Of a stretch of 64,000 bases of DNA, positions 1 to 64,000 are shown one piece after another. A model generated the notes under the pieces. The model did no database searches, was not told the DNA's origin, and worked only from the letters and a program-made list of their open reading frames with translations. Position 1 is the stretch's first letter. Each line of letters starts with the position of its first letter. Source of the DNA: Candidatus Gastranaerophilales bacterium (GTDB taxonomy: Bacteria; Cyanobacteriota; Vampirovibrionia; Gastranaerophilales; Gastranaerophilaceae); assembly GCA_944324225.1 (NCBI GenBank), contig CALUVL010000006.1, positions 1 to 64,000 of the forward strand, read 5' to 3'. Both the position numbers and the translations under genes were made by a program.

Positions 1-101
1 CTTATGTCTATGTTTACGGCACATCTTTCCTAAATCTTTAATTTTTATTCCAATATTCGTAATATTTCGTTACAATTATGCTGAAACTGAATTATATATA
101 C

Positions 102-137
102 AAAAAAAGCCGGCTTTTGAAAGCCGGCTTTTTTATA
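102..137 (-). terminator. Rho-independent terminator after the phosphorylase gene
   Basis: A GC-rich inverted repeat (AAGCCGGCTT arms around a 3-4 nt loop) is flanked by A and T runs on both sides, so it can act in both directions. It lies just 3' of the minus-strand phosphorylase stop. Bases 1-101 hold no gene or element I can recognise. Confidence 0.85.
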
Positions 138-147
138 TTTTTAGAAT

Positions 148-1839
148 CTACTTGATATTAGAGAAAGTCCAAGCATCAAAGGTCGGAGTTTCAGAAATAT
201 TCATTTCTTTTTTCTTTCCGCCTGAAGTAGAGTCATTGTGGGCAATCGGTTTATACAATCTGTTGTAGTATTCGATTACCATTCTGTCAGAATTGAAGTA
301 TGCTTCAGAAGTTCTGATAGCTTGTCTCATCAATCTAGCCCATTCTTGTTTGTTTTCATAGTAAGTCGGAATAATTTCATTTTCGATCTTATTCATCATA
401 CATTCATGATCTTTCCAATGACGTTCTTCCCAAGGCATTTCATCATCAAGTTCAGGGTATTCAATAGTATATCCGTTAATACCGTCGAATGTACCTTCAA
501 CTGTCCAGCCGTCAAATGTTGAAAGGTGAAGTGCACCGTTAGCGTTAGCTGACATACCAGAAGTACCTGAAGCTTCAAACGGTCTTAGCGGAGTATTCAA
601 CCAGATATCAGAACCGCGTTTCAGCATACCTGAAAGTTCAAGTTCATATCCAGGAAGAACTACAACATTCTTAAGAGTATGGGATCTGTTCAAAAGCTTG
701 TTGAACATTTCTTTACCCATAACGTCATCCGGATGGAACTTACCAGCAAAAATAATTTGGATTTTGTTTTCGTCAAGAAGTTTGTTAATTCTGTCTTTAT
801 CCATAAGAATAAGCCAGGCACGTTTGTAGTCTGCAAATCTTCTTGCCCAGGTAATTGTCAAAACATCAGGGTTAAATCTTTTACCTGCAACGTTAGCAAC
901 GTATTCAAACAATTCAGTTTTCATTTCACGTTTAACAGCAAGCAACTGTTCCGGAGTATGAGCATTTTGAATTCTTTCATCCTGCCAGTAATGGAGGTTA
1001 ACAGCATTAGTGATAGCTCTAATCGGACATCTGCCTTCAACCCATTCCCACATTTTGTTTGCAACTAGACCGTGAAGCTGTGATACAGCGTTAGCAAGTC
1101 TTGACATTCTCAATGCTGCAACAGTAAGTGAGAAGTTTTCACCGCCCAATTGAACGGCTGTTTCACGGGAAGCGCCAGCGAAGAAGCCACCTTCAAGAAG
1201 TGTATCAACCCAGTGAACTTCGTTTCCTGCGGCAACAGGTGTGTGTGTTGTAAATACTGTTTTCTTTTTAACTTCTTCAAGGTTGCCATTGTACTGTCTT
1301 AATAATTCAAAAGCTGCAGGAAGTGCGTGACCTTCATTCATGTGAATAACATCAAATTTGTATCCTATTGCTTGAAGAATTCTAACACCTGCAACACCGA
1401 GAACGGTTTCCTGTGCAATTCTTATTTTTTCGTTTCCGTCGTAAAGCTTGTGAGAAATGCTTTTTGCCCAGTCGCTGTTTCCTTCAATATCAGTTGTCAA
1501 AAGATAAACAGGGCAAGCACCGAACAATTCTGGTTCTACAAGGTAAGCTTTAACTTTTACTTTTTCACCGAAAATGTCAACTTCTGTAGATACATTTGTA
1601 TCTTTTAAGAAATCATAATACTTTCTGATGTAAGCAACTTCTACCTGACCATCGTGTGCAATTCTCTGATCATAATAGCCATAGGACCAAAGCATAGTTA
1701 CACCGACCATAGGCATTTGCAAATAGCCTGCAGATAACATATGAGAACCTGCTAAAAATCCTAAACCGCCTGAATATGTCTTTAAAGACTGATCCATTGC
1801 GATTTCCATTGAAAAATATGCTACGTTTGGTAATGACAT
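148..1839 (-). CDS. glgP: Short-type alpha-glucan (glycogen/maltodextrin) phosphorylase homologue, GT35, lacking the PLP lysine
   Basis: The family removes glucose-1-phosphate from alpha-1,4-glucans using PLP and phosphate. The N-terminal YFSMEIA and YSGGLGFLAG motifs, the phosphate-site ARRFADYKRA segment and the EASGTSGM box identify the short GT35 form. The start is the internal ATG at 1839, preceded by an AGGAAAGGTG ribosome site; an upstream in-frame start at 1905 has none. The length of 564 residues is near normal for short forms. Oddity: in EASGTSGMSANANGAL the residue after Met, where family members carry the lysine that forms the Schiff base with PLP, is Ser430 (codon TCA at 550-552). 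The fold is therefore clear, but phosphorylase activity is doubtful. It is a single-gene unit. Confidence 0.85.
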   Translation of the reverse strand: MSLPNVAYFSMEIAMDQSLKTYSGGLGFLAGSHMLSAGYLQMPMVGVTMLWSYGYYDQRIAHDGQVEVAYIRKYYDFLKDTNVSTEVDIFGEKVKVKAYLVEPELFGACPVYLLTTDIEGNSDWAKSISHKLYDGNEKIRIAQETVLGVAGVRILQAIGYKFDVIHMNEGHALPAAFELLRQYNGNLEEVKKKTVFTTHTPVAAGNEVHWVDTLLEGGFFAGASRETAVQLGGENFSLTVAALRMSRLANAVSQLHGLVANKMWEWVEGRCPIRAITNAVNLHYWQDERIQNAHTPEQLLAVKREMKTELFEYVANVAGKRFNPDVLTITWARRFADYKRAWLILMDKDRINKLLDENKIQIIFAGKFHPDDVMGKEMFNKLLNRSHTLKNVVVLPGYELELSGMLKRGSDIWLNTPLRPFEASGTSGMSANANGALHLSTFDGWTVEGTFDGINGYTIEYPELDDEMPWEERHWKDHECMMNKIENEIIPTYYENKQEWARLMRQAIRTSEAYFNSDRMVIEYYNRLYKPIAHNDSTSGGKKKEMNISETPTFDAWTFSNIK

Positions 1840-2078
1840 ATCTTCACCTTTCCTCTTCTTAATACTATATACTTTGTCTAATACCACTCTTTTACGGGGT
1901 ACCATAACAGTTTACCACAAAAATTACTCTGTCAATTAAGCCGCGCAGATTTTGTATATCTAATCCTTAAGAATTAGTAATAAATGGCTATTTCAACTTT
2001 ATAAAACTTAACATATTGCTTTTTGTTAGCAAAATTTTTGATATTCTTTTTTTATTACCCTCAAAAAAGGTTAGTATT

Positions 2079-2813
2079 ATGAGAATAGAAAATATTAAAA
2101 ATTTTAGTTATATTTCAAATTCTAATTCTAGTAAAGAAAACTATGCGAATAAGTATTATTATTCACCATCAATGACCGGTATTTCTAAAAATAAAATTAA
2201 GTCCGGATTTACACACAAGATTAAAGCATTTTTAAAATCGAAACTTTCTCCGCAGCAGCAAAAATACGTAAAAGAGGTTAAAGAGAGTGTTTCTAAGACA
2301 ATTCCTGTTGCAAAGCCTTTTGAAGTAAAAAGTCAGAAGGAGGCTTTAAATATGTTTCTTGCAGACGATAATTTTTCAAAAAAAGTGGCAGTAACCAATC
2401 CTGAAAACGGCTCACACGAAATCTTCTACAGAATGTTTGATGCTGCAAGCCATGAAATGCGTATTAATGCGGATTATTTTGATTATAAGGGCAAACTCAA
2501 TCACACAACAGTTTACGACAACAACGGTCTTAAACTCAGCGAATATTATGTAAAGATTAATAATCCTAAAGATCCGATTTTGATTAGACGTAAAGACTAT
2601 AATGTAAACGGCAAAATCACCAGGGAGGAAATCAAGTACAAAAACGGGGACATTACCTATGTAGACTATGATGATATCTTTGCCTCGCAGACTTTCAAAA
2701 CTGTAAAACCGGACGGCAGCATCAATGTGGTTAAAAATACAAGATATTCAACTGAAATTTGGAATTTTGACAAATACGGCAGTCAGATCAACTACAAAAT
2801 TATAGAGTATTAG
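2079..2813 (+). CDS. Hypothetical protein with charged C-terminal repeat-like segments
   Basis: I do not recognise this 244-residue protein. The ATG at 2079 is chosen because AAAAAAGG precedes it by 8 nt; the longer reading from 2016 starts with sequence that looks untranslated. The N-terminus is Asn/Ser/Lys-rich and basic (about residues 1-80). The C-terminal half is rich in Tyr, Asp and Lys with short patterns such as YDNNGLKLSEYY, YNVNGKITREEIKY and FDKYGSQINYKI, reminiscent of MORN/YD-like beta-hairpin repeats. No signal peptide or membrane segment is evident. It lies between divergent glgP and a convergent PLP enzyme. Confidence 0.7.
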   Translation: MRIENIKNFSYISNSNSSKENYANKYYYSPSMTGISKNKIKSGFTHKIKAFLKSKLSPQQQKYVKEVKESVSKTIPVAKPFEVKSQKEALNMFLADDNFSKKVAVTNPENGSHEIFYRMFDAASHEMRINADYFDYKGKLNHTTVYDNNGLKLSEYYVKINNPKDPILIRRKDYNVNGKITREEIKYKNGDITYVDYDDIFASQTFKTVKPDGSINVVKNTRYSTEIWNFDKYGSQINYKIIEY

Positions 2814-2822
2814 AGAATCTTT

Positions 2823-4058
2823 TTAAAATTTCTTTAAATTATCAAGGAATTTTTCCAGTGCTATTTTGACGTGCGCATAATTGAGGCCGCCCTGAAGATA
2901 GGCTACATAAGGCGCTCTCATTGGGCCGTCTGCAGAAAGTTCAATCGTAGAGCCTTCAATAAAAGTTCCGCCGGCCATAATAACCTTGTCTTCATATCCC
3001 GGAATATATTCAGGAATTGGCGTTACGTATCCGTTTACAGGCGAAAGCGACTGTATTGTGCGGCAGAATTCTTCCAGAGGTTCGGGAGAACCAAAAATTA
3101 TGTTTTGGATAATATCTGTTCTTTTTTCGTTGTACTTAGGATAAGTATCATAGCCGATATCTTCAAAAATTTTGGAAGCTAGAACAGCGCCTTTGACAGC
3201 ATCACAGACAACTGATGGTGCCATAAAAAGTCCTTGAAACATTAGTCTGTGCTGATTGAACATTGCACCGCCTTCAGAGCCTATTCCAGGGGCAGTTAGG
3301 CGGTTTGCTGATTTTTCAACCCATTTTGCTTTTCCTGCTATGTAGCCACCTGCTTCTACTATTCCACCTCCCGGATTTTTGATTAGAGAACCAGCTATTA
3401 AATCAGCGCCGACCTCAAGAGGCTCTTTTGAGTCTACAAATTCGCCGTAGCAGTTGTCTACAAAACAAATACATTCAGGATTTTTGGTTTTTACAATTTT
3501 GCAAATTCTTCCTATAGTTTCGATTGAAAGAGATTTTCTGGTTGAATAGCCTTTTGACCGTTGGATTAAAACCATAGTGACTGTTTCGTCGACCATTTGT
3601 TCAAGTTTTTCAAAATCAATGTCGTCGTTTTTCAGCGGAACTTCGTCATACAATACTCCGTGCGCTATTAATGAATCTTCTTTTGTTGTTTCATCCCCTG
3701 CAGTTCCTATAACCTCCTGCATCGTGTCATAAGGTGCTCCGGCTACCGAAAGAAGTTTATTTCCGGGTCTTAAGCAGCCAAAAAGGCAGCAGGCAAGTGT
3801 GTGGGTACCAGAGGCAAAATGTACTCTTACAAGTGCTTTTTCAGCTTTAAAAACATCCGCAAAAACTCTGTCCAGAACTTCACGCCCCAGATCGTCATGG
3901 CCATAGCCTGAAACTGTATAAAAATGTTCAGGCGCTACCTTGTTATTAATAAAGGCTTCCAGTACTTTTTTCTGGTTTAAATCTCTTATATCTTCAATAA
4001 TTTCAAATTGTTCTCTTAATTCTTTTTCGGCTTTTTTTATTATTTCATGGCTTGTCAT
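2823..4058 (-). CDS. Methionine gamma-lyase family (aluminium-resistance type) PLP-dependent enzyme
   Basis: This 411-residue fold-type I PLP enzyme matches the Met_gamma_lyase/YnbB family, often annotated as cystathionine beta-lyase involved in aluminium resistance. HFASGTHTLACCLFG forms the cofactor phosphate region, CFVDNCYGEF carries the Asp that pairs with the PLP ring nitrogen, and AGSLIKNPGGG carries the Schiff-base lysine. The substrate of this subfamily is not well established; C-S bond cleavage of a sulfur amino acid is inferred from homology. The ATG at 4058 is preceded by AAAGGAT. It is a single-gene unit, divergent from the VWA gene. Confidence 0.88.
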   Translation of the reverse strand: MTSHEIIKKAEKELREQFEIIEDIRDLNQKKVLEAFINNKVAPEHFYTVSGYGHDDLGREVLDRVFADVFKAEKALVRVHFASGTHTLACCLFGCLRPGNKLLSVAGAPYDTMQEVIGTAGDETTKEDSLIAHGVLYDEVPLKNDDIDFEKLEQMVDETVTMVLIQRSKGYSTRKSLSIETIGRICKIVKTKNPECICFVDNCYGEFVDSKEPLEVGADLIAGSLIKNPGGGIVEAGGYIAGKAKWVEKSANRLTAPGIGSEGGAMFNQHRLMFQGLFMAPSVVCDAVKGAVLASKIFEDIGYDTYPKYNEKRTDIIQNIIFGSPEPLEEFCRTIQSLSPVNGYVTPIPEYIPGYEDKVIMAGGTFIEGSTIELSADGPMRAPYVAYLQGGLNYAHVKIALEKFLDNLKKF

Positions 4059-4146
4059 AACACATATCCTTTTTCACGCAGAAATTATACCACGAATAAG
4101 CTGACTGATTAATATAATTTTTTTTATAATTTTATATAGTGTTTTT

Positions 4147-4857
4147 ATGAAAAAAATAATCTTAATGATAACACTGCTTGTTTCACTGCCTGTATGGGCT
4201 TCAGAGTATTCAGTAAACACTCCGGACAGTTACAGATATAAGGCGGATGAGGGAGAAAGAACTCTTTTTATCCTTGATTTTTCAAACAGCATGAGCGAAT
4301 ATCTTGAAGGAGCAAGAAAAGTTGATTTAATGCTTGACACAATGAAAAAAATTCTGCCCAAAATTAATCCTGACAGTTTTACAGGGCTAAGGGTTTACGG
4401 ACATAAAATGGGCTTTACACCTTATGACGCCTGCCATGCATCATCTCTTCTTGTACCTATCGGGCCTGCTAATGCTAACAACATAGCATCTTCACTTGCT
4501 GAAACTGCCCCGAAAGGTATGACGCCTATAACTTTTTCCTTAAAAGAGGCCGTAAAACATGATTTTATGGGCTTTACCGGCAAAAAACACATAATCCTTC
4601 TTACAGACGGCGGAGAAAACTGTGACGAAAGTCCTTGCAAATGGGTTATGGAGCTTGTAAAAATCAGAAAGGATGTAAAAATAGATGTAATAGCTTTTAA
4701 TGTAACTGAAGCAGATGACCTTGACCAGCTTGAGTGTACATCGCTTGTAACAGGCGGAAAGTTCTATAGCGCAAATACTGCGGCAGAACTTGCTAGAAGC
4801 CTTAACAACAGTATAAATGTAAAGAAAGATGTAGAAGCTAAAATTATCCGCAACTAA
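4147..4857 (+). CDS. Exported von Willebrand factor A (VWA) domain protein
   Basis: Residues 1-18 form a classic Sec signal peptide ending VWA-S. The rest is a single VWA domain: the MIDAS motif D-F-S-N-S is at residues 44-48, a conserved Thr lies in the KGMTPIT segment, and the third metal ligand is in LLTDGGENCD. VWA domains bind proteins through a chelated divalent metal; this one should act in the periplasm or at the cell surface, with an unknown partner. The C-terminus carries no further domain. At 236 residues it is a bare VWA module. The gene 65 nt downstream may be cotranscribed. Confidence 0.87.
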   Translation: MKKIILMITLLVSLPVWASEYSVNTPDSYRYKADEGERTLFILDFSNSMSEYLEGARKVDLMLDTMKKILPKINPDSFTGLRVYGHKMGFTPYDACHASSLLVPIGPANANNIASSLAETAPKGMTPITFSLKEAVKHDFMGFTGKKHIILLTDGGENCDESPCKWVMELVKIRKDVKIDVIAFNVTEADDLDQLECTSLVTGGKFYSANTAAELARSLNNSINVKKDVEAKIIRN

Positions 4858-4921
4858 AATGCAATTTTTTTGTTTGTTTTTCCTTTATATAAATACAAGG
4901 GGAAAATTTAAGGAGAAAATT

Positions 4922-5614
4922 ATGCTTGCATCCGGACTTTACAAACTGGGAAGAAGATTAATAAAAAGCGGCAGGTTGCTTGAAAAGACAGGCAAACCTG
5001 ATATTCCCCGGTATTTGTATCACATGACAACAAAGCAAAACTATGAATCAATTCTTAAAAGCGGAAAGATTCATACATCCTGCGACTGTAGCAGGAGTAA
5101 CTTAGATGGTGTTTTTATGTTTGATATGCAAAATTTTTCAAAACGCTGGGCTAATACGGTTATTCAAACACCAAATGCAAAGGTTAATCTTGGATCAGTA
5201 TTGTTGTGCAAAAAGATCCGTGACTTTGAAGATGCCTCTAAGGGATTGGATATAGTGCTTCTCAAAATTCCAACGAAGGGCATGGATATTTCAAAATTAA
5301 GAGTCCGTCCGCAACAGATTTTGACGAAAAATTCTCAAGAAATTTTAAATGGTGACAGCGCATTATATAAATCTATTTACACCCACCGTAAAAATGCAAT
5401 AGAATATATTTATGAAAATAACATCGATACTTCACATTTAGAAAAAGTAGGAACTACAACTTTAAAATTTGAATCAATAGACGATTTGGCAAAGACAGCA
5501 CAGGCTAGCCCGTTTGATATTTTACTTAACCTTGTAAAAGGACATCCGGAAGAAAAATGCGTAAGAGCCTTTAAAAATGCCGATATCAAGCAGCAGACCA
5601 TTAAGGCCTTTTAG
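4922..5614 (+). CDS. Hypothetical protein with an ADP-ribosyltransferase-like N-terminal motif
   Basis: This 230-residue protein starts at the ATG at 4922, preceded by AAGGAGAAAATT; the upstream in-frame ATG at 4859 has no ribosome site. After a basic N-terminus, YLYHMTTKQNYESILKSGKI followed by GVFMFD resembles the start of DarT/DUF4433-like and Tpt1-like ART folds, where a His/Tyr-x-T and SILKSG motif binds NAD. The remaining catalytic residues cannot be assigned by eye, so the ART link is tentative. No export signal is present. It may share a transcript with the VWA gene upstream. Confidence 0.6.
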   Translation: MLASGLYKLGRRLIKSGRLLEKTGKPDIPRYLYHMTTKQNYESILKSGKIHTSCDCSRSNLDGVFMFDMQNFSKRWANTVIQTPNAKVNLGSVLLCKKIRDFEDASKGLDIVLLKIPTKGMDISKLRVRPQQILTKNSQEILNGDSALYKSIYTHRKNAIEYIYENNIDTSHLEKVGTTTLKFESIDDLAKTAQASPFDILLNLVKGHPEEKCVRAFKNADIKQQTIKAF

Positions 5615-5616
5615 AA

Positions 5617-7419
5617 TTATCTGCAGCCGTCGTCAGCCATGTCGACTTTCCCGTCATAATCATTGTCAATGCCGTCATAGCAGGAGCCGATTGAATATCT
5701 GCTTTCAGGACGGACAGAGTATTTCAAATAAATATCAGGAATTTTTTTCCATATAAATTCAAACCAGCCTTTGTAGAATTTTGCCAGTTCAGAATTTTCT
5801 ATTACAAGGCAGTTTTCGTCGTTTCTGTTTTCACCGCTGTTGGAGAAGTTCATTGAGCCAGTGATGATGTATTTATCATCAATTATCATTGATTTTGTGT
5901 GAATTTTACCGGCATAATTTTCTGTTTTCAGCGGAATCCCTGCGTTTCTTAGTATTTCATGAGTAGTATGGTTTGAGCGGACACTTGTTGCATCAAGGAT
6001 TATCCGGACATCAAGTCCCCTGTTTTTAGCATCAATAAGCGCCTTTGTAAGACTTTTATGTGTAATTACAAAGACAGGAAGATAAATGTAATTTTTTGCG
6101 TTGTTTACAAGCGGTACGAGCACTTTTTCTATTGTTTTGTCCTGCGGGGAAAAGTATGCGTTCACTTTTGTATCACTGATATTAAATGAATTTTGGCTGT
6201 CAAGATGCTTTTTAAGGGTGTGAAAATTTCCACTGTACATTTGCTCAAATTCTTTTGTGTAATATGATGCAAGTTCAGGAGAACTTATAATCACAACATT
6301 ATTTGCGTTGAAGCCTGAAAATCCGGTGCGGGAAAAATTCATTGAGCCTGTCAAAAGTGTTTTGTTGTCTGAAATTATGAATTTGTTGTGCATAAGCATT
6401 GATGTGAGCTTTTTATTCTCAGAAATTTCGTCTGAATGCTTGTCCTCTATTTTGTTTAGAAAATCTGCCATTTCTTCACGAACGCCATAATTATCCTTAA
6501 CCTCATAAACTGCTCTTATTTTCACATTTCTGGCCTTTGCATTTTCTATTGCTCTTTCAATTTCAGGAATATTGCTCCATTCGTAAACTGCCATATCAAG
6601 CGTTGAATGAGTGTTGTTTATCAGTTGCACCATTTCTTTACAAAAATAGTGATCACAGTTTGTGTGAGGGGCAAGATGATTTGTGTAATCTGAAAGTATA
6701 AATTTTATTCCTTTAACCTCTTTGAACTCAGGGTATGTTGTTTTATCAAGTGTGGGTTCCTCTTTTTTACGAAGCTTTTCGCTTTGTTCGGGGCGGACAA
6801 TACAATATTTGCATTTCTCAAACTGTAATTCAGCTTCAGCCATTGGTAAAATTAAAAAATCACTTGACTTTATCCCGTATCTGCAATTAAGTTTATGGTA
6901 TTTACCGCTTTTTCTGTTCAAAATTACAAGATTCAAGTTACGTGCATCGTGCAATTCTTTGTTAAATAATTCAGGCTTAGCCGCCTTTCCGTCAATAATT
7001 GCATGACCTGAATTTATCAGAGCTTCTGTGTAATTTTCTCCGTCAACATAAATTTCAGCGAATTTACAGTCCATTGTCCGCTCAGGTTTAAGTTCTACTT
7101 TAACTTTTTTGTTAAGTAAAAATGTCTTTGAAAATTCATCAGCCATATACCCTGCACTGATTGCATCAGGTTGGGAAAGATTCATAGCTTTCATTAAATC
7201 ATTCTGATTGAGCGAAATATTTGAGGTAAAAGTTTGGATTTCTGGAACGCATATAGTTTCTCCCTCATCGAAAATTCCGTTGCTGTTTAAATCAACAACG
7301 AACTTAGTCGGAGAGATTAGTTCAATAACCCTTGTACCTGTGTTTTTACCAATATCGAAAATAATAAAAAGTAAAAATAGCAAGAGTATATATATTATAT
7401 TTAATAATTTTTTATTCAT
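5617..7419 (-). CDS. Membrane-anchored phospholipase D-family nuclease with SNase-like N-terminal region
   Basis: A single N-terminal hydrophobic helix (about residues 7-24) should export or anchor this 600-residue protein. Two HxKxxxxD catalytic motifs mark a complete bilobal PLD unit: His344-Lys346-Asp351 and His507-Lys509-Asp514, each followed by TGSMNFS. Before them lies a region resembling micrococcal nuclease-like proteins, then a YHKLNC...CKYC metal-binding-like segment around residues 175-205. The N-terminus has an Asp-rich DLNSNGIFDEGE loop and the C-terminus has DNDYDGKVDMADDGC, both calcium-loop-like. Likely an extracytoplasmic DNA or phosphodiester hydrolase. It abuts the ChbG-like gene upstream and is probably cotranscribed with it. 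Confidence 0.85.
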   Translation of the reverse strand: MNKKLLNIIYILLLFLLFIIFDIGKNTGTRVIELISPTKFVVDLNSNGIFDEGETICVPEIQTFTSNISLNQNDLMKAMNLSQPDAISAGYMADEFSKTFLLNKKVKVELKPERTMDCKFAEIYVDGENYTEALINSGHAIIDGKAAKPELFNKELHDARNLNLVILNRKSGKYHKLNCRYGIKSSDFLILPMAEAELQFEKCKYCIVRPEQSEKLRKKEEPTLDKTTYPEFKEVKGIKFILSDYTNHLAPHTNCDHYFCKEMVQLINNTHSTLDMAVYEWSNIPEIERAIENAKARNVKIRAVYEVKDNYGVREEMADFLNKIEDKHSDEISENKKLTSMLMHNKFIISDNKTLLTGSMNFSRTGFSGFNANNVVIISSPELASYYTKEFEQMYSGNFHTLKKHLDSQNSFNISDTKVNAYFSPQDKTIEKVLVPLVNNAKNYIYLPVFVITHKSLTKALIDAKNRGLDVRIILDATSVRSNHTTHEILRNAGIPLKTENYAGKIHTKSMIIDDKYIITGSMNFSNSGENRNDENCLVIENSELAKFYKGWFEFIWKKIPDIYLKYSVRPESRYSIGSCYDGIDNDYDGKVDMADDGCR

Positions 7420-8262
7420 TTATAATTGCTTATAATTTGTAATTTCAAATCCTAATCTGTAGATTTTGTTTTCCAGCTCTTTATTTTGAGTAATGAGAAA
7501 TTCATTATAATGGTTATCTTTAATATTAGAGTTGTATTTGCAAGGATGAATCAATGCTTCAGCAATACAATTTGTGTCAGGCAAAGCTTCAAGCCCGTAT
7601 TCAACAGTCATATCATCCATCATTCCTGTATAGCCAACACCTAATAAATAATTATTAGTTTTTAATCCTGTATTTTCAAGCTGTTTCAGGTTTATTTTTG
7701 TAAAATGGCTAAGCAGTAATATTTTTAAGATATTGGCGGGATATTTAAAGTTTAGATGTTTGCTTAACTTAGGAACAGTATAAAAAACTTCATGTTGGGT
7801 TCTTATATAAGGTATACCATATTCTTTTGCAAGCTTAATAACGATTTTAAATATATCAGGAATGGCATGAGTGTGTACATGCGAATCTATATGATCGGGT
7901 CTAGTGATGGAAACAACTTTTTCAATCTGCGCTCTAAATTCATTTTCAATTTGTTTTTGAACATCTTTCTTTTTAGATTTGAAAATAAGTGACAGATAAC
8001 CTTGATTAAATATCCCGCTGGCATTTGTAAGCAAATGGCATTTAGTAAGTGCACGCCCCTCTATTATATTAAGATGCACGCCTATGCCAAGTTTCGAACA
8101 CTCAGGTAGAATTTCATTTACTGCATTATCAAAAGCCGAACCATTTGCACAAAGGCTTGCACTTTTGAGCATACCTCTTCCGTATGCATAAAGCACCGCA
8201 CGGTTAAAATCATTAGACATGCCAAAATCGTCAGCATTAAGTATAAATTTTTTCTCAGCCAT
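7420..8262 (-). CDS. ChbG/HpnK (YdjC) family carbohydrate deacetylase
   Basis: This 280-residue protein has the family metal site: NADDFG near residues 9-14 and DHIDSHVHTHAIPDI in the middle. Family members deacetylate N-acetylated oligosaccharides, such as chitobiose, or sugar-lipid precursors in hopanoid synthesis. Length is normal. AAGGGATTGAT precedes the ATG at 8262. It is divergent from a polyprenyl-phosphate-type GT2 glycosyltransferase only 63 nt away, which suggests a joint role in modifying a lipid-linked or surface sugar (inference). Confidence 0.85.
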   Translation of the reverse strand: MAEKKFILNADDFGMSNDFNRAVLYAYGRGMLKSASLCANGSAFDNAVNEILPECSKLGIGVHLNIIEGRALTKCHLLTNASGIFNQGYLSLIFKSKKKDVQKQIENEFRAQIEKVVSITRPDHIDSHVHTHAIPDIFKIVIKLAKEYGIPYIRTQHEVFYTVPKLSKHLNFKYPANILKILLLSHFTKINLKQLENTGLKTNNYLLGVGYTGMMDDMTVEYGLEALPDTNCIAEALIHPCKYNSNIKDNHYNEFLITQNKELENKIYRLGFEITNYKQL

Positions 8263-8325
8263 ATCAATCCCTTGACTAATTACCTGTATATTATATTATA
8301 AAAAATGAATTAAAGGTACATTTTT

Positions 8326-9279
8326 ATGAATACACCAAAATTAGCTATAATAGTGCCTTGCTACAATGAAGAGTTATGCATAAAAAAAACTGCCGAAAAG
8401 CTCTTGGAAGTTCTTGATTATTTAATTAAGAGCAGTAAAATAAGGCGTGAAAGTTTTATTTATTTTGTTGATGATGGTTCAAGAGATAATACCTGGAAAA
8501 TCATAAAATATATGCATGGACAGAACAGGGTCTTTAAAGGACAGAGATTTTTGAAAAATTTCGGAAACCAAAAGGCAATACTTGCAGGACTTGAGGCTGC
8601 TCAGCGTTTTGACTGCGACTGTGCGGTTTCAATTGATGCTGATTTACAGCAGGATGAGTGGGCTATAGAAAGATTTTTGGAGAAATATCAGAAAGGTTAT
8701 GATGTAGTCTGCGGTATTAGAAATGACCGTAAAACAGATTCATTATTCAAAAAACTTACGGCATTGATGTTTTACAAAACAATGAATTTTTTAGGGGCAA
8801 ATATTCCGGTCAATCACTCAGATTTCAGGCTTGTGAGCCGTAAAGCGCTAAATATAATGGAACTTTACAATGAAAGATATTTGTTCTTAAGGGGCTTTTT
8901 TAATGATGTAGGACTGAAAACTGCATATGTGCATTTTGATGTTAAACCAAGGTTTGCGGGGCGATCAAAATTTAATTTATTCAGCCTGAGCGGAATGGCG
9001 CTTAATGGAATTACCTCTTACAGTGTTGTGCCGTTACGACTGGTATCAATTTTAGGTTTTATGATGACAATTGTTGCAGTAATTCTGGGTAGTATTGCTG
9101 TGTGCCATAAGATTTTCTTTTCCCATTTTCAACATGACTGGGTGATTGACTTTATAATGAGTTGCTTTTTCGGCGGTATTGAATTGTTCTGTCTTGGTTC
9201 AATAGGTGAATACATTGGACAGATATTCTTGGAGGTTAAAGGACGCCCCAGATATATTACCGATTTGGAGTTGAAATAA
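8326..9279 (+). CDS. GT2 glycosyltransferase, polyprenyl-phosphate (GtrB/ArnC/DPM1-like) type
   Basis: The catalytic domain starts with LAIIVPCYNEE and has the VDDGSRDNTW nucleotide-sugar motif and SIDADLQQDE (metal-binding DxD-like). Two C-terminal membrane helices follow (about residues 235-265 and 272-305), the layout of enzymes that load a sugar onto undecaprenyl phosphate at the inner face of the membrane. The 317-residue length is typical. The product could supply sugars for surface polysaccharide or lipid A-like modification; the donor is unknown. The divergent neighbour encodes a sugar deacetylase. Confidence 0.88.
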   Translation: MNTPKLAIIVPCYNEELCIKKTAEKLLEVLDYLIKSSKIRRESFIYFVDDGSRDNTWKIIKYMHGQNRVFKGQRFLKNFGNQKAILAGLEAAQRFDCDCAVSIDADLQQDEWAIERFLEKYQKGYDVVCGIRNDRKTDSLFKKLTALMFYKTMNFLGANIPVNHSDFRLVSRKALNIMELYNERYLFLRGFFNDVGLKTAYVHFDVKPRFAGRSKFNLFSLSGMALNGITSYSVVPLRLVSILGFMMTIVAVILGSIAVCHKIFFSHFQHDWVIDFIMSCFFGGIELFCLGSIGEYIGQIFLEVKGRPRYITDLELK

Positions 9280-9317
9280 CATTAAATATACTGTATAATT
9301 ATCGAAAAGGATTATTT

Positions 9318-9743
9318 ATGCATAGATTATTATTGGTTTTCTTTTCGATATTTGTGTTTTCAGTCAGTTTTGTGTTTGCTGGTGACATAAGATACGGTTA
9401 TAATTCTCACGGTAATTATGTTCCTGTTTCTATAGACGGTAACCGGATAAATTACGGATACAATTCGCACGGTGAGTATGTACCTATTTCAGTGGGCGAT
9501 GAGAGGATACGATACGGATATAATGCTCATGGGGATTATGTGCCAACTGCTATTGGAAATGACAAAATAAACTATGGCTACAATTCCCGAGGTAACTATG
9601 TTCCGACACAAATAGGCAAAAATCATATACAGTACGGGTACAATCCTCATGGAGAATTTGTGCCAACACATTTTGGCGGTAGGCAAATTCATTACGGATA
9701 CAATTCACATGCGCAGTTTGTTCCGGTAGGTGTTACTTATTAA
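9318..9743 (+). CDS. Small exported protein built of six YGYN repeats
   Basis: A signal peptide (about residues 1-21, ending FVFA) is followed by six near-perfect 20-residue repeats of the form IxYGYNSHGxYVPxxxGxxx; the last is truncated. Nothing else is present, so the mature protein is a regular extracytoplasmic repeat array. Aromatic residues and Gly, Asn and His at fixed spacing suggest short beta-hairpins, perhaps a ligand-binding or structural solenoid. I do not recognise the family. AAAAGGATT precedes the ATG at 9318, and TATAAT at 9293-9298 may be its -10 box. Confidence 0.75.
   Translation: MHRLLLVFFSIFVFSVSFVFAGDIRYGYNSHGNYVPVSIDGNRINYGYNSHGEYVPISVGDERIRYGYNAHGDYVPTAIGNDKINYGYNSRGNYVPTQIGKNHIQYGYNPHGEFVPTHFGGRQIHYGYNSHAQFVPVGVTY
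9387..9740 (+). repeat. Six tandem 60-bp coding repeats
   Basis: Units share the TACGGNTATAATTCNCANGG core and keep the reading frame. They differ mainly at wobble and variable positions, which indicates selection on the protein rather than recent duplication. Confidence 0.85.
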
Positions 9744-9786
9744 TTAGTTTTTGCAAATAAAACTTTTTATGCTAAAATAAATTTAA

Positions 9787-10042
9787 GCCGTGCTCCACGG
9801 GGAATTGCAATCCCTTGACCGGAAGTTAATGCCGGGTGCAGAGCCTGTTGTGAGGGTTGTGCGAGCGGGGTAGAAGTTAATATTTTTGTTGATAGTTATG
9901 GTCAGGGTGGCGTAAAACTCCGAACCGTGTCAGGATGGAAACATAGCAGCACTAAGGTGACCTTTGCGGGTGTCTTGATTATAAAAGTAGAAGATATTCT
10001 CCGATACTTCTGATTGTTCAATTCGATAGACAGAGGCACGGC
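9787..10042 (+). ncRNA. ffs: Signal recognition particle RNA, large form with Alu-type domain
   Basis: The conserved helix 8 of SRP RNA is visible at about 9930-9965: GTCAGG, a GGAA tetraloop and then AGCAGCACTAAGG. The 5' end GCCGTGC pairs with GCACGGC at 10036-10042, followed by a T run that serves as terminator. The length of about 256 nt and the GGGTGCAG...GTGCGAGCGGG region on the 5' side indicate the long bacterial form that keeps an Alu domain, as in Bacillus and cyanobacteria, rather than 4.5S RNA. It pairs with Ffh to target membrane proteins. 10050-10330 holds only the doubtful ORF below. Confidence 0.93.
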
Positions 10043-10095
10043 TTTTTTTATTTATTAGTCTGGCAAGCAATTTTTTTGTGTGTTGTTAAGTAAGC

Positions 10096-10281
10096 TTATA
10101 TTCCTTGCCCTAAGCCCAGCCGTCTTGAAAACGGAACAAGAATTCCTAATATTATTATGCTCAAAAAGCCGCCGAACTTAACATACAGCTTTCCGTGCTT
10201 GCCCAAAAAATATATAAAACGATCCGCTGGAATATCTGAAAAATTTGGAGTAGTAATTATTAATACTCTCCTACTGTGCAA
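10096..10281 (-). CDS. Doubtful small membrane-protein ORF or remnant
   Basis: The frame gives 61 residues starting at TTG, with no ribosome site before that codon; an AGGAG further in has no usual start codon in frame behind it. The C-terminal half contains one hydrophobic stretch (GGFLSIIILGILVPFSR). It may be a degraded gene, a small membrane protein with a non-standard start, or chance. It lies antisense-neighbouring between SRP RNA and the superoxide reductase. Confidence 0.25.
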   Translation of the reverse strand: MHSRRVLIITTPNFSDIPADRFIYFLGKHGKLYVKFGGFLSIIILGILVPFSRRLGLGQGI

Positions 10282-10330
10282 TGTTTTTAAATTGATTTAA
10301 AGATATTGTATTTTCAGAAAGGAGAAATTT

Positions 10331-10726
10331 ATGACGGAAAAACTTGAACTGTACAAATGTGATATTTGCGGCAATCTTGTTCAGGTAATTCTTCCGGGCG
10401 AGGGTGAGCTTGTCTGCTGCGGAGAGCCCATGCGTCTTTTAAGGGCACAAACAGACGAAGAGGGTAAAACCGAAAAACATGTACCTGTTTTTATAAAAGA
10501 CAATAATGGTAAAGACACAGTTATTGTCGGCTCCATACCTCATCCAATGGAGGAAAGCCACTATATTATGTTCATAGAAACAATTTCTGAGGACAAAAAT
10601 AATATTCAGCTTAAATATTTGCACCCTGGAGAAGAGGCAAAAATGGTTATTCAATGCAAAGATGGAAAAATCTGTGCTTACGAATTTTGCAATCTTCACG
10701 GGTTATGGGAGGGTAAAAGTGATTAG
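10331..10726 (+). CDS. dfx: Desulfoferrodoxin / superoxide reductase (2Fe type)
   Basis: It reduces superoxide to hydrogen peroxide without releasing oxygen, a defence typical of anaerobes. The N-terminal desulforedoxin centre shows Cys-x2-Cys (YKCDICG) and the Cys-Cys pair in LVCCGEPM. The catalytic Fe(His4Cys) centre is visible in EKHVP, SIPHPMEESH and the C-terminal C-x2-H of EFCNLHG. Length (131) is normal. AAAGGAG precedes the ATG at 10331. The ferritin gene overlaps its 3' end, so superoxide removal and iron storage are translated from one mRNA. Confidence 0.95.
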   Translation: MTEKLELYKCDICGNLVQVILPGEGELVCCGEPMRLLRAQTDEEGKTEKHVPVFIKDNNGKDTVIVGSIPHPMEESHYIMFIETISEDKNNIQLKYLHPGEEAKMVIQCKDGKICAYEFCNLHGLWEGKSD

Positions 10727-11231
10727 TGAAAAAATTCAAAACATACTTAACGAGCAGATTAATAAAGAATTTTATTCAGCTTATTTGTATCTTGCTATGT
10801 CTGCATATTTTGATGAAATCGGTCTTAAAGGTTTTTCTAACTGGACGAGAGTTCAGGCACGCGAAGAGGTAGACCACGGTATGATTCTTTTTGACTATAT
10901 TATCGAACGGCAGGGAAAGGTTAACCTGAGCCAGATAGACATGCCGGACACTTCTTTTGGCGAAACACTTGAAATATTTGAGAAAATATACGCTCATGAA
11001 AAATATGTAACTGACAGCATTAACTGTGTTGCTAACATGACAGACGAAGAATGCGATCTTGCTACAAGATATTTTATCAACTGGTATATTAAAGAACAGG
11101 TTGAAGAAGAGGCTAACGTTGATGACGTTATAAAAAAGATAAAGCTGTTCGGCGGTGAAAAGGCAGCACTTTATCATCTTGATAAAGAACTTGCCTCAAG
11201 AGAATACAAATATCACTCTTACGAATCATAA
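10719..11231 (+). CDS. ftnA: Ferritin (bacterial non-haem, FtnA-like)
   Basis: This 170-residue four-helix-bundle protein stores iron as ferric mineral. Ferroxidase ligands appear in NKEFYSAYLYL, AREEVDHG and EQVEEE. The start is GTG at 10719, eight bases inside dfx, preceded by GGGAGGG. An in-frame ATG at 10662 lies within dfx and would add a non-ferritin N-terminus, so it is rejected. Translational coupling with dfx fits a joint role in limiting Fenton chemistry. Confidence 0.94.
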   Translation: MISEKIQNILNEQINKEFYSAYLYLAMSAYFDEIGLKGFSNWTRVQAREEVDHGMILFDYIIERQGKVNLSQIDMPDTSFGETLEIFEKIYAHEKYVTDSINCVANMTDEECDLATRYFINWYIKEQVEEEANVDDVIKKIKLFGGEKAALYHLDKELASREYKYHSYES

Positions 11232-11270
11232 CTTAAAAAATTAAATATAAAGCGCTTTAAATTGTTACAG

Positions 11271-11302
11271 GCAGGAAAGTATAAACTTTCCTGCTCTTTG
11301 TA
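11271..11302 (+). terminator. Stem-loop after ferritin
   Basis: A perfect 10-bp stem (GCAGGAAAGT / ACTTTCCTGC) encloses ATAA and is followed by a weak T-rich TCTTTG tail. Likely terminator of the dfx-ferritin unit. Confidence 0.65.
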
Positions 11303-11372
11303 TTAATCTTTACAATTTTGAGATCCAGTTATAAAAAGTATATAATACATTCAGCATAATTCTGGAAATAAA

Positions 11373-13148
11373 ATGAGCAGGGATTTTAGATATAAAGATT
11401 ACGTAAATACATTAAGATTTAAGCTCGCCGGTGCAGTAGTAGGTTTGGACGAGTATTGTGAAAAACTTATCAGAAAATATATATATAACAGTGTATTGTC
11501 TGCAGCAAAAGCTGTTTATGAAAATCCGGAGGTTTCGCCTGAAGCATGCGAAATAATCACAAGGACAATTGGGGAATGGACAGTTTGTAAATTAGCTGAT
11601 ATTATTAACGGTCATGTGCCGGATTGTTTCTTTGATACGATTATTAATAAAATAAACTCAGGAATTTACGATTACTTACTTGACGAAAACAAGCTTGAAC
11701 CTCTGACTGAGGAAAGTTTAGAAAATTCAGACAGGCTTAATAAACTGGAAGAAATTGTTCAAAATATTTACGGAGAGACACTTGCGCAGATATATTCTGA
11801 CAGAGGGATAGATAAAGAGACTTATATCCTTGCGCTTTCACAGTCATTTTATTCAGATAAGCAAAATCAAGATGAAGAGCCAGATAAAGATACACAAGAG
11901 AAAAATTTAAAAACAGATAAATTTATATATTCACCGGTGAAGTTATCAGAATTTGCAAAAATAAAAAAATATCTTAATAACAACCCTTGCAGAGTATTAT
12001 TGCTCTTCGTGTTTATTGTTGCGATTTTATTTTTACCTTTAATTTGTCTCGGCTTAATACCCATGTCAAAAGAAGATTTATGGGCTGCATTAATGGCAGT
12101 GTTTTTGTGTATGTGGGTTTATATATTTGACATAATCATAGAAGCCGACCTATTTGACAGAATTGAGCAGAAGCTAAAATCATCCGAATGCAACGGGCAG
12201 GAGCAGAATTCTGTGGAATTAAACAGCCCGAACGAAATGTATGAGCGCCTTGGTGTAGATATTTTATCTATCAGATTAGGCGCCGGTTTGTTGAATTATG
12301 CTGCGCCTGAGTTCGATAACATTTTGCTGCCTTTGATTTCCGAAGTAAGGAAAGAATTTACCGAAGAGCTCGGTTATATTATACCGAAGGTCAGATGTCT
12401 GGATGATAAGGACTTAAGGCCTGATGAATTCCGTATTTATGTCCGCGGGGTTATGAGAGATAATTTTTTTGCAGGCAAAAATACTAAAAATGATGAAATT
12501 TCAACACTTCTTCGGCAACACTTAAGAGAATGCTGTATTAAAAACGTAAAGGATATATTGACAAGAACTGATGTTATAAAACTTATGGAAATTGTAAGTT
12601 CGCAGGATCCGACCCTTGTAAATGACCTGATTCCATCAAGAATATCCGCAGTTGATTTACGCAGGATACTTGTATCTTTGATAAGAGAAGAAATTTCTGT
12701 TAAGGATACTATTCTTATATTTGAAAGACTTTGTGATTATGCAAGATTTAATACTCAGCCTCACGTTCTTGTTGAAAGTCTTAGAGCGGCAATGTCCGCA
12801 CAAATATGTGATAAGTATTCCGTAAAAACGGACAATGGTATGATTTTATATGCCCTAACACTAAACAGTGAGCTTGAAAAAATACTTGCAGAAGCGGTAC
12901 AATATACAGAATTCGGCACAATAATTAAACTTCCGCCGGATCAGATTGAACAGTTAATTATGGATGTCAACAAAACTATATCAGGCTTGAATACGCATAA
13001 GAAAGATGCAGTACTTCTTGTGCAACCACAAATTCGTAAACCATTGTTCGACTTGCTTTCTGAATATATTGACAATATTAAAATTATGTCGTACTCCGAA
13101 CTTTTGCCTGCAGTCGAAATGAAAGTAGAAATACTGGCTGAAATTTAA
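11373..13148 (+). CDS. FlhA/SctV C-terminal-domain (FHIPEP family) protein without the export-channel domain
   Basis: Residues about 285-590 match the cytoplasmic domain of the type III export protein FlhA: RLGAGLL, then EELGYIIPKVRCLDDKDLRP and DEFRIYVRGV (subdomain 1), ILTRTDVIKLMEIV, SLIREEISVKDTILIFERLC (subdomain 3) and the terminal PQIRKPLF...SYSELLP segment. In FlhA this part docks chaperone-substrate complexes. The N-terminal half is different: about 200 helical, charged residues, then only two membrane helices (207-232 and 236-256) instead of eight, with no FHIPEP signature. No other flagellar or secretion gene lies in the window. It is followed 60 nt later by a sensor kinase. Confidence 0.8.
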   Translation: MSRDFRYKDYVNTLRFKLAGAVVGLDEYCEKLIRKYIYNSVLSAAKAVYENPEVSPEACEIITRTIGEWTVCKLADIINGHVPDCFFDTIINKINSGIYDYLLDENKLEPLTEESLENSDRLNKLEEIVQNIYGETLAQIYSDRGIDKETYILALSQSFYSDKQNQDEEPDKDTQEKNLKTDKFIYSPVKLSEFAKIKKYLNNNPCRVLLLFVFIVAILFLPLICLGLIPMSKEDLWAALMAVFLCMWVYIFDIIIEADLFDRIEQKLKSSECNGQEQNSVELNSPNEMYERLGVDILSIRLGAGLLNYAAPEFDNILLPLISEVRKEFTEELGYIIPKVRCLDDKDLRPDEFRIYVRGVMRDNFFAGKNTKNDEISTLLRQHLRECCIKNVKDILTRTDVIKLMEIVSSQDPTLVNDLIPSRISAVDLRRILVSLIREEISVKDTILIFERLCDYARFNTQPHVLVESLRAAMSAQICDKYSVKTDNGMILYALTLNSELEKILAEAVQYTEFGTIIKLPPDQIEQLIMDVNKTISGLNTHKKDAVLLVQPQIRKPLFDLLSEYIDNIKIMSYSELLPAVEMKVEILAEI

Positions 13149-13208
13149 TTATTGCGAATTTGTAACTAATTTGTCCGAAACCTTAAAATATTTTATTATA
13201 TAAATGTT

Positions 13209-14795
13209 ATGGAAAATGCCAGAATAATAGTAGTTGATGATGAAAAAATGGTTACCTCGGCGTTTAGGACGCTTTTTGCGGTCGAAGGAATTAAGGGAGG
13301 CGCTTTCTTTAATTCGCCAAAAGAGGCGCTTGATTATATGCAAAAAGAGGCACCTGATTTAATTATATCAGATTTTTTGATGCCTGAGATGAACGGGCTT
13401 GAATTTTTGCGAGAAGCCAAAAAACTTTACCCTGAAACAAGTATGATTCTTTTAACCGGCTATGCAGATAAAGAAAATGCCATTCAAGCAATTAATGAAA
13501 TTGGGCTTTACAAGTATATAGAAAAACCCTGGGATAATGATGATTTATTAATGAACATAAGAAACGGAGTTGAAAGAAGTCACTTATTGAGTAATTTAAG
13601 AGAAAAGATTACAGAACTCGAAGAAGCAAAAAAACAGCTTGAAATTTACTCAAATGACCTTGAAAGACTTGTTGCGGAGCGCACTCATGAACTTTCTCAG
13701 GCAAACCAGAAGCTGAGCGGTATAATCAATCACTGTGCAGATGGCATTATCATTCTTGATAAAGAAGGACGAATAGAACAGATTAACCCTGCATGCGAAA
13801 ATATGACAGGATTAGATACTCTAGCCATTTTGAATCGTACTTTTACACAAATTGTTAAAGGTTGTAAACAGGATATGATTTCAGATGCCTGTGGACTGTT
13901 TGGACTCTGTGCTGACAATTCTGAAATTCTTTTAAAGGATTGTCATATAGTGAATTCTTTAAGCGGTGCACACACTCCGGTAGAAATCAATCTTGCAGCA
14001 ATAAATGATGAAGAACAGACTTTACCTGAAAAGTATGTCGGGGTTATCAGAGATGTGACTTCACAAAAAGAAACAGAAAGACTCAGGGATGATTTTATAG
14101 CAACTCTTACACATGATTTAAGAACACCTCTTCTGGCGGCTATTCAGACTCTCAAATTTTTTATTGACGGTTCTCTTGGCGAACTGGATGAAAAACAGAA
14201 GATTTTACTTTCGACAATGTTGCAGAGCAATGAAGATTTGCTGGGACTTGTAAATGCACTTCTTGAAGTTTATAGATTTGATAGCGGCAGATTGGAACTC
14301 TGTAAAACAATTTTTGCGCCTAAAGTTCTTGTTGAGCAGTGTATTGAAGAACTTATGCCGCTTGCAAAAAATAAAAATATAAACCTTGAATTTGAGTGTA
14401 ATTTTGACGAAAAACTTGAAATTTGTGCTGATAGAAGTGAACTTAAGCGTGTAATTACGAATCTTTGCGGGAATGCTGTCAACTACACTAATAAAGGAGG
14501 CCATATCAGGGTTATTTTAAAAGCCCAATCCGGAGATTTAATTTTCTCGGTAGAAGACAACGGTAACGGCATTCCAAAGAATGATATTCCACAGTTATTC
14601 ACCAGATTTTCTCAGGGAACAAGCCGCAAGCGTTCAACAGGAACTGGCTTAGGACTATATCTTTCACGCCAGATTATAGAGGCTCATGGCGGCAAAATTT
14701 GGGTTGAAAGCAAAATCAATAAGGGAAGTGAATTTACTTTCCTTCTGACTGACGTTGTAAAATCGGATGAAGAAAGACAGGTAGTAAATGGTTAG
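13209..14795 (+). CDS. Hybrid sensor kinase: receiver - coiled coil - PAS - HisKA - HATPase
   Basis: The N-terminal receiver has the phospho-acceptor Asp55 (ISDFLMPEMNG) and the Lys of YIEKPW. A coiled coil (about 130-170) leads to a PAS domain starting GIINHCADGIIILD. The HisKA box FIATLTHDLRTPL places the phosphorylated histidine at His302. The ATPase domain shows NLCGNAVNYTN, VEDNGNGIP and GTGLGLYLSRQII. No membrane segment is present, so it is a soluble cytoplasmic kinase, probably receiving a phosphoryl signal through its own receiver. TATATA sits 6 nt before the ATG, with no ribosome site. It overlaps the next gene by 8 nt. Confidence 0.93.
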   Translation: MENARIIVVDDEKMVTSAFRTLFAVEGIKGGAFFNSPKEALDYMQKEAPDLIISDFLMPEMNGLEFLREAKKLYPETSMILLTGYADKENAIQAINEIGLYKYIEKPWDNDDLLMNIRNGVERSHLLSNLREKITELEEAKKQLEIYSNDLERLVAERTHELSQANQKLSGIINHCADGIIILDKEGRIEQINPACENMTGLDTLAILNRTFTQIVKGCKQDMISDACGLFGLCADNSEILLKDCHIVNSLSGAHTPVEINLAAINDEEQTLPEKYVGVIRDVTSQKETERLRDDFIATLTHDLRTPLLAAIQTLKFFIDGSLGELDEKQKILLSTMLQSNEDLLGLVNALLEVYRFDSGRLELCKTIFAPKVLVEQCIEELMPLAKNKNINLEFECNFDEKLEICADRSELKRVITNLCGNAVNYTNKGGHIRVILKAQSGDLIFSVEDNGNGIPKNDIPQLFTRFSQGTSRKRSTGTGLGLYLSRQIIEAHGGKIWVESKINKGSEFTFLLTDVVKSDEERQVVNG

Positions 14796-15453
14796 GGTAT
14801 TGATTGTTGAAGATCATGATATGGCGAGAATGGGGCTTTCTGTAATCTTAAGCAAAAATTCCAACATTGAAATTGCCGATATGGCTTCAGACGGACAGGA
14901 GGGAGTTGATAAAGCACTTAAACTAGTTCCGGATGTTGTTATTATGGATATAGGCCTGCCGACAATTGACGGCATTGAAGCTACTAAAAAAATTAAGCTT
15001 GCTAATTCTCGTATAAAAGTTTTGATGTACACATCCCGTGAGGATGAAGACGATATATTTGACTCATTTCAAGCAGGTGCTGACGGATATATTACTAAAG
15101 GTGCTACATCTGAGCAGACTGTTTCTGCTGTTCTTGCTGTCAGTGAAGGTGCAGGATGGCTTGATCCTGCAATTGCAAAAGTTGTACTTACAAATGTCAG
15201 AAGAAATACCCAAACACAGCAAAGACGCGGGGAAATTAACTATAAACTCGGCAAAAACCTGTATGGTCTCACAGAAAGAGAGATGGAAGTTCTTGCTTTG
15301 ATTGTTGATGGGCTGACAAATCCGCAAATTGCTGATAAACTTGTAATATCTATTTCTACTACCAAAACCCATGTTCACAGTATACTTCAAAAATTGTATG
15401 TTGGTTCCCGCGCTAAGGCAATTGCTACAGCAATGAAAGAAGGACTTGTTTAA
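14788..15453 (+). CDS. NarL/FixJ-type response regulator (receiver + LuxR HTH)
   Basis: This 221-residue DNA-binding regulator has a receiver with Asp54 (VVIMDIGLP) and a C-terminal LuxR helix-turn-helix (LTEREMEVLALIVDGLTNPQIADKL...KTHVHSILQKL). Its start lies inside the kinase gene, so the two are translationally coupled and form a cognate pair. The linker between the domains is about 20 residues longer than in compact NarL proteins. Targets are unknown; the flanking FlhA_C-like and exported-protein genes are candidates. Confidence 0.95.
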   Translation: MVRVLIVEDHDMARMGLSVILSKNSNIEIADMASDGQEGVDKALKLVPDVVIMDIGLPTIDGIEATKKIKLANSRIKVLMYTSREDEDDIFDSFQAGADGYITKGATSEQTVSAVLAVSEGAGWLDPAIAKVVLTNVRRNTQTQQRRGEINYKLGKNLYGLTEREMEVLALIVDGLTNPQIADKLVISISTTKTHVHSILQKLYVGSRAKAIATAMKEGLV

Positions 15454-15454
15454 A

Positions 15455-16867
15455 ATGCTGAAAAAATCTTTTTTGATTTTTTGTTTATTGATGTGTTCTG
15501 TTTCTGCCAATGCATTTTCTCTTTCTGATATTGACCTGTCAATCCCCTGGAATTCTTCTTCTGGAAATTCAACTGAAGAACAGGCCAAATATTTAAATAA
15601 AGTAAAAAAAGAGGATCTTAAAGAAGAATATGGCAGGAAAAAACTCAATATTCATCAAAATCCTTTTATGACAGTCGAAGAGTATGAAATGCTTTCAGCA
15701 CCGAAAGACAAGGCTCTTGAAGAAATACCGATTCCAAAGCCTGAAAAACCGTCTGATATGAAATATGTGCCTGTTTATGATTATGAACTTGTAAGATACA
15801 ACAACCCGCCTGGAAGTCCGGAAATCTCTCTTACAGGTAACTTTAAAAAACGTAGACAGCAAAATGCGCAAGGTATTGTTTCACCTGACTACTCAATTCT
15901 TGTGTACCCTTCGATTTACTATTATTATAAAGAGAATGTTGTTGCATGTGACCTTTTTGTAATTCCACTTGAGCAAAAAGGAAATGCTCTTACAAGAATA
16001 AAAAAAGCAAATGTAATGCATAGACTGCCTGATCCTATTCTATCAACAGGAAAAGTTACGGAAGAATACGGAATTTACAGAACTCTTACACCAGTAGATT
16101 TTAATATTGACGGTACAAAACTTCTTGTTAAAGAGAAAATAGGAAGCAATAGTGATGGAATCTGGCAGACAAATGCTATTGTATATGATTTTGTTTCACA
16201 TAGTTCTTACAAGCTTAATGAAATACGAGATGCCATTGTTTATTACTGGCAGGAATATAAGCACTTAAATCTAAATGACGTAAGATGGGATATCTATCCT
16301 CTTGGATTTGAAGTGAAAAATCCTGACAGAATTGTTGTGTCTGCTTTTGCCTACACAGGCTCCGTACCTGTCTTTTTAGGAAACTGGAGCATTGATTCTA
16401 AGGGCGAACGAGCACTACTCCTTTCCCTTGACCCGAAAAATAAAGTTCAAATCAGCATGAACGGTGTTAAAATGATACGTTCAGGTGTTGTTCCTCCGTA
16501 TATTCTGGAAAAAGAGGAAAAACATCAGAAATATGTTGAAAAACAAGAAGCAAAGGCTAAGGAAAAGGAAGAAAAAGCACAAATTAAAGCCATAGAAGAT
16601 GAGTATAAGCAAAAAGTCAAAGAATTAGACAACGAGTTAAAGATAGAACTTCAAAACGACAAAATAAAAGAAAAAATAGAAGGTTCAACTTCAACTAATG
16701 ATGCAGTAGAAAAAATTGATGAAGCTCTTGAAAAAGCAAAGCAGGAACGGCTTGAAAAAGAAGCAAAGGCTAAGGCACGTCAGCTTGCACGTGAAAAGAA
16801 AAAGCTTGAAAAAGAGCAGAAACTCTTGAATAATCAACAAACAGAGGAAACAGTCCCCACGCAGTAA
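15455..16867 (+). CDS. Exported protein with charged coiled-coil tail, unknown function
   Basis: A signal peptide (about residues 1-19, MLKKSFLIF...ANA) starts at the ATG at 15455, 1 nt after the regulator stop and behind AAGGA. The middle (about residues 90-360) looks like a folded beta-rich domain: phrases such as NYSILVYPS-like strands, DFNIDGTKLLVKEK and SIDSKGERALLLSL recall WD/beta-propeller-type proteins. Residues about 365-470 are almost all Lys, Glu and Ala in a long coiled coil. It is the last gene of the FlhA_C/kinase/regulator unit. No family recognised. Confidence 0.75.
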   Translation: MLKKSFLIFCLLMCSVSANAFSLSDIDLSIPWNSSSGNSTEEQAKYLNKVKKEDLKEEYGRKKLNIHQNPFMTVEEYEMLSAPKDKALEEIPIPKPEKPSDMKYVPVYDYELVRYNNPPGSPEISLTGNFKKRRQQNAQGIVSPDYSILVYPSIYYYYKENVVACDLFVIPLEQKGNALTRIKKANVMHRLPDPILSTGKVTEEYGIYRTLTPVDFNIDGTKLLVKEKIGSNSDGIWQTNAIVYDFVSHSSYKLNEIRDAIVYYWQEYKHLNLNDVRWDIYPLGFEVKNPDRIVVSAFAYTGSVPVFLGNWSIDSKGERALLLSLDPKNKVQISMNGVKMIRSGVVPPYILEKEEKHQKYVEKQEAKAKEKEEKAQIKAIEDEYKQKVKELDNELKIELQNDKIKEKIEGSTSTNDAVEKIDEALEKAKQERLEKEAKAKARQLAREKKKLEKEQKLLNNQQTEETVPTQ

Positions 16868-16872
16868 CTACT

Positions 16873-17124
16873 TCAAGTCTTATTAATCAATTTTAATTTA
16901 TTTAATCTTGAAAGCTTTTTAATACGATATTCCTCCTTCATTGCATCAGATTTTGTGTCAAACTGCCGTGTATAGACGATTTTAAGCGGTTTATGCGAGC
17001 GGGTGTATTTTGCGCCTTCACCGTTTTTGTGCGCCTCAAATCTTTTTTCTACATCATCCGTAAAGCCGCAATAAAGTGTTTTATCTACAGTTTCAAGAAT
17101 ATAAACGTAATACTTCTTTTCCAT
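16873..17124 (-). CDS. GIY-YIG domain protein (UPF0213/YhbQ-like)
   Basis: This 83-residue protein consists of one GIY-YIG nuclease-like fold: YYVYILETVDKTLYCGFT carries the two Tyr strands, KRFEAHK the following helix with Arg, and the C-terminal MKEEYRIKKLSRLNKLKLI matches the UPF0213 tail, where a catalytic Glu sits. The family is widespread; its biological role is unclear, and structure-specific endonuclease activity is only inferred. Confidence 0.9.
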   Translation of the reverse strand: MEKKYYVYILETVDKTLYCGFTDDVEKRFEAHKNGEGAKYTRSHKPLKIVYTRQFDTKSDAMKEEYRIKKLSRLNKLKLINKT

Positions 17125-17140
17125 AAATCAAAATTACAAT

Positions 17141-17170
17141 AAAAAAGACGACTTGAAATCGTCGTCTTAA
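17141..17170 (-). terminator. Rho-independent terminator of the Gly-rich protein gene
   Basis: An AAGACGA(C)...TCGTCGTCTT stem with a GAAA-type loop is followed, on the minus strand, by TTTTTTATT. It ends the minus-strand gene at 17226-17594. Confidence 0.85.
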
Positions 17171-17225
17171 ATTATTTTTCTTTATTTTTCTCTGATGATA
17201 AAACCTTTTTTCTTCTCTCTACTTC

Positions 17226-17594
17226 TTATACAAATGAGGTAAAGCCACCGCCTCCGCCGCAGGAGCCTGAACTTACAGCGCCGCCGCCTGCACTTGCTCC
17301 GGCAAATCCGCCTGAACAATCAGTTCCGATAACGGCAACTGCGTTTGCAAAACTGCTCAAAAATCCTGATTGGGATGCTGTGCTAAATTCACTGCTTGCA
17401 TAGTTTGAATAATCTACATTTACTGTATGTGGTGTATTAAATATTACTGTGTCGTAAGAATTCATTGCAAGATAGCTTTTTTCAGACTTTAATGCTAAAG
17501 AACCTGCAGTTTCTGCTGTTTCATTCTGTTTTGCTTTGATAGCAGGTGCTGTTGCTTGTTGTTGTGAAGTGCGTGCAAAAATGTTGTTTGTCAT
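17226..17594 (-). CDS. Small protein with Gly-rich C-terminus, unknown function
   Basis: The protein is 122 residues with a strong AAAGGAG ribosome site before the ATG at 17594. The N-terminus is polar and Ala/Gln/Thr-rich with no signal peptide. Residues about 45-75 contain aromatic, strand-like segments (SYDTVIFNTPHTVNVDY). The last 35 residues are Gly/Ser/Ala-rich with Cys in TDCSGG and SGSCGGGGG, ending in FTSFV. The gene has its own promoter region and terminator, so it is a real monocistronic gene. It may be a secreted, structural or peptide-precursor protein; none of these is established. Confidence 0.7.
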   Translation of the reverse strand: MTNNIFARTSQQQATAPAIKAKQNETAETAGSLALKSEKSYLAMNSYDTVIFNTPHTVNVDYSNYASSEFSTASQSGFLSSFANAVAVIGTDCSGGFAGASAGGGAVSSGSCGGGGGFTSFV

Positions 17595-17807
17595 TTTATA
17601 CTCCTTTAAGCCTCGTGGTACTTATATAAAAAATTTTAAATTTAAGTTTTTTCAGCATGGATGTTTTTTGTAACATTTGTTTACATAAACTTACCCTTTA
17701 ATATAAATCCACTGATTGAGATAATACGGCCTAATGGTTGATGTCATTTGACCTTAAAAGCATTATTCTTAAAATGTAAAAACAGATTTGGAAATTATTG
17801 AGGAAAT

Positions 17808-18461
17808 ATGAAAAAACTCTTAATTAATTTTGTGTTATTAGTCACTTTAATTACTTCAGCAGCATATGCAGCTGATAACAGCCTTAATTCGGTTATTATT
17901 GAAGGAACTTCAACAGGCGCATACAATATTATTTTGCGTTCGGACAGAGTTGCCAATGTTAGAAAGACCGTTCAAGAAGACGGCACATTGCTTTTGGAGT
18001 TAAAAAACATTTCTACATCTCTTAATCTTGATACTAAGTATGTAAACACAAATAAAATTGATAATGTTGTAGTTGAAAATACATCCAATAATGGTGTAAA
18101 TATATATATTCAGGCTCCTGATGTAGAAAAGTCTGATATAATTTTTGATACACCTGCAGCTCCACCTGTTGTGGTGAGTGACAGAATAACCAAAAAAGAA
18201 ATTAGCTTGATAGCTGCAGCTTTTATTCTTATATTATTAACAACAGGAAGCTTTAAAAAATCAGTTGAAAATGATGCCAAAGAAACATTTAAAAATGACC
18301 TTGCCGAACGTGAAATCAAATTTTATAAAGACTATAAATCTGATATTATTGCATCAGCAAAGATTGATCATAAAATAAGAGAAAGACTTGCTAAGGCTAG
18401 AATTGCTAATATTACACAAAAAGCAGACACACTAAGGACTTTGCAGAGAATGTCAAAATAG
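17808..18461 (+). CDS. Exported membrane-anchored protein with AMIN-like domain
   Basis: A signal peptide (residues 1-22, ending AYA) is followed by a beta-rich domain of about 90 residues with alternating NVRKTVQEDGTLLLELKNIS strands that resembles AMIN domains, which bind peptidoglycan or envelope partners. A Pro-rich linker (APPVVV) and one transmembrane helix (about 128-148) lead to a charged, helical C-terminal region of about 65 residues, presumably cytoplasmic. The AMIN call is by pattern only. GAGGAAAT precedes the ATG. It converges on wecB. Confidence 0.7.
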   Translation: MKKLLINFVLLVTLITSAAYAADNSLNSVIIEGTSTGAYNIILRSDRVANVRKTVQEDGTLLLELKNISTSLNLDTKYVNTNKIDNVVVENTSNNGVNIYIQAPDVEKSDIIFDTPAAPPVVVSDRITKKEISLIAAAFILILLTTGSFKKSVENDAKETFKNDLAEREIKFYKDYKSDIIASAKIDHKIRERLAKARIANITQKADTLRTLQRMSK

Positions 18462-18475
18462 TCAAGTCATAAATT

Positions 18476-19600
18476 TTACAACTGAAAATAGCTTCTGATA
18501 ATCCCTTCGATTTTTTCAGAAGCTTTTCCGTCACCATATGGATTCACTGCTTTTAATCTTGTAGACTCAAAGTCTTTTGAAAGAATATTATCACTGCAAG
18601 ATACTATTTTGTCATAATCAGCCCCTACAAGCATTGAAACACCTGCATCAATACCTTCCTGACGTTCTGTTTCATATCGCATAACAAGGGTAGGACACCC
18701 GAAAGATGGTGCTTCTTCCTGTATTCCGCCTGAATCTGTCAAAATAAGCTTAGCATTTTTCATCAAATACACAAGATTAGGATAATCAAGTGGCAAAAGC
18801 AATTTTACATTTGAACATCCCTCAAGTCTGCAGTGTATCTTGTCCTTAACATTTGGATTAGGATGTACCGGAATTATAAACGTGTGATCATCATATTTTT
18901 TCACAAGATACTCAACGGCATCAAGAATCCTGTCAATACGCTCCCCATGATTTTCCCGCCTATGTGCTGTGATCAGTATAAGTTTGTCGTCTATTTGAAT
19001 TCCTTTTTCTGTAAAAAACTCTTTACTCTGTGACAATGTTGCATCAGAAAGACAGAAAAGCGCATCAATAACTGTATTTCCTGTAACAAAAATCTTATTA
19101 TTAGAAATATTTTCTTGCAAAAGCGCCTGTCTATTTTTTTCAGTAGGTGCAAAATTAAGCTCAGTGACACGTGAAGTCATCTGACGCATAATTTCTTCCG
19201 GAAACGGCTCATATATGTCATATGATCTTAAGCCTGCCTCAACATGAAAAACAGGAATTTTATTATAAAAACTTGCTAGAGCTGCACATAATACTGTCAT
19301 GGTATCACCCTGAACAATAGTTGCATCAATCTTATTAGACGCAAAAACACCGTTTAATGCTGTTAAAATTCTTGTCTGTACCTCAAGAAGCGACTGGTTT
19401 GGCTTCATACAATCCAGATTTATATCAGCTTTCAAATTAAAATATGAAAGCGTTTGATTAGAAAGTTCTTTCTGCTGTTCGGTATTGCAAACAATTACGT
19501 TATAAAATTCTGGATGCTGCTTTAATTTCAAGATAACCGGTGCTAATTTTATTACCTCCGGTCTGGTTCCAAAAACAACAAGTATATTCTTTCTCTCCAT
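18476..19600 (-). CDS. wecB: UDP-N-acetylglucosamine 2-epimerase (non-hydrolysing)
   Basis: It interconverts UDP-GlcNAc and UDP-ManNAc for surface polysaccharides or wall-linkage units. The GT-B-like fold shows VVFGTRPEVIKLAP at the N-terminus, VQGDTMTVL, HVEAGLRSYD, ITAHRRENHG and LTDSGGIQEEAPSFG, the UDP-binding and catalytic segments of the family. Length (374) is standard. It stands alone here with no other polysaccharide gene beside it. Confidence 0.95.
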   Translation of the reverse strand: MERKNILVVFGTRPEVIKLAPVILKLKQHPEFYNVIVCNTEQQKELSNQTLSYFNLKADINLDCMKPNQSLLEVQTRILTALNGVFASNKIDATIVQGDTMTVLCAALASFYNKIPVFHVEAGLRSYDIYEPFPEEIMRQMTSRVTELNFAPTEKNRQALLQENISNNKIFVTGNTVIDALFCLSDATLSQSKEFFTEKGIQIDDKLILITAHRRENHGERIDRILDAVEYLVKKYDDHTFIIPVHPNPNVKDKIHCRLEGCSNVKLLLPLDYPNLVYLMKNAKLILTDSGGIQEEAPSFGCPTLVMRYETERQEGIDAGVSMLVGADYDKIVSCSDNILSKDFESTRLKAVNPYGDGKASEKIEGIIRSYFQL

Positions 19601-19706
19601 AATTTCTATTTTATTACAAAATTATATATATGCAATCAGCTAAAACATCCGGTGAATAATTTTTTTTATATCATATCTTAAATTATTAATGACTAAGGAG
19701 AAGACA

Positions 19707-19943
19707 ATGCCAGAATTATTTATACTAGAATCCTGCCCTTACTGTAAAAAAGTGATGGAATTTCTTGATGAAAACAGTATAAGTTATAAAAAACTTGATG
19801 TATCAGAACCTGAAAATTATGACAACCTCCAAAAAATTGGCGGTAAATCGCAGGTTCCATTTCTATATGATAAAGAAAAAGATGTAAAAATGTACGAATC
19901 CGATGATATTATAGAATATTTTAAAAACAAAGAACAGGTGTGA
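19707..19943 (+). CDS. Glutaredoxin-like protein
   Basis: This 78-residue thioredoxin-fold protein has the redox motif CPYC (ESCPYCKKV) near residue 10, the cis-Pro of SQVPFL and the glutathione-site region YESDDIIEYF. ATG at 19707 is chosen because AAGGAG lies just before it; an ATG at 19689 would place that site inside the gene. It overlaps or abuts the degenerate hybrid-cluster protein gene (stop at 19943, next ATG at 19946), so the two are cotranscribed and may share a redox role. Confidence 0.88.
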   Translation: MPELFILESCPYCKKVMEFLDENSISYKKLDVSEPENYDNLQKIGGKSQVPFLYDKEKDVKMYESDDIIEYFKNKEQV

Positions 19944-19945
19944 TA

Positions 19946-21553
19946 ATGTTTTTTAACAAGTCAAAATTAACAGGAAATGACTATAATGAATGTGTAGCCA
20001 GAGGTAATTGCGCTATTTCGCCTGAAATCAGGTCAATACAGGAGATTATTCTTCTGTTTACGCATCAGCTTGCATTTTATGAATTAATGCACGAAGAGCA
20101 TAATATTTCTTACTATGAAAACAAAGATACTATAATTGAAAGTGTCGTAACATTAATATCTACGGCTGAATACACACATGAACAACTTCTTGAAATAGTC
20201 AGTAAAATATATTCAAAGCTTTTGTATTCAAGAAAAGAATATTTGAATTTTTGTACGGAAAATAACATTAAATGCAATGATATCAAACTATCATTTAAAT
20301 TAAGTCCTGAAATGACACTTAATGAAATTATAAGATCAGGGGAAAAAGTATTTCTGGAAAAATACAAAAAAATTTCTCTACAGCAAAAAAATATTCAGGA
20401 TATTCTTATAATTATTGTAAAGAGTCTTTGTACAAATTTGCTAAAACTTAAAGAATTTAACAAATTTGACGACTCTGCGTATAAAGATATTCTAAGAGCG
20501 CTTAATTGCCTGAATTACCGCCGTATTTCATCTATAAAACTTCAAAACATAACAAATCAACTTACTGAGGATGATATAAAACTTGTAATACTTTTATCCG
20601 AGGCACAAAGCGCAAAGTTTGGTCATATAATTCAAACAGAAGTATCCTTATCCTCTTCACCAGGCAAAGCAATACTTGTATCAGGCTCTAATCTACAAAA
20701 TCTTTATGATATATTAAAGCTCACTGAAAATATTGGTATAGATGTCTATACTCATTCAGATTTAATGATTGCTCATGCATTTGAAAAATTTAAGCAATTT
20801 CCACATTTGAAAGGTCACTTTGGAAGTTGTTTCAGTAACTGTATTGTTGATTTTGCGACGTTTCCAGGCGCAATACTCCTTACAAAAAATACTTTTCCTA
20901 ATATTGACTATCTTTACAGGGGGAAGTTATTTTCAGCAGAAAATATGTCGCCTAAAGGTGTATTGCAAATTAAAAATAATGATTTTACAGCACTTATAGA
21001 AGCGTCTTTAAATTCAAAGGGTTTTACCAAAGGACGTGAAATGCCGGCTTTAACGGTCGGTTATGAAGAGAAAAATCTTGATATTAAATTAGATAATATT
21101 TGCAGCAGATTTAATAACAACGAAATTAAACATCTTATTATTATCGGGATGTCAGACTATACCGGCACGCAGGATGAATATTTCAAAAAACTGCATAAAC
21201 TTATGAAGCCTGACACTTATGTTATAACTTTTTCCCACCATAGTTCGGTAAGAGAAAACGAATTATTTATAAATCTTGTTAGTAATCTTCCGTCCGTATA
21301 TAATGTAATGAACAAAATATTTAAAAAAATTGATATAACAAGTGACAGACTCGCTTTTTTTCTTACAAAGTGCGATCCTGGAGGCGTCTCTAATATGATA
21401 AATCTTCATAATGCAGGGGCAAAACAAATTTTTCTCTCACAATGCCCGTCATATGTGATTAACCCAAATATTCAAAGTCTGCTGAAAAATTTGTATGGAA
21501 TAATCCCAACAACCACTCCACAAATCGATCTTGATAAAATTTACAAATCATAA
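19946..21553 (+). CDS. Degenerate hybrid-cluster protein (Hcp/Prismane) homologue
   Basis: The whole length follows Hcp (hydroxylamine reductase / protein S-nitrosylase family): GKAILVSGSNLQNL, GIDVYTHSDL, FPGAILLTKN and the C-terminal NAGAKQIFLSQCPSYV...PNIQSLL. Metal ligands are lost. At the N-terminus only Cys16 and Cys22 of the four cluster cysteines remain (the first two are Phe3 and Ser6). In the hybrid-cluster region the His of SGHDL is Ser248, Glu is Asp272, the TTNC Cys is Thr316, the AGCD Cys is Ser403, the next Cys is His431, and the Glu/Lys pair of YEQK is Asp/Gly. The frame is intact, so this is a conserved non-canonical protein rather than a pseudogene. ATG at 19946 follows AACAGG. 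Confidence 0.85.
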   Translation: MFFNKSKLTGNDYNECVARGNCAISPEIRSIQEIILLFTHQLAFYELMHEEHNISYYENKDTIIESVVTLISTAEYTHEQLLEIVSKIYSKLLYSRKEYLNFCTENNIKCNDIKLSFKLSPEMTLNEIIRSGEKVFLEKYKKISLQQKNIQDILIIIVKSLCTNLLKLKEFNKFDDSAYKDILRALNCLNYRRISSIKLQNITNQLTEDDIKLVILLSEAQSAKFGHIIQTEVSLSSSPGKAILVSGSNLQNLYDILKLTENIGIDVYTHSDLMIAHAFEKFKQFPHLKGHFGSCFSNCIVDFATFPGAILLTKNTFPNIDYLYRGKLFSAENMSPKGVLQIKNNDFTALIEASLNSKGFTKGREMPALTVGYEEKNLDIKLDNICSRFNNNEIKHLIIIGMSDYTGTQDEYFKKLHKLMKPDTYVITFSHHSSVRENELFINLVSNLPSVYNVMNKIFKKIDITSDRLAFFLTKCDPGGVSNMINLHNAGAKQIFLSQCPSYVINPNIQSLLKNLYGIIPTTTPQIDLDKIYKS

Positions 21554-21562
21554 ATTAAAAAC

Positions 21563-21592
21563 AAAAATCCCGTCGTATGGCGGGATTTTTTA
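21563..21592. terminator. Bidirectional terminator between the Hcp homologue and rpsG
   Basis: AAAAATCCCG and CGGGATTTTT form a perfect stem with A and T tails on both sides, between converging genes. Confidence 0.9.
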
Positions 21593-21608
21593 TTATATTA
21601 ATTAAAAA

Positions 21609-22079
21609 TTAATATCTGTAATGAGCAAAAGCTTTATTTGCTTCAGCCATTTTGTGAGTATCTTCACGTTTTTTGCAAGCTGCGCCTGTTCCATTTGAAG
21701 CATCAATTATTTCATTAGTCAATTTTTCAATAATTGATTTGCCGCCACGTTTTTTGGCATAATCAATAATCCAGCTTGAAGAAAGAGCAAAACCTCTGTC
21801 TGCTTTAACTTCAATAGGAACCTGATAAGTTGAACCACCGATACGTCTTGCTTTAACTTCCAAAAGCGGAGTAGCGTTAGAAAGACCTTTCTGGAAAACT
21901 TCCATAGGATCCTGATTAGTTCTTTCTTTAATTCTTTCCATTGTCTGATAGAATATTTTTTCAGCCAATGATTTTTTACCGCGTCTCATAATTCTGTTGA
22001 TGAATTTTGAAACGTCAACACTATTATATACAGGATCTGCTAACGGAACACGTTTTGCAGGTTTAGAACGTCTAGACAT
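21609..22079 (-). CDS. rpsG: 30S ribosomal protein S7
   Basis: S7 nucleates assembly of the 30S head and contacts the E-site tRNA. The protein is 156 residues with the family N-terminus ([20 protein letters not shown]) and RRIGGSTYQVPIEV. Its ATG overlaps the rpsL stop by one base (TAATG), so the pair is translationally coupled. The usual next genes, fusA and tuf, do not follow: the strand ends at a terminator and a convergent gene. Confidence 0.99.
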   Translation of the reverse strand: MSRRSKPAKRVPLADPVYNSVDVSKFINRIMRRGKKSLAEKIFYQTMERIKERTNQDPMEVFQKGLSNATPLLEVKARRIGGSTYQVPIEVKADRGFALSSSWIIDYAKKRGGKSIIEKLTNEIIDASNGTGAACKKREDTHKMAEANKAFAHYRY

Positions 22080-22465
22080 TACTTCTTACCTCCTTTAGCA
22101 TTCTTTTTGGCACCATACTTAGATCTGCTTTGTGTTCTGTTAGCAACACCTGCAGTATCCAGAGTACCTCTTACAATGTGATAACGTACACCCGGAAGGT
22201 CTTTAACCCTGCCGCCTCTTATAAGAACAACACTATGTTCCTGAAGGTTGTGTCCGATACCTGGAATATATGAAGTAACTTCAAATCCGTTTGTTAATCG
22301 AACCCTGGCAACTTTTCTCAAAGCTGAGTTAGGTTTTTTTGGGGTAGTTGTGTAAACCCTTGTGCATACTCCACGTCTTTGAGGACAATCCATCAAAGCA
22401 GGAGATTTAGTTTTGTCAGTAAGCTTTTTACGTTCACGACGTACAAGCTGGTTAATTGTAGGCAT
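22079..22465 (-). CDS. rpsL: 30S ribosomal protein S12
   Basis: S12 sits at the decoding centre. The 128-residue protein has the [11 protein letters not shown] start, [15 protein letters not shown] with the streptomycin-relevant Lys, and [17 protein letters not shown]. Both regions look wild type. AAAGGAGAAAC precedes the ATG. It heads a two-gene unit with rpsG behind a long leader. Confidence 0.99.
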
Positions 22466-22661
22466 TTGTTTCTCCTTTTGATTTAATTACATCATTTCGG
22501 CAAAACCATATCCTGAAACCCTTACGCATTCCGGTATGACTGGACTGCCGGACTCATATTCAGATCCCTACGTCCTATTTTTGCCTGACAAGCCGGTTAT
22601 TCCAGCACGAAAATTCGACTGTGTCTATTTGTATTTAAATTCAAATATGCAATAGTGTCAA
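22466..22661 (-). promoter_or_regulatory. rpsL-rpsG promoter and ~160-nt leader
   Basis: On the minus strand, TTGACA (22656-22661) and TTAAAT (22633-22638) are 17 bp apart, giving a start near 22626. The leader contains a short hairpin with CCGG arms (about 22531-22551) and an 11-codon frame (22557 down to 22522) with AGGGA before its ATG. It may act in translational or attenuation control of the ribosomal protein pair; this is inference. Confidence 0.5.
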
Positions 22662-22742
22662 GTAAAATTATTATTTCCACTTAATATTGTTGAATTTTTT
22701 TGATTATAGCGTTATAATTTTTTTATTAATAGGAGAGTTTTT

Positions 22743-23387
22743 ATGAAAATTAAGATATATTTGACTATAATAGGATTACTTTTTGCCTTTTTAGTTTATG
22801 CAGTCTTTTTTATGAAAAGTGATTATGACACTGGAGATAAACTTGCACCGACTGTGCATACAAGAAGAGTGGATCCGGTTGGGCATAAAGTCATAGAGTA
22901 TATACCGGATTATCTTCCACAACCGATTCCTGAAGTCGTTCTTAAAGCTTCCGAAAAAAATGATTTTTTTTATTATCTATTTATTGATGAGAATAAAAAA
23001 TCAATTTTGTATAATTATAAAGCCGGTTCAAATTCTTCAGCCGACAGTGAATCCTTTCACAAAGAGATTGACCAGTACCTAAAAACAGTGAGAATTGACG
23101 GTAACTATAAAAACCGATATACAACAAGTCGTGGAGTACAAGCATATATAAAAAATATTTTAAAGTCCAATGAAGCTGCAAACTATGTTCCTAAAAAAGA
23201 AGATTCCAAATTTCATAGAAAGAAAATGGAAAAATTAAAGAGCGAAATTGATGCCGTTAAACAATTTTATAAAGATTGTGCCAAAACCTTTTGTATTATA
23301 AATAACAAAACAGACGAATATGTTATTCTTGACTCAAGAGATATTAATAAAGCTAAAAAACTGCTTGATGATTACAAACTTTGGTAA
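22743..23387 (+). CDS. Hypothetical protein with N-terminal membrane anchor
   Basis: Residues about 5-24 form one hydrophobic helix (YLTIIGLLFAFLVYAVFF) acting as anchor or uncleaved signal; the remaining about 190 residues are polar and basic, presumably extracytoplasmic. Two Cys near the C-terminus (DCAKTFC) could form a disulfide. No family recognised. AGGAGAG precedes the ATG and TATAATTTT lies upstream. It converges on leuD. Confidence 0.75.
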   Translation: MKIKIYLTIIGLLFAFLVYAVFFMKSDYDTGDKLAPTVHTRRVDPVGHKVIEYIPDYLPQPIPEVVLKASEKNDFFYYLFIDENKKSILYNYKAGSNSSADSESFHKEIDQYLKTVRIDGNYKNRYTTSRGVQAYIKNILKSNEAANYVPKKEDSKFHRKKMEKLKSEIDAVKQFYKDCAKTFCIINNKTDEYVILDSRDINKAKKLLDDYKLW

Positions 23388-23390
23388 AAA

Positions 23391-23888
23391 TTAATCATTA
23401 AGTTTAAAATCACCGTACTTTTTAATATGTTCAACGAGCCCGCCATCAGCAAGCATTTTACGCATTACAGGCGGAATCGGTTCAATCTGTATAACAGCAC
23501 CGTTTGACAGGTTTGTGATTATACCTTGTTCAATGTCAACATTCAATTCATCACCGGCGTCAATGGCATCAGTATCGCATTCAATTGCCAAAAGCCCAAT
23601 ATTAATGGCATTACGGTAAAAAATTCTCGCAAAGGATTTTGCAATTACCGCTCCAACTCCCGAAATTTTAATAATTTGAGGTGCATGTTCTCTTGAAGAT
23701 CCGAGCCCGAAATTGTTTCCAGCAACAACAAAGTCTCCTTTATGCATTCTTGAAGCAAATGTTTCATCAGCGTCTTCAAGGACATGTTTTGCAAATTCCT
23801 CCAAATTAGAACGTAAATGAAACAATCTTCCTGGTGCAATGTGATCTGTTGATATGTTATCACCAAATTTAAAGACTTTTCCTCTCAT
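23391..23888 (-). CDS. leuD: 3-isopropylmalate dehydratase small subunit (aconitase swivel domain)
   Basis: With LeuC it isomerises 2-isopropylmalate to 3-isopropylmalate in leucine synthesis; related pairs act on homoaconitate or citramalate. The 165-residue protein shows FGDNISTDHIAPGR at the start and the substrate-loop motif FGLGSSREHAP. This short form is the archaeal/thermophile-like LeuD2 type. No leuC, leuA or leuB lies beside it, so the partner is elsewhere. CAAGGAGG precedes the ATG. Confidence 0.93.
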   Translation of the reverse strand: MRGKVFKFGDNISTDHIAPGRLFHLRSNLEEFAKHVLEDADETFASRMHKGDFVVAGNNFGLGSSREHAPQIIKISGVGAVIAKSFARIFYRNAINIGLLAIECDTDAIDAGDELNVDIEQGIITNLSNGAVIQIEPIPPVMRKMLADGGLVEHIKKYGDFKLND

Positions 23889-23980
23889 GCTGTTCCTCCT
23901 TGTTTTCTACATAATACTACAAAAAAATCAAATTATATGCTATAATTTCTATGTATTAAAATATAATTGAGGATATAACA

Positions 23981-24604
23981 ATGTACTTTAGTAGAAAATG
24001 TAAAATAACTTTTATAAGCCACGGTGCAACAATATATTCAGAGGAGGGACGTTTTTCCGACGTACTTAATTACCCCCAGCTGAATGATGCTGGGCAGACT
24101 GAAGTTGAAAAAATAACTGAATTTTTACGACTTAGAGGTATAAAAAATGATATAATTTATTCTTCGCCAGCCACGAGAACTCTTCAAACAGCAGAAGTTA
24201 TTGCAAAACTTTATAAAAAGAACTATGAAATTCTTGAAGAATTAACCCCTAGAAAATGTGGAAGCTTTAACGGGCTTACTTACGAACAGATTGAACAAAA
24301 ATACCCTGAAGATTTCAAAAGATTAATGACTGAACCGTCCGTAGCCACACCTGATGATGCTGAGTCTGTGTGTGATTTTATAAAAAGAATCAGTTCAATT
24401 ATAGACAAAATTGTTGAAGAAAATTTTCAAAATCGGATCATTATTGTTACGCATCCCGATGTAATTAAAGCCGCTATCTGTGATGCTATAAATGTTCCGC
24501 CTGCTTCTATGCCTAATATCTATATAAAAACCGGCAGTGCAACCCAAATAAGCTACTTTGAAAGCTGGAAAAGTTTGATTTATGCAGATTATACTCCGCT
24601 ATAA
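23981..24604 (+). CDS. Histidine phosphatase superfamily protein (phosphoglycerate-mutase-like)
   Basis: The fold is shown by the N-terminal FISHGATIYSEEGRFSD, the middle YSSPATRTLQTAEVIA and the C-terminal VTHPDVIKAAI, where the two His of the active site lie. The catalytic Arg of the usual RHG motif is Ser here (SHG), a variant also known in some family branches, so activity may differ. Candidate substrates include phosphorylated sugars or alpha-ribazole phosphate; the context gives no clue. Length (207) is usual. GAGGATAT precedes the ATG. Confidence 0.85.
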   Translation: MYFSRKCKITFISHGATIYSEEGRFSDVLNYPQLNDAGQTEVEKITEFLRLRGIKNDIIYSSPATRTLQTAEVIAKLYKKNYEILEELTPRKCGSFNGLTYEQIEQKYPEDFKRLMTEPSVATPDDAESVCDFIKRISSIIDKIVEENFQNRIIIVTHPDVIKAAICDAINVPPASMPNIYIKTGSATQISYFESWKSLIYADYTPL

Positions 24605-24609
24605 TCTTT

Positions 24610-26148
24610 TCAAGTTTCTAATAATTTGATGCACTCATTTTGCAAAAATTCTTTTCCCGGCTTAATATCAATAAAATCCCAGGGAAGATTTGCGCCAAAA
24701 TCAAATGTGCCAAGCGCATAATAATCTGAATTAATTTTGTGTTGTTTTGCGGATTTTTTGAAATCTCCAAGTTTTCCCCCATTTTTGTATACATCAATCA
24801 GAAAATCTGCAAAACCATCTCCGCCACGTGAGAGAACAGCTTGCCAATAATCCCATTTTATGCTTGAAACAGAGACCTGAACTCCGAGTTTGTGCATTTC
24901 TTTTTTCAGGTATTGTGCCTTCTGTTCAAGAGATTTTGTAGCTTCACGACCTATCCACTGGAATGGCGTGTTAGGCTTGGGCACAAAACTGGAAAAACCA
25001 AAACTAATGTCAAAACTTTTATAATTTTTTTTAATTTTTTCAGCGAGGCTAACAAGAGCATTGATGTCTTCGTCGGTTTCTGTTGGAAGTCCTATCATTC
25101 CGTAAAATTTAAGCCCCTTTAAGCCAGCACTTGCCGAAACTTTTACTGCTTCAAATATCTTTTCTTTAGGCAAATTTTTATTTATGACTTTTCTTAAACG
25201 ATCACTTCCTGCTTCAATTGCAAGAGTAATATTCTTCTGGCCGGCATCTACAAGAGTTTTAATTATCTCTGGTCTTACTGCATCAACGCGCAACGAAGAA
25301 ACACTCATTTCAATTTGTTGGCCTGATTTAATTTTTTTATCAATAAAGTTGAAAATTTCTACAAACTTGGGATGAGCACTTATTTGTGCACCTAAAAGGG
25401 CAATTTTATTCGTATATTTTAAACCTGATTCTATTGCCTTTAAAATATCCTCATATGGTGCACATCTTAAAGGTAAATTCATATATGAAGCAAGACAGAA
25501 ACCACATCTGTTTGCACATCCCCTTGCCATTTCTATAATAAAAGTATTACTGAAAAATGCCTCTGAGCTTATTATGGGTGTGTAAACACAGCTTTCAAGA
25601 CGTTTTGTAAGTTTTTGAACTTTTTTTTGAACAATAGACGGAACATAGATTCCATCAAGCTCTGCAAGCTTTTCAAGAACTTCAACTTTAGATTTGTACT
25701 TACATGATTTACAAATTTCTACAACTTTCAAATTGATATCTTCACCGTCGCCAATAATTATAAAATCAAAAAATTCTTTGTATGGAACCGGATTTGCGCT
25801 AACCACAGGCCCTCCTGCAAATATAAGGGGGTTGTCTTTGCCTCTTTCAGAAGACTTTAGAGGTATCGAAAATCTCTCAAGAATCGAAAATATACTTAGA
25901 AAATCCGTATCAAAAGTAAAAGAAAATCCTATTAAATTAACATTTTCAATCCTGTTTTTGGTAGTTTTAGTGTCTGTACACAGCATTTCTATATTAACAT
26001 CATCAAAAGTATCAATATCCTTGAACATCCACAGATACCCTAAAGATGACAATGCAAAAGACCTTATCCCTGGAAATGCCAGCCATACCGTGTAGTCAGC
26101 ATTTTTTGATATGTTTCTGTTATAAAGGTATATATCAGAATTATTCAT
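24610..26148 (-). CDS. Radical SAM protein with B12-binding-like N-terminal domain
   Basis: The 512-residue protein begins with a cobalamin-binding-like region (about 1-170) ending in AGGPVVSANPVP and FIIIGDGED, then the radical SAM core with CANRCGFC (Cys-x3-Cys-x2-Cys) holding the 4Fe-4S cluster. IEAGSDRLRKVINKNLP and FYGMIGLPTETDED are further core motifs. The C-terminal part resembles the methylthiotransferase-like or hopanoid-type group, but the reaction is unknown. It starts within the last 8 bases of the AI-2E family gene, so the two are coupled. Confidence 0.88.
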   Translation of the reverse strand: MNNSDIYLYNRNISKNADYTVWLAFPGIRSFALSSLGYLWMFKDIDTFDDVNIEMLCTDTKTTKNRIENVNLIGFSFTFDTDFLSIFSILERFSIPLKSSERGKDNPLIFAGGPVVSANPVPYKEFFDFIIIGDGEDINLKVVEICKSCKYKSKVEVLEKLAELDGIYVPSIVQKKVQKLTKRLESCVYTPIISSEAFFSNTFIIEMARGCANRCGFCLASYMNLPLRCAPYEDILKAIESGLKYTNKIALLGAQISAHPKFVEIFNFIDKKIKSGQQIEMSVSSLRVDAVRPEIIKTLVDAGQKNITLAIEAGSDRLRKVINKNLPKEKIFEAVKVSASAGLKGLKFYGMIGLPTETDEDINALVSLAEKIKKNYKSFDISFGFSSFVPKPNTPFQWIGREATKSLEQKAQYLKKEMHKLGVQVSVSSIKWDYWQAVLSRGGDGFADFLIDVYKNGGKLGDFKKSAKQHKINSDYYALGTFDFGANLPWDFIDIKPGKEFLQNECIKLLET

Positions 26149-27196
26149 TTGCCTCCAGACTAGGTTCTGATTTTTCGTTAATAGGTTTTATATAAAGCTC
26201 ATCAATTAAAACACATATTGTTGAAGCAATTGCTGGTGAAAGCAACACTCCAAGAAATCCTAAAAATTGCTCGCAGACAAATAATGCAAGAAATATTGTC
26301 AATGGATGAAGTTTCATAAATTTTCCGAATAAAAGCGGTCTTACAACAATATTGGAAGCCTGTTGTATAAGGAAAAATGTTACAAGAAGCAAAATCAGCT
26401 TAACAATTCCAACCGGATAAGCAACAAGCAGAATTATGACAAGAGCGATTGTCGGTCCTAAAACAGGAACAATGTCCATTAAACCGGTAATTAAACCAAG
26501 TAGAAGCGGATAGTCAATACCAAGAACAATAAGTACCAGCATCTGCAATAAGCCTATTGCAATCATTGAAAGTACCTGTGCTCTTACGTATCCACCTACC
26601 TTGCTGCTTATTGTATTGAATATAAATCCAGCACGTTCCTTCAGGTTTTGCGGGAAAAGTTCCAGAAATTTTTCTGTTAAATAAATTTTATCAACAAGCA
26701 GATAGAAGATAATCATACCTATTGCAACAGTTACAACAAAAAACTGAAAAATTCCGATTGTGATATTCCAAGATTGGCTGAAAACACTGTGCGCAAAATC
26801 AGGATTGGTATCAAGAATTGAACTTAAATTGACAAGATCAGCAATTTTGTGCCCATAAATTTTTAAGGTTGTCACATAGTTTGCTGCATCCATAATTTTG
26901 TCAGGAAATACCTGAATAAATGTTTTGATTTCTTTGTAAGCTATTGCGATAATCGGAGCAAACAATGCAAATAACGATAACAATCCTCCAAATACAGTAA
27001 TTACTGCAGCAAGAGTACGGTTATCTTTTAATTTTGTCTGTAATTTTTCAACAAAAGGATCCATAGCACATGCAATTACATATGCTGCGAAAAAAAGCAT
27101 TACTATACCTGTTATTTTAGGCAAAATTAATAATAAAATAACAATCCCTGCAATAAAAGCTATATTTTTAACCGAAAAAAAGCGCGCTGATATCAT
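26141..27196 (-). CDS. AI-2E family transporter (PerM/TqsA-like permease)
   Basis: About eight membrane helices are visible, starting with FIAGIVILLLILPKITGIVMLFF and ending with FLGFLGVLLSPAIASTICVLI, with the family loop PVLGPTIALVIILLVAYPVG. Family members export autoinducer-2 or act as Na+/H+-type antiporters; the substrate here cannot be told. Length (351) is standard. AGAAAGG precedes the ATG. It shares a transcript with the downstream radical SAM gene. Confidence 0.92.
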   Translation of the reverse strand: MISARFFSVKNIAFIAGIVILLLILPKITGIVMLFFAAYVIACAMDPFVEKLQTKLKDNRTLAAVITVFGGLLSLFALFAPIIAIAYKEIKTFIQVFPDKIMDAANYVTTLKIYGHKIADLVNLSSILDTNPDFAHSVFSQSWNITIGIFQFFVVTVAIGMIIFYLLVDKIYLTEKFLELFPQNLKERAGFIFNTISSKVGGYVRAQVLSMIAIGLLQMLVLIVLGIDYPLLLGLITGLMDIVPVLGPTIALVIILLVAYPVGIVKLILLLVTFFLIQQASNIVVRPLLFGKFMKLHPLTIFLALFVCEQFLGFLGVLLSPAIASTICVLIDELYIKPINEKSEPSLEANE

Positions 27197-27409
27197 CGAA
27201 AAACCTTTCTAATAATCTAAAGTACCTGACAAGTTTAACAACAAAAATGTTTTTTTGCAAAAAAGTTACAGATTGAAATAAATTAATTACTTTAAACAGA
27301 AAATGTAAAAAATTGTAAATTTTTGTAAAAAAAAGTATTTCTAATGTAAATTGCAATCAATAAATATACTTTATATATTTAACGAGGACTAAAAGAATAG
27401 AGGTTCAAA

Positions 27410-27928
27410 ATGGGTTTCCTAACCGGCGCATACTTAAAAATGACAACAGCGCGAATGCGGCTTCAGCTCCAGCATGAGTTGACCTCCATCATGTCGCAGA
27501 TGAACCGGGTGACCAAACAGATTGGTCAAGCCGAAAAGATGCTTGCGGCTCAACAAAGAAACGGTGATATGATGTTGAGGCAGCAGACTATGCAGTCGGT
27601 TTTTGGAGGGGCAAATTTTGCTGGATTTGATCCCAGCAACCCTACAAGTTTGACAGGTGTAGATGCACAAAAACTTCAAGGCTTTAGTGTATTGCAACAG
27701 GAAGCAAATTACAGATATGCAAACGCACAATCTGTCTGGGCTAATTATTTTGATATGGTAAAAGAGGCACAACTTGAGCCGTTAAAGGCTTTAGAAGAGA
27801 ACCTTGCGGTAAGAAAAGCAAACATTGAATCAAGGTTGAACTTGCTCAAAGGTCAGGAAGAAGCCGCACAGAATATGGAAAAATCTTCTCAGCAAGACTT
27901 CGTTCCCCAGTATACGGGCGGTCAATAA
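27410..27928 (+). CDS. Hypothetical helical protein, MGFLTGAYLK family
   Basis: A 172-residue, Gln/Met/Ala-rich protein without signal peptide. Two long amphipathic helices (about 5-50 and 90-150) surround a Gly/Asn/Pro-rich middle (GGANFAGFDPSNPTSLTG). The C-terminus ends in a flexible YTGGQ tail. This layout resembles small filament or needle-type subunits and lineage-specific secreted helical proteins, but I cannot assign a family. Own promoter region and strong terminator: monocistronic and probably well expressed. Confidence 0.72.
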   Translation: MGFLTGAYLKMTTARMRLQLQHELTSIMSQMNRVTKQIGQAEKMLAAQQRNGDMMLRQQTMQSVFGGANFAGFDPSNPTSLTGVDAQKLQGFSVLQQEANYRYANAQSVWANYFDMVKEAQLEPLKALEENLAVRKANIESRLNLLKGQEEAAQNMEKSSQQDFVPQYTGGQ

Positions 27929-27937
27929 TAAAAATTT

Positions 27938-27968
27938 AGCCCCCTTGCAATTGCAAGGGGGCTTTTTA
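27938..27968 (+). terminator. Strong Rho-independent terminator
   Basis: A perfect 13-bp palindromic stem (AGCCCCCTTGCAA and its complement) is followed by TTTTT. It also faces the convergent ferredoxin gene. Confidence 0.95.
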
Positions 27969-27980
27969 GTTCCATAAATT

Positions 27981-28169
27981 TTACCATTCGTCAATGCTTA
28001 TTGCACCTACAGGACAGTTAATTGCTGCATCAAGACATTGTTCTTCATGACCTGATATCTTTGATTGATTTGGTATGGATGAATTTTTATAAATTTCAAA
28101 TACCTCAGGACTAAGCAACGCACACGCACCACATCCTATACAGTCATTAGAAACTCTTACCCACATCAT
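27981..28169 (-). CDS. Small 4Fe-4S ferredoxin
   Basis: The 62-residue protein holds one cluster: Cys-x2-Cys-x2-Cys (CIGCGAC) near residues 10-16 and the distal Cys-Pro (NCPVGAI), with an extra Cys in between. This is the single-cluster type that carries low-potential electrons. Two adjacent ATGs (28169 and 28166) are possible starts, with no clear ribosome site. It follows thrB on the same strand at 49 nt. Confidence 0.92.
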   Translation of the reverse strand: MMWVRVSNDCIGCGACALLSPEVFEIYKNSSIPNQSKISGHEEQCLDAAINCPVGAISIDEW

Positions 28170-28217
28170 ATTAGAGAGTATTACAGATTATTGATGCAGA
28201 TACATTGCCTTTTTAGC

Positions 28218-29162
28218 TTAGTCAACTTTAATTATTTCTGCCCCTTTTTCTTCAACAGGAAGCGTGTAAATATCCGCCTTAACATTCAAATCCGCCCAGG
28301 TTTCCTTTACTATTGATTGAATTTTATCAAGGTTATTCTTTTCACTGATAACAAGAATTGAAGGACCTGCACCACTCAAAACACATCCTAAAACATTATC
28401 CTCATGCTTAAGATTTTCAATAATTTTTTCGAGTCCAGGAACAAGCTTCATCCTGTAAGGCTGATGTAACTTGTCTTTCAGAGCAAATTTCATAAGTGAT
28501 GAATCTTTAGTGTCAATAGCATGAACAAACATTCCCAATCGCTTTGCATTAAATACAGCATCAACCATTGGAACTTCTTTTGGCAGAACTGATCGTGATA
28601 TATCAGTGGCAAGTTCATATTCAGGAACACAAACAGTTATAGTCCATTCTTTTGGCCAATCAAGTTTTCTGTACACAATACTTCCGTCATCTTCGCTTGA
28701 AGTCAATACCAGACCGCCCACAATTGCAGGAGTAACGTTGTCCGGGTGACCTTCCACTTCTGTTGCAATAGAAAGCAAAGCCGCTTCATCAGCCGGTTTG
28801 CCTAAAAGTTCGTTTGCAGCAAGAAGACCGCCCACAATTACAGATGCGCTGCTGCCAAGTCCTCTTGCTATTGGTATATGCGAGTGAATTGTAATCTTTA
28901 ACTCGCTCGGCGTTTGACCTATTGAATTATACAAAAGTTCCACAGCCTTATATATAATACTGTTTTCATCCATCGGGATATGCTCAAGTGATAAATCATC
29001 AGCCTTGTCATCATCCGCAATTACATTTATTTCAACTCCTGTTCCGGGAAGTACGGTTTCTTCAATTGTTATTGTGTTATATATTGGCAGAGCCATTCCC
29101 ATACAATCAAACCCGGGACCAAGATTTGCCGTTGTTGCAGGCACTTTTACACTTACTTTCAT
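28218..29162 (-). CDS. thrB: Homoserine kinase
   Basis: It phosphorylates L-homoserine with ATP on the way to threonine. This GHMP kinase shows VPATTANLGPGFDCMGMALP at the N-terminus, the ATP loop IPIARGLGSSASVIVGG and the C-terminal GCVLSGAGPSILVI. Length (314) is standard. AGAGGAAAT precedes the ATG. No thrC or hom gene is adjacent. Confidence 0.96.
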   Translation of the reverse strand: MKVSVKVPATTANLGPGFDCMGMALPIYNTITIEETVLPGTGVEINVIADDDKADDLSLEHIPMDENSIIYKAVELLYNSIGQTPSELKITIHSHIPIARGLGSSASVIVGGLLAANELLGKPADEAALLSIATEVEGHPDNVTPAIVGGLVLTSSEDDGSIVYRKLDWPKEWTITVCVPEYELATDISRSVLPKEVPMVDAVFNAKRLGMFVHAIDTKDSSLMKFALKDKLHQPYRMKLVPGLEKIIENLKHEDNVLGCVLSGAGPSILVISEKNNLDKIQSIVKETWADLNVKADIYTLPVEEKGAEIIKVD

Positions 29163-29250
29163 ATTTCCTCTTTTGATTTACTATATTTATGATAGCACAA
29201 AGAGATTTTTTCATCAATTTTTGGCCTTAATATTGCGTTTTTTGAAGAAT

Positions 29251-29284
29251 TTGAATATCTCAAGACGCACTGTATAATTGAATT
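29251..29284 (+). promoter_or_regulatory. Promoter giving a leaderless mRNA for the MnmD-like gene
   Basis: TTGAAT (29251-29256), 16 bp, then TATAAT (29273-29278) and only 6 nt to the ATG at 29285. Transcription should begin at or next to the start codon, and no ribosome site is present. The same spacing recurs before 30861, 33526, 44668, 51826 and 52624. Confidence 0.7.
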
Positions 29285-30736
29285 ATGTACCAATTACACC
29301 CATACTTTACAAACGACGGCTCTGTCGGGCTTTTTAGTCCGGAGGCTGATGATATCTATCACTCTACTTATGGAGCCCTTTCCGAAGCCTATGAGAAGTT
29401 TATTCTGCCGGCCGACTTGGAAAACTATTTTAAGATACACTCAGAAATAAAAATTCTTGATATTTGCTACGGAATCGGATACAACACAAAAAGTTTTTTA
29501 AATTTTTTAATAGATAAAAAATTTTTAGACATAAAAAATAAAAATTTTTCAGAATTTTTTTTCAAAAAAATAGTAAAAAAGTTTTGCATTAAAAACGAAA
29601 ATATCGTTCCGATAGATACAGATAATATTATCCATCCCCAATATAGCGACCAGTTAGATATTGATAACATCAGATGTAGCGATGAGATATATTCTAATAA
29701 CAGTTCGAGAGATTCAGAGGGGGAAAATAAATTTATAAACACAATAACTAGCGATACGATATATTCAAATAATATTTCCACTAAAAATTCAGCATGCAAT
29801 CAGCAAAATAAGAAAATTTTTGTGAAAGCAATTGATACTGATGAAAAATTATTTTATCTTTCACCATTTTTAAGACAAGGAAATAAAAAAGATAAAAAAT
29901 ATAATAAATTGGATTTTAATTACGAAAAAATTTCAAAACTTTTGGATAATGAGTTTTCTTCAAAATATAAAATTAGTCAGGAAGTTAATTTGATAGTATT
30001 CAAAAATATAGTTGAAAAACTGCCGCAAATCTTTGACGATAAGGATTTTGAAAGTATCTTAAAATTCAGAAAATATTCACCGTTTTTCGACCGCAAAATG
30101 TTGGACTTATTTTGGGCTTCAAAGTCCAACAGAGACATTAATAACCATGCGAGATCCTTATCGACCTTCATACATAATATATATTATAAGTATATTTCAA
30201 TTCGCTATAAAAAGACACTGAACAGCCTTATTTTAGACGATTTTATTTTTGAGCCATCTATTATGGATGCAAGGGTTTCTCTGAAACAGGACAACAATAT
30301 CTATAATTTTATATTTCTTGATGCTTTTACCCCTGCAAAATGTCCTGCACTCTGGTCGCTTGAATTTTTTAAGCTTCTTTTTTCCCATCTTGATAAGGAT
30401 GGCATGATTTTAACTTATTCAAATTCGTCTGCTGTCAGAAACGCAATGCTAAATGCAGGATTTTATGTTGGAAAGATTTATAATAAGGGAATTAATAAAT
30501 TTACAGGCACTGTAGCCGTTAAAAATAAATCGCTTATAAAATATGACCTTTCAGAATACGATTTAGGGCTCATAAATTCACGTGCAGGTATATTTTATCG
30601 TGATGAAAATTTAACCCTGTCTAACGAGGCTATACTCGAGGCTCATAAAAAAGAGATTGCTTTAAGCGACAAAATATCAAGTTCGGCATTTATTAAAAAT
30701 TATATGAAGCAAAATAAAGAGATTAATCAAAAATAA
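29285..30736 (+). CDS. MnmD/MnmC-like SAM-dependent tRNA methyltransferase with a large insertion
   Basis: The family methylates the aminomethyl group of wobble uridine 34 in tRNA. The N-terminus YFTNDGSVGLFSPEADDIYH and the SAM motif ILDICYGIGYNT, then IFLDAFTPAKCPALWSLEFF and MILTYSNSSAVRNAM, are diagnostic. The length of 483 is far above the usual 230-300. About 100 extra residues (about 77-178), very rich in Lys, Asn, Ile and Ser, sit between SAM motif I and the acidic motif IDTDEKL. The frame stays open, so the insertion is translated. The mRNA looks leaderless (TATAAT 6 nt before ATG). Confidence 0.85.
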   Translation: MYQLHPYFTNDGSVGLFSPEADDIYHSTYGALSEAYEKFILPADLENYFKIHSEIKILDICYGIGYNTKSFLNFLIDKKFLDIKNKNFSEFFFKKIVKKFCIKNENIVPIDTDNIIHPQYSDQLDIDNIRCSDEIYSNNSSRDSEGENKFINTITSDTIYSNNISTKNSACNQQNKKIFVKAIDTDEKLFYLSPFLRQGNKKDKKYNKLDFNYEKISKLLDNEFSSKYKISQEVNLIVFKNIVEKLPQIFDDKDFESILKFRKYSPFFDRKMLDLFWASKSNRDINNHARSLSTFIHNIYYKYISIRYKKTLNSLILDDFIFEPSIMDARVSLKQDNNIYNFIFLDAFTPAKCPALWSLEFFKLLFSHLDKDGMILTYSNSSAVRNAMLNAGFYVGKIYNKGINKFTGTVAVKNKSLIKYDLSEYDLGLINSRAGIFYRDENLTLSNEAILEAHKKEIALSDKISSSAFIKNYMKQNKEINQK

Positions 30737-30860
30737 ATACCCTTAATTTTATTTGAATATAACTAACAGATATAATGATTTGCTTAATATTCTAACGCAC
30801 CACATCTTTAATATTACTTAAATTTTTGCTTTATTTGAACAAGAATTGTATAATTAAGAA

Positions 30861-32162
30861 ATGGAAAAATATGACGTTGTAGTAATCGGAGGAGGAACAG
30901 CGGGATGCGCAACAGCTTACACAGCAGGGCTTGCCGGACTTAAAGTTCTTCTTATTGAAAAAAATATTCATCTTGGCGGAACAATTACTTCTGCACTTGT
31001 TGTTCCTGCAATGAAGTGCGGTGAACATCAGATAAATACGGAATTTTACGAGGCTCTTGTAGCTGAATTAAAGGCTATTGGAGGTCAGGCGACATACGAG
31101 AATAATGAGGGCTGGTTCAATCCGGAGCTTACCAAAATTGCACTGGACAATCTTATGCGGAAAGCCTCAGTGGAAGTGTTTTTTGATACGCATATTCAGG
31201 ATGTGTGTATTATAAATAACCGAATAAAGAGCGTAAAAATCTCCAAGGAAATTTTATCAGTATATAACGAAACGTTAGAACAAGACAATAAAAATTTATC
31301 GGTATGTATCGGAGCGAAGTATTTTGTAGACGCGACAGGAAATTGTGAACTCGGAAAACTTTGTCATTGCAATTTTTTAGAACAAAAAAACGAACAACAG
31401 CCGGTAAGTTTAAGGTTTTTGATGGGTGGTGTTGATGTTCCACATTTTGCAAAGTGGCTTGAGGAGTATGACAAAGACAGAAATGTAACAACTGTTGAAG
31501 ATATAGACGGCTTTATTCATCTTTCTACAGCATATACGTGGGATAAGGATAAAAAATGGGCTTTGGCTCCTTTATTTGAGGACGCTGTAGAGAAAAAAAT
31601 CCTCAAAAACCACGACAGGAACTATTTTCAGATATTTACCGTTGCTGGAATGCCCACTCATATTGCTTTTAACTGCCCTCGTATTATTGATTACACAGAC
31701 ACTCTGCAAGTTAAAAACATGTCAAAAGCCTTGCTGTTAGGCAGACAGAGCATATTCAGACTTGCTAATTTTTGCAGAATTTATTTTCCGGGATTTGAAA
31801 ATGCTTATATTTCAAACATAGCAGATATGCTTGGCATAAGAGTTTCAAGGAGAATTAAGGGGAAATACATATATACAGCAGAAGACATTAAAAACGGCAA
31901 GGAATTTGAGCATCCGGTGCTTATTTCAAACTACCCGATTGATGTTCACAGCAATGAAAAAGACAAATCAACACTTCAAATAGTTAAAGATTATCAGGTG
32001 CCTATTGAAAGTCTTATGTCAGCAGACATTGATAATTTATATGTTGCCGGACGCTGTATTTCAACGGATTTTATGGCACAGGGGGCTATTAGAGTTCAGG
32101 CAAGCTGTTTTTCCATGGGAGTGGGATTAGGCAAGTATTTTGCAGGGCTGGAAAAATCTTAA
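30861..32162 (+). CDS. FAD-dependent oxidoreductase (FAD_oxidored family)
   Basis: A Rossmann FAD-binding start (VVVIGGGTAGCATAYTAG) with a GG doublet (HLGGTIT) and a C-terminal FAD motif (NLYVAGRCIST) identify a flavoprotein of the glucose-inhibited/fumarate-reductase-like FAD_oxidored group. Homologues are often annotated only generically; the substrate is unknown. Length 433. TATAAT at 30849-30854 leaves 6 nt to the ATG, again leaderless. Its 3' end overlaps the convergent disulfide reductase gene by 4 nt. Confidence 0.88.
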   Translation: MEKYDVVVIGGGTAGCATAYTAGLAGLKVLLIEKNIHLGGTITSALVVPAMKCGEHQINTEFYEALVAELKAIGGQATYENNEGWFNPELTKIALDNLMRKASVEVFFDTHIQDVCIINNRIKSVKISKEILSVYNETLEQDNKNLSVCIGAKYFVDATGNCELGKLCHCNFLEQKNEQQPVSLRFLMGGVDVPHFAKWLEEYDKDRNVTTVEDIDGFIHLSTAYTWDKDKKWALAPLFEDAVEKKILKNHDRNYFQIFTVAGMPTHIAFNCPRIIDYTDTLQVKNMSKALLLGRQSIFRLANFCRIYFPGFENAYISNIADMLGIRVSRRIKGKYIYTAEDIKNGKEFEHPVLISNYPIDVHSNEKDKSTLQIVKDYQVPIESLMSADIDNLYVAGRCISTDFMAQGAIRVQASCFSMGVGLGKYFAGLEKS

Positions 32163-33526
32163 ACAGACTTTGAGCCTTCAAGTTTTTCAACAAGAAGTTG
32201 CGCTGCATTAAGAAGTGGGTCTATAGTAGGAGAAAATGGAGGAGCATAAGTCAAATCATTTTTAAAAAATTCTTCTGCCGTAAGCCCGGCTAAAAGAGCT
32301 GAAGTCACTGTATTAACTCTTTTGTCTGCATCTCCGGCCCCAACCCCCTGACAGCCGAGAAGCTTGCCTGTATTTTTGTCGGCAACAAGCTTAAGAGTGA
32401 TATTATTCACATCAGGCATATACCCGACTTTGTCTGTTTTTGTAACTTTTACGGAAACTGTTTCTAACCCCAGCGAGGCCGCTTTTTTCTCGGTTAATCC
32501 TGTCATAGACATGCTCAGCGACAAACAGCGTGTAACAGAAGAACCGAGCACACCTTCAAATTTTTCTTCGCCTCCGCACGCATTAATTGCCGCAATTCGC
32601 CCCTCTTTATTTGCATTTGCGCCTAACGGAAGCCATATTTTGGTATTTGTTATGATTAAATTTTCTTCTACACAATCACCGCAGGCATAAATATCCTTTA
32701 TACTCGTTTCCGTTTTTTCATTTACCTTGATGGCACCTGTTTCTCCAAGCAAAATACCCGCATCCTTTGCTATTTCAATGTTTGGTTTTACCCCTGCGCA
32801 AATAACGACAAAATCAACTTCAATTTCATTGCCAGAACCTGTTCTGACAAGTTTAACCCCTTCTTTATCCCCTGAAAATTCCGTTGCCATTTCGGATGTA
32901 AGAATTTCAAAGCGGCCGGATGATGTTTCTCTAAGCTGCTCTAAGATAAGATTTGACATATCATCATCAAAATTCTGCATAATAGTCGGGGCATATTCAA
33001 TCAGAGTAACTGACACATTTTGTCTGACAAGCGCCTCTAACATTTCTATACCAATGTAACCGCCGCCGATAATTACCGCCTTCTTTGAGTTTTCTGCTTT
33101 AGAGCGTATTGCAATACCGTCTTCAATTTTTCTTACTGTAAAAACATTGTTTAAATTGACATTTCTAATCTGCGGAATTACAGGTCTTGCGCCCACGGCT
33201 ACTATCAATTTGTCATAATCAACAAGAAATGCCTTATTTTTTCCCAAAGACTCAACAAGCACCTGCTTGGTATCGGGAAGAATTTTTACGGCTCTGTGCT
33301 TGAGATGAATGTGTACATTCTCTTTCTCAAAGTCCTCTGGCGATCTGACAAGAAGCATTTCGTAATTGTCAAAGTTGCCTTCAATATAATAAGGCAGCCC
33401 GCAGGCCGAATATGATATATGAGTATCGTCAGTGTATAAATCTATCTGAGCTTCAGGAAGAAGTCTTCTTGCCTTTGCAGCCGCTTTTGCACCTGCAGCA
33501 ACCCCGCCTAGTATAACAATTTTCAT
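32159..33526 (-). CDS. CoA-disulfide reductase / NADH oxidase family flavoenzyme
   Basis: FAD motif VILGGVAAGAKAAAKARR, single redox Cys in SYSACGLPYY, NAD motif VIIGGGYIGIEMLEAL, FAD motif DIYACGDCVE and dimerisation domain ending LTYAPPFSPTIDPLL mark the single-cysteine CoADR/Nox/Npsr group, which reduces CoA disulfide, polysulfide or oxygen with NADH. Length (455) is standard. The exact substrate cannot be told. TATAAC lies 6 nt before the ATG with no ribosome site. Confidence 0.93.
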   Translation of the reverse strand: MKIVILGGVAAGAKAAAKARRLLPEAQIDLYTDDTHISYSACGLPYYIEGNFDNYEMLLVRSPEDFEKENVHIHLKHRAVKILPDTKQVLVESLGKNKAFLVDYDKLIVAVGARPVIPQIRNVNLNNVFTVRKIEDGIAIRSKAENSKKAVIIGGGYIGIEMLEALVRQNVSVTLIEYAPTIMQNFDDDMSNLILEQLRETSSGRFEILTSEMATEFSGDKEGVKLVRTGSGNEIEVDFVVICAGVKPNIEIAKDAGILLGETGAIKVNEKTETSIKDIYACGDCVEENLIITNTKIWLPLGANANKEGRIAAINACGGEEKFEGVLGSSVTRCLSLSMSMTGLTEKKAASLGLETVSVKVTKTDKVGYMPDVNNITLKLVADKNTGKLLGCQGVGAGDADKRVNTVTSALLAGLTAEEFFKNDLTYAPPFSPTIDPLLNAAQLLVEKLEGSKSV

Positions 33527-33575
33527 AACACAGTTATACTAATATGTTTTGTAAAGACACACAATACACAACTTG

Positions 33576-33719
33576 CTAGTTCAAACCGGATGTATTTAAA
33601 ATCATCTCGCGCATAAATTCACAGTAGCTGTCAATATCATCTAAATCATCAATACTTTGATCAATAAGTGTTCTGATTTCAATAATAATATTTTTGTTCT
33701 TTAAATCATCAAATTCCAT
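33576..33719 (-). CDS. Small acidic protein (47 residues), unknown
   Basis: An open frame begins at ATG 33719 with AGAAGGG placed 8 nt upstream and ends at TAG. The product, starting MEFDDLKNKNIII and ending LNTSGLN, is acidic (many Asp) and helical, with one Cys. Asp/Ile patterns (IDQSIDDLDDIDSY) are protein-like. The region 33527-33875 otherwise holds only the promoter side of the next gene. Confidence 0.5.
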   Translation of the reverse strand: MEFDDLKNKNIIIEIRTLIDQSIDDLDDIDSYCEFMREMILNTSGLN

Positions 33720-33875
33720 AATAAATAACCCTTCTATAACCTACTTAATAAATATCGGTTTGAATTTCAAAAACCTTTAACAAAATTGGCAAGATTGTTA
33801 CAAAAATATAAAATAAAAAGCAAAAAATAAATTCAGGAGATTTATAAATAAATGCGAAGTTTAAAAGGAGAAAAC

Positions 33876-34280
33876 ATGGAAATTAAAGGAATAAACATAA
33901 ATAGCGCACCGAATTTTCAAGCAAAATTTTTAAATACAGAAGTGCTAAAAGACACAGTTGAATACGCAGTTCGTAACAACAAATTCGACAAACTAAACCA
34001 GGCCCGCAAAACAATAGAAAATTATGATGTCTTCACAAAGATAGCAGTGGACTTAAGAAAAAATGAAAAAACAGGAGCTGATGAGTTTGTATTTACCTCA
34101 TATATTCCGAAATACAACAAAAATAAAAATGGCGAGATAGTAACAGAATATAAACAGATAAGCACAACTATTCCACGCAATCAAAAAAAATCTCACTATC
34201 AACTTTACCAGCTTCTTATAAAAATGAGCAACAATGCGCCTGAAAACAACCTCTACAAAAAAATAGTAAAAGGTAATTAA
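33876..34280 (+). CDS. Hypothetical protein with INSAPNFQAKF-type N-terminus
   Basis: The 134-residue protein starts at ATG 33876 behind AAAAGGAG; an in-frame ATG at 33852 lies upstream of that site. The N-terminal pattern MEIKGININSAPNFQAKF recalls a short hydrophobic/Asn-Phe leader that I associate with many proteins of this lineage (inference from memory). The body is charged and looks alpha/beta. No signal peptide. The stop overlaps the convergent ABC permease by 4 nt. Function unknown. Confidence 0.7.
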   Translation: MEIKGININSAPNFQAKFLNTEVLKDTVEYAVRNNKFDKLNQARKTIENYDVFTKIAVDLRKNEKTGADEFVFTSYIPKYNKNKNGEIVTEYKQISTTIPRNQKKSHYQLYQLLIKMSNNAPENNLYKKIVKGN

Positions 34281-35167
34281 TCTATTTCATTATAAACTAT
34301 TTTTTTTCGCAGATGCCATTGAATTAAGGTAAGCCCAAGGATTATAAAGAATAAAACATAGGCAATTGCGCTTGCTTTGCCAATATTAAAATATTCAAAA
34401 GCGTTCTTGTAAATTGCATATACCATAACATTTGTGCTGTCCAACGGTCCACCCTGAGTCATAATATAAATCAAATCGAATATTTGAAAAGAACTGACTG
34501 CAGTAATAATAATTACGAAAAATATAGATGGAGCCATTAAAGGCACAGTAACATTTTTGAATGTTTGAAAATGATTAGCGCCGTCGATTTTTGCAGCTTC
34601 AAACATACTGTTGGATATTCCCGCAAGAGAAGCTAGAAAAATAATCATATTGTATCCTATAAGCTTCCATACAGACACAATTATCAGCGCAGGCATAGCC
34701 CAATTGGGGTCGTAAAGCCAATTTATATGGATATTCAAGACGTTTGCCAGAAGCCCGATATTAGGATCAAAAATCCACTCCCATACGATTCCTATAACAA
34801 TCATTGGAGTAATGAAAGGGAGAAAATATGCGGTCTTAAAGAATTCGGATCCTCTGATTTTAGAATTTAAAATACACGCAAGGATAAGAGGAATTATAAC
34901 ACCTAAAACAGACGTGGAAACAGCAAAAACAACTGTGTTAACCAAAATCTTAAAAAAAAGCGGTTCTGTAAATATTTCTCTGTAATTGTCAAGACCGGCA
35001 AATACAATCGGATTAATCAAATCCCACTTTGCAAAACTAAGCCCGAAAGAGCAAATAACCGGAATAATTATAAAGACTAAAATTCCTGCAAATGCCGGCA
35101 GGACAAATAACCAGGCCGCAAATTTCTGATTATTTAGCAATTCAGTGGCAATTTTTCTTATATCCAT
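34277..35167 (-). CDS. Carbohydrate ABC transporter permease (MalF/UgpA family)
   Basis: Six membrane helices and the EAA loop (EAAKIDGANHFQTFKNVTVP) that contacts the ATPase mark a sugar permease of the MalF/UgpA type; length 296 is usual. Its normal partners (second permease, binding protein) are absent: the adjacent genes are a hypothetical protein and a divergent phosphohexomutase. TATAAT lies 9 nt before the ATG. Confidence 0.93.
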   Translation of the reverse strand: MDIRKIATELLNNQKFAAWLFVLPAFAGILVFIIIPVICSFGLSFAKWDLINPIVFAGLDNYREIFTEPLFFKILVNTVVFAVSTSVLGVIIPLILACILNSKIRGSEFFKTAYFLPFITPMIVIGIVWEWIFDPNIGLLANVLNIHINWLYDPNWAMPALIIVSVWKLIGYNMIIFLASLAGISNSMFEAAKIDGANHFQTFKNVTVPLMAPSIFFVIIITAVSSFQIFDLIYIMTQGGPLDSTNVMVYAIYKNAFEYFNIGKASAIAYVLFFIILGLTLIQWHLRKKIVYNEID

Positions 35168-35209
35168 GCTATATTAATTATAGTTTAAATATCAGGGGAG
35201 AACATAATT

Positions 35210-36667
35210 ATGAAAAAATATGAACATGCCTTCGGGAAAAATGATATAAGAGGAATTTACGGCGAGGACATCACTGAAGAACTTTTTTACTCAACAGGAA
35301 GAGCTTTTGTGGAATATCTGAAAAGGCAGACTTCCAAATCTGAAAAAAATATATGGATAACTGTTACAAGAGATGCTAGAACCCACTCCCCTTCACTTGC
35401 TGAAGCTCTTATAAAAGGAATCACATCGACAGGCGCAAATGTTGTCAATCTCGGGCTCGCCCCGACACCAATCGGATATTACAGCGAAGTAGCCGGTGTT
35501 CCCTCTGAAATTACGGGCGGCGAAAAAGTTGCCGGCGCAATGATAATCACGGCAAGCCACAACCCGAAAGAATATAACGGAATGAAGATGACTTATGCAG
35601 GAAGAACTTTAAATGAAGGTCAAATTAAAGAAGTTAAAGAACTTGCCTTCAAAGAACTTGAAACAAAGAAAAATTCCGCCTCTAACGGGAAAATCGTAGA
35701 ATATAATATTATCCCCGACTACATAAAAGATATGAAAAACCGCTTTGGCGAAATAGGAAAAGGTATAAAAATTGTTGTCGACAGTGCGAACGCAACAGGC
35801 GGAGTTGTAGGCCCCGAATTATACAGAAAACTCGGATGTGATGTAATTGAACTGTTTTCGGAGCCAGACGGAAACTTCCCGAATCACCACCCTAATCCGA
35901 GCGATCTTAAAACTCTTAAAATTATTGAAGAAACCGTTATTGAAAATAAGGCAGACGCAGGAATTGCCTATGATGGCGACAGCGACAGAATAGGGGTGAT
36001 TACACCTGACGGAAAGCCACTTACAGGTGACAAACTTCTGCTTATTTATGCGCAGGATCTTCTTGATTCTATTGACGACAAAAGCAAACTTACTGTTGTA
36101 AGCGAAGTTAAATGCTCTCAAGTGCTTTTTGACAGTATTAACAATGCCGGCGGGCATGCGGTTATGTGCAAAACAGGCCACGGATACATCAAAGACAAAA
36201 TGAAAGAAACAAATGCGCTTCTGGCCGGAGAAATGAGCGGTCACACGTTCTTCAAGGACAGATATTACGGATTTGATGATGCAATATATGCAGGATGCAG
36301 AATAATTGAGATTATTGCAAAAAACAAGAAAAAAAATCAGGATTTCAAGCTTCAGGATATGCTTAAACCATTTGATGCCGTTTGTTCATCAGATGAAGTA
36401 AGGTTTCCCTGCCCCAACGAGAAGAAAAAAGAAACACTTGAAAGAGTTAAACACTGTATAGAAACAAATAAAAATCTCTTTGGAAGTCCGATTAAAGAAA
36501 TAATAACTCTCGACGGTATGAGAATTGTTTTTGACGGAGGCTTTGCGCTAATCCGCCAGAGTAATACAGAACCCGTTTTTACACTCAGATTTGAAGGCAA
36601 AACAAAAGAAGATTGCGAAAGATACAAAACATGTATGATTAAAACTCTGGAAGAAGTATTAAAATAA
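35210..36667 (+). CDS. Phosphomannomutase / phosphoglucomutase
   Basis: It interconverts hexose 1- and 6-phosphates for nucleotide-sugar and glycogen metabolism. The phosphoserine loop MIITASHNPKEYNG, the Mg2+ loop YDGDSDRIG and the sugar loop GEMSGH are intact, and the C-terminal phosphate-binding RQSNTEPVFTLRFE is present. Length (485) is standard for alpha-D-phosphohexomutases. GGGGAG precedes the ATG. The short gene behind it starts 5 nt after the stop and is cotranscribed. Confidence 0.94.
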   Translation: MKKYEHAFGKNDIRGIYGEDITEELFYSTGRAFVEYLKRQTSKSEKNIWITVTRDARTHSPSLAEALIKGITSTGANVVNLGLAPTPIGYYSEVAGVPSEITGGEKVAGAMIITASHNPKEYNGMKMTYAGRTLNEGQIKEVKELAFKELETKKNSASNGKIVEYNIIPDYIKDMKNRFGEIGKGIKIVVDSANATGGVVGPELYRKLGCDVIELFSEPDGNFPNHHPNPSDLKTLKIIEETVIENKADAGIAYDGDSDRIGVITPDGKPLTGDKLLLIYAQDLLDSIDDKSKLTVVSEVKCSQVLFDSINNAGGHAVMCKTGHGYIKDKMKETNALLAGEMSGHTFFKDRYYGFDDAIYAGCRIIEIIAKNKKKNQDFKLQDMLKPFDAVCSSDEVRFPCPNEKKKETLERVKHCIETNKNLFGSPIKEIITLDGMRIVFDGGFALIRQSNTEPVFTLRFEGKTKEDCERYKTCMIKTLEEVLK

Positions 36668-36671
36668 TAGT

Positions 36672-37262
36672 ATGAATGACAGCGAAAAAAATACAATTAT
36701 AGTCGGAGTGCTAAGCTTAGTATTAATTTCAATAATGCTTTTCAGCAACGGCGATTTTGATGAATACGGAAACTTTACGGGGACCAAATACGGAGATTTC
36801 GGGACTACACAAATCACCGATAATTTATATGTTGACAATATTAATGAAGGTCCTATGAACTTTGATGAAGCTGAAGAATACTGCTATCACAGAGGGATGG
36901 AGCTTCCAACCAGAGAACAGGCCTGGGAAATGTGGCGGGCATCAGCTAATTGTAAAATTTCAATGGTTTTGAATAATCACATTATTAAAGACAAACAAAC
37001 TTTTCTAAAATCCTGCCACAACCTTGATCAGGGCTGTCTGGTTCCGGCAAATCAGGTAAATTATTTCTGCAATGCAAATAAAGATCTCTTGTTTTTGGAT
37101 GAAAAAGTTTACCGCTACGGACAATACTGGTTAAAAGATAAATTTGACAAAAACGGGCATTATACAGCCAACTTCATTAACGGAATGTCAAATGCTTACG
37201 CTGATAACATAAAACTTCTCGGTGTAAGATGCGTAAGAACAATTGCCCCTTCGACCAAATAA
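36672..37262 (+). CDS. Membrane-anchored Lcl/DUF1566-like protein
   Basis: One N-terminal helix (about residues 8-24) anchors a 170-residue extracytoplasmic domain. MELPTREQAWEMWR, QYWLKDK and the ending VRCVRT match the pattern of DUF1566/Lcl C-terminal or FGE-like folds, which have a W-LPT-E start and a V-R-CVR end. Several Cys may form disulfides. Function unknown; cotranscription with the phosphohexomutase hints at surface carbohydrate. Confidence 0.75.
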   Translation: MNDSEKNTIIVGVLSLVLISIMLFSNGDFDEYGNFTGTKYGDFGTTQITDNLYVDNINEGPMNFDEAEEYCYHRGMELPTREQAWEMWRASANCKISMVLNNHIIKDKQTFLKSCHNLDQGCLVPANQVNYFCNANKDLLFLDEKVYRYGQYWLKDKFDKNGHYTANFINGMSNAYADNIKLLGVRCVRTIAPSTK

Positions 37263-37413
37263 ATGCTTGATTTAATTTTTTTTTGATGTTAGTATAAATT
37301 TTGTCAGAAAAGTTACTCACGAATATGAATTCCAATAGCTTGAAAACAGCTTTGTTTTGGCATGTTCGAAAAAGAATAGATGTTTTATTAAATTAATATG
37401 AAAGGTAAAATCA

Positions 37414-38061
37414 ATGGATTTAGAAAACAAAGATGAAATTTCTTCAGAAGTAACAGAAACTGTAACCGAAGCAGTTGAAGAAGTTGTAGAATCAGTAGAT
37501 TCAACAGAAGAAGAAAAACCTGCAAGAGGCAGAAAAGGCCGCGGCAGAAAACAAAAAATTGAAACAGTAGAAGAAAAACCGCAAAGCGAATGGACAGAAA
37601 GAGTTGTTCAAATCAGCCGTGTAACCAAGGTTGTTAAAGGCGGTAAAAAATTAAGCTTCCGTGCAATCGTAATTGTCGGAAACCAAAAAGGCCAGGTAGG
37701 CGTAGGATGCGCAAAAGCATCTGAAGTTATCATTGCTATTCAAAAAGCAATTGCAGACGGCCGCAAAAACCTTATCACAGTACCGATTTTCAAAACAACA
37801 ATTCCGCATCCGATTACAGGACGTTCAGGTGCAGGTGCCGTAATGCTCAGACCAGCTTCTCAAGGTACAGGTATTATCGCCGGCGGTGCGGTTCGTTCAG
37901 TTCTTGAACTTGCAGGTATTGAAAACATTCTTTCAAAATCTTTAGGTTCAAAATCTCCGCTTAACGCAGCAAACGCAACAATTGCCGCTTTGAAAGCTCT
38001 TACACCTTTCAGCGACGTTGCTAAAAAACGCGGTTTGACAATGGCTGAACTTTTAAACTAA
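37414..38061 (+). CDS. rpsE: 30S ribosomal protein S5
   Basis: S5 stabilises decoding and mRNA entry. The core begins [20 protein letters not shown] and has the usual [18 protein letters not shown]. The protein is 215 residues because of an acidic, Glu/Thr-rich N-terminal extension of about 40 residues followed by a basic [12 protein letters not shown] patch. Its usual upstream neighbour rplR is absent. GAAAGG precedes the ATG. Confidence 0.98.
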
Positions 38062-38144
38062 CCGGAAGGTTAATTGTTTAAAAAAATTTAAAAGCGACCA
38101 TTAAATATAAGTCACAGATAAAACAATAAAAAGGAATTAACAAA

Positions 38145-38327
38145 ATGGCAGATAAAAAATTAAAAATTAAATTGGTTAAAAGCCTTATAGGTGCTTCCGA
38201 AGCTCAAAGAAAAGTTGTAAGAGGCCTTGGCTTTACAAAGAAAGATCAGGTTGTTGAACACGCAGACAGTGCAACAATCAGAGGTATGATCAACAAAGTT
38301 CCGCACTTATTGGAAGTTGCAGAATAA
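38145..38327 (+). CDS. rpmD: 50S ribosomal protein L30
   Basis: The 60-residue protein KLVKSLIGASEAQRKVVRGL is typical L30; gaps of 83 and 60 nt separate it from rpsE and rplO, wider than in most spc operons. AAGGAATT precedes the ATG. Confidence 0.97.
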   Translation: MADKKLKIKLVKSLIGASEAQRKVVRGLGFTKKDQVVEHADSATIRGMINKVPHLLEVAE

Positions 38328-38387
38328 ATTTTAATACTGCGTAAGTTAACGCGAGCGGTACACATTTAAAATAAAGGAAAAAGAAAA

Positions 38388-38840
38388 ATGACAGATATGA
38401 TTACATTAGAAAACTTGCAGCCGGCAGAAGGCTCAACCCACAAAATTAAAAGAGTAGGCAGAGGTCGTTCATCAGGCAGAGGTAAAACATCTTGCCGCGG
38501 CCACAACGGTGAAGGCCAAAGATCAGGTAGCTCTTCTAAAAGAGGATTTGAAGGCGGTCAGATGCCTTCATACAGAAGATTACCCAAATTAAAAGGCTTC
38601 CAGGTGTATAAAAAACCTGTATCTGCTGAAATTAATGTTGGCAGACTTGCTCAGTTAGGAATTAAAGAAGTTACTCTTGCTACTCTTAAAGAAGCAGGAA
38701 AAGCTCATCCTACAGCTGACTTGCTGAGAATTCTCGGAAACGGTGAAATCAGCGAAGCCATCACTGTAAAAGCCAATTACGTTTCACCATCAGCAAAAGA
38801 AAAAATAGAAAAAGCAGGCGGAAAGGTTGAGTTAATATAA
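38388..38840 (+). CDS. rplO: 50S ribosomal protein L15
   Basis: The 150-residue protein has the basic Gly-rich N-terminus (VGRGRSSGRGKTSCRGHNGE) and FEGGQMPSYRRLPKLKGF. Its last base overlaps the first base of the secY ATG (TAATG), so the two are translationally coupled. Confidence 0.98.
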   Translation: MTDMITLENLQPAEGSTHKIKRVGRGRSSGRGKTSCRGHNGEGQRSGSSSKRGFEGGQMPSYRRLPKLKGFQVYKKPVSAEINVGRLAQLGIKEVTLATLKEAGKAHPTADLLRILGNGEISEAITVKANYVSPSAKEKIEKAGGKVELI

Positions 38841-40177
38841 TGGCGCAAGGAATAAAAATGCCGACAACAGATGATTTGATGTCAATGTGGCAGGCTTCAG
38901 GCTTGAAACAAAAAATCATTTTTACATTTTTAATGATTGCGGCTTTCAGGTTTGGGGTTCAGATGCCTTTGTACGGGATAAACAATCAGGTATTTGCCAA
39001 CATTGCGCAGGGAAATAATATCATTGGATTTCTTGATTTATTTTCAGGCGGTGCTTTAGGCAAAGTATCAATATTCGCACTTGGTATCGGACCTTACATC
39101 ACGGCATCAATCATCATGCAGCTTGTTTCTGTAGTAATTCCTTCACTGGAAAAACTCCAGAAAGAAGAAGGCGAAGCCGGCAGACGTAAATTATCACAAT
39201 ATACCCGTGTATTTACCGTGGTTCTGGCAGTATTCCAGTCAATAGTATTTATGCTGTTTATGCGACATCTGCCTGGAGCTATTGCACCTAATGTAAATCA
39301 CTTTATGTTTTATATTAGTTCAATAGCAGTACTTACAGCAGGGTCAATACTTGTAATGTGGATTTCGGAATTGATAACCGAAAAAGGCATCGGAAACGGC
39401 GGATCATTAATAATCTTTGTTGGTATCCTATCCGGGATTCCAGTATATGCCTCCAGAACTTTTGAAATGGTTCAGAAAAGCACTGCTATGCAGTTAGGAT
39501 TACTTGGATTACTTACTATATTCTTTGTTACAATGATTTTTATTGTAATTATGCAGGAAGCCGTAAGAAAGGTAGTAATTGTAAATCCCAAAAGACAGGT
39601 CGGAAACAAAGTTTACGGCGGTATGAATTCTTATATTCCGTTTAAACTTAACCCCGGCGGTGTTATGCCTATCATCTTTGCTATAGCAATATTGCTTTTC
39701 CCTTCAACTGTTCTAAGCATTGTTGGACAGGCAAACTTTAACTCCGTGGCAGTTAAAAATTTCGTTGTCAAATTAACAACAATCATGAGTCCTGACGGAA
39801 TTGTATATTATGGACTGTATTTTCTGTTAATCGTTGCATTGACATTCTTCTATGCATCAATTATGCCAAATATGCAGCCCAAAGATATTGCAAACAACCT
39901 TAAAAAATACGGATCCTCAATTCCTGGTATAAAGCCGGGCAAACCGACAGCAGATGCTCTTGATAAAATATTATCAAAAACAACGTTTATCGGTGCTATG
40001 GGGCTTGGTATTATTGCGCTGGTTCCGTCTTTTGCTAGTTACATTACAAACATAAAAACACTGCAAGGTATCGGAGCTACATCTTTGATAATCATGGTAG
40101 GTGTTGCGCTTGATTTAATTAATCAAGTTAGAACCCACCTGCTTGCAAGAAATTATGAATCATTCTTGAAAGAATAA
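38840..40177 (+). CDS. secY: Protein translocase subunit SecY
   Basis: The channel of the Sec translocon. Ten membrane helices are visible; GIGPYITASIIMQL, LEKLQKEEGEAGRRKLSQYTR, ITEKGIGNGGSLIIFVGI and the C-terminal loops with NNLKKYGSSIPGIKPG and ALDLINQVRTHLLARNYES are conserved. Length 445. It ends the rpsE-rpmD-rplO-secY unit; adk, map and infA do not follow. Confidence 0.99.
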   Translation: MAQGIKMPTTDDLMSMWQASGLKQKIIFTFLMIAAFRFGVQMPLYGINNQVFANIAQGNNIIGFLDLFSGGALGKVSIFALGIGPYITASIIMQLVSVVIPSLEKLQKEEGEAGRRKLSQYTRVFTVVLAVFQSIVFMLFMRHLPGAIAPNVNHFMFYISSIAVLTAGSILVMWISELITEKGIGNGGSLIIFVGILSGIPVYASRTFEMVQKSTAMQLGLLGLLTIFFVTMIFIVIMQEAVRKVVIVNPKRQVGNKVYGGMNSYIPFKLNPGGVMPIIFAIAILLFPSTVLSIVGQANFNSVAVKNFVVKLTTIMSPDGIVYYGLYFLLIVALTFFYASIMPNMQPKDIANNLKKYGSSIPGIKPGKPTADALDKILSKTTFIGAMGLGIIALVPSFASYITNIKTLQGIGATSLIIMVGVALDLINQVRTHLLARNYESFLKE

Positions 40178-40202
40178 TTACATAGTTTATAATTTTTATA
40201 AT

Positions 40203-40238
40203 AAAAAATAGCCTCATATCCTTTGGGGCTATTTTTTT
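40203..40238 (+). terminator. Terminator after secY
   Basis: The stem AAATAGCC / GGCTATTT is followed by a T run, 25 nt behind the secY stop. Confidence 0.85.
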
Positions 40239-40331
40239 ATGAAAAAATAGCAGTTTTCTGCAATGAAAATAGGCAAAAAATTAAATATTATAAAATTGTA
40301 AATCCTCAACTCTTCTGATTGCTCAGTTTAT

Positions 40332-40356
40332 GCCCCTTCAAAAGGGGCTTTTCTTT
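40332..40356 (+). terminator. Second terminator in the secY-pilZ gap
   Basis: GCCCCTT and AAGGGGC form a 7-bp stem followed by TTTTCTTTT. It may end a short independent RNA in 40240-40331 rather than secY, which already has its own terminator. The rest of the 260-nt gap holds the -10/-35 region of the PilZ gene. Confidence 0.8.
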
Positions 40357-40437
40357 TACGAATTGTTAATATTTTTGCTTTTTTCTTTGAATTAAGGTAT
40401 TATATCTGCATAAACACAGCTTTGAAAGGGTAAATAC

Positions 40438-41034
40438 ATGAGAGAATTAATTGAGAACAATCAGCGTATTACAATGGTTACATATGACTTCAGAAATGCA
40501 AATAAGGGCACTATTGTTGATGTTCAGCCGGACAATTTCACTATTGAACTTGACTATGATCCTAAAGGTGTCTTAAAAAGTAATTACTGCGAATTTTATA
40601 CTCAAACTTCAAATGGTATTTTATACTTTGACTCCTATGCAAAAGAAATTGAAGGAAGAAAAGTTACAATTGCAAGCCCTGCCAAACATAAGTTTTTGCA
40701 AAGACGTCGTTTTACCCGTATAAAATATATGCACGACCTTAAGCTTGTTTGCGACGGCAATTCTTATGACATTTCAACCCTTGATATATCTGCAGGCGGT
40801 ATGAAATTCATCACTCATTGCAAACTGGATATAGAAAATGAATATAGCATTACACTTCCCCTTTCGGATGAAATATGCGTTGAATGCATCTTTTCACCTA
40901 TAAGAATTGAAAAAAATATGAATGGTGAAAGTGGTTACACAGTATCAGGCGAATTTAAATTTACTGACAACAAGATTAAACTTACAATTATCCAATATTG
41001 TTCAAAACGCAGTCTTGAAATATCTAACAAATAA
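40438..41034 (+). CDS. PilZ domain protein (predicted c-di-GMP binding)
   Basis: An N-terminal YcgR-like beta domain (about residues 1-75) is followed by PilZ: LQRRRFTRIK gives the RxxxR motif and LDISAGGMKF the D/NxSxxG motif, both needed to hold c-di-GMP. The protein is 198 residues and cytoplasmic. In related bacteria such proteins slow motility or adjust polysaccharide and pilus function. GAAAGGG precedes the ATG. Confidence 0.92.
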   Translation: MRELIENNQRITMVTYDFRNANKGTIVDVQPDNFTIELDYDPKGVLKSNYCEFYTQTSNGILYFDSYAKEIEGRKVTIASPAKHKFLQRRRFTRIKYMHDLKLVCDGNSYDISTLDISAGGMKFITHCKLDIENEYSITLPLSDEICVECIFSPIRIEKNMNGESGYTVSGEFKFTDNKIKLTIIQYCSKRSLEISNK

Positions 41035-41045
41035 GAGGCAATAAA

Positions 41046-42083
41046 TTGAGTCTTATACAATTGTTTCGTAAAAAGAGTCATAATGCCTTATTTACAACAC
41101 CTTCCCACGGGCAGAATTTTTTTATTGTAAATAAATTCAGACAATTTTACAAATTTGATATTTCAGAAACGGATACTCACAATCCGGAAGAAGGCTTAAG
41201 ACTGGCTCAGGATAAAGCTGCGCAAATATATGGAACAAAATACACAAGCTTTCTTACAAACGGCTCCTCAAGCGGAATTATAGCAGCTGTCCTTGCCGCA
41301 ACAGAACCAGAGAACAAGGTGCTTATACATGAAGATGCACACCAATCACATCTGAATGCCGTAAAACTTGCAGGGTGCAAACCTGTTTTTTATAAACTTC
41401 CGGTTAATAACGAGTGGGGCGCTTACGATAAAAACACTCCTGAAATACTTGAACCATATTTGAAAACCAATAAAATAAAGGCTGTGATAATTACATCCCC
41501 GACTTATGAAGGGTTTGTATCAGATGTTCAGGCAATAAAGGATTTGTGCAAAGAATACGGCGCATATTTAATTACTGATGAAGCGCATGGAGCATTGTAT
41601 CCTTTTTCGGATGAACTTCCTCAAAGTGCAGTAAAAATTTCCGATTTTACAGTCCAATCTCTCCACAAAACAGCAGGCGGACTTAATCCAACAGCACTGC
41701 TTCATTCAAATTGTGAAATCAACCCTGCAAAAGCCTTGAGCATGATAAATACAACATCTCCATCATACCCGCTTCTTGCAACAATTGAGGCGAATATAAA
41801 TTTTCTAAACAGTTCATGCGGGCGAAAAAAGATTAACGAACTTATTCAAAATATTAAAAACTTAAAAAATTCATGTTCAAATATTGAATTCGGCGGAGAT
41901 GATATAACTAAAATCCTTATAAAATCAAAAAAATTAACAGGCGATGAGATTTCAGAAAAACTTTACTTGGATTTTGGAATAGAAGATGAAAGAAACAATT
42001 CAAAATCCGTGCTTTTGCTTTGCGGAATAGGCACATCATACAAAAAACTTTTACGCTTGCAAAAAGCTCTTTTAAAAATGTAA
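41046..42083 (+). CDS. Orn/Lys/Arg decarboxylase-fold PLP enzyme, short form
   Basis: The PLP domain starts FTTPSHGQNFF and shows FLTNGSSSGI, HEDAHQSHLNA, ITSPTYEGFVSD, LITDEAHGA and the Schiff-base lysine in VQSLHKTAGG, as in the YaaO/SpeA group. At 345 residues it is much shorter than the usual 450-480: the C-terminal domain is reduced. The substrate (lysine, arginine or another amino acid) is uncertain. The start is TTG at 41046 behind AGAGGC, 11 nt after the PilZ stop, so the two genes may be cotranscribed. Confidence 0.85.
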   Translation: MSLIQLFRKKSHNALFTTPSHGQNFFIVNKFRQFYKFDISETDTHNPEEGLRLAQDKAAQIYGTKYTSFLTNGSSSGIIAAVLAATEPENKVLIHEDAHQSHLNAVKLAGCKPVFYKLPVNNEWGAYDKNTPEILEPYLKTNKIKAVIITSPTYEGFVSDVQAIKDLCKEYGAYLITDEAHGALYPFSDELPQSAVKISDFTVQSLHKTAGGLNPTALLHSNCEINPAKALSMINTTSPSYPLLATIEANINFLNSSCGRKKINELIQNIKNLKNSCSNIEFGGDDITKILIKSKKLTGDEISEKLYLDFGIEDERNNSKSVLLLCGIGTSYKKLLRLQKALLKM

Positions 42084-42182
42084 CAATTTGTAATAATTTG
42101 CTGATATTTATTAAAGAAACACATTAATAAAGCCGTTACCATAGGTAAGAATATTTACTAACGAAAGGAAACGGCGTAAACT

Positions 42183-44129
42183 ATGGGAATGGCAGCATCA
42201 CAAGCCAGATTGTTATCAATAACATCTCGTATGTCTGACAACGAATTGCGGGCACAGTTGATTAACAATGCCAAAATACGCCTTACTGAAGATTCATCAA
42301 AAGCCAGTGAAAAATATATAAGTGCTTTGAACCAAACTCAGCTTATGATGTCAAATAAAGATGCAGCTGGAAACGATTTGTATCAGCAGTTGACATTTAA
42401 TAACCTGACTGCATACAGTTCATACAACAACCAGTACGGATTAATTAACAAATCCGGAGAAATGGTTGTAAGCGAACTTGATGCTGCAAAATATGAAAAT
42501 GCAATAAAAGCAGCTGAAGGAAATGACGATACAGATGCCCTAACTGAATTTTTAAAACAATACGGATTAGAAAAAGACACAACTTCATACTGGGAATCAA
42601 ACGGTCTTGATGAAGATCTTAAAGCCCGCTATGAAGGTGATATTGAATATGATGCAAACGGAAACCGTGTATCCGGACTTCACTATGGATATGAAATGTC
42701 AAAAACATCTCAGGCTTATGGTATCTACGAACAACTTCTTGATGACTACACTAAAGCTGATGACGATTACACAAGTGCTGTTATCAAGCAGATGAAGAAA
42801 TACTTGTACGATGATAAGGCATATAAGGCAATGTACACTGCCGTAAGTAATGGCACACAAACCTCTAATATTTCAGGATCTGAAGCTGCTTTGAATTTTC
42901 TGGAACAATTGCTTAATGAACTTGTGAATGATAATCAGCTTGATCCAAATAGCAATGATAAAACTAAAACTTTTTATGAAAATATGCAGTATTTGTTGAA
43001 TGACACGGTACAGTTTAACGGAAGCGGCGGTGCCACTGTAACTAATCAACTTGGCATAACACAAAATGAAGATGGCTCATACAATTTAGGTGGTATATTT
43101 ACATTAACAAGCAACGGTTCGGGCGGATACACTGTAACAGGTACTTCTACTGATGATGGAGTCACTTATAGCGTCGGTTCTGTGAGCGGAAATACATTTA
43201 CATACACAATTACAGAAACAGAAACGGACGAATCTGGTAATACAACTACTAAAACCTCAAATGGAACCTGCACATTTGATCTGACAAACATGCTTGCAGA
43301 AACTAAAGAGGAGGCCTCAGTTGAAGAAGTTGCACAACAGATACAATATATATACAAATATTTCGATTCAAATATAATATCTCAAATGAACAGAGATGCA
43401 TTTGCTGACAGCGCTGCGACAGAAAAGGCAGCATATGAAGCTGCAGCAAAACAGTTGTCAATATTTATATTCGGATATGATATCGGTTCTGAAAATTATG
43501 GCAATCTTGATGATATGGAATGGATTATCAATGAAAGCGGAATTCCGACCACAAACCTTGACAGCACTTCAACTGTAACAATTAACCAGGTAATCGGCGG
43601 GGTAGAACAGCCTGTACAATATCAGACAAACTTTGAAGCTGTTAAGGATGTATACCTTATAGAAAATATGATTGCTGAATACGGTGCACCCAAATACACC
43701 TGGATAGATAAAAACAATCCTGATGAAAACGCAGATGCAAAAGCTCAATGGTATACAAATATCTTTAATAAAATGAATGAAGACGGGTATCAAACGATTT
43801 CCCAAGAACTTGCTTCAAGCAGTGAATGGATACAATATGCATTTGAAAGCGGACTTTTAAGTATGATTCAGGTTGACGATGAATTTAACTGGGTTTCAAC
43901 AATGTATTCAAACTGCAGCGATATAACTGAAGATACAATAGATTTACTTGTAACTCAGGCTGAAGCTGAATATACCAGAGAAACAAATAAAATTCAGGCA
44001 AAAGACAAGCTGTACGACCTAGAATTGAAAAATATTGATACTGAACATGAAGCTCTTCAAACCGAATATGATTCAATTAAATCAGCCTTAGATAAAAACG
44101 TTGAAAGAATGTTTAAATACTTTAGCTAG
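42183..44129 (+). CDS. Large GMAASQARLL-type protein, probably secreted structural protein
   Basis: At 648 residues this is a large protein with no signal peptide or membrane helix. The N-terminus MGMAASQARLLSITSRMSDNE begins an amphipathic helix; the C-terminus (about 590-648) is a coiled coil, and the middle (about 285-365) is Thr/Ser/Gly-rich and beta-like, with GSGGYTVTGTSTDDG-type strands. Helix-beta-helix with a start-terminal amphipathic helix is the plan of flagellin/hook-like and translocator proteins, so I suspect a type III-like export substrate. This is inference only. AAAGGAAACGG precedes the ATG. Confidence 0.7.
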   Translation: MGMAASQARLLSITSRMSDNELRAQLINNAKIRLTEDSSKASEKYISALNQTQLMMSNKDAAGNDLYQQLTFNNLTAYSSYNNQYGLINKSGEMVVSELDAAKYENAIKAAEGNDDTDALTEFLKQYGLEKDTTSYWESNGLDEDLKARYEGDIEYDANGNRVSGLHYGYEMSKTSQAYGIYEQLLDDYTKADDDYTSAVIKQMKKYLYDDKAYKAMYTAVSNGTQTSNISGSEAALNFLEQLLNELVNDNQLDPNSNDKTKTFYENMQYLLNDTVQFNGSGGATVTNQLGITQNEDGSYNLGGIFTLTSNGSGGYTVTGTSTDDGVTYSVGSVSGNTFTYTITETETDESGNTTTKTSNGTCTFDLTNMLAETKEEASVEEVAQQIQYIYKYFDSNIISQMNRDAFADSAATEKAAYEAAAKQLSIFIFGYDIGSENYGNLDDMEWIINESGIPTTNLDSTSTVTINQVIGGVEQPVQYQTNFEAVKDVYLIENMIAEYGAPKYTWIDKNNPDENADAKAQWYTNIFNKMNEDGYQTISQELASSSEWIQYAFESGLLSMIQVDDEFNWVSTMYSNCSDITEDTIDLLVTQAEAEYTRETNKIQAKDKLYDLELKNIDTEHEALQTEYDSIKSALDKNVERMFKYFS

Positions 44130-44263
44130 AATGCTTTTTTTAAGACCTTTTAGCTCATTCTTTACATAATCTTAATCGATATAAAGATTATGTAAGGAAA
44201 TCCTGATAAGCTCAATTTTGAATTATAATAATAATATAGTTAAGAAAGAAATTGGAGATTATC

Positions 44264-44548
44264 ATGGAATCAGTAAAAGAAATTCTTACAAAATTGGAAA
44301 ATGCAGATAATTCAGTAAAAAGCGAAGTCGAAAATATGCTTGTTAAATGCGGAACTTCAGCACTTCCTCAGCTTGTAGACCAGCTTCAGGTAGTAAGAGG
44401 CATCAAAAGAGGTGTTGTAGCAATGACTTTAATCAGACTCGGTGACGCTTCTATTAAGTATCTAGAAAATGCTGCAAAACAAAATAAAGATTTTGAATGG
44501 GTTGCTGAATATCTGATTCGTGAAATCAAAGGCGAAATTGCCGCATAA
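44264..44548 (+). CDS. Small HEAT-repeat-like protein
   Basis: The 94-residue helical protein reads as one or two HEAT-like alpha-alpha hairpins (VKSEVENMLVKCGTSALPQL and VVAMTLIRLGDASIKYLENA). ATG at 44264 is behind TTGGAG; a TTG at 44252 lies upstream of that site. No partner can be named. It has its own promoter (TATAATAATAAT-like stretch upstream) and a terminator. Confidence 0.8.
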   Translation: MESVKEILTKLENADNSVKSEVENMLVKCGTSALPQLVDQLQVVRGIKRGVVAMTLIRLGDASIKYLENAAKQNKDFEWVAEYLIREIKGEIAA

Positions 44549-44571
44549 GTTTATAATTTTACATTTATATT

Positions 44572-44603
44572 AAAAAAGGACACTTAATATGTGTCCTTTT
44601 TTG
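44572..44603 (+). terminator. Terminator after the HEAT-like gene
   Basis: AAAAAAGGACAC and GTGTCCTTTTTT form a perfect stem around a 7-nt loop with a T tail. Confidence 0.9.
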
Positions 44604-44667
44604 TTTGTGCATAAAATATTTCAAATTATACAAAGACAAATTTAATAAATAATGATATAATCAACTT

Positions 44668-45885
44668 ATGCAAAATAAAGAATCTTTTAAATACACATGT
44701 CTATTTGGAGGCGGCGCAATCCGAGGGGCAGCGTATGCCGGAACAGTAAAAGCAATGGAAGAACTCGGAATTAATCCGCATACAATAGCAGGTTCGTCAG
44801 TAGGTTCAGTAATCGGCGGTCTGCTTGCACTTGGTTATACAGCAGACGAATTGGATGATATTTTTATAAAATTCAATTTTGAAATGTTTAGAGATGTCCA
44901 AATTTCTCTTGGGCCCAAATTTGCGCTGAGCAAAGGCGAGCTATTCTTGGACTGGATAAGAGAGCTTATTGAACAAAAGTTCTATGGTGCAAAGTATAAA
45001 AAAGGAACACATAAAGCTGTTACTTTTAAGGATATAGAGAAAGATTTAATTATCATAACCACTGATTTATCTAGTTTTGAGTGTAAAGAGTTTTCAAGGT
45101 ACGAAACGCCTGATTTTGAAATTGCAACAGCCATACGAATTTCCTGTAGTATGCCCGGACTTATGCGGCCTATAGAGTACAACAACAGAACACTTGTCGA
45201 CGGCGATCTGCAAAAAAGCTGGCCAATGTGGAAACTTTCAAAACATCTGTCTCCTGTTAATGAAAGGATACTGGAATTTCGCTTAGAGGGAGATTTTGAG
45301 GGAAACGATAAAAACATGATCGAATATCTGAATTCACTCTATGCATTTACAACCTCAATGGCAACAAAATTCATTATTGATATCTACGGGCAAAAAGACA
45401 TGTTTGACTATATTGTGATAAACACAGGCGAAACAAATATCGTCGACTTTAATATGCCTGAAGACAAACGAAAAGAACTTATGCAAATAGGTTATGACTG
45501 CACCATTAACTATTTTAAAAATGAACTTCCGATAAAAAAACAAAAACTTCTCTCAATGTATAGTCTGATACATGACAAACTTGTAAAGATTCATAAACAC
45601 CTGAAACGCAAAAATATTCTTAAAGCAAAGTCATTAACATCTGAACTCTTTATTGATTTATGTAGCTACAAAGACATAATTGAACAAAAAATTTATACGC
45701 ATGTTATTGCATTTAAAAATGCTTTCTTTGAAAATATTCAATATCCTCCGCTCTTTGGAAAAACAACATTGAACAATGAAGAAGCAATTATATCTAACCT
45801 TGGTTTAATTATAAACAACCTGGAGTCTAAAACAGAAGAATTAAATGCTTATTTAGAACAATTTCAAATACAATGCACAGTGTAA
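44668..45885 (+). CDS. Patatin-like phospholipase
   Basis: The serine hydrolase shows the oxyanion loop GGGAIRG, the nucleophile in G-S-S-V-G (Ser44) and the catalytic Asp178 in VDGD, so the Ser-Asp dyad is intact. The 405-residue protein has a helical C-terminal half (about 260-405). Family members cleave acyl chains of lipids. TATAAT at 44656-44661 is 6 nt before the ATG, so the mRNA is likely leaderless. Confidence 0.93.
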   Translation: MQNKESFKYTCLFGGGAIRGAAYAGTVKAMEELGINPHTIAGSSVGSVIGGLLALGYTADELDDIFIKFNFEMFRDVQISLGPKFALSKGELFLDWIRELIEQKFYGAKYKKGTHKAVTFKDIEKDLIIITTDLSSFECKEFSRYETPDFEIATAIRISCSMPGLMRPIEYNNRTLVDGDLQKSWPMWKLSKHLSPVNERILEFRLEGDFEGNDKNMIEYLNSLYAFTTSMATKFIIDIYGQKDMFDYIVINTGETNIVDFNMPEDKRKELMQIGYDCTINYFKNELPIKKQKLLSMYSLIHDKLVKIHKHLKRKNILKAKSLTSELFIDLCSYKDIIEQKIYTHVIAFKNAFFENIQYPPLFGKTTLNNEEAIISNLGLIINNLESKTEELNAYLEQFQIQCTV

Positions 45886-45945
45886 AGAAATTATTGACAA
45901 TAAGCCATATTTTAAATATGATTGAATAGTGATTAAAATAAGCCG

Positions 45946-46032
45946 GCCCTGATGGCGGAATCGGTAGACGCGTTGGACTTAAAATCCAATTGGGTGAATA
46001 ACTCAGTGCCAGTTCAAGTCTGGCTCAGGGCA
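45946..46032 (+). tRNA. tRNA-Leu (UAA anticodon)
   Basis: The 87-nt gene has a GCCCTGA/TCAGGGC acceptor stem, A discriminator, the anticodon loop CTTAAAA (anticodon TAA), and the long variable arm of class II tRNAs. The TTC-like T loop is GTTCAAGTC. CCA is not encoded (CAAGTA follows). Confidence 0.96.
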
Positions 46033-46035
46033 AGT

Positions 46036-46064
46036 AAAAGACTTCCTCTTGGAAGTCTTTTTTA
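46036..46064 (+). terminator. Terminator after tRNA-Leu
   Basis: AAAGACTTCC and GGAAGTCTTT form a 10-bp stem with a TCTT loop and a T tail. Confidence 0.9.
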
Positions 46065-46155
46065 TTACAATTTCTTAACATTAAATAAATAAAAAGCAAT
46101 TTTTGGGAATTAATATACTTATTATATATATAATATATAATAGAGAGTATAGAAT

Positions 46156-47034
46156 ATGAGTTTAAAATTTAATCTGGATACTTTTGGACAAAATCTGCAA
46201 AAAGTCGGACAGGGTTTAATGCAAGGCGGTCTTTTAATAGGAACCACAAGCATGATTCACCGAGGCGGATTTTACGGCTCTAGCATCTGGGGTTGCGGCG
46301 GAGGTTTTATGACCGGCGGCTGCATGCCTCCTTTAAATATATGGCATCCAATGTACGGCCCTCCGTCTAATCCATATCTTACGCAACAAGGGCTTAATAT
46401 TGCATACCAGCAAGGCGCTGCCAGAATGGCACAAATTATGCAGGAAATGAAAAACCCGCAAATACCGGAGGTTCAAGAGTCAACTCAGCCATCTCCGCAG
46501 AATGTTACACCTGAAATAGGGAAGCAGCTTGATCAGGCATTGCAAAACCAGGGCGAATACTCACTCGTTTCAAATGAGTGGACAAAGTTAAACGAGAAAG
46601 CAGAAAAAACTCCGGAGGAAGAAGAAACTCTAAAAACAGTGTATGATAATTCTATACAAACAACAGCTTCTTCATACCTGAAATTTATTGACCAAAAATT
46701 AGGCACAGATGATAACAAATTGACAAAAGACGAATTCACCAACTATATTATCTATTCAACAATAGGAGAAAACGCAACTGCAGAACAAAAAGCGAAGATT
46801 AAAACCTTTGCAGACAATGCATTTGCAAATCTAAACCTTAATAACGACGACAAGATAAGTGCTGAAGAAATTGCGGATTTATTAAAATATATAGACGCAT
46901 CAACAGACGGCAAACTTGACGGCAAAATAACCAGTGAAGGTTTTGGACTGGCAATTGAAAAAATCATAAAACCTGCACAAGCTCAGGGCAATTCTTTATT
47001 TGAGAAATTTCCGCTAATGGGAGGTAATGAATAA
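46156..47034 (+). CDS. Gly-rich protein with EF-hand-like C-terminal domain
   Basis: The 292-residue protein has a short hydrophobic Gly/Met-rich N-terminal half (GGLLIGTTSMIHRGG...GGGFMTGGC) and a Pro/Gln linker. The C-terminal half has EF-hand-like loops: DQKLGTDDNKLTKDEF, NLNNDDKISAEEI and DASTDGKLDGKITSE. No signal peptide. The Gly-rich start recalls the INNFGGG proteins at 55-57 kb. Its last 21 bases overlap the convergent csaB-type gene. Calcium binding is inferred from the loops only. Confidence 0.78.
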   Translation: MSLKFNLDTFGQNLQKVGQGLMQGGLLIGTTSMIHRGGFYGSSIWGCGGGFMTGGCMPPLNIWHPMYGPPSNPYLTQQGLNIAYQQGAARMAQIMQEMKNPQIPEVQESTQPSPQNVTPEIGKQLDQALQNQGEYSLVSNEWTKLNEKAEKTPEEEETLKTVYDNSIQTTASSYLKFIDQKLGTDDNKLTKDEFTNYIIYSTIGENATAEQKAKIKTFADNAFANLNLNNDDKISAEEIADLLKYIDASTDGKLDGKITSEGFGLAIEKIIKPAQAQGNSLFEKFPLMGGNE

Positions 47035-48042
47035 TTTTTCAATTCCTGACCAATCTAGATGTTTTGAACTTGCGAAATCTTTTAATTTTGAGGAATTAAG
47101 AGATTTTAATTTGTAAAAAAGTTCATCATAGCTGTTATTATCTGATTCAAGCGAAATAAGCGGTATAGAAGCCTCTTCTGCAAGTTTTTCCACCTTTATA
47201 TCATAATTTATACCTGCAGTCTTAACACCGGCCTTTAAAGCCGCAATAACAGCGTGAAATCTCATAGCAATCATACAGTCAAGCTGGGCAATACGTTTAA
47301 ATGTTTCTGTTCTGTTTTTATAATAGATTACTTTTGTATCAACATCAGGACATTTATTTTTTAAAATATTCTCGAAATGCAAACAAATCTCTTTATCCAG
47401 AGCTTCCTGAAAAACAAAAAGTTCTATTTTACGATTCGAAAAATGTTTAAGAATATTATCTGCAAGCTCATTCAAGAATTTTTCATTAACAGAAGAAAAT
47501 GCTCTTAATTGAATGCCAACCGCAAAATTTTTCGGCACATCCGATATTTTGATATTATAAACAGGATCATTAACCTGAACAGCATTAATTCCCCAGCTTT
47601 GCAAAAGTTCATAACTTTTCTTATCTCTTACTGACACATACCTGACCCTTGAAAGTACAGATTTAACTATTTTCTGTGAAATCTTGCGTTTTAAAGGTCC
47701 AATACCTTGCGCAAAAACAATTACATCCTTTTCAAAAAACAAAGCACAAGAAATTACAAAAGAATAATACAATAGACTTTTAAGACTTGTAACATCTTGC
47801 AAAAGGCTTCCACCGCCCGACACAAGAATGTCAGATGCCGAAATGGCTCTTAAAACGCTTTTTATATCAAAATTTTTAACCGCCTTTACACCGTAATCAG
47901 CGGATGTCTTTGAAGGATTTGCAGAAATAACCGTAATATCAGAATTCAGCGACTTCAATTTGTCGCATAAAACAGACAGAATTGCATCATCTCCAAAATT
48001 ATCAAATCCGTAATATCCTGATATTACGACTTTTTTAGGCAT
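47014..48042 (-). CDS. csaB: Polysaccharide pyruvyl transferase (CsaB)
   Basis: It adds ketal-linked pyruvate to cell-wall polysaccharide, allowing SLH-domain proteins to bind. VVISGYYGFDNFGDDAILSV, SGGGSLLQD and VRDKKSYELLQ are CsaB/PF04230 motifs. ATG at 48042 follows AAAGGAGG; an in-frame ATG at 48075 is upstream of that site. It is 342 residues and overlaps kdgK by 8 nt, so it is coupled to the KDG genes, an unusual pairing. Confidence 0.92.
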   Translation of the reverse strand: MPKKVVISGYYGFDNFGDDAILSVLCDKLKSLNSDITVISANPSKTSADYGVKAVKNFDIKSVLRAISASDILVSGGGSLLQDVTSLKSLLYYSFVISCALFFEKDVIVFAQGIGPLKRKISQKIVKSVLSRVRYVSVRDKKSYELLQSWGINAVQVNDPVYNIKISDVPKNFAVGIQLRAFSSVNEKFLNELADNILKHFSNRKIELFVFQEALDKEICLHFENILKNKCPDVDTKVIYYKNRTETFKRIAQLDCMIAMRFHAVIAALKAGVKTAGINYDIKVEKLAEEASIPLISLESDNNSYDELFYKLKSLNSSKLKDFASSKHLDWSGIEKLFITSH

Positions 48043-48985
48043 TAAAGCCTCCTTTTTCAAAAATGGAGTAAACATCTTCTTTATAAGGGATTGACTTGAT
48101 TGCGCCTAAACCTTTTGCTTGCAGCCCGGCGACTATTGAGGCAAATCTTGTCGATTCATAAGGGGTTAGTCCATGTGTAATAGCATGCAAAAATCCGCCG
48201 TTAAAGGCATCACCCGAACAGGTTGTATCAACAACATCATGCGCATAAAATTCACTGAACACAATATTTCCGTTATATCCAGTATAATATCCGCCTGTAT
48301 TTGAATCTTTAATTACAATTATACTAACCCCCATATCCCAGATATTTTTCATAATATTTTCAAGTGAATCTATTTCCAAAATATTCGTTGTATCATACTT
48401 TGCACTCATAAAAAGTATGTCTACATCTGAAATCACTGCGTGAAAATCTTCTCTAGCAGTTTCCGGTGTAGTAATTTGCAGTGAAAAATTAGGGTCATAA
48501 GCTGTCATTACGTCATTGTTCTTTGCATATTTATATGCGGAAGCAACAGCTTCTTTAGCGGAAATTGAAAGTGATTGGGTTACACCTGACGCATAAACAA
48601 CTTTAGCATTTGCAATATAGTTTTCAGAAATATCTTCAAGAGAAAGCCTTGCGGGCGCAATCCTCTTTCGGTAATATGCAAACTCTTTTTTGCATCCCTC
48701 CGGTCTTGCAATAAAATATATACCGTTCGGCTCAGGTGATGACTTAACCTGTGAGATATCAAGACCTTCATCACTCCAGCTTTTAAGAAGATAATCTTTG
48801 AAAACATCTTCGCCGACTCTTGTTATAAAGCCGACTCTTGAGCCTGCACGTGAAGCCGCAACAGCAGCAGCGAGGGCATCTCCGCCGTAATATTTTTTAA
48901 GACAATCAGCCTCGCATAAATGAACATCACTTGAAAGTTCAATAAGACTTTCACCTATCGTAATAACATCTAATTTTTCTTCCAT
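48035..48985 (-). CDS. kdgK: 2-keto-3-deoxygluconate kinase (PfkB family)
   Basis: A ribokinase-fold sugar kinase of 316 residues with the start ITIGESLIELSSDV, GGDALAAAVAASRAGS and the PfkB motif DTTCSGDAFNGGFLHA, whose Asp is the catalytic base. The adjoining KDPG aldolase supports KDG as substrate. It begins 1 nt after the eda stop. Confidence 0.9.
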   Translation of the reverse strand: MEEKLDVITIGESLIELSSDVHLCEADCLKKYYGGDALAAAVAASRAGSRVGFITRVGEDVFKDYLLKSWSDEGLDISQVKSSPEPNGIYFIARPEGCKKEFAYYRKRIAPARLSLEDISENYIANAKVVYASGVTQSLSISAKEAVASAYKYAKNNDVMTAYDPNFSLQITTPETAREDFHAVISDVDILFMSAKYDTTNILEIDSLENIMKNIWDMGVSIIVIKDSNTGGYYTGYNGNIVFSEFYAHDVVDTTCSGDAFNGGFLHAITHGLTPYESTRFASIVAGLQAKGLGAIKSIPYKEDVYSIFEKGGFNA

Positions 48986-48986
48986 A

Positions 48987-49595
48987 CTAATCCTTTAATT
49001 CTTTAAGAATATTTTTAACCCTCCCGGTGACTTCTGAATAAGAATAACCGCTTAAAAGATCTCTACCGACTCCGACAGCAACAGCACCCGCTTTAATATA
49101 ATCCTTAATCTCTGACAATTTAGCGGCTCCTGTTGGCATAATATTTAAAAAAGGCATGGGTCTAAGCAAATTTTCCAAATAAGAAACGCCGCCAAGAGCA
49201 GATATCGGGTAAACTTTTATAAGAGGAACTCTTGCTTTCCAGGCAGAATAAGCTTCATTTGCAGTAGAAGCTCCCGCAATAAACGGAACCTGTCTGTCTT
49301 TAGAGAATTTAACAAGATTCATCTGGAAAATTGGTGAAGATAATACTTCAGCACCTGCATCAACGGCAGTCTGCGCCTGAAGAGAAGTTATTATTCCGCC
49401 TGCGCAGACTTTTGCATGCTTTGAAACTTCATCAATTACATAATAAATATCAGGATTGACAACGTTAATTTCCATAAATTTTATTCCGCCGTCAATCAGT
49501 GCAAAAGCAGTATCTCTTACTTTTTGCGGATCTCTGCTTCTTATAATCGGAAACAATTTTTCCTGTGATAATAATTTTACTAAATTTTCGTTCAT
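48987..49595 (-). CDS. eda: KDPG / 4-hydroxy-2-oxoglutarate aldolase
   Basis: It cleaves 2-keto-3-deoxy-6-phosphogluconate to pyruvate and glyceraldehyde-3-phosphate. The Schiff-base Lys is in PLIKVYPISALGG, and the phosphate site in IMPTGA; length 202 is typical. Edd is absent, so the pair with kdgK suggests use of KDG from uronates rather than a full Entner-Doudoroff route. AAAGGAT precedes the ATG. Confidence 0.95.
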   Translation of the reverse strand: MNENLVKLLSQEKLFPIIRSRDPQKVRDTAFALIDGGIKFMEINVVNPDIYYVIDEVSKHAKVCAGGIITSLQAQTAVDAGAEVLSSPIFQMNLVKFSKDRQVPFIAGASTANEAYSAWKARVPLIKVYPISALGGVSYLENLLRPMPFLNIMPTGAAKLSEIKDYIKAGAVAVGVGRDLLSGYSYSEVTGRVKNILKELKD

Positions 49596-49643
49596 AATCT
49601 ATCCTTTTTTTGTAATTTATTATATCATAAAATAAGGAGGGGT

Positions 49644-51596
49644 ATGAAAAACTTAAAATCCAAAGCATTTTTTATATATTCTTTTATATTTTACATAATA
49701 CTTTCGATAGTATTAATTTTAATATCATGGCAGATTTTTGAACCTAATGCATATAATTTTATGGTAAAGAACTTTACGGCTCTTGAAAATGCCTCGGATG
49801 ATATTGTGCTTGTGGTTATTGATGACAAATCCACTGCAAAATACCGCTGGCCGTGGAAAAGAGAATTGTATGCTAAAATATTTGAATATTTGAATGATTA
49901 CTGCGACACAAAGCTTATCGGATTTGATGCTATTGTGGCAAACCTTGACAAAGATAATCCGCAGTCAGACAAAGAGTTTTTTGATACAGTAAAAAAGACA
50001 AATAATCTGGTTGTCGGGTTCAGCCTGATTGATGACAAACCTCTTGATGCAAAAGCAGCTGAGATTTACGAACAGGCATTTTACGATAAATTCGGCACAA
50101 ATATTGAAGACAAACGTGAAAAATATATTTACCCTTCTAAATACGGAAGCTTTTCAAAATTTCCGAAAGAATATTTTGATGCAGTCAAAGCCACAGGATC
50201 AGTAAATTCAACCAGATCCCCTTCCAATGGATATTTAATTTTTAATGATCTTATAATCTCACTCAATAAAAAATATTATCCGTCATTATCTTTAAAAATG
50301 TACATGCTTTTAAATGGGGCTGACAAACTTACCATGTATGACGAGAGTGTTGTTGTAGAGAAAACCGGTCTTACAATTCCGACAATGGTAAGCTATAACG
50401 GCATTCACAACTACATCAAATTTTATAAAATTAAAAACAGAACATCATTTTCACATAAAAAATACTCTGCGGTTGATATTCTGGATTCACTGGACAAAAT
50501 AAAAGCCGGAAAACCACCGGTTATTAAGCCTGAAGAACTTAAAGGGAAAATCGTTTTTGTAGGCGGTAACGCAAAAGCGTCAGCAATAAAAGTTATAGAT
50601 GCTCAACCTACGCCAATGCTTCACGAACATCCGGGAGTCGATATTCAGGCTATAAATCTAAGCAACTTTATTAAAAATGATATAATGAAAATAAGTTCGC
50701 TTAAATTTGATTTATTTGTAATTTTAATTTTGAGTATTTTTACTTTTGCAATTATCAACCGATTTTCAGTATTCAAGTCGATATTTATTCTTGTGTTAAC
50801 AGCGCTTGGATATTTAGGACTTGCAGGATTTTGCTACAGACATGACTTTGGAGTAAATGTTGTTACGCCGCTTGGCATACAGCTTATTACGATGATTTTT
50901 GCATATTCTTACAGATTTATAGTTGAGGGCAAGAACAAAGAAAAAATTAAACAGGCAATGGGCAAATACCTGTCACAGGATATTATGCAGAATGTTGTAA
51001 AAAACATAGACGACATCAAGCTTGGCGGAAAACGTGCAAATGTAACTGTTCTTTTTGCAGACATTCGTGGCTTTACAAGCATGAGCGAAAAGATGACGGC
51101 GGAAGAAGTTTCCAAAATTTTGAATGAATACTTCACAGAAATAGAGCCGATAATAACCAAATACAACGGAGTAATTAACAAATTTATCGGTGACGCTGTA
51201 ATGGCGATATTTGGAGAACCTATACAGGATTTGAATCACCCTGTAAATGCTGTCAAATGCGCCTATGAAATGCTTAGAAAAGTTGATGAACTACGTGACA
51301 AATGGCTTTTTGAAGGCAAACCAAAGATCGAAATAGGTATCGGAATTAATACAGGCGATGCATTTGTAGGGAATATAGGCTCTGAAAAACGTCTTGAATA
51401 CACGGTTATCGGAGACACGGTAAACCTTGCAAGTCGTATTGAAAGCTACAACAAAGTTTACCGCACCAATTTCCTTATAAGCAGTTCTACTTACTCTCAT
51501 GTCAGCAATATAGCAGACGTAATAAAAATAAGCGAGGTTACAATCCGCGGAAAAGCAAAAAAGATGGATATCTATGAAGTTTTGCGGATAAGTTAA
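49644..51596 (+). CDS. CHASE2-domain class III adenylate cyclase
   Basis: A membrane helix (about 8-28), a large extracytoplasmic CHASE2 sensor (about 35-345), three membrane helices (about 350-425) and the catalytic domain (about 460-645). Metal-binding Asp473 (LFADIRGF) and Asp517 (FIGDAVMAIFG), substrate-specifying Lys513 (NKFIGD) and Asp591 (VIGDTVNLASR) match adenylate cyclase, so it makes cAMP in response to an external signal. Strong AAGGAGGGG precedes the ATG. It converges on the XRE gene. Confidence 0.95.
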   Translation: MKNLKSKAFFIYSFIFYIILSIVLILISWQIFEPNAYNFMVKNFTALENASDDIVLVVIDDKSTAKYRWPWKRELYAKIFEYLNDYCDTKLIGFDAIVANLDKDNPQSDKEFFDTVKKTNNLVVGFSLIDDKPLDAKAAEIYEQAFYDKFGTNIEDKREKYIYPSKYGSFSKFPKEYFDAVKATGSVNSTRSPSNGYLIFNDLIISLNKKYYPSLSLKMYMLLNGADKLTMYDESVVVEKTGLTIPTMVSYNGIHNYIKFYKIKNRTSFSHKKYSAVDILDSLDKIKAGKPPVIKPEELKGKIVFVGGNAKASAIKVIDAQPTPMLHEHPGVDIQAINLSNFIKNDIMKISSLKFDLFVILILSIFTFAIINRFSVFKSIFILVLTALGYLGLAGFCYRHDFGVNVVTPLGIQLITMIFAYSYRFIVEGKNKEKIKQAMGKYLSQDIMQNVVKNIDDIKLGGKRANVTVLFADIRGFTSMSEKMTAEEVSKILNEYFTEIEPIITKYNGVINKFIGDAVMAIFGEPIQDLNHPVNAVKCAYEMLRKVDELRDKWLFEGKPKIEIGIGINTGDAFVGNIGSEKRLEYTVIGDTVNLASRIESYNKVYRTNFLISSSTYSHVSNIADVIKISEVTIRGKAKKMDIYEVLRIS

Positions 51597-51826
51597 ATTT
51601 CAAGATTTTTAAATATCAACAATTCATAAGGCTCATATTCAAGAGCAGTTGCTATTTTTTCAACAACATCAAGTGTAGGTGATGAAGTTTGCGCTTCAAT
51701 TTGCGTAAGCGTAGATCTGCCGATTCCGGCAAGTTCAGCAAGCTTTTCCTGTGAGTAGCGTCGTTTTGTACGTTCAAATCGAACGCGTGTTGCAAACTTT
51801 TTAGCTAAAGTTGATATATTGGTCAT
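51593..51826 (-). CDS. XRE/Cro-type HTH regulator, partner of prepilin module 1
   Basis: The 77-residue protein is a bare HTH domain (YSQEKLAELAGIGRSTLTQIEAQTSSPTLDVVEKIATAL) with a short tail, as in phage-type repressors and antitoxin-like regulators. Its ATG at 51826 has no ribosome site. A TATAAC box lies exactly 6 nt before it and inside one arm of an inverted repeat, so it should be autoregulated and leaderless. It is divergent from the prepilin gene. Confidence 0.92.
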   Translation of the reverse strand: MTNISTLAKKFATRVRFERTKRRYSQEKLAELAGIGRSTLTQIEAQTSSPTLDVVEKIATALEYEPYELLIFKNLEI

Positions 51827-51828
51827 AA

Positions 51829-51875
51829 TGTCGTTATATTAACATCTTGACAATATAACGACAATACGTTATTAT
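51829..51875. promoter_or_regulatory. Divergent operator-promoter of prepilin module 1
   Basis: A perfect 12-bp inverted repeat, TGTCGTTATATT (51829-51840) and AATATAACGACA (51852-51863), spaced 11 bp. The plus-strand prepilin promoter TTGACA (51847-51852), 17 bp, TATTAT (51870-51875) overlaps the right arm; the minus-strand -10 TATAAC (51833-51838) lies in the left arm. A dimeric repressor bound here would block both. Confidence 0.75.
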
Positions 51876-51927
51876 AATATTATTGACGTTATTATATCTG
51901 TATTATTATAATTACAACGGAGGATAT

Positions 51928-52602
51928 GTGAAACCATTAAAAGCTTTTACAATGGCGGAAGTCCTGATAACACTTGGTGTAATCGGGATAGTCGCCTGTA
52001 TGACAATGCCTGGAGTTATAAAGAATTATCAGAAAAAAGTCACTGTTGAACGTCTTAAACAGACATATTCAATGATGCAGCAGGCTGTCAGATTATCAGA
52101 AGTTCAAAACGGCTCAAGCGAAGACTGGATTTTGCCAGCTTATGCAAGCCCCGGGGACACAAATGCAACTGAATCATTTGTAAAAATGTATTATGAACCT
52201 TATCTTCAAACCATACACAGAGATAAATTAGCGTCCTCCGGTACACCATACGACTATTACTATTACACAAACGACGGACAAAAAGTTGAAAATGCAGGCC
52301 ACACACACTACAGCATAGCTTTGATAAACGGGGTTTATCTTCACTTTAACGCACATTATGGCGTATCACAGTATATTACTCTCCGAGTGGACATTAACGG
52401 AAAACAAAATCCAAATACAATAGGCATTGATACTTTTTACATGCACGCATATCCTAAAATGGAACTGATTGGAGAAGGAGATGACAAAAAAACTCTGCTA
52501 GAAAACTGCAAAACACCGGCACGTGCTGATTTACAGTCCTACTGCGGAGCACTTATTATGGCTGACGGGTGGGAAATCAGAGATGACTACCCATGGCACT
52601 GA
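51928..52602 (+). CDS. Type IV prepilin-like protein, module 1
   Basis: The leader VKPLKA precedes FTMAEVLITLGVIGIVACM, the prepilin peptidase site with Glu5 and the hydrophobic helix. The start is GTG at 51928 behind GGAGG; an ATG at 51883 gives an extra Tyr-rich leader and is less likely. The globular head (about 45-224) has Cys in ENCKTPARADLQSYCG and ends GWEIRDDYPWH. It is a minor or species-specific pilin/pseudopilin, exported by a type IV pilus or type II system. The partner at 61330 shares the C-terminal pattern. Confidence 0.9.
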   Translation: MKPLKAFTMAEVLITLGVIGIVACMTMPGVIKNYQKKVTVERLKQTYSMMQQAVRLSEVQNGSSEDWILPAYASPGDTNATESFVKMYYEPYLQTIHRDKLASSGTPYDYYYYTNDGQKVENAGHTHYSIALINGVYLHFNAHYGVSQYITLRVDINGKQNPNTIGIDTFYMHAYPKMELIGEGDDKKTLLENCKTPARADLQSYCGALIMADGWEIRDDYPWH

Positions 52603-52623
52603 TGATTATGATACAATCTACTT

Positions 52624-55011
52624 ATGATTGAGGATCTGGAGAAACTAAAACTTGCAATAGATGTGGAGGTTAAGCACCGCTATATTGATATTAGGGGGAA
52701 AACCCAGTGTTTTTCCAAATTTATTATGTCCGAAGCAAATAAATATTACAAACTATCTAAAAAGAACCCGAAGTGGGCGGTAATTGCAGAAACTTTTGCG
52801 CATTATCCTTTTGCATCGGTTCCTGAAAGACGACGCTCAATAGAACATCTTGTAAAGGTTATCAAATCTGAAACTGCCCAGAATACCAAAGCTCCGGACA
52901 AACAGCCCGCATCAAGCACACCGCTTAAAAATCCCGCAGAAACAGATGTCACTTATGTAAAAGGTGTTGGGCCTAAAGTTGCTTATACTCTCAACAAACT
53001 CGGAATTTATACGGCACAGGATCTTATTTTTTATCTTCCGCGAAAGCATATTGACTACTCAAGCCGTACCCTTATAAAGGATTTAGAAGAAGGACAGTCA
53101 ACAACCGTTTTTGGCTACATAAAATCAGTTTCGGCATTTAACTCAAAAAATAATCTTTCTGTCGTCAAGGTCAAAATTGCTGATGAAACGGGCTTTGTGG
53201 AACTAGGATTTTTCCAGGCCAAAGGCAACCGCTTTACGCTTGAAAGAACTAAAGCCCAATTTCCTGTTAACGCCGGCATAATGGTTTCAGGGACTGTCAA
53301 ATTGAACAACTACGACCACCGCCTGACTTTTGACAAACCAACATACTCGATTATGACCGGCGAATTTCTCGAAAATGGAGCCTCAAACCTTAATATGGCA
53401 CGGATTGTTCCGATATATACAGTCTGTGAAAATCTTAATGTAAAAACCCTTAGAAAAGCAATCTTTAATGCAATTCAGCTCTACAAAAATTCAATCCCGG
53501 ATATTTTGCCTCAATATTTGAAAGAAAAATACAATTTGCTTGATAAAAAAACAGCCATAGAGCAAATTCACTTTCCGGAGAATCAGGAACTTTTGGAAAA
53601 GGCGCGTTTCAGCCTGATTTTTGAAGAACTCTTTATTGTGCAGTTAAAAATGGTACGCCTTAGAAATGAAAACAGCAAACACTCGGCAATTGCGCTTGAT
53701 GTAAAGCGAGACGGACTTGTCCGCAAATTTATTGACAGCCTGCCATTTGAGCTTACCGGAGGGCAGAAAAGAGCAGTGAACGAAATCTTGAATGACCTTC
53801 ACTCCGAAAAACCAATGACAAGGCTTCTGCAAGGAGATGTAGGCAGCGGGAAAACTGTTGTTGCATGTATTATGCTTCTTGCGGGCGTTGAAAACGGCTA
53901 TCAGGGCGCACTTATGGCTCCGACAGAAATTCTGGCGCAGCAGCACTACAACAACCTTGTAAACTGGCTTACTCCTCTTGGCCTTAGCGTCGGACTTTTT
54001 CTTGGCAGCCAGAGCAAAAAGACAAGAGAAAAATTTCAGACAGACTTAAGAAACGGACAGACAAACATTGCAGTCGGCACCCACGCGCTTATTCAGGAGT
54101 CAACAGACTTCAAAAATCTCGGCGCAATAGTAGTTGATGAACAGCACAGATTTGGTGTTAAACAGCGCAACGTCCTTAAGAAAAAATCACAGAACCCGCA
54201 AATGCTTACAATGACAGCTACTCCAATTCCAAGAACCCTTGCTCTTACAGTTCACGGTGATCTGGATTTGACAATCATTGACGAACTTCCAAAAGGCAGA
54301 CTGCCTATTAAAACAACCCTTACTTCTTCGCACAAAAGCGTGTATGAACTTATCAGGCATGAGGTTTCAGAAGGAAGACAAGCCTATGTAGTTTATCCGC
54401 TTATTGACGAAAGTGAAGCTCTTTCCGCAAAAGCAGCCACAAAGGAGGCAGAAAGACTGCAATCAGAAGTTTTTCCCGACCTTAAAATCGGACTTCTTCA
54501 CGGCAAACTTAAAAACGATGAAAAAGAACAGGTTATGGCGGATTTTAAGAACAAAAAATACGATATTCTTGTTTCTACAACAGTTGTAGAAGTAGGTGTT
54601 GATGTTCCGAATGCCACGGTTATGGTAATAGAAAATGCAGAAAGATTTGGACTTAGCCAGCTTCACCAGCTGAGAGGACGTGTGGGAAGGAGCAGTCTTC
54701 AATCCTATTGCGTTCTTGTAAGCTCCTCACGCTCGCAGGAAACCCGTGAACGCCTCGGAATTATGACCCAGACAAATGACGGTTTTGTAATAGCAGAAAA
54801 AGACTTACAATTGAGAGGCCCAGGTGAATTTCTTGGCACAAGACAGTCAGGTTTGCCGGATTTAATAATTTCCGATATTGTACGGGACGCCGAAATTCTT
54901 GAAAAAGCAAGATACGAAGCAATAAATTTTATAAATAACTGCGATATAACAAAGTATCCTGCACTTAATAATGCCTCAAATTTACAGCTATTCACAGGTT
55001 TAGACATTTAA
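52624..55011 (+). CDS. recG: ATP-dependent DNA helicase RecG
   Basis: RecG reverses stalled forks and unwinds branched DNA. The wedge begins VKGVGPKVAYTLNKLGIYTAQDLIFYLPR; the helicase has the Walker A loop GDVGSGKT, VVDEQHRFG, MTATPIPRTL, STTVVEVGVDVPNATVMVIENAERFG and QLRGRVGRS. An N-terminal extension of about 110 residues (total 795) resembles cyanobacterial RecG. TACAAT is 6 nt before the ATG, with no ribosome site. Confidence 0.97.
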   Translation: MIEDLEKLKLAIDVEVKHRYIDIRGKTQCFSKFIMSEANKYYKLSKKNPKWAVIAETFAHYPFASVPERRRSIEHLVKVIKSETAQNTKAPDKQPASSTPLKNPAETDVTYVKGVGPKVAYTLNKLGIYTAQDLIFYLPRKHIDYSSRTLIKDLEEGQSTTVFGYIKSVSAFNSKNNLSVVKVKIADETGFVELGFFQAKGNRFTLERTKAQFPVNAGIMVSGTVKLNNYDHRLTFDKPTYSIMTGEFLENGASNLNMARIVPIYTVCENLNVKTLRKAIFNAIQLYKNSIPDILPQYLKEKYNLLDKKTAIEQIHFPENQELLEKARFSLIFEELFIVQLKMVRLRNENSKHSAIALDVKRDGLVRKFIDSLPFELTGGQKRAVNEILNDLHSEKPMTRLLQGDVGSGKTVVACIMLLAGVENGYQGALMAPTEILAQQHYNNLVNWLTPLGLSVGLFLGSQSKKTREKFQTDLRNGQTNIAVGTHALIQESTDFKNLGAIVVDEQHRFGVKQRNVLKKKSQNPQMLTMTATPIPRTLALTVHGDLDLTIIDELPKGRLPIKTTLTSSHKSVYELIRHEVSEGRQAYVVYPLIDESEALSAKAATKEAERLQSEVFPDLKIGLLHGKLKNDEKEQVMADFKNKKYDILVSTTVVEVGVDVPNATVMVIENAERFGLSQLHQLRGRVGRSSLQSYCVLVSSSRSQETRERLGIMTQTNDGFVIAEKDLQLRGPGEFLGTRQSGLPDLIISDIVRDAEILEKARYEAINFINNCDITKYPALNNASNLQLFTGLDI

Positions 55012-55190
55012 TCTGTAACTTTTCATCATATTCATATATTTTAGCCGAGAAAAACTTAAAAAATAGGGGTATATATAAATTGTATAGCTTCTAGGAATAT
55101 TAAGTATTGTAACAAAATTTTTGATAATAAGCAATATATAAATTGTTATATACTTTATATATATAAGAAGATAGAAGCTAAGGAGATAGC

Positions 55191-56120
55191 ATGGGCGGAA
55201 GACCAATAGGATATCAACCATTACGAGCCGGACTCCACAGACCGTGGGTCGGTCCAAGAACGGTTAATATAAATCATAAAGAAACCACCATAAATAATTT
55301 TGGAGGTGGATTCTTCCCTATGATGGGCGCTTACGGTTATTATGACACCGGACTCAGCAAAGGCGAAAAATGGGGCATTGCATTAGGAGCAATAGGAGCA
55401 CTTGGTGGAGCTATTGCAAGTGCATTTTTGCCTCAAAAAGCCGATGGCAAAGGTGATGTAGAAACACCAGCACAGGCAGGGTTGAGCAATGAACAAAAGC
55501 AGTGGATGGAAGACACTCAAGAACAACTCAACCAGATGCAAAAAAGTCTTGAACAGCTTACAGAAGAAAACTCTAAGTTAAAAGCACAGGCTCAAGAAAT
55601 TCAGAACTTAAAAGCCGCATCTCAAGCTTATCAGCAGCAACACTCTGGCAAAGTTGAGGAAGTTAAACAAGAACCTGAAACTGTAACTTTCAATGTAGCT
55701 GCAGAAAAAGATGGAGATCAGGTTGAAGGACACACTGGTTATAACATTGTAGCCACTATGTACAAGTCACCTGACGGAAAAGCACTTACAAGCACTGAGA
55801 TAAAGGGGCTTTGTGAGGTTATATTTAAAGGAAAGGCATTGCCGAAAGGCGAAATTAACCTTCCTAGAGAAGTGGAATTCCAAGGTAAAACATATACTTG
55901 GGATAACTCAATAGCAAACCCCGAAGAGGCTACACCAACAAGCACATATAACCTTGCACAGCACGACACCTACAAAAGCGAAATAAAACCAGTCGGCTCA
56001 AAATGGGCGGTTTATGTTGACGGAAAACAAGTCGGCGACCTTCACGACACAAAAGATTTAGCTGATGAGGCCTTAAAAACAGAACTTGAAAAACTTAACA
56101 ATAGCGAAGATGCTTCATAA
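55191..56120 (+). CDS. INNFGGG-type Gly-rich coiled-coil protein 1
   Basis: The 309-residue protein starts at ATG 55191 behind AAGGAGATAG. Its N-terminus shares NINHKETTINNFGGG with the next gene (NINYQKTTINNFGGG). A hydrophobic helix with GxxxG spacing (WGIALGAIGALGGAIASAFL) follows at about 62-82, then a Gln/Glu coiled coil (about 103-150) and a beta-rich C-terminal domain of about 140 residues. A membrane-inserted structural or adhesive protein is possible. No known family. Confidence 0.75.
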   Translation: MGGRPIGYQPLRAGLHRPWVGPRTVNINHKETTINNFGGGFFPMMGAYGYYDTGLSKGEKWGIALGAIGALGGAIASAFLPQKADGKGDVETPAQAGLSNEQKQWMEDTQEQLNQMQKSLEQLTEENSKLKAQAQEIQNLKAASQAYQQQHSGKVEEVKQEPETVTFNVAAEKDGDQVEGHTGYNIVATMYKSPDGKALTSTEIKGLCEVIFKGKALPKGEINLPREVEFQGKTYTWDNSIANPEEATPTSTYNLAQHDTYKSEIKPVGSKWAVYVDGKQVGDLHDTKDLADEALKTELEKLNNSEDAS

Positions 56121-56141
56121 AATATTAGGAGATTACTTAAA

Positions 56142-57080
56142 ATGTCATGGATGATAGGCAGAAATCATTGCACAGTACCAACTGGTAGATTAACATTAGG
56201 TTCAAGAACGAACCTGAATATTAACTACCAGAAGACAACTATAAACAATTTCGGCGGAGGCGCCGGAGTTTTTGGCTGCGGCGGTTTCGGTGCAGGCATG
56301 GGCATGATGGGAATGTATCCTACAATGGGAATGATGGACATGTATGGTATGGGTATGTATGGCATGGGCGGTATGTATCCTGTTTACAATGACAGCAGAG
56401 CAGACGCAGGAGCAATTCTTACTGGTGTAGGAGCAATGGCAGGCGCAGTTGGAGGTATAATTTCTGCTATTGCAGGTAACAAAGCTCAAAAGACCGAAGC
56501 ACCGGAAGAAGAACAACAAACAGAAACCCCTGCAAATAATCAGTTTGAAGAATTTCAAGCTCAAACAACAGAACAGCTTGCATCTATGAATACAAAACTT
56601 CAGGCTGCATTAAAAGAAAATCAGGATCTTAAAGCCCAAGCGGCAGAATATCAAAAACAACAACAAGCAGCACAACTTAAAAAAGAAGGCATCACTATAA
56701 ATGAAGACGGTTCATACACTACAACATATAAAGACATTACAGGCAAAGAAGTTGAGCTTAAAAGTACTGACCTCAATCAATTAAGAATACAAAAATTAAA
56801 CAATGAAAACGAAGTTTTAGAGCAACAGAAAATTATTGATGAAAACGGAATTACAGTAAATTCTGACGGAACATTCAGCATTGAACAATCAACACAAAGT
56901 GAAAATGGGAATACGACAACATCGCAAAAAATTAAATTGACTTCAAATACTCTTGAAGGACTGCTTGAGCAAATGAAAGAAAATAATATTAAACTCAAGG
57001 GTGAAGAAGAAACAACAGAGGCAATTGAAAATCCAGAAATTAACCCAAGTGAGATAGTAGATGACAATTATATGGCATAA
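56142..57080 (+). CDS. INNFGGG-type Gly/Met-rich coiled-coil protein 2
   Basis: A 312-residue tandem paralogue 21 nt after the first, with AGGAG before its ATG. It shares NINYQKTTINNFGGG, has a striking Gly-Met-Tyr-rich low-complexity run (about 48-85) where MGM, MYGM and MGG recur, a Gly/Ala hydrophobic helix (about 90-112) and a coiled coil (about 130-180). The C-terminal half repeats EDGSYTTTYKDITGKE- and SDGTFSIEQ-like hairpins. Both genes end at one terminator, so they form a bicistronic unit. Confidence 0.75.
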   Translation: MSWMIGRNHCTVPTGRLTLGSRTNLNINYQKTTINNFGGGAGVFGCGGFGAGMGMMGMYPTMGMMDMYGMGMYGMGGMYPVYNDSRADAGAILTGVGAMAGAVGGIISAIAGNKAQKTEAPEEEQQTETPANNQFEEFQAQTTEQLASMNTKLQAALKENQDLKAQAAEYQKQQQAAQLKKEGITINEDGSYTTTYKDITGKEVELKSTDLNQLRIQKLNNENEVLEQQKIIDENGITVNSDGTFSIEQSTQSENGNTTTSQKIKLTSNTLEGLLEQMKENNIKLKGEEETTEAIENPEINPSEIVDDNYMA

Positions 57081-57111
57081 AAAAAAGCTCCTTAAATAAA
57101 GGGGCTTTTTA
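57081..57111 (+). terminator. Terminator of the INNFGGG gene pair
   Basis: AAAAGCTCCTT and AAGGGGCTTTTT pair with one mismatch and end in a T run directly behind the stop. Confidence 0.85.
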
Positions 57112-57213
57112 GTGCGTAAAATATTTGTTACAAAAAACACCATGATAATTTGCAGAATATCCAGAAAAACATTATAATAAAACATGGATATTATCAGAAA
57201 ATGAGGTGTTTAT

Positions 57214-57648
57214 ATGGAAGACTTAAAAGTAGCAATCGGCTCAGACCACGGCGGATTTCAATACAAAGAAAAAATTATTGATTATTTAACCGCAAGAAAT
57301 ATTCCTTACGTAGACCTTGGGACTCATACACCGGAATCCTGCGATTATCCGGATATTGCACGTGCGGTATGCGAAAGAGTAATTTCAGGCAAGTCAAACC
57401 GCGGAATACTTGTCTGCGGTACAGGAATCGGAATGTCGATTGCTGCAAACAAAGTCAGAGGAATCAGAGCTGCACTTTGCGGAGATACCTATTCAGCCAG
57501 AGTTTCAAGAGCACATAACAATGCAAACGTGCTTTGTCTGGGACAACGTGTAATTGGGGAATATTTAGCACTTGATATTGTTGATGTGTGGCTGAAAGCA
57601 GGTTTTGAAGGCGGCAGACACAAACGAAGAGTAGATTTGATTGAATAA
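57214..57648 (+). CDS. rpiB: Ribose-5-phosphate isomerase B
   Basis: It interconverts ribose and ribulose 5-phosphates. IGSDHGGFQYKEKI, YPDIARAVCE, GILVCGTGIGMSIAANKVRGIRAA (catalytic Cys) and RAHNNANVLCLGQR are diagnostic; length 144 is standard. GAGGTG precedes the ATG. It is followed 12 nt later by rsfS. Confidence 0.97.
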   Translation: MEDLKVAIGSDHGGFQYKEKIIDYLTARNIPYVDLGTHTPESCDYPDIARAVCERVISGKSNRGILVCGTGIGMSIAANKVRGIRAALCGDTYSARVSRAHNNANVLCLGQRVIGEYLALDIVDVWLKAGFEGGRHKRRVDLIE

Positions 57649-57660
57649 GGCAGGTAAAAA

Positions 57661-58056
57661 TTGGAAGGAATTAATTCTCATAAACTAGCATGTATAATTG
57701 CAGCAATGCTTGATGATAAACTCGGCAAAGAAATCTCTATCTTAAACATAAGCCATGTATCGTCACTCGCTGATTATTTTGTGATTGTTACAGGTGACTC
57801 TACACCGCATGTAAAGGCTTTGATGGAAACAGTAAAAGAAAGAACAAAAAAAGAACTTGAAAGAACCCCTTTAAGAGTTGAAAATGATGCCAAAAATCGT
57901 TGGAATCTTCTTGATTACGGCGATGTAGTTGTTCACATTCTGCATAAAGATGAGCGTGAAACTTATGCTATAGAAAAATTCTGGAGCAACGCATTCAGCA
58001 TACCTGAAGAGGAATGGCGAGAAAACTCAAAAGAATTCAGCAAATACAACAAGTAA
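57661..58056 (+). CDS. rsfS: Ribosomal silencing factor RsfS
   Basis: It binds ribosomal protein L14 and blocks subunit joining when nutrients run low. DISHVSSLADYFVIVTGDS-like core (LNISHVSSLADYFVIVTG), WNLLDYGDVVVHILH and the RE-YAIEKFW end are conserved. The start is TTG at 57661; length 131 is normal. A hairpin (AACGGGTATGAA / ATTCATACCCGTT) at 58060-58086 lies behind it without a T run. Confidence 0.94.
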   Translation: MEGINSHKLACIIAAMLDDKLGKEISILNISHVSSLADYFVIVTGDSTPHVKALMETVKERTKKELERTPLRVENDAKNRWNLLDYGDVVVHILHKDERETYAIEKFWSNAFSIPEEEWRENSKEFSKYNK

Positions 58057-58136
58057 CAACAACGGGTATGAAATTCATACCCGTTACATTTCGCAATAGA
58101 TTTACAAACATACACATATAGGTTAAAATATAAATC

Positions 58137-59222
58137 ATGGAAAATGTAAAGAAAAAAGATCTAGAAAGACAAATTGAAGACTTAATCCTTGCAATGGCCA
58201 AGGAGCCCAAAAATATTGCAAACTACCACGCTTTATCAAAGCTTTACCTTGAACTGGAAGATTATGACAAGGTAATGTCCGTTTTAGAAAGCCTTTTGAC
58301 AATTGACTCTAACGACGTTGAAGCTCTTATTGGAATGGGTACAATGTGGTTTTACGAAAGAGATTTCAGAAAGTCGCTTTCTTATTATAACAAAGCACTT
58401 GAGATTAATCCTAAAAATTATTTGATTTATTATAATATAGGTAATGTATTTGCGGAATGGAAAAACTTCTCAAAAGCTTTATTCTACTACAATAGAGCCA
58501 TTGACCTTTGCTCTTCAAACCCTGAAATCTACAACGCAATTGCTTTGCTTTATCAGGATTTTGAAGAATACGTAGAATCAAGAGCTTATTATGAAAAAGC
58601 ACTTTCTCTTGACCCTGAAAATATTACAGCTCTTGTGGATATGGGCAACGTCTGCTTCAAGTTGTTTGATTATGCCAAAGCTCTTGAACTTTACAAGAGA
58701 GTTTTTGCACTTAATCCAGATAACAAAATTGTTGCAGTTTGTATAGGCAATACTCTAACATTGATGAAAGAAAGAGAAAAAGCTTACAATTACTTTGAAA
58801 AAGCTCTTAAAATGGAAGGCGACAATTACAAAGCCTATATCTGCTATTCAATTGCACTTTCGGAATTTAGAGAATATGATATTGCAATTGAAATGTACAA
58901 AAGAGCTATTGAATTACAGCCTAAAGAAGTTAATGCATATCTTTTGCTTGCAAACCTTTATACAAATCTCAACAGGCTTGACGATGCTATGGTACTGTAC
59001 AAAGAGGTTTTGAAGTTTGCCCCGAATGATGCGCTTACTTATATGTTCATGGGTAATGCACATTATCTTAAAGGTGAAATCGAAAAAGCCATTGCTGCAT
59101 ATCGTGCGGCAATAAAGATTGAACCTGATAATGATGAACATAAACTTGTTTATATACAGGTTATGGATGAATATATTGATAAAAAAAGAAATGGTGAAAT
59201 AGAAGAAAGCGAAAGCGCATAA
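58137..59222 (+). CDS. Tetratricopeptide (TPR) repeat protein
   Basis: The 361-residue protein is built of about nine TPR units with consensus such as YYNKALEINPKNYLIYYNIGNV and YEKALSLDPENITALVDMGNV. No signal peptide or membrane helix, so it is a cytoplasmic scaffold with unknown partners. TAAAAT lies 7 nt before the ATG. The next gene follows after 3 nt and is coupled. Confidence 0.93.
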   Translation: MENVKKKDLERQIEDLILAMAKEPKNIANYHALSKLYLELEDYDKVMSVLESLLTIDSNDVEALIGMGTMWFYERDFRKSLSYYNKALEINPKNYLIYYNIGNVFAEWKNFSKALFYYNRAIDLCSSNPEIYNAIALLYQDFEEYVESRAYYEKALSLDPENITALVDMGNVCFKLFDYAKALELYKRVFALNPDNKIVAVCIGNTLTLMKEREKAYNYFEKALKMEGDNYKAYICYSIALSEFREYDIAIEMYKRAIELQPKEVNAYLLLANLYTNLNRLDDAMVLYKEVLKFAPNDALTYMFMGNAHYLKGEIEKAIAAYRAAIKIEPDNDEHKLVYIQVMDEYIDKKRNGEIEESESA

Positions 59223-59225
59223 ATT

Positions 59226-59630
59226 ATGTATCATGAAAAACCTTTTATGATAGAACGTATAATTGCAGGTTTAAGCTATTTAACCATGGGACTAGTCGGT
59301 TTTATATGGCTTATAATCGGGCTTATACGAAGAGCCAGTCTCACAAAATTTCTGCAATACCATATATTCCAGTCAATATTTATTTCAATGGGTTATGTAC
59401 TTTTATGTTTAATCTTCGGATTTTTACTTAATCTGCTGAGCATGATTCCTTTTATAAATATTCTTGCCGCCCAGATTGCAATGTTCTTTAATATGCCGTT
59501 ATTCTTCGGATATTCAATAATTCAGACAATAATTTATATTTTACTTTTTTATCTTGCAATCACGTCTTTTTTGGGGTTATACGGCAGAATACCTTTTATC
59601 TCGGATATTATTGACCAGAACGTAAGATAA
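59226..59630 (+). CDS. Small membrane protein, Tic20/Ycf60-like
   Basis: The 134-residue protein has four hydrophobic helices (ERIIAGLSYLTMGLVGFIWL, FQSIFISMGYVLLCLIFGF, FINILAAQIAMFF, TIIYILLFYLAITSFLGL) and ends GRIPFISDIIDQNVR. That plan and the ending resemble the cyanobacterial Ycf60/Tic20 family, but I assign it only by pattern. It is coupled with the TPR gene. Confidence 0.7.
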   Translation: MYHEKPFMIERIIAGLSYLTMGLVGFIWLIIGLIRRASLTKFLQYHIFQSIFISMGYVLLCLIFGFLLNLLSMIPFINILAAQIAMFFNMPLFFGYSIIQTIIYILLFYLAITSFLGLYGRIPFISDIIDQNVR

Positions 59631-59669
59631 AAAGTCTGCGGAACAAAAATATTGCAGCACAAAACAACA

Positions 59670-59744
59670 ATTACTCCACCCGCCGGCTTTTATTATCCGG
59701 CCAAAAGAAATCCCTGCGGGGTATTGGCGCAGGGAGGTGCTAAT
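59670..59744. other. Predicted three-way-junction RNA element
   Basis: Between two convergent genes, outer arms ATTA/TAAT and CACC/GGTG enclose two hairpins: GCCGG/CCGGC (59682-59701) and CCCTGCG/CGCAGGG (59712-59734). Strand is unknown. There is no T run, so a plain terminator is unlikely. Confidence 0.45.
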
Positions 59745-59791
59745 CGAGTAAGAATGTAACTTATTGAACAAAAAGGTATGAGAAGAAATCT

Positions 59792-61111
59792 TTAACTGTT
59801 GTCATTTGTGTTGTCATCAGCGGATTTTGCAACATCGGTATCGCTGTCATCTTCGACAACCGAAAGCACAAGCGCATTTGAAAGCGGAATACCGCCTTTG
59901 ACCTGCGGCTTATTGACTACTTTGCCGTCAACATACATAACGGTAGAGCCTCCGCCATCAAGGTTGATAGCCCCGATACAGCCGAGAGATTGCATAAATC
60001 TTGCAAGCTCCATCAGAGTCATACCGATAGAACTGCCTTCTCTGCCGTCAGCGGTTACGAAAATCAAATTGTTATCAGAAGTGTAACCGACAGCAGTTCT
60101 GGGGTTACGCCCGCCGATGGAGGCAAGCTTCTGAGCCGTCATATCAACAAAAACTTCGCCGTTTTTAACCAGATACGGGCCTCCGCTAATTATATGTTTA
60201 ACATTTTTCCACTCAGGAATAGTTTTTATCGTAAGTTTCACATCTTTATCTTTTAATAAAGGCTGAAGAAGCTTTTTGGGGCCTGAAATTACATAACCGT
60301 TTTGGGGAATATCGAGCGGGTTGGCGGAGGCTTTTGTAATCTTACCGTCCGCCACCCTCAAACTCATACCATACTTTGGAGCATATGGAGAAGTTCTGCC
60401 CCACTCCGGAGTATATACAAGAACATGTGTTGAAAGCATTCTGGGCTGGTTAATATTGTCGACTTTAACTTTTTCACCGCTTCCGCTGATAGTTGCATTA
60501 AGCTGAACCCTTGCAACATCAAATCCATAATCAAAAATTCCAAGCGCAACCCTGTCATACACAGGGCCTGTATAAACTTTTCCGTCAATCATCAGTGTAC
60601 CGAGAGGAACCCCCGATTGAAACTTAAAATATGTTCCGTTTATTGCGGCTATTGCATTTTTAGAGTTTGCGATTGATGAAATTGTTCTCCTGCTTTGAAG
60701 CTTACCAGATGAAGACAATACTGGCATAACTTTCAAATTTTTTGCAACTTTCAAATCAGCTTCAAGAATATTAATCCTCACAGGACGGCCGTTAAAGTAT
60801 TTTGTAAGTTTTATATGCTTAACACCGTCCTGAACATCTTTAATTACAGCTTTTGGATATTTTTCCTTTATATATTCGTCAAATTTTTGCTTTCTGACTT
60901 CCGGAGAAAATTCAACAAGAATTTTTTCCTTGATACCCTTTATATCAACGCTGTGAGAAGATCTGTGCGTAATAATAACATCATCGGCCATAATTGCCTG
61001 AGGAGTAACCATAGCCTGCAGGCAAATCACACCAAGAATAACCGAAAAACAAAATGTTTTTTCAAGTACACCTGAAATAGCAGAATTTGAGCGTGACAAA
61101 ATAGTATCCAT
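59792..61111 (-). CDS. Phosphodiester glycosidase family (NAGPA/DUF2233) exported protein
   Basis: A hydrophobic N-terminal segment (about 20-40, ending AIMADD) exports this 439-residue protein. The NAGPA domain (about 145-425) has AAINGTYFKFQSGVPLGTLM, ISGGPYLVKNGEV, GGRNPRTAVGYTSDNNLIFV and GAINLDGGGSTVMYV. The family cleaves phosphodiester-linked N-acetylglucosamine or related sugars, suggesting trimming of envelope glycans. GAGGT precedes the ATG. A structured leader lies upstream. Confidence 0.9.
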   Translation of the reverse strand: MDTILSRSNSAISGVLEKTFCFSVILGVICLQAMVTPQAIMADDVIITHRSSHSVDIKGIKEKILVEFSPEVRKQKFDEYIKEKYPKAVIKDVQDGVKHIKLTKYFNGRPVRINILEADLKVAKNLKVMPVLSSSGKLQSRRTISSIANSKNAIAAINGTYFKFQSGVPLGTLMIDGKVYTGPVYDRVALGIFDYGFDVARVQLNATISGSGEKVKVDNINQPRMLSTHVLVYTPEWGRTSPYAPKYGMSLRVADGKITKASANPLDIPQNGYVISGPKKLLQPLLKDKDVKLTIKTIPEWKNVKHIISGGPYLVKNGEVFVDMTAQKLASIGGRNPRTAVGYTSDNNLIFVTADGREGSSIGMTLMELARFMQSLGCIGAINLDGGGSTVMYVDGKVVNKPQVKGGIPLSNALVLSVVEDDSDTDVAKSADDNTNDNS

Positions 61112-61230
61112 AGGTCGACCTCACTGGTTGAAGTAACGGATACCTTTTTTATTAAAGAGTGGTGCGGGGAATAACACTCGTCAAGGGGTGTACAAAAAAC
61201 CACTTTGAGGGCATTTAACGCCCCTCTACT
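61112..61230 (-). promoter_or_regulatory. Structured 5' leader of the phosphodiester glycosidase
   Basis: On the minus strand a GAGGGGC...GCCCTC hairpin (61207-61226) and long-range pairing of AGTGGT and ACCACT (61158-61163 with 61199-61204) are visible, with an ACAC/GTGT inner hairpin. It matches no riboswitch class that I can recognise. The remaining bases to 61329 show no gene. Confidence 0.45.
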
Positions 61231-61329
61231 ATCATTGTAACATAAATTTACATATTTTTCAATCGACTTTGTTGCAAAAACAACAAAGTTTTTACAAAAC
61301 TAAATAGAGGCAAAATTACACTTATTCCG

Positions 61330-61998
61330 CTATCTCCAGGGGTAATTTTTTCCGATTTTCCAGCCTGATCTAACAATTAATTCTGCGCAGGTTCTGCCGA
61401 TTTTAGAACACTCGTCTTCTATATAGTCATCAGTCTTATCATATCCTGAGGGCTTTAGCAGCCCATTATTTGTTATGTTAAAAAGAAATACATCAGCGCC
61501 AAGCCTATTTGGCAATCCGCCTGCATTTAGATCAACAAGAATCGTATAATCATAAAAAGGATCATTAAGATCCCCGCCGCCTACTGAAAAAGACAAAAAT
61601 GTACCATCAGATAATATCATTGGTGCTCGCAGATTACTGACTTCCACGCTGAAATCCCAGCTGCTTCCGTCCATTTTCACCCATGCAAACTGCTTGGAAT
61701 ATCCGCATTGTTCATAGGTATCACAATAAATCAACTTGTTAAAATATGGCTCAAAATACATCTTAAAATACTCTTTGGCTCCAAGTACCAACCCATCATT
61801 CCAGGTATTATAATCTCCATTTTTAATTTGTGTTTGAATTAATGCTTGGCTTAGAATTGAATAAACTTTTTGAAGGTGAACTTCAGTTTGTTTTTTCTTG
61901 TACCCGTTTATTACACCCGGCAAAGTCATTGCCGCAACAATGCCAATAATACCGATAGTTATCAGGACTTCTGACATCGTAAAAGCCGTTTTCTTCAT
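61330..61998 (-). CDS. Type IV prepilin-like protein, module 2
   Basis: The leader MKKTA precedes FTMSEVLITIGIIGIVAAMTLPG with Glu5. The 222-residue protein has a globular head that ends GWKIGKNYPWR, matching the GW-x-I-x3-YPW ending of the module 1 prepilin. Cys pairs (CDTYEQCG and CSKIGRTC) may form disulfides. AAAGGAT precedes the ATG. It is divergent from an XRE gene, as in module 1. Confidence 0.92.
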   Translation of the reverse strand: MKKTAFTMSEVLITIGIIGIVAAMTLPGVINGYKKKQTEVHLQKVYSILSQALIQTQIKNGDYNTWNDGLVLGAKEYFKMYFEPYFNKLIYCDTYEQCGYSKQFAWVKMDGSSWDFSVEVSNLRAPMILSDGTFLSFSVGGGDLNDPFYDYTILVDLNAGGLPNRLGADVFLFNITNNGLLKPSGYDKTDDYIEDECSKIGRTCAELIVRSGWKIGKNYPWR

Positions 61999-62024
61999 AA
62001 ATATCCTTTAATTAATTTTAAATC

Positions 62025-62064
62025 ATGTACTAATAATTTTAGTACATAATTTAATTTGTGTCAA
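62025..62064. promoter_or_regulatory. Divergent operator-promoter of prepilin module 2
   Basis: A perfect 9-bp inverted repeat, ATGTACTAA (62025-62033) and TTAGTACAT (62039-62047), spaced 5 bp. The minus-strand prepilin promoter TTGACA (62059-62064), 17 bp, TAAAAT (62036-62041) has its -10 box inside the repeat. Confidence 0.75.
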
Positions 62065-62094
62065 TCAAAAGATAAAAATACTATAATTTTTATT

Positions 62095-62298
62095 ATGATT
62101 GAATTTAAACTTGATGATTTGATATGGATGCACAGAACAACGGCCGAAGAGGTTCACAAAGCCACCGGAATAAGCAATTCAACGCTTTCAAACATGCGCA
62201 CTGGCAAAAATAAAAATGTTAGCATCAACACTTTAGATCTACTCTGCAAACACTTTAAATGCAAAGTTTCGGATATTTTAGAATACGCAGAGGATTAA
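62095..62298 (+). CDS. XRE/Cro-type HTH regulator, partner of prepilin module 2
   Basis: The 67-residue protein is one HTH domain of the HTH_26/Cro type (TAEEVHKATGISNSTLSNMRTGKNKNVSINTLDLLCKHF...VSDILEY). ATG at 62095 is chosen: TATAAT at 62082-62087 lies 7 nt upstream, so transcription starts beside it and the longer frame from 62056 would begin before the promoter. No ribosome site, so leaderless. Its stop overlaps the convergent helicase gene by 4 nt. Confidence 0.9.
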   Translation: MIEFKLDDLIWMHRTTAEEVHKATGISNSTLSNMRTGKNKNVSINTLDLLCKHFKCKVSDILEYAED

Positions 62299-64000
62299 TC
62301 CAGATCAACAGGCTCTCTTTGAATTTTGTCTATCGCTTCACGAGCCGTAAATACAAGAGCTTCCGGCACATTTTCAATTGTCGTAAACTGCCTTAAAACA
62401 TCGACTACACGCTTAAAAGCTCTTACAATGTCGCCTTCGCCGATATCAATCTGTCCGCAGATTGACTCCCATTCCGCTCCTTCAACCCAGAGTTCAATAA
62501 GAGATGAGAAATAAGGATTTATGTACAAAGGAGCATCTACATCACGGTTATTTTGAACTTTTTCAATTTTACGGCGGATGTTGCGTATGAGATTAAGTGT
62601 TTTTCTTACAGGCTCCGAGAACGGAATATAAGGGATTTCAATTCTCAAATCTTCTGTCACAACTGCGCAAATTACTGCTGATAATTGAGAAGGTGTCAGA
62701 TTTTCCAAAATGCCGGAAAATATAATTTCGGCTATATAAAGTTCATTTTCAGAGCGGATTTGAGATGTTGTAATGCCTCTTGATGTCGGGTAATCATTTT
62801 CTAGATATCCGAAATCATTCAAAACGCTTCTGTGTGCCAGAAACTTGTTCCAGAAAATATCACGCTGCTTTTCAACTTCTTTTTCAAGCTTTTTCTGGCG
62901 AATGTTTAATCGCTCAATTACTTCGATATTTTTTGCGTGTTTCCTATAAAGCTTGCAGGTGTCACACGGGTATTCATGCATTTTTGCAAGCATTAACTTT
63001 GTTTCTCGACCGAACTCAACAGCTTCCTGCGAAAGCGGTCTATTTTTTGCTTTTTCCTGCTTGCAGATTTTCTTGTATGTCTGGCGGTTCTGAACATAAA
63101 TATGCCTTATTTTGTCATACTCAAGAACATCATCGTCACAGTATTTGTAAGGACAGGCAAAAGTTCTTGATTCAATTTCTTTATTATTCAAATCTATTTG
63201 CTTCAAGATAGGATGAAGTCTTGTGCCTGTAGAAAAATATCCGAAGCTCTTAAGTATAAGCTCTTTTGCCTCTTCAAGACTAAAGCGCTGGAGAAGGTTC
63301 AAAACCATTGAATAACTCGGAGAAAACCTGCTTTCAAGAGGATTTGCATCACTTAGGACAAGTTCTGCGACTTCTTCCGGCGACTGGAAAGGTGTTCCGA
63401 CAATAGTTACGTATCCCACTTCATCCATACCACGGCGGCCTGCTCTGCCAGACATCTGCAAAAATTCGCTTGCCGTAAGCATTCTGTGCCCGCTGTCGGT
63501 GCGTTTGCTTGTGGAACTTATAACGGTTGAGCGGGCCGGCATATTTATGCCTGCTGCAAGAGTTTCCGTTGCAAAAACAACTTTTATAAGCCCTTTCTGG
63601 AAAAGTTTTTCAACCAGAAGTTTCCACGAAGGCAGAAGCCCTGCATGGTGTGACGCAACCCCGCATAAAAGATATTCAATATGCTTGTTATTATAAAGAT
63701 ACGGGTTTTCTGCAATATAATCGTCAATAAATTGTCTTATTTGTGCTCTTTCGGTCGGTGTTACAAGCTCTAAACCGGCACATTTTTCCATTTGTTCATC
63801 GCACTTGCGTCTGGAAAAAGTGAAATATATAGCAGGAAGCATATCTTTTTCCTGAAGGTTTCTAACAACTTCTTTCACATAAGATTTCTGTTTCAACTTG
63901 CCATGTGCAAACTTGCGCCGTTCCGGCTTAATTCTGTTATTCAAGGCACCGGATGGTGTCAAAAGAGGGAGGAGTTTGTTTGGCTGAGAGCTGTCAAAAT
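62295..64000 (-). CDS. Ski2/Mtr4-like DExH-box RNA helicase (5' end outside window)
   Basis: The frame stays open to the window end, so this is the C-terminal 568 residues of a longer protein. The second RecA domain shows GVASHHAGLLPSWKLLVE, VVFATETLAAGINMPARSTV and QMSGRAGRRGMDEVG; a Cys-x2-Cys segment (YPCDTCKLY) and the DSHCT-like C-terminal domain follow. Such proteins are typical of cyanobacteria and actinobacteria and act in RNA turnover or remodelling. The apparent start at 63962 is a TTG inside the gene. Confidence 0.93.
   Translation of the reverse strand, partial: FDSSQPNKLLPLLTPSGALNNRIKPERRKFAHGKLKQKSYVKEVVRNLQEKDMLPAIYFTFSRRKCDEQMEKCAGLELVTPTERAQIRQFIDDYIAENPYLYNNKHIEYLLCGVASHHAGLLPSWKLLVEKLFQKGLIKVVFATETLAAGINMPARSTVISSTSKRTDSGHRMLTASEFLQMSGRAGRRGMDEVGYVTIVGTPFQSPEEVAELVLSDANPLESRFSPSYSMVLNLLQRFSLEEAKELILKSFGYFSTGTRLHPILKQIDLNNKEIESRTFACPYKYCDDDVLEYDKIRHIYVQNRQTYKKICKQEKAKNRPLSQEAVEFGRETKLMLAKMHEYPCDTCKLYRKHAKNIEVIERLNIRQKKLEKEVEKQRDIFWNKFLAHRSVLNDFGYLENDYPTSRGITTSQIRSENELYIAEIIFSGILENLTPSQLSAVICAVVTEDLRIEIPYIPFSEPVRKTLNLIRNIRRKIEKVQNNRDVDAPLYINPYFSSLIELWVEGAEWESICGQIDIGEGDIVRAFKRVVDVLRQFTTIENVPEALVFTAREAIDKIQREPVDLD

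Follow-up and report, generated by a model that had tools for sequence, protein, structure and literature searches.

A divergent XRE regulator and prepilin-like gene with a candidate private operator in Candidatus Gastranaerophilales

Autoregulation from a divergent gene layout is a property of phage-type repressors such as RstR, DicA and Cro/CI, and accounts of antigenic and pilus variation usually invoke recombination or phase variation at a small number of loci. In the case of CylR2, the repressed operon is transcribed divergently and the promoters overlap (PMC3709268). The controller protein C.Esp1396I binds a 35-bp operator consisting of OL and OR, with each dimer centred on the A-T step of TATA (PMC4041747). 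A paper on the pili of Gastranaerophilales covers only the machinery (PMC5877343). In the literature searched on pilin arrays with divergent HTH regulators we did not find the regulator-pilin layout described, nor did we find Gastranaerophilales and XRE treated together. Here we analysed such a gene pair from a 1.93-Mb draft genome of a Candidatus Gastranaerophilales bacterium (GCA_944324225.1). Positions refer to the window, that is the first 64,000 nucleotides of contig CALUVL010000006.1.

The gene pair and its intergenic region

The XRE gene and the prepilin-like gene form a two-gene module between a gene for a CHASE2-adenylate/guanylate cyclase (49644-51596, stop codon at 51594-51596) and recG (52624-55011, start at 52624). 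An earlier note on this DNA had reported both genes and a perfect 12-bp inverted repeat between them, and all three were confirmed at the positions given here. The regulator gene (51593-51826, minus strand) codes for 77 aa, the prepilin-like gene (51928-52602, plus strand) for 224 aa. The likely start of the latter is the GTG at 51928, which is preceded by the Shine-Dalgarno sequence GGAGG (51919-51923, plus strand), and not the TTG at 51883 found in a mechanical ORF list. Downstream of recG, at 55191-57080, we noticed two adjacent ORFs of 309 and 312 aa with a common N-terminal region (NIN..TTINNFGGG).

The regulator matched HTH_3 (PF01381) with 51.2 bits against a cut-off of 23 (E 1.3e-13), and its AlphaFold2 model displays five helices (pLDDT 85), which assigns it to the XRE/Cro-type HTH proteins. 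Its closest solved chains are C.AhdI (E 3.5e-12), C.BclI and CylR2 (profile match, E about 1e-10). All NCBIfam scores were below their cut-offs, including that of an antitoxin model of the HipB/Y4mF type (37.4 vs 71.65 bits), and neither a ligand or sensor domain nor an inducer was found for the protein. By its score the protein is not a recognised type II antitoxin, and a conserved cognate partner was absent. A restriction-modification controller protein was rejected as well, since the neighbours are the CHASE2-cyclase, the prepilin and recG and include no restriction or methyltransferase gene.

The divergent product carries the prepilin motif TIGR02532 at its N-terminus with 17.6 bits, just over the cut-off of 16.3; Pfam N_methyl stayed under its cut-off, and no named pilin family reached its own. 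The predicted structure (pLDDT 83.5) consists of a 53-residue N-terminal helix and a beta head, for which a PDB fold search returned nothing significant. PilB-like and PilT-like ATPases and one prepilin peptidase are encoded in the genome. By its N-terminal motif and predicted shape the product is a prepilin-like protein, with putative processing and display.

Between the divergent genes lies an inverted repeat of 35 bp (51829-51863, layout 12+11+12). Its first arm TGTCGTTATATT (51829-51840, plus strand) is the perfect complement of the second (51852-51863, minus strand; AATATAACGACA when given as plus strand). An arm of at least 12 bp arose in 5 out of 2000 dinucleotide shuffles (0.25%) of the 101-bp intergenic region; on the basis of these shuffles and of dyad symmetry across 20 relatives, a chance repeat was rejected. 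The sample comprises XRE relatives with at least 66% identity from 20 genomes in seven genera of Gastranaerophilales, which share common ancestry and so do not amount to 20 independent tests. Within this sample the dyad is the most symmetric 35-bp segment of a conserved block of promoter DNA, with 8.15 of 12 pairs compared to 5.8 for the next best and a median of 3.4. The perfect 12-bp repeat was found only in the present genome, the other relatives keeping 5-11 of the 12 pairs. The earlier note had held that loss of the repeat in relatives would speak against an operator; its idea stood this check, in that the dyad is conserved, though not its perfection.

The prepilin promoter TTGACA-17-TATTAT (51847-51875) agrees with the consensus at 11 of 12 positions. 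TTGAC of its -35 box (51847-51852, plus strand) is invariant in 20/20 relatives, and the -10 box (51870-51875, plus strand) is invariant or nearly so. For the XRE gene we propose TTGTCG-17-TAATAT on the minus strand (51864-51836; -35 at 51859-51864, -10 at 51836-51841), a weak consensus match of 8/12 with columns conserved in the 20 relatives. It lies under the threshold of the promoter scan, which gave TTGTCA-17-CATTAT for this side. An alternative second prepilin promoter, TTGACG-18-TATAAT (51883-51912, plus strand), is a consensus match only. Since the proposed -10 box ends 9 nt before the ATG and a Shine-Dalgarno sequence is lacking, the XRE mRNA is predicted to be near-leaderless.

The two promoters overlap and are mirrored around 51855.5. 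The repeat had been described as overlapping the XRE -10 and the prepilin -35 box. The former holds, with arm 1 covering five of the six bases, but of the latter only the last base is reached, by arm 2, most of which falls within the prepilin spacer and on the proposed XRE -35. Mirror symmetry of the promoters was rejected as the origin of the dyad, the repeat being centred at 51846. We also rejected an RNA hairpin or terminator, as the dyad is situated upstream of both predicted transcription starts and a terminator-like site was not found. Neither an invertible segment nor a repeat tract that could act as a switch was seen in the promoter.

The geometry of the sequence is consistent with a candidate operator of ~35 bp made up of two TATA-centred pseudo-palindromes, described here by a 14-bp half-site model that was fitted by eye. 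The proposed half O1 (GTCGTTATATTAAC, 51830-51843, plus strand) is centred on the A-T step of TATA over the XRE -10 box, and its G51830 and C51843 are invariant in the 20 relatives. The proposed half O2 (GTCGTTATATTGTC, read on the minus strand, 51849-51862) is centred 19 bp from O1 at the mid-point of both promoters. A possible third and weaker site, O3 (GACGTTATTATATC, 51885-51898, plus strand), located near the prepilin transcription start, is partially conserved. The degeneracy of the repeat in the other genomes counts against the favoured model, and so do two features of the alignment. With 6-bp arms, a secondary dyad in the prepilin promoter spacer (ATAACG-ACAATA-CGTTAT, 51855-51872, plus strand) is the best in the alignment of the 20 relatives and scores slightly above the half-sites, and some of the most strongly conserved columns belong to promoter boxes.

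Exact matches of the 14-bp core GTCGTTATATTRWC occur in the genome only at O1 and O2, with one single-mismatch site elsewhere; a control with the reversed pattern yielded 3+3 at equal tolerance, and the total core count is thus not above chance. No other prepilin promoter of the genome carries the core. As the exact core is confined to this locus, the regulator looks dedicated, and a regulon common to several pilins is disfavoured.

Proposed control of the two promoters

We consider it about 70% probable that XRE is a dedicated auto-repressor of the divergent prepilin, its dimers occupying O1 and O2 within the 35-bp dyad. The dimers would be bound to two adjacent pseudo-palindromes with centres at 51836.5 and 51855.5. 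O2 would be situated some 26.5 bp upstream of either predicted transcription start, a position from which a dimer should block both promoters. O1, over the XRE -10 box and near -45 of the prepilin promoter, should when occupied block the XRE promoter. A near-leaderless regulator mRNA combined with a strong prepilin promoter could result in a low, self-limiting level of repressor, and the prepilin would be kept off or low until the repressor drops or is antagonised. The layout, its conservation, the privacy of the site, swap and loss of the module and the orientation bias can be read directly from the sequences. We infer binding, repression and autoregulation, as well as the leaderless transcript and the relieving signal, from the arrangement of the DNA; the switchable display put forward in the earlier note is conjecture. 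Its claim that XRE is a likely repressor of both the pilin gene and itself can be kept as dedicated, probably autoregulatory control, given that several genera have retained the site along with a divergent prepilin, and that it is private and survives replacement of the pilin. Repression in preference to activation is read from the position of the site.

Control might also follow the activator-repressor switch of C proteins: XRE bound to O1 as the strong site would activate the prepilin and shut its own promoter, and filling of O2 would shut both. The two adjacent sites in 35 bp, the OL/OR precedent of C.Esp1396I, the position of O1 and the C proteins as closest sequence relatives all agree with such a switch, but the prepilin promoter, with its 17-bp spacer and a consensus match that is already 11/12, should work without an activator. 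The precedents of CylR2 and C.Esp1396I together with the positions of O1 and O2 favour auto-repression and leave the C-protein-like switch, which we regard as unlikely, as the main rival.

The module in relatives and across genomes

The gene divergent from XRE is prepilin-like in 19 of the 20 relatives, counting one called by eye after the motif search missed it (G335) and one truncated frame (G020); in the exception, G219, a small protein of another kind is encoded next to XRE. The pilins vary greatly, and usually it is another pilin that is found. The long pilins beside the XRE relatives of G310, G113 and G073 (L144, L147, L149) have a C-terminal part (YW..A...C...LP...WSS) that is reminiscent of C-type-lectin/FGE-like or Lcl_C domains. 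More distant or unusual XRE relatives (L016, L017, L018, L150) face short, probably helical proteins (e.g. MNNKIEELALLSERIYNLSSVLKEYCK) and not a prepilin. Among XRE relatives from outside the order (Clostridia, Bacteroidia, filamentous cyanobacteria and others), a divergent prepilin was present only on one contig labelled Muribaculaceae. Gastranaerophilales-type XRE-prepilin modules were seen on contigs labelled Muribaculaceae and Fusobacterium sp. CAG:439 (L224, L189), which are probably mis-binned or mislabelled.

The present genome contains 44-50 prepilin N-termini and 38 HTH_3 matches above the cut-off, and the regulator-pilin layout recurs about twenty times. Over four genomes, divergent HTH_3-prepilin pairs numbered at least 21, at least 33, at least 13 and at least 20 (at least 87 in total; lower bounds for three of the four genomes), as opposed to no convergent or tandem pair among the matches listed within the distances used. 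The earlier note had called dedicated one-to-one repressors of single pilin-like genes unusual, which does not apply to this lineage: a divergent HTH_3 gene accompanies 37-49% of the listed prepilin genes in the four genomes.

These numbers bear on the explanation that XRE regulates only itself and that the pilin is a mere neighbour with common conserved promoter DNA. The XRE start region is indeed well conserved, and in genus g2 XRE relatives at 57-65% identity have no adjoining prepilin. Self-regulation alone is nevertheless quite improbable in view of the orientation bias, the constancy of the prepilin -35 and -10 boxes in the 20 relatives and a partner class that is kept though the pilin changes.

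Other modules possess dyads of their own, among them a repeat with 17-bp arms at C4:54888 and a palindrome of 24 bp at C17:15046. Fisher's combination of the dyad P values over 26 other modules, with the present one left out, gave P about 7e-6, the smallest per-module values being bounded by the 200 shuffles; many single modules have no significant dyad of their own, which counts against the favoured model. A second module in the window (61300-62300) contains a prepilin on the minus strand, a divergent HTH protein of 67-80 aa, its own dyad ATGTACTAA/TTAGTACAT and TATAAT 7 nt before the regulator start. Sixteen of 27 module regulators lack a Shine-Dalgarno sequence. By a rule of our own, with starts picked by inspection, a TAnnnT hexamer precedes the start by 6-8 nt in 10 of these 16 (mean 2.7 after shuffling; 10 reached in 0 of 2000 shuffles) compared to 0/11 of those with a Shine-Dalgarno sequence; the present module, at 9 nt, falls just outside this range. 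By inspection, a few other prepilins in the genome face other small DNA-binding proteins. At G000:C4:122262 and C4:102437 (L097, L099) this is an AbrB/MazE-like protein of 53-57 aa and not XRE, which suggests that the regulator class itself is exchangeable.

We compared the site between the cyclase gene and recG in 14 genomes of the genus. Pilin A and XRE occupy it in G000, G006 and G009; in G001 the XRE is the same (94%), but the pilin, B, is unrelated. G000 and G001 are homologous across XRE, the promoters and the N-terminal part of the pilin as far as about 52073 and again from 52606, just past the pilin stop; in between, the pilins are unrelated. The exchange point is approximate because the pilin N-terminus is conserved among paralogues. 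Remnants are present at the site in G013 (a pilin-A tail) and in G012 and G005 (pilin-B-type tails), and the remaining genomes have no module there; in G011 the site is empty and a related XRE-pilin module is found elsewhere in the genome. The module (51593-52606, between cyclase stop and recG start) is gained or lost as a unit. The same XRE and promoter next to an unrelated pilin in G001 indicate that the regulator is tied to the promoter and not to the pilin protein. Among relatives of the pilin-A head only 3 of 27 prepilin starts have a divergent XRE, so XRE and this pilin family are not coupled.

A toxin-antitoxin-like pair, in which XRE would be the antitoxin of a harmful prepilin and repress the pair, is very improbable: small XRE proteins do resemble HipB/Y4mF-type antitoxins at domain level and a gene pair with a dyad is present, but unrelated pilins beside the same XRE leave no fixed protein partner, the genes are divergent and not an operon, and scars and empty sites in most genus members argue against addiction.

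With XRE as dedicated auto-repressor, the regulator, operator, promoters and pilin N-terminus would act as a docking unit, with one pilin head exchanged for another behind it. More tentatively, each Gastranaerophilales genome may hold dozens of separately addressable prepilin modules, each with a small repressor and a private operator. Repressor, operator and pilin N-terminus would then be a fixed socket for recombined pilin heads and could provide a renewable stock of surface pilins, each gated individually; we regard this wider picture as possible, at somewhat less than even odds. An uncultured gut lineage seems to employ many one-regulator-per-pilin modules, and natural swaps, scars and empty sites make the hypothesis testable. 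If true, the private operators and their own regulators would supply a ready-made collection of small, orthogonal repressors.

Comparison with known systems

CylR2, the 66-aa Cro-like cytolysin repressor of Enterococcus faecalis, is likewise a small single-domain XRE protein that diverges from its target with overlapping promoters; here repression is predicted, and the XRE promoter is proposed by conservation and not by consensus score. CylR2, however, exists in one copy, controls a biosynthetic operon and has the membrane partner CylR1; here each pilin gene of such a pair has its own regulator, a genome holds many of these pairs, and a partner gene was not seen.

With the C proteins of restriction-modification systems (C.AhdI, C.Esp1396I) the regulator shares its closest solved sequence, that of C.AhdI, and a candidate 35-bp operator with two TATA-centred sites. 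However, C proteins control their own C/R operon, whereas the target here would be a divergent pilin. The phage-type divergent repressors RstR, DicA and Cro/CI belong to the same HTH family at domain level, but there are no phage genes in the XRE-prepilin module. Type IV pilins and type II secretion pseudopilins have in common with the product the prepilin N-terminal motif, the long N-terminal helix and the beta head, although the cut-offs of the named families are not reached and the PDB fold search gave no significant match for the head. Compared to these systems the mechanism appears to be of a known kind, while the multitude of private regulator-pilin modules whose pilins are exchangeable appears to be new.
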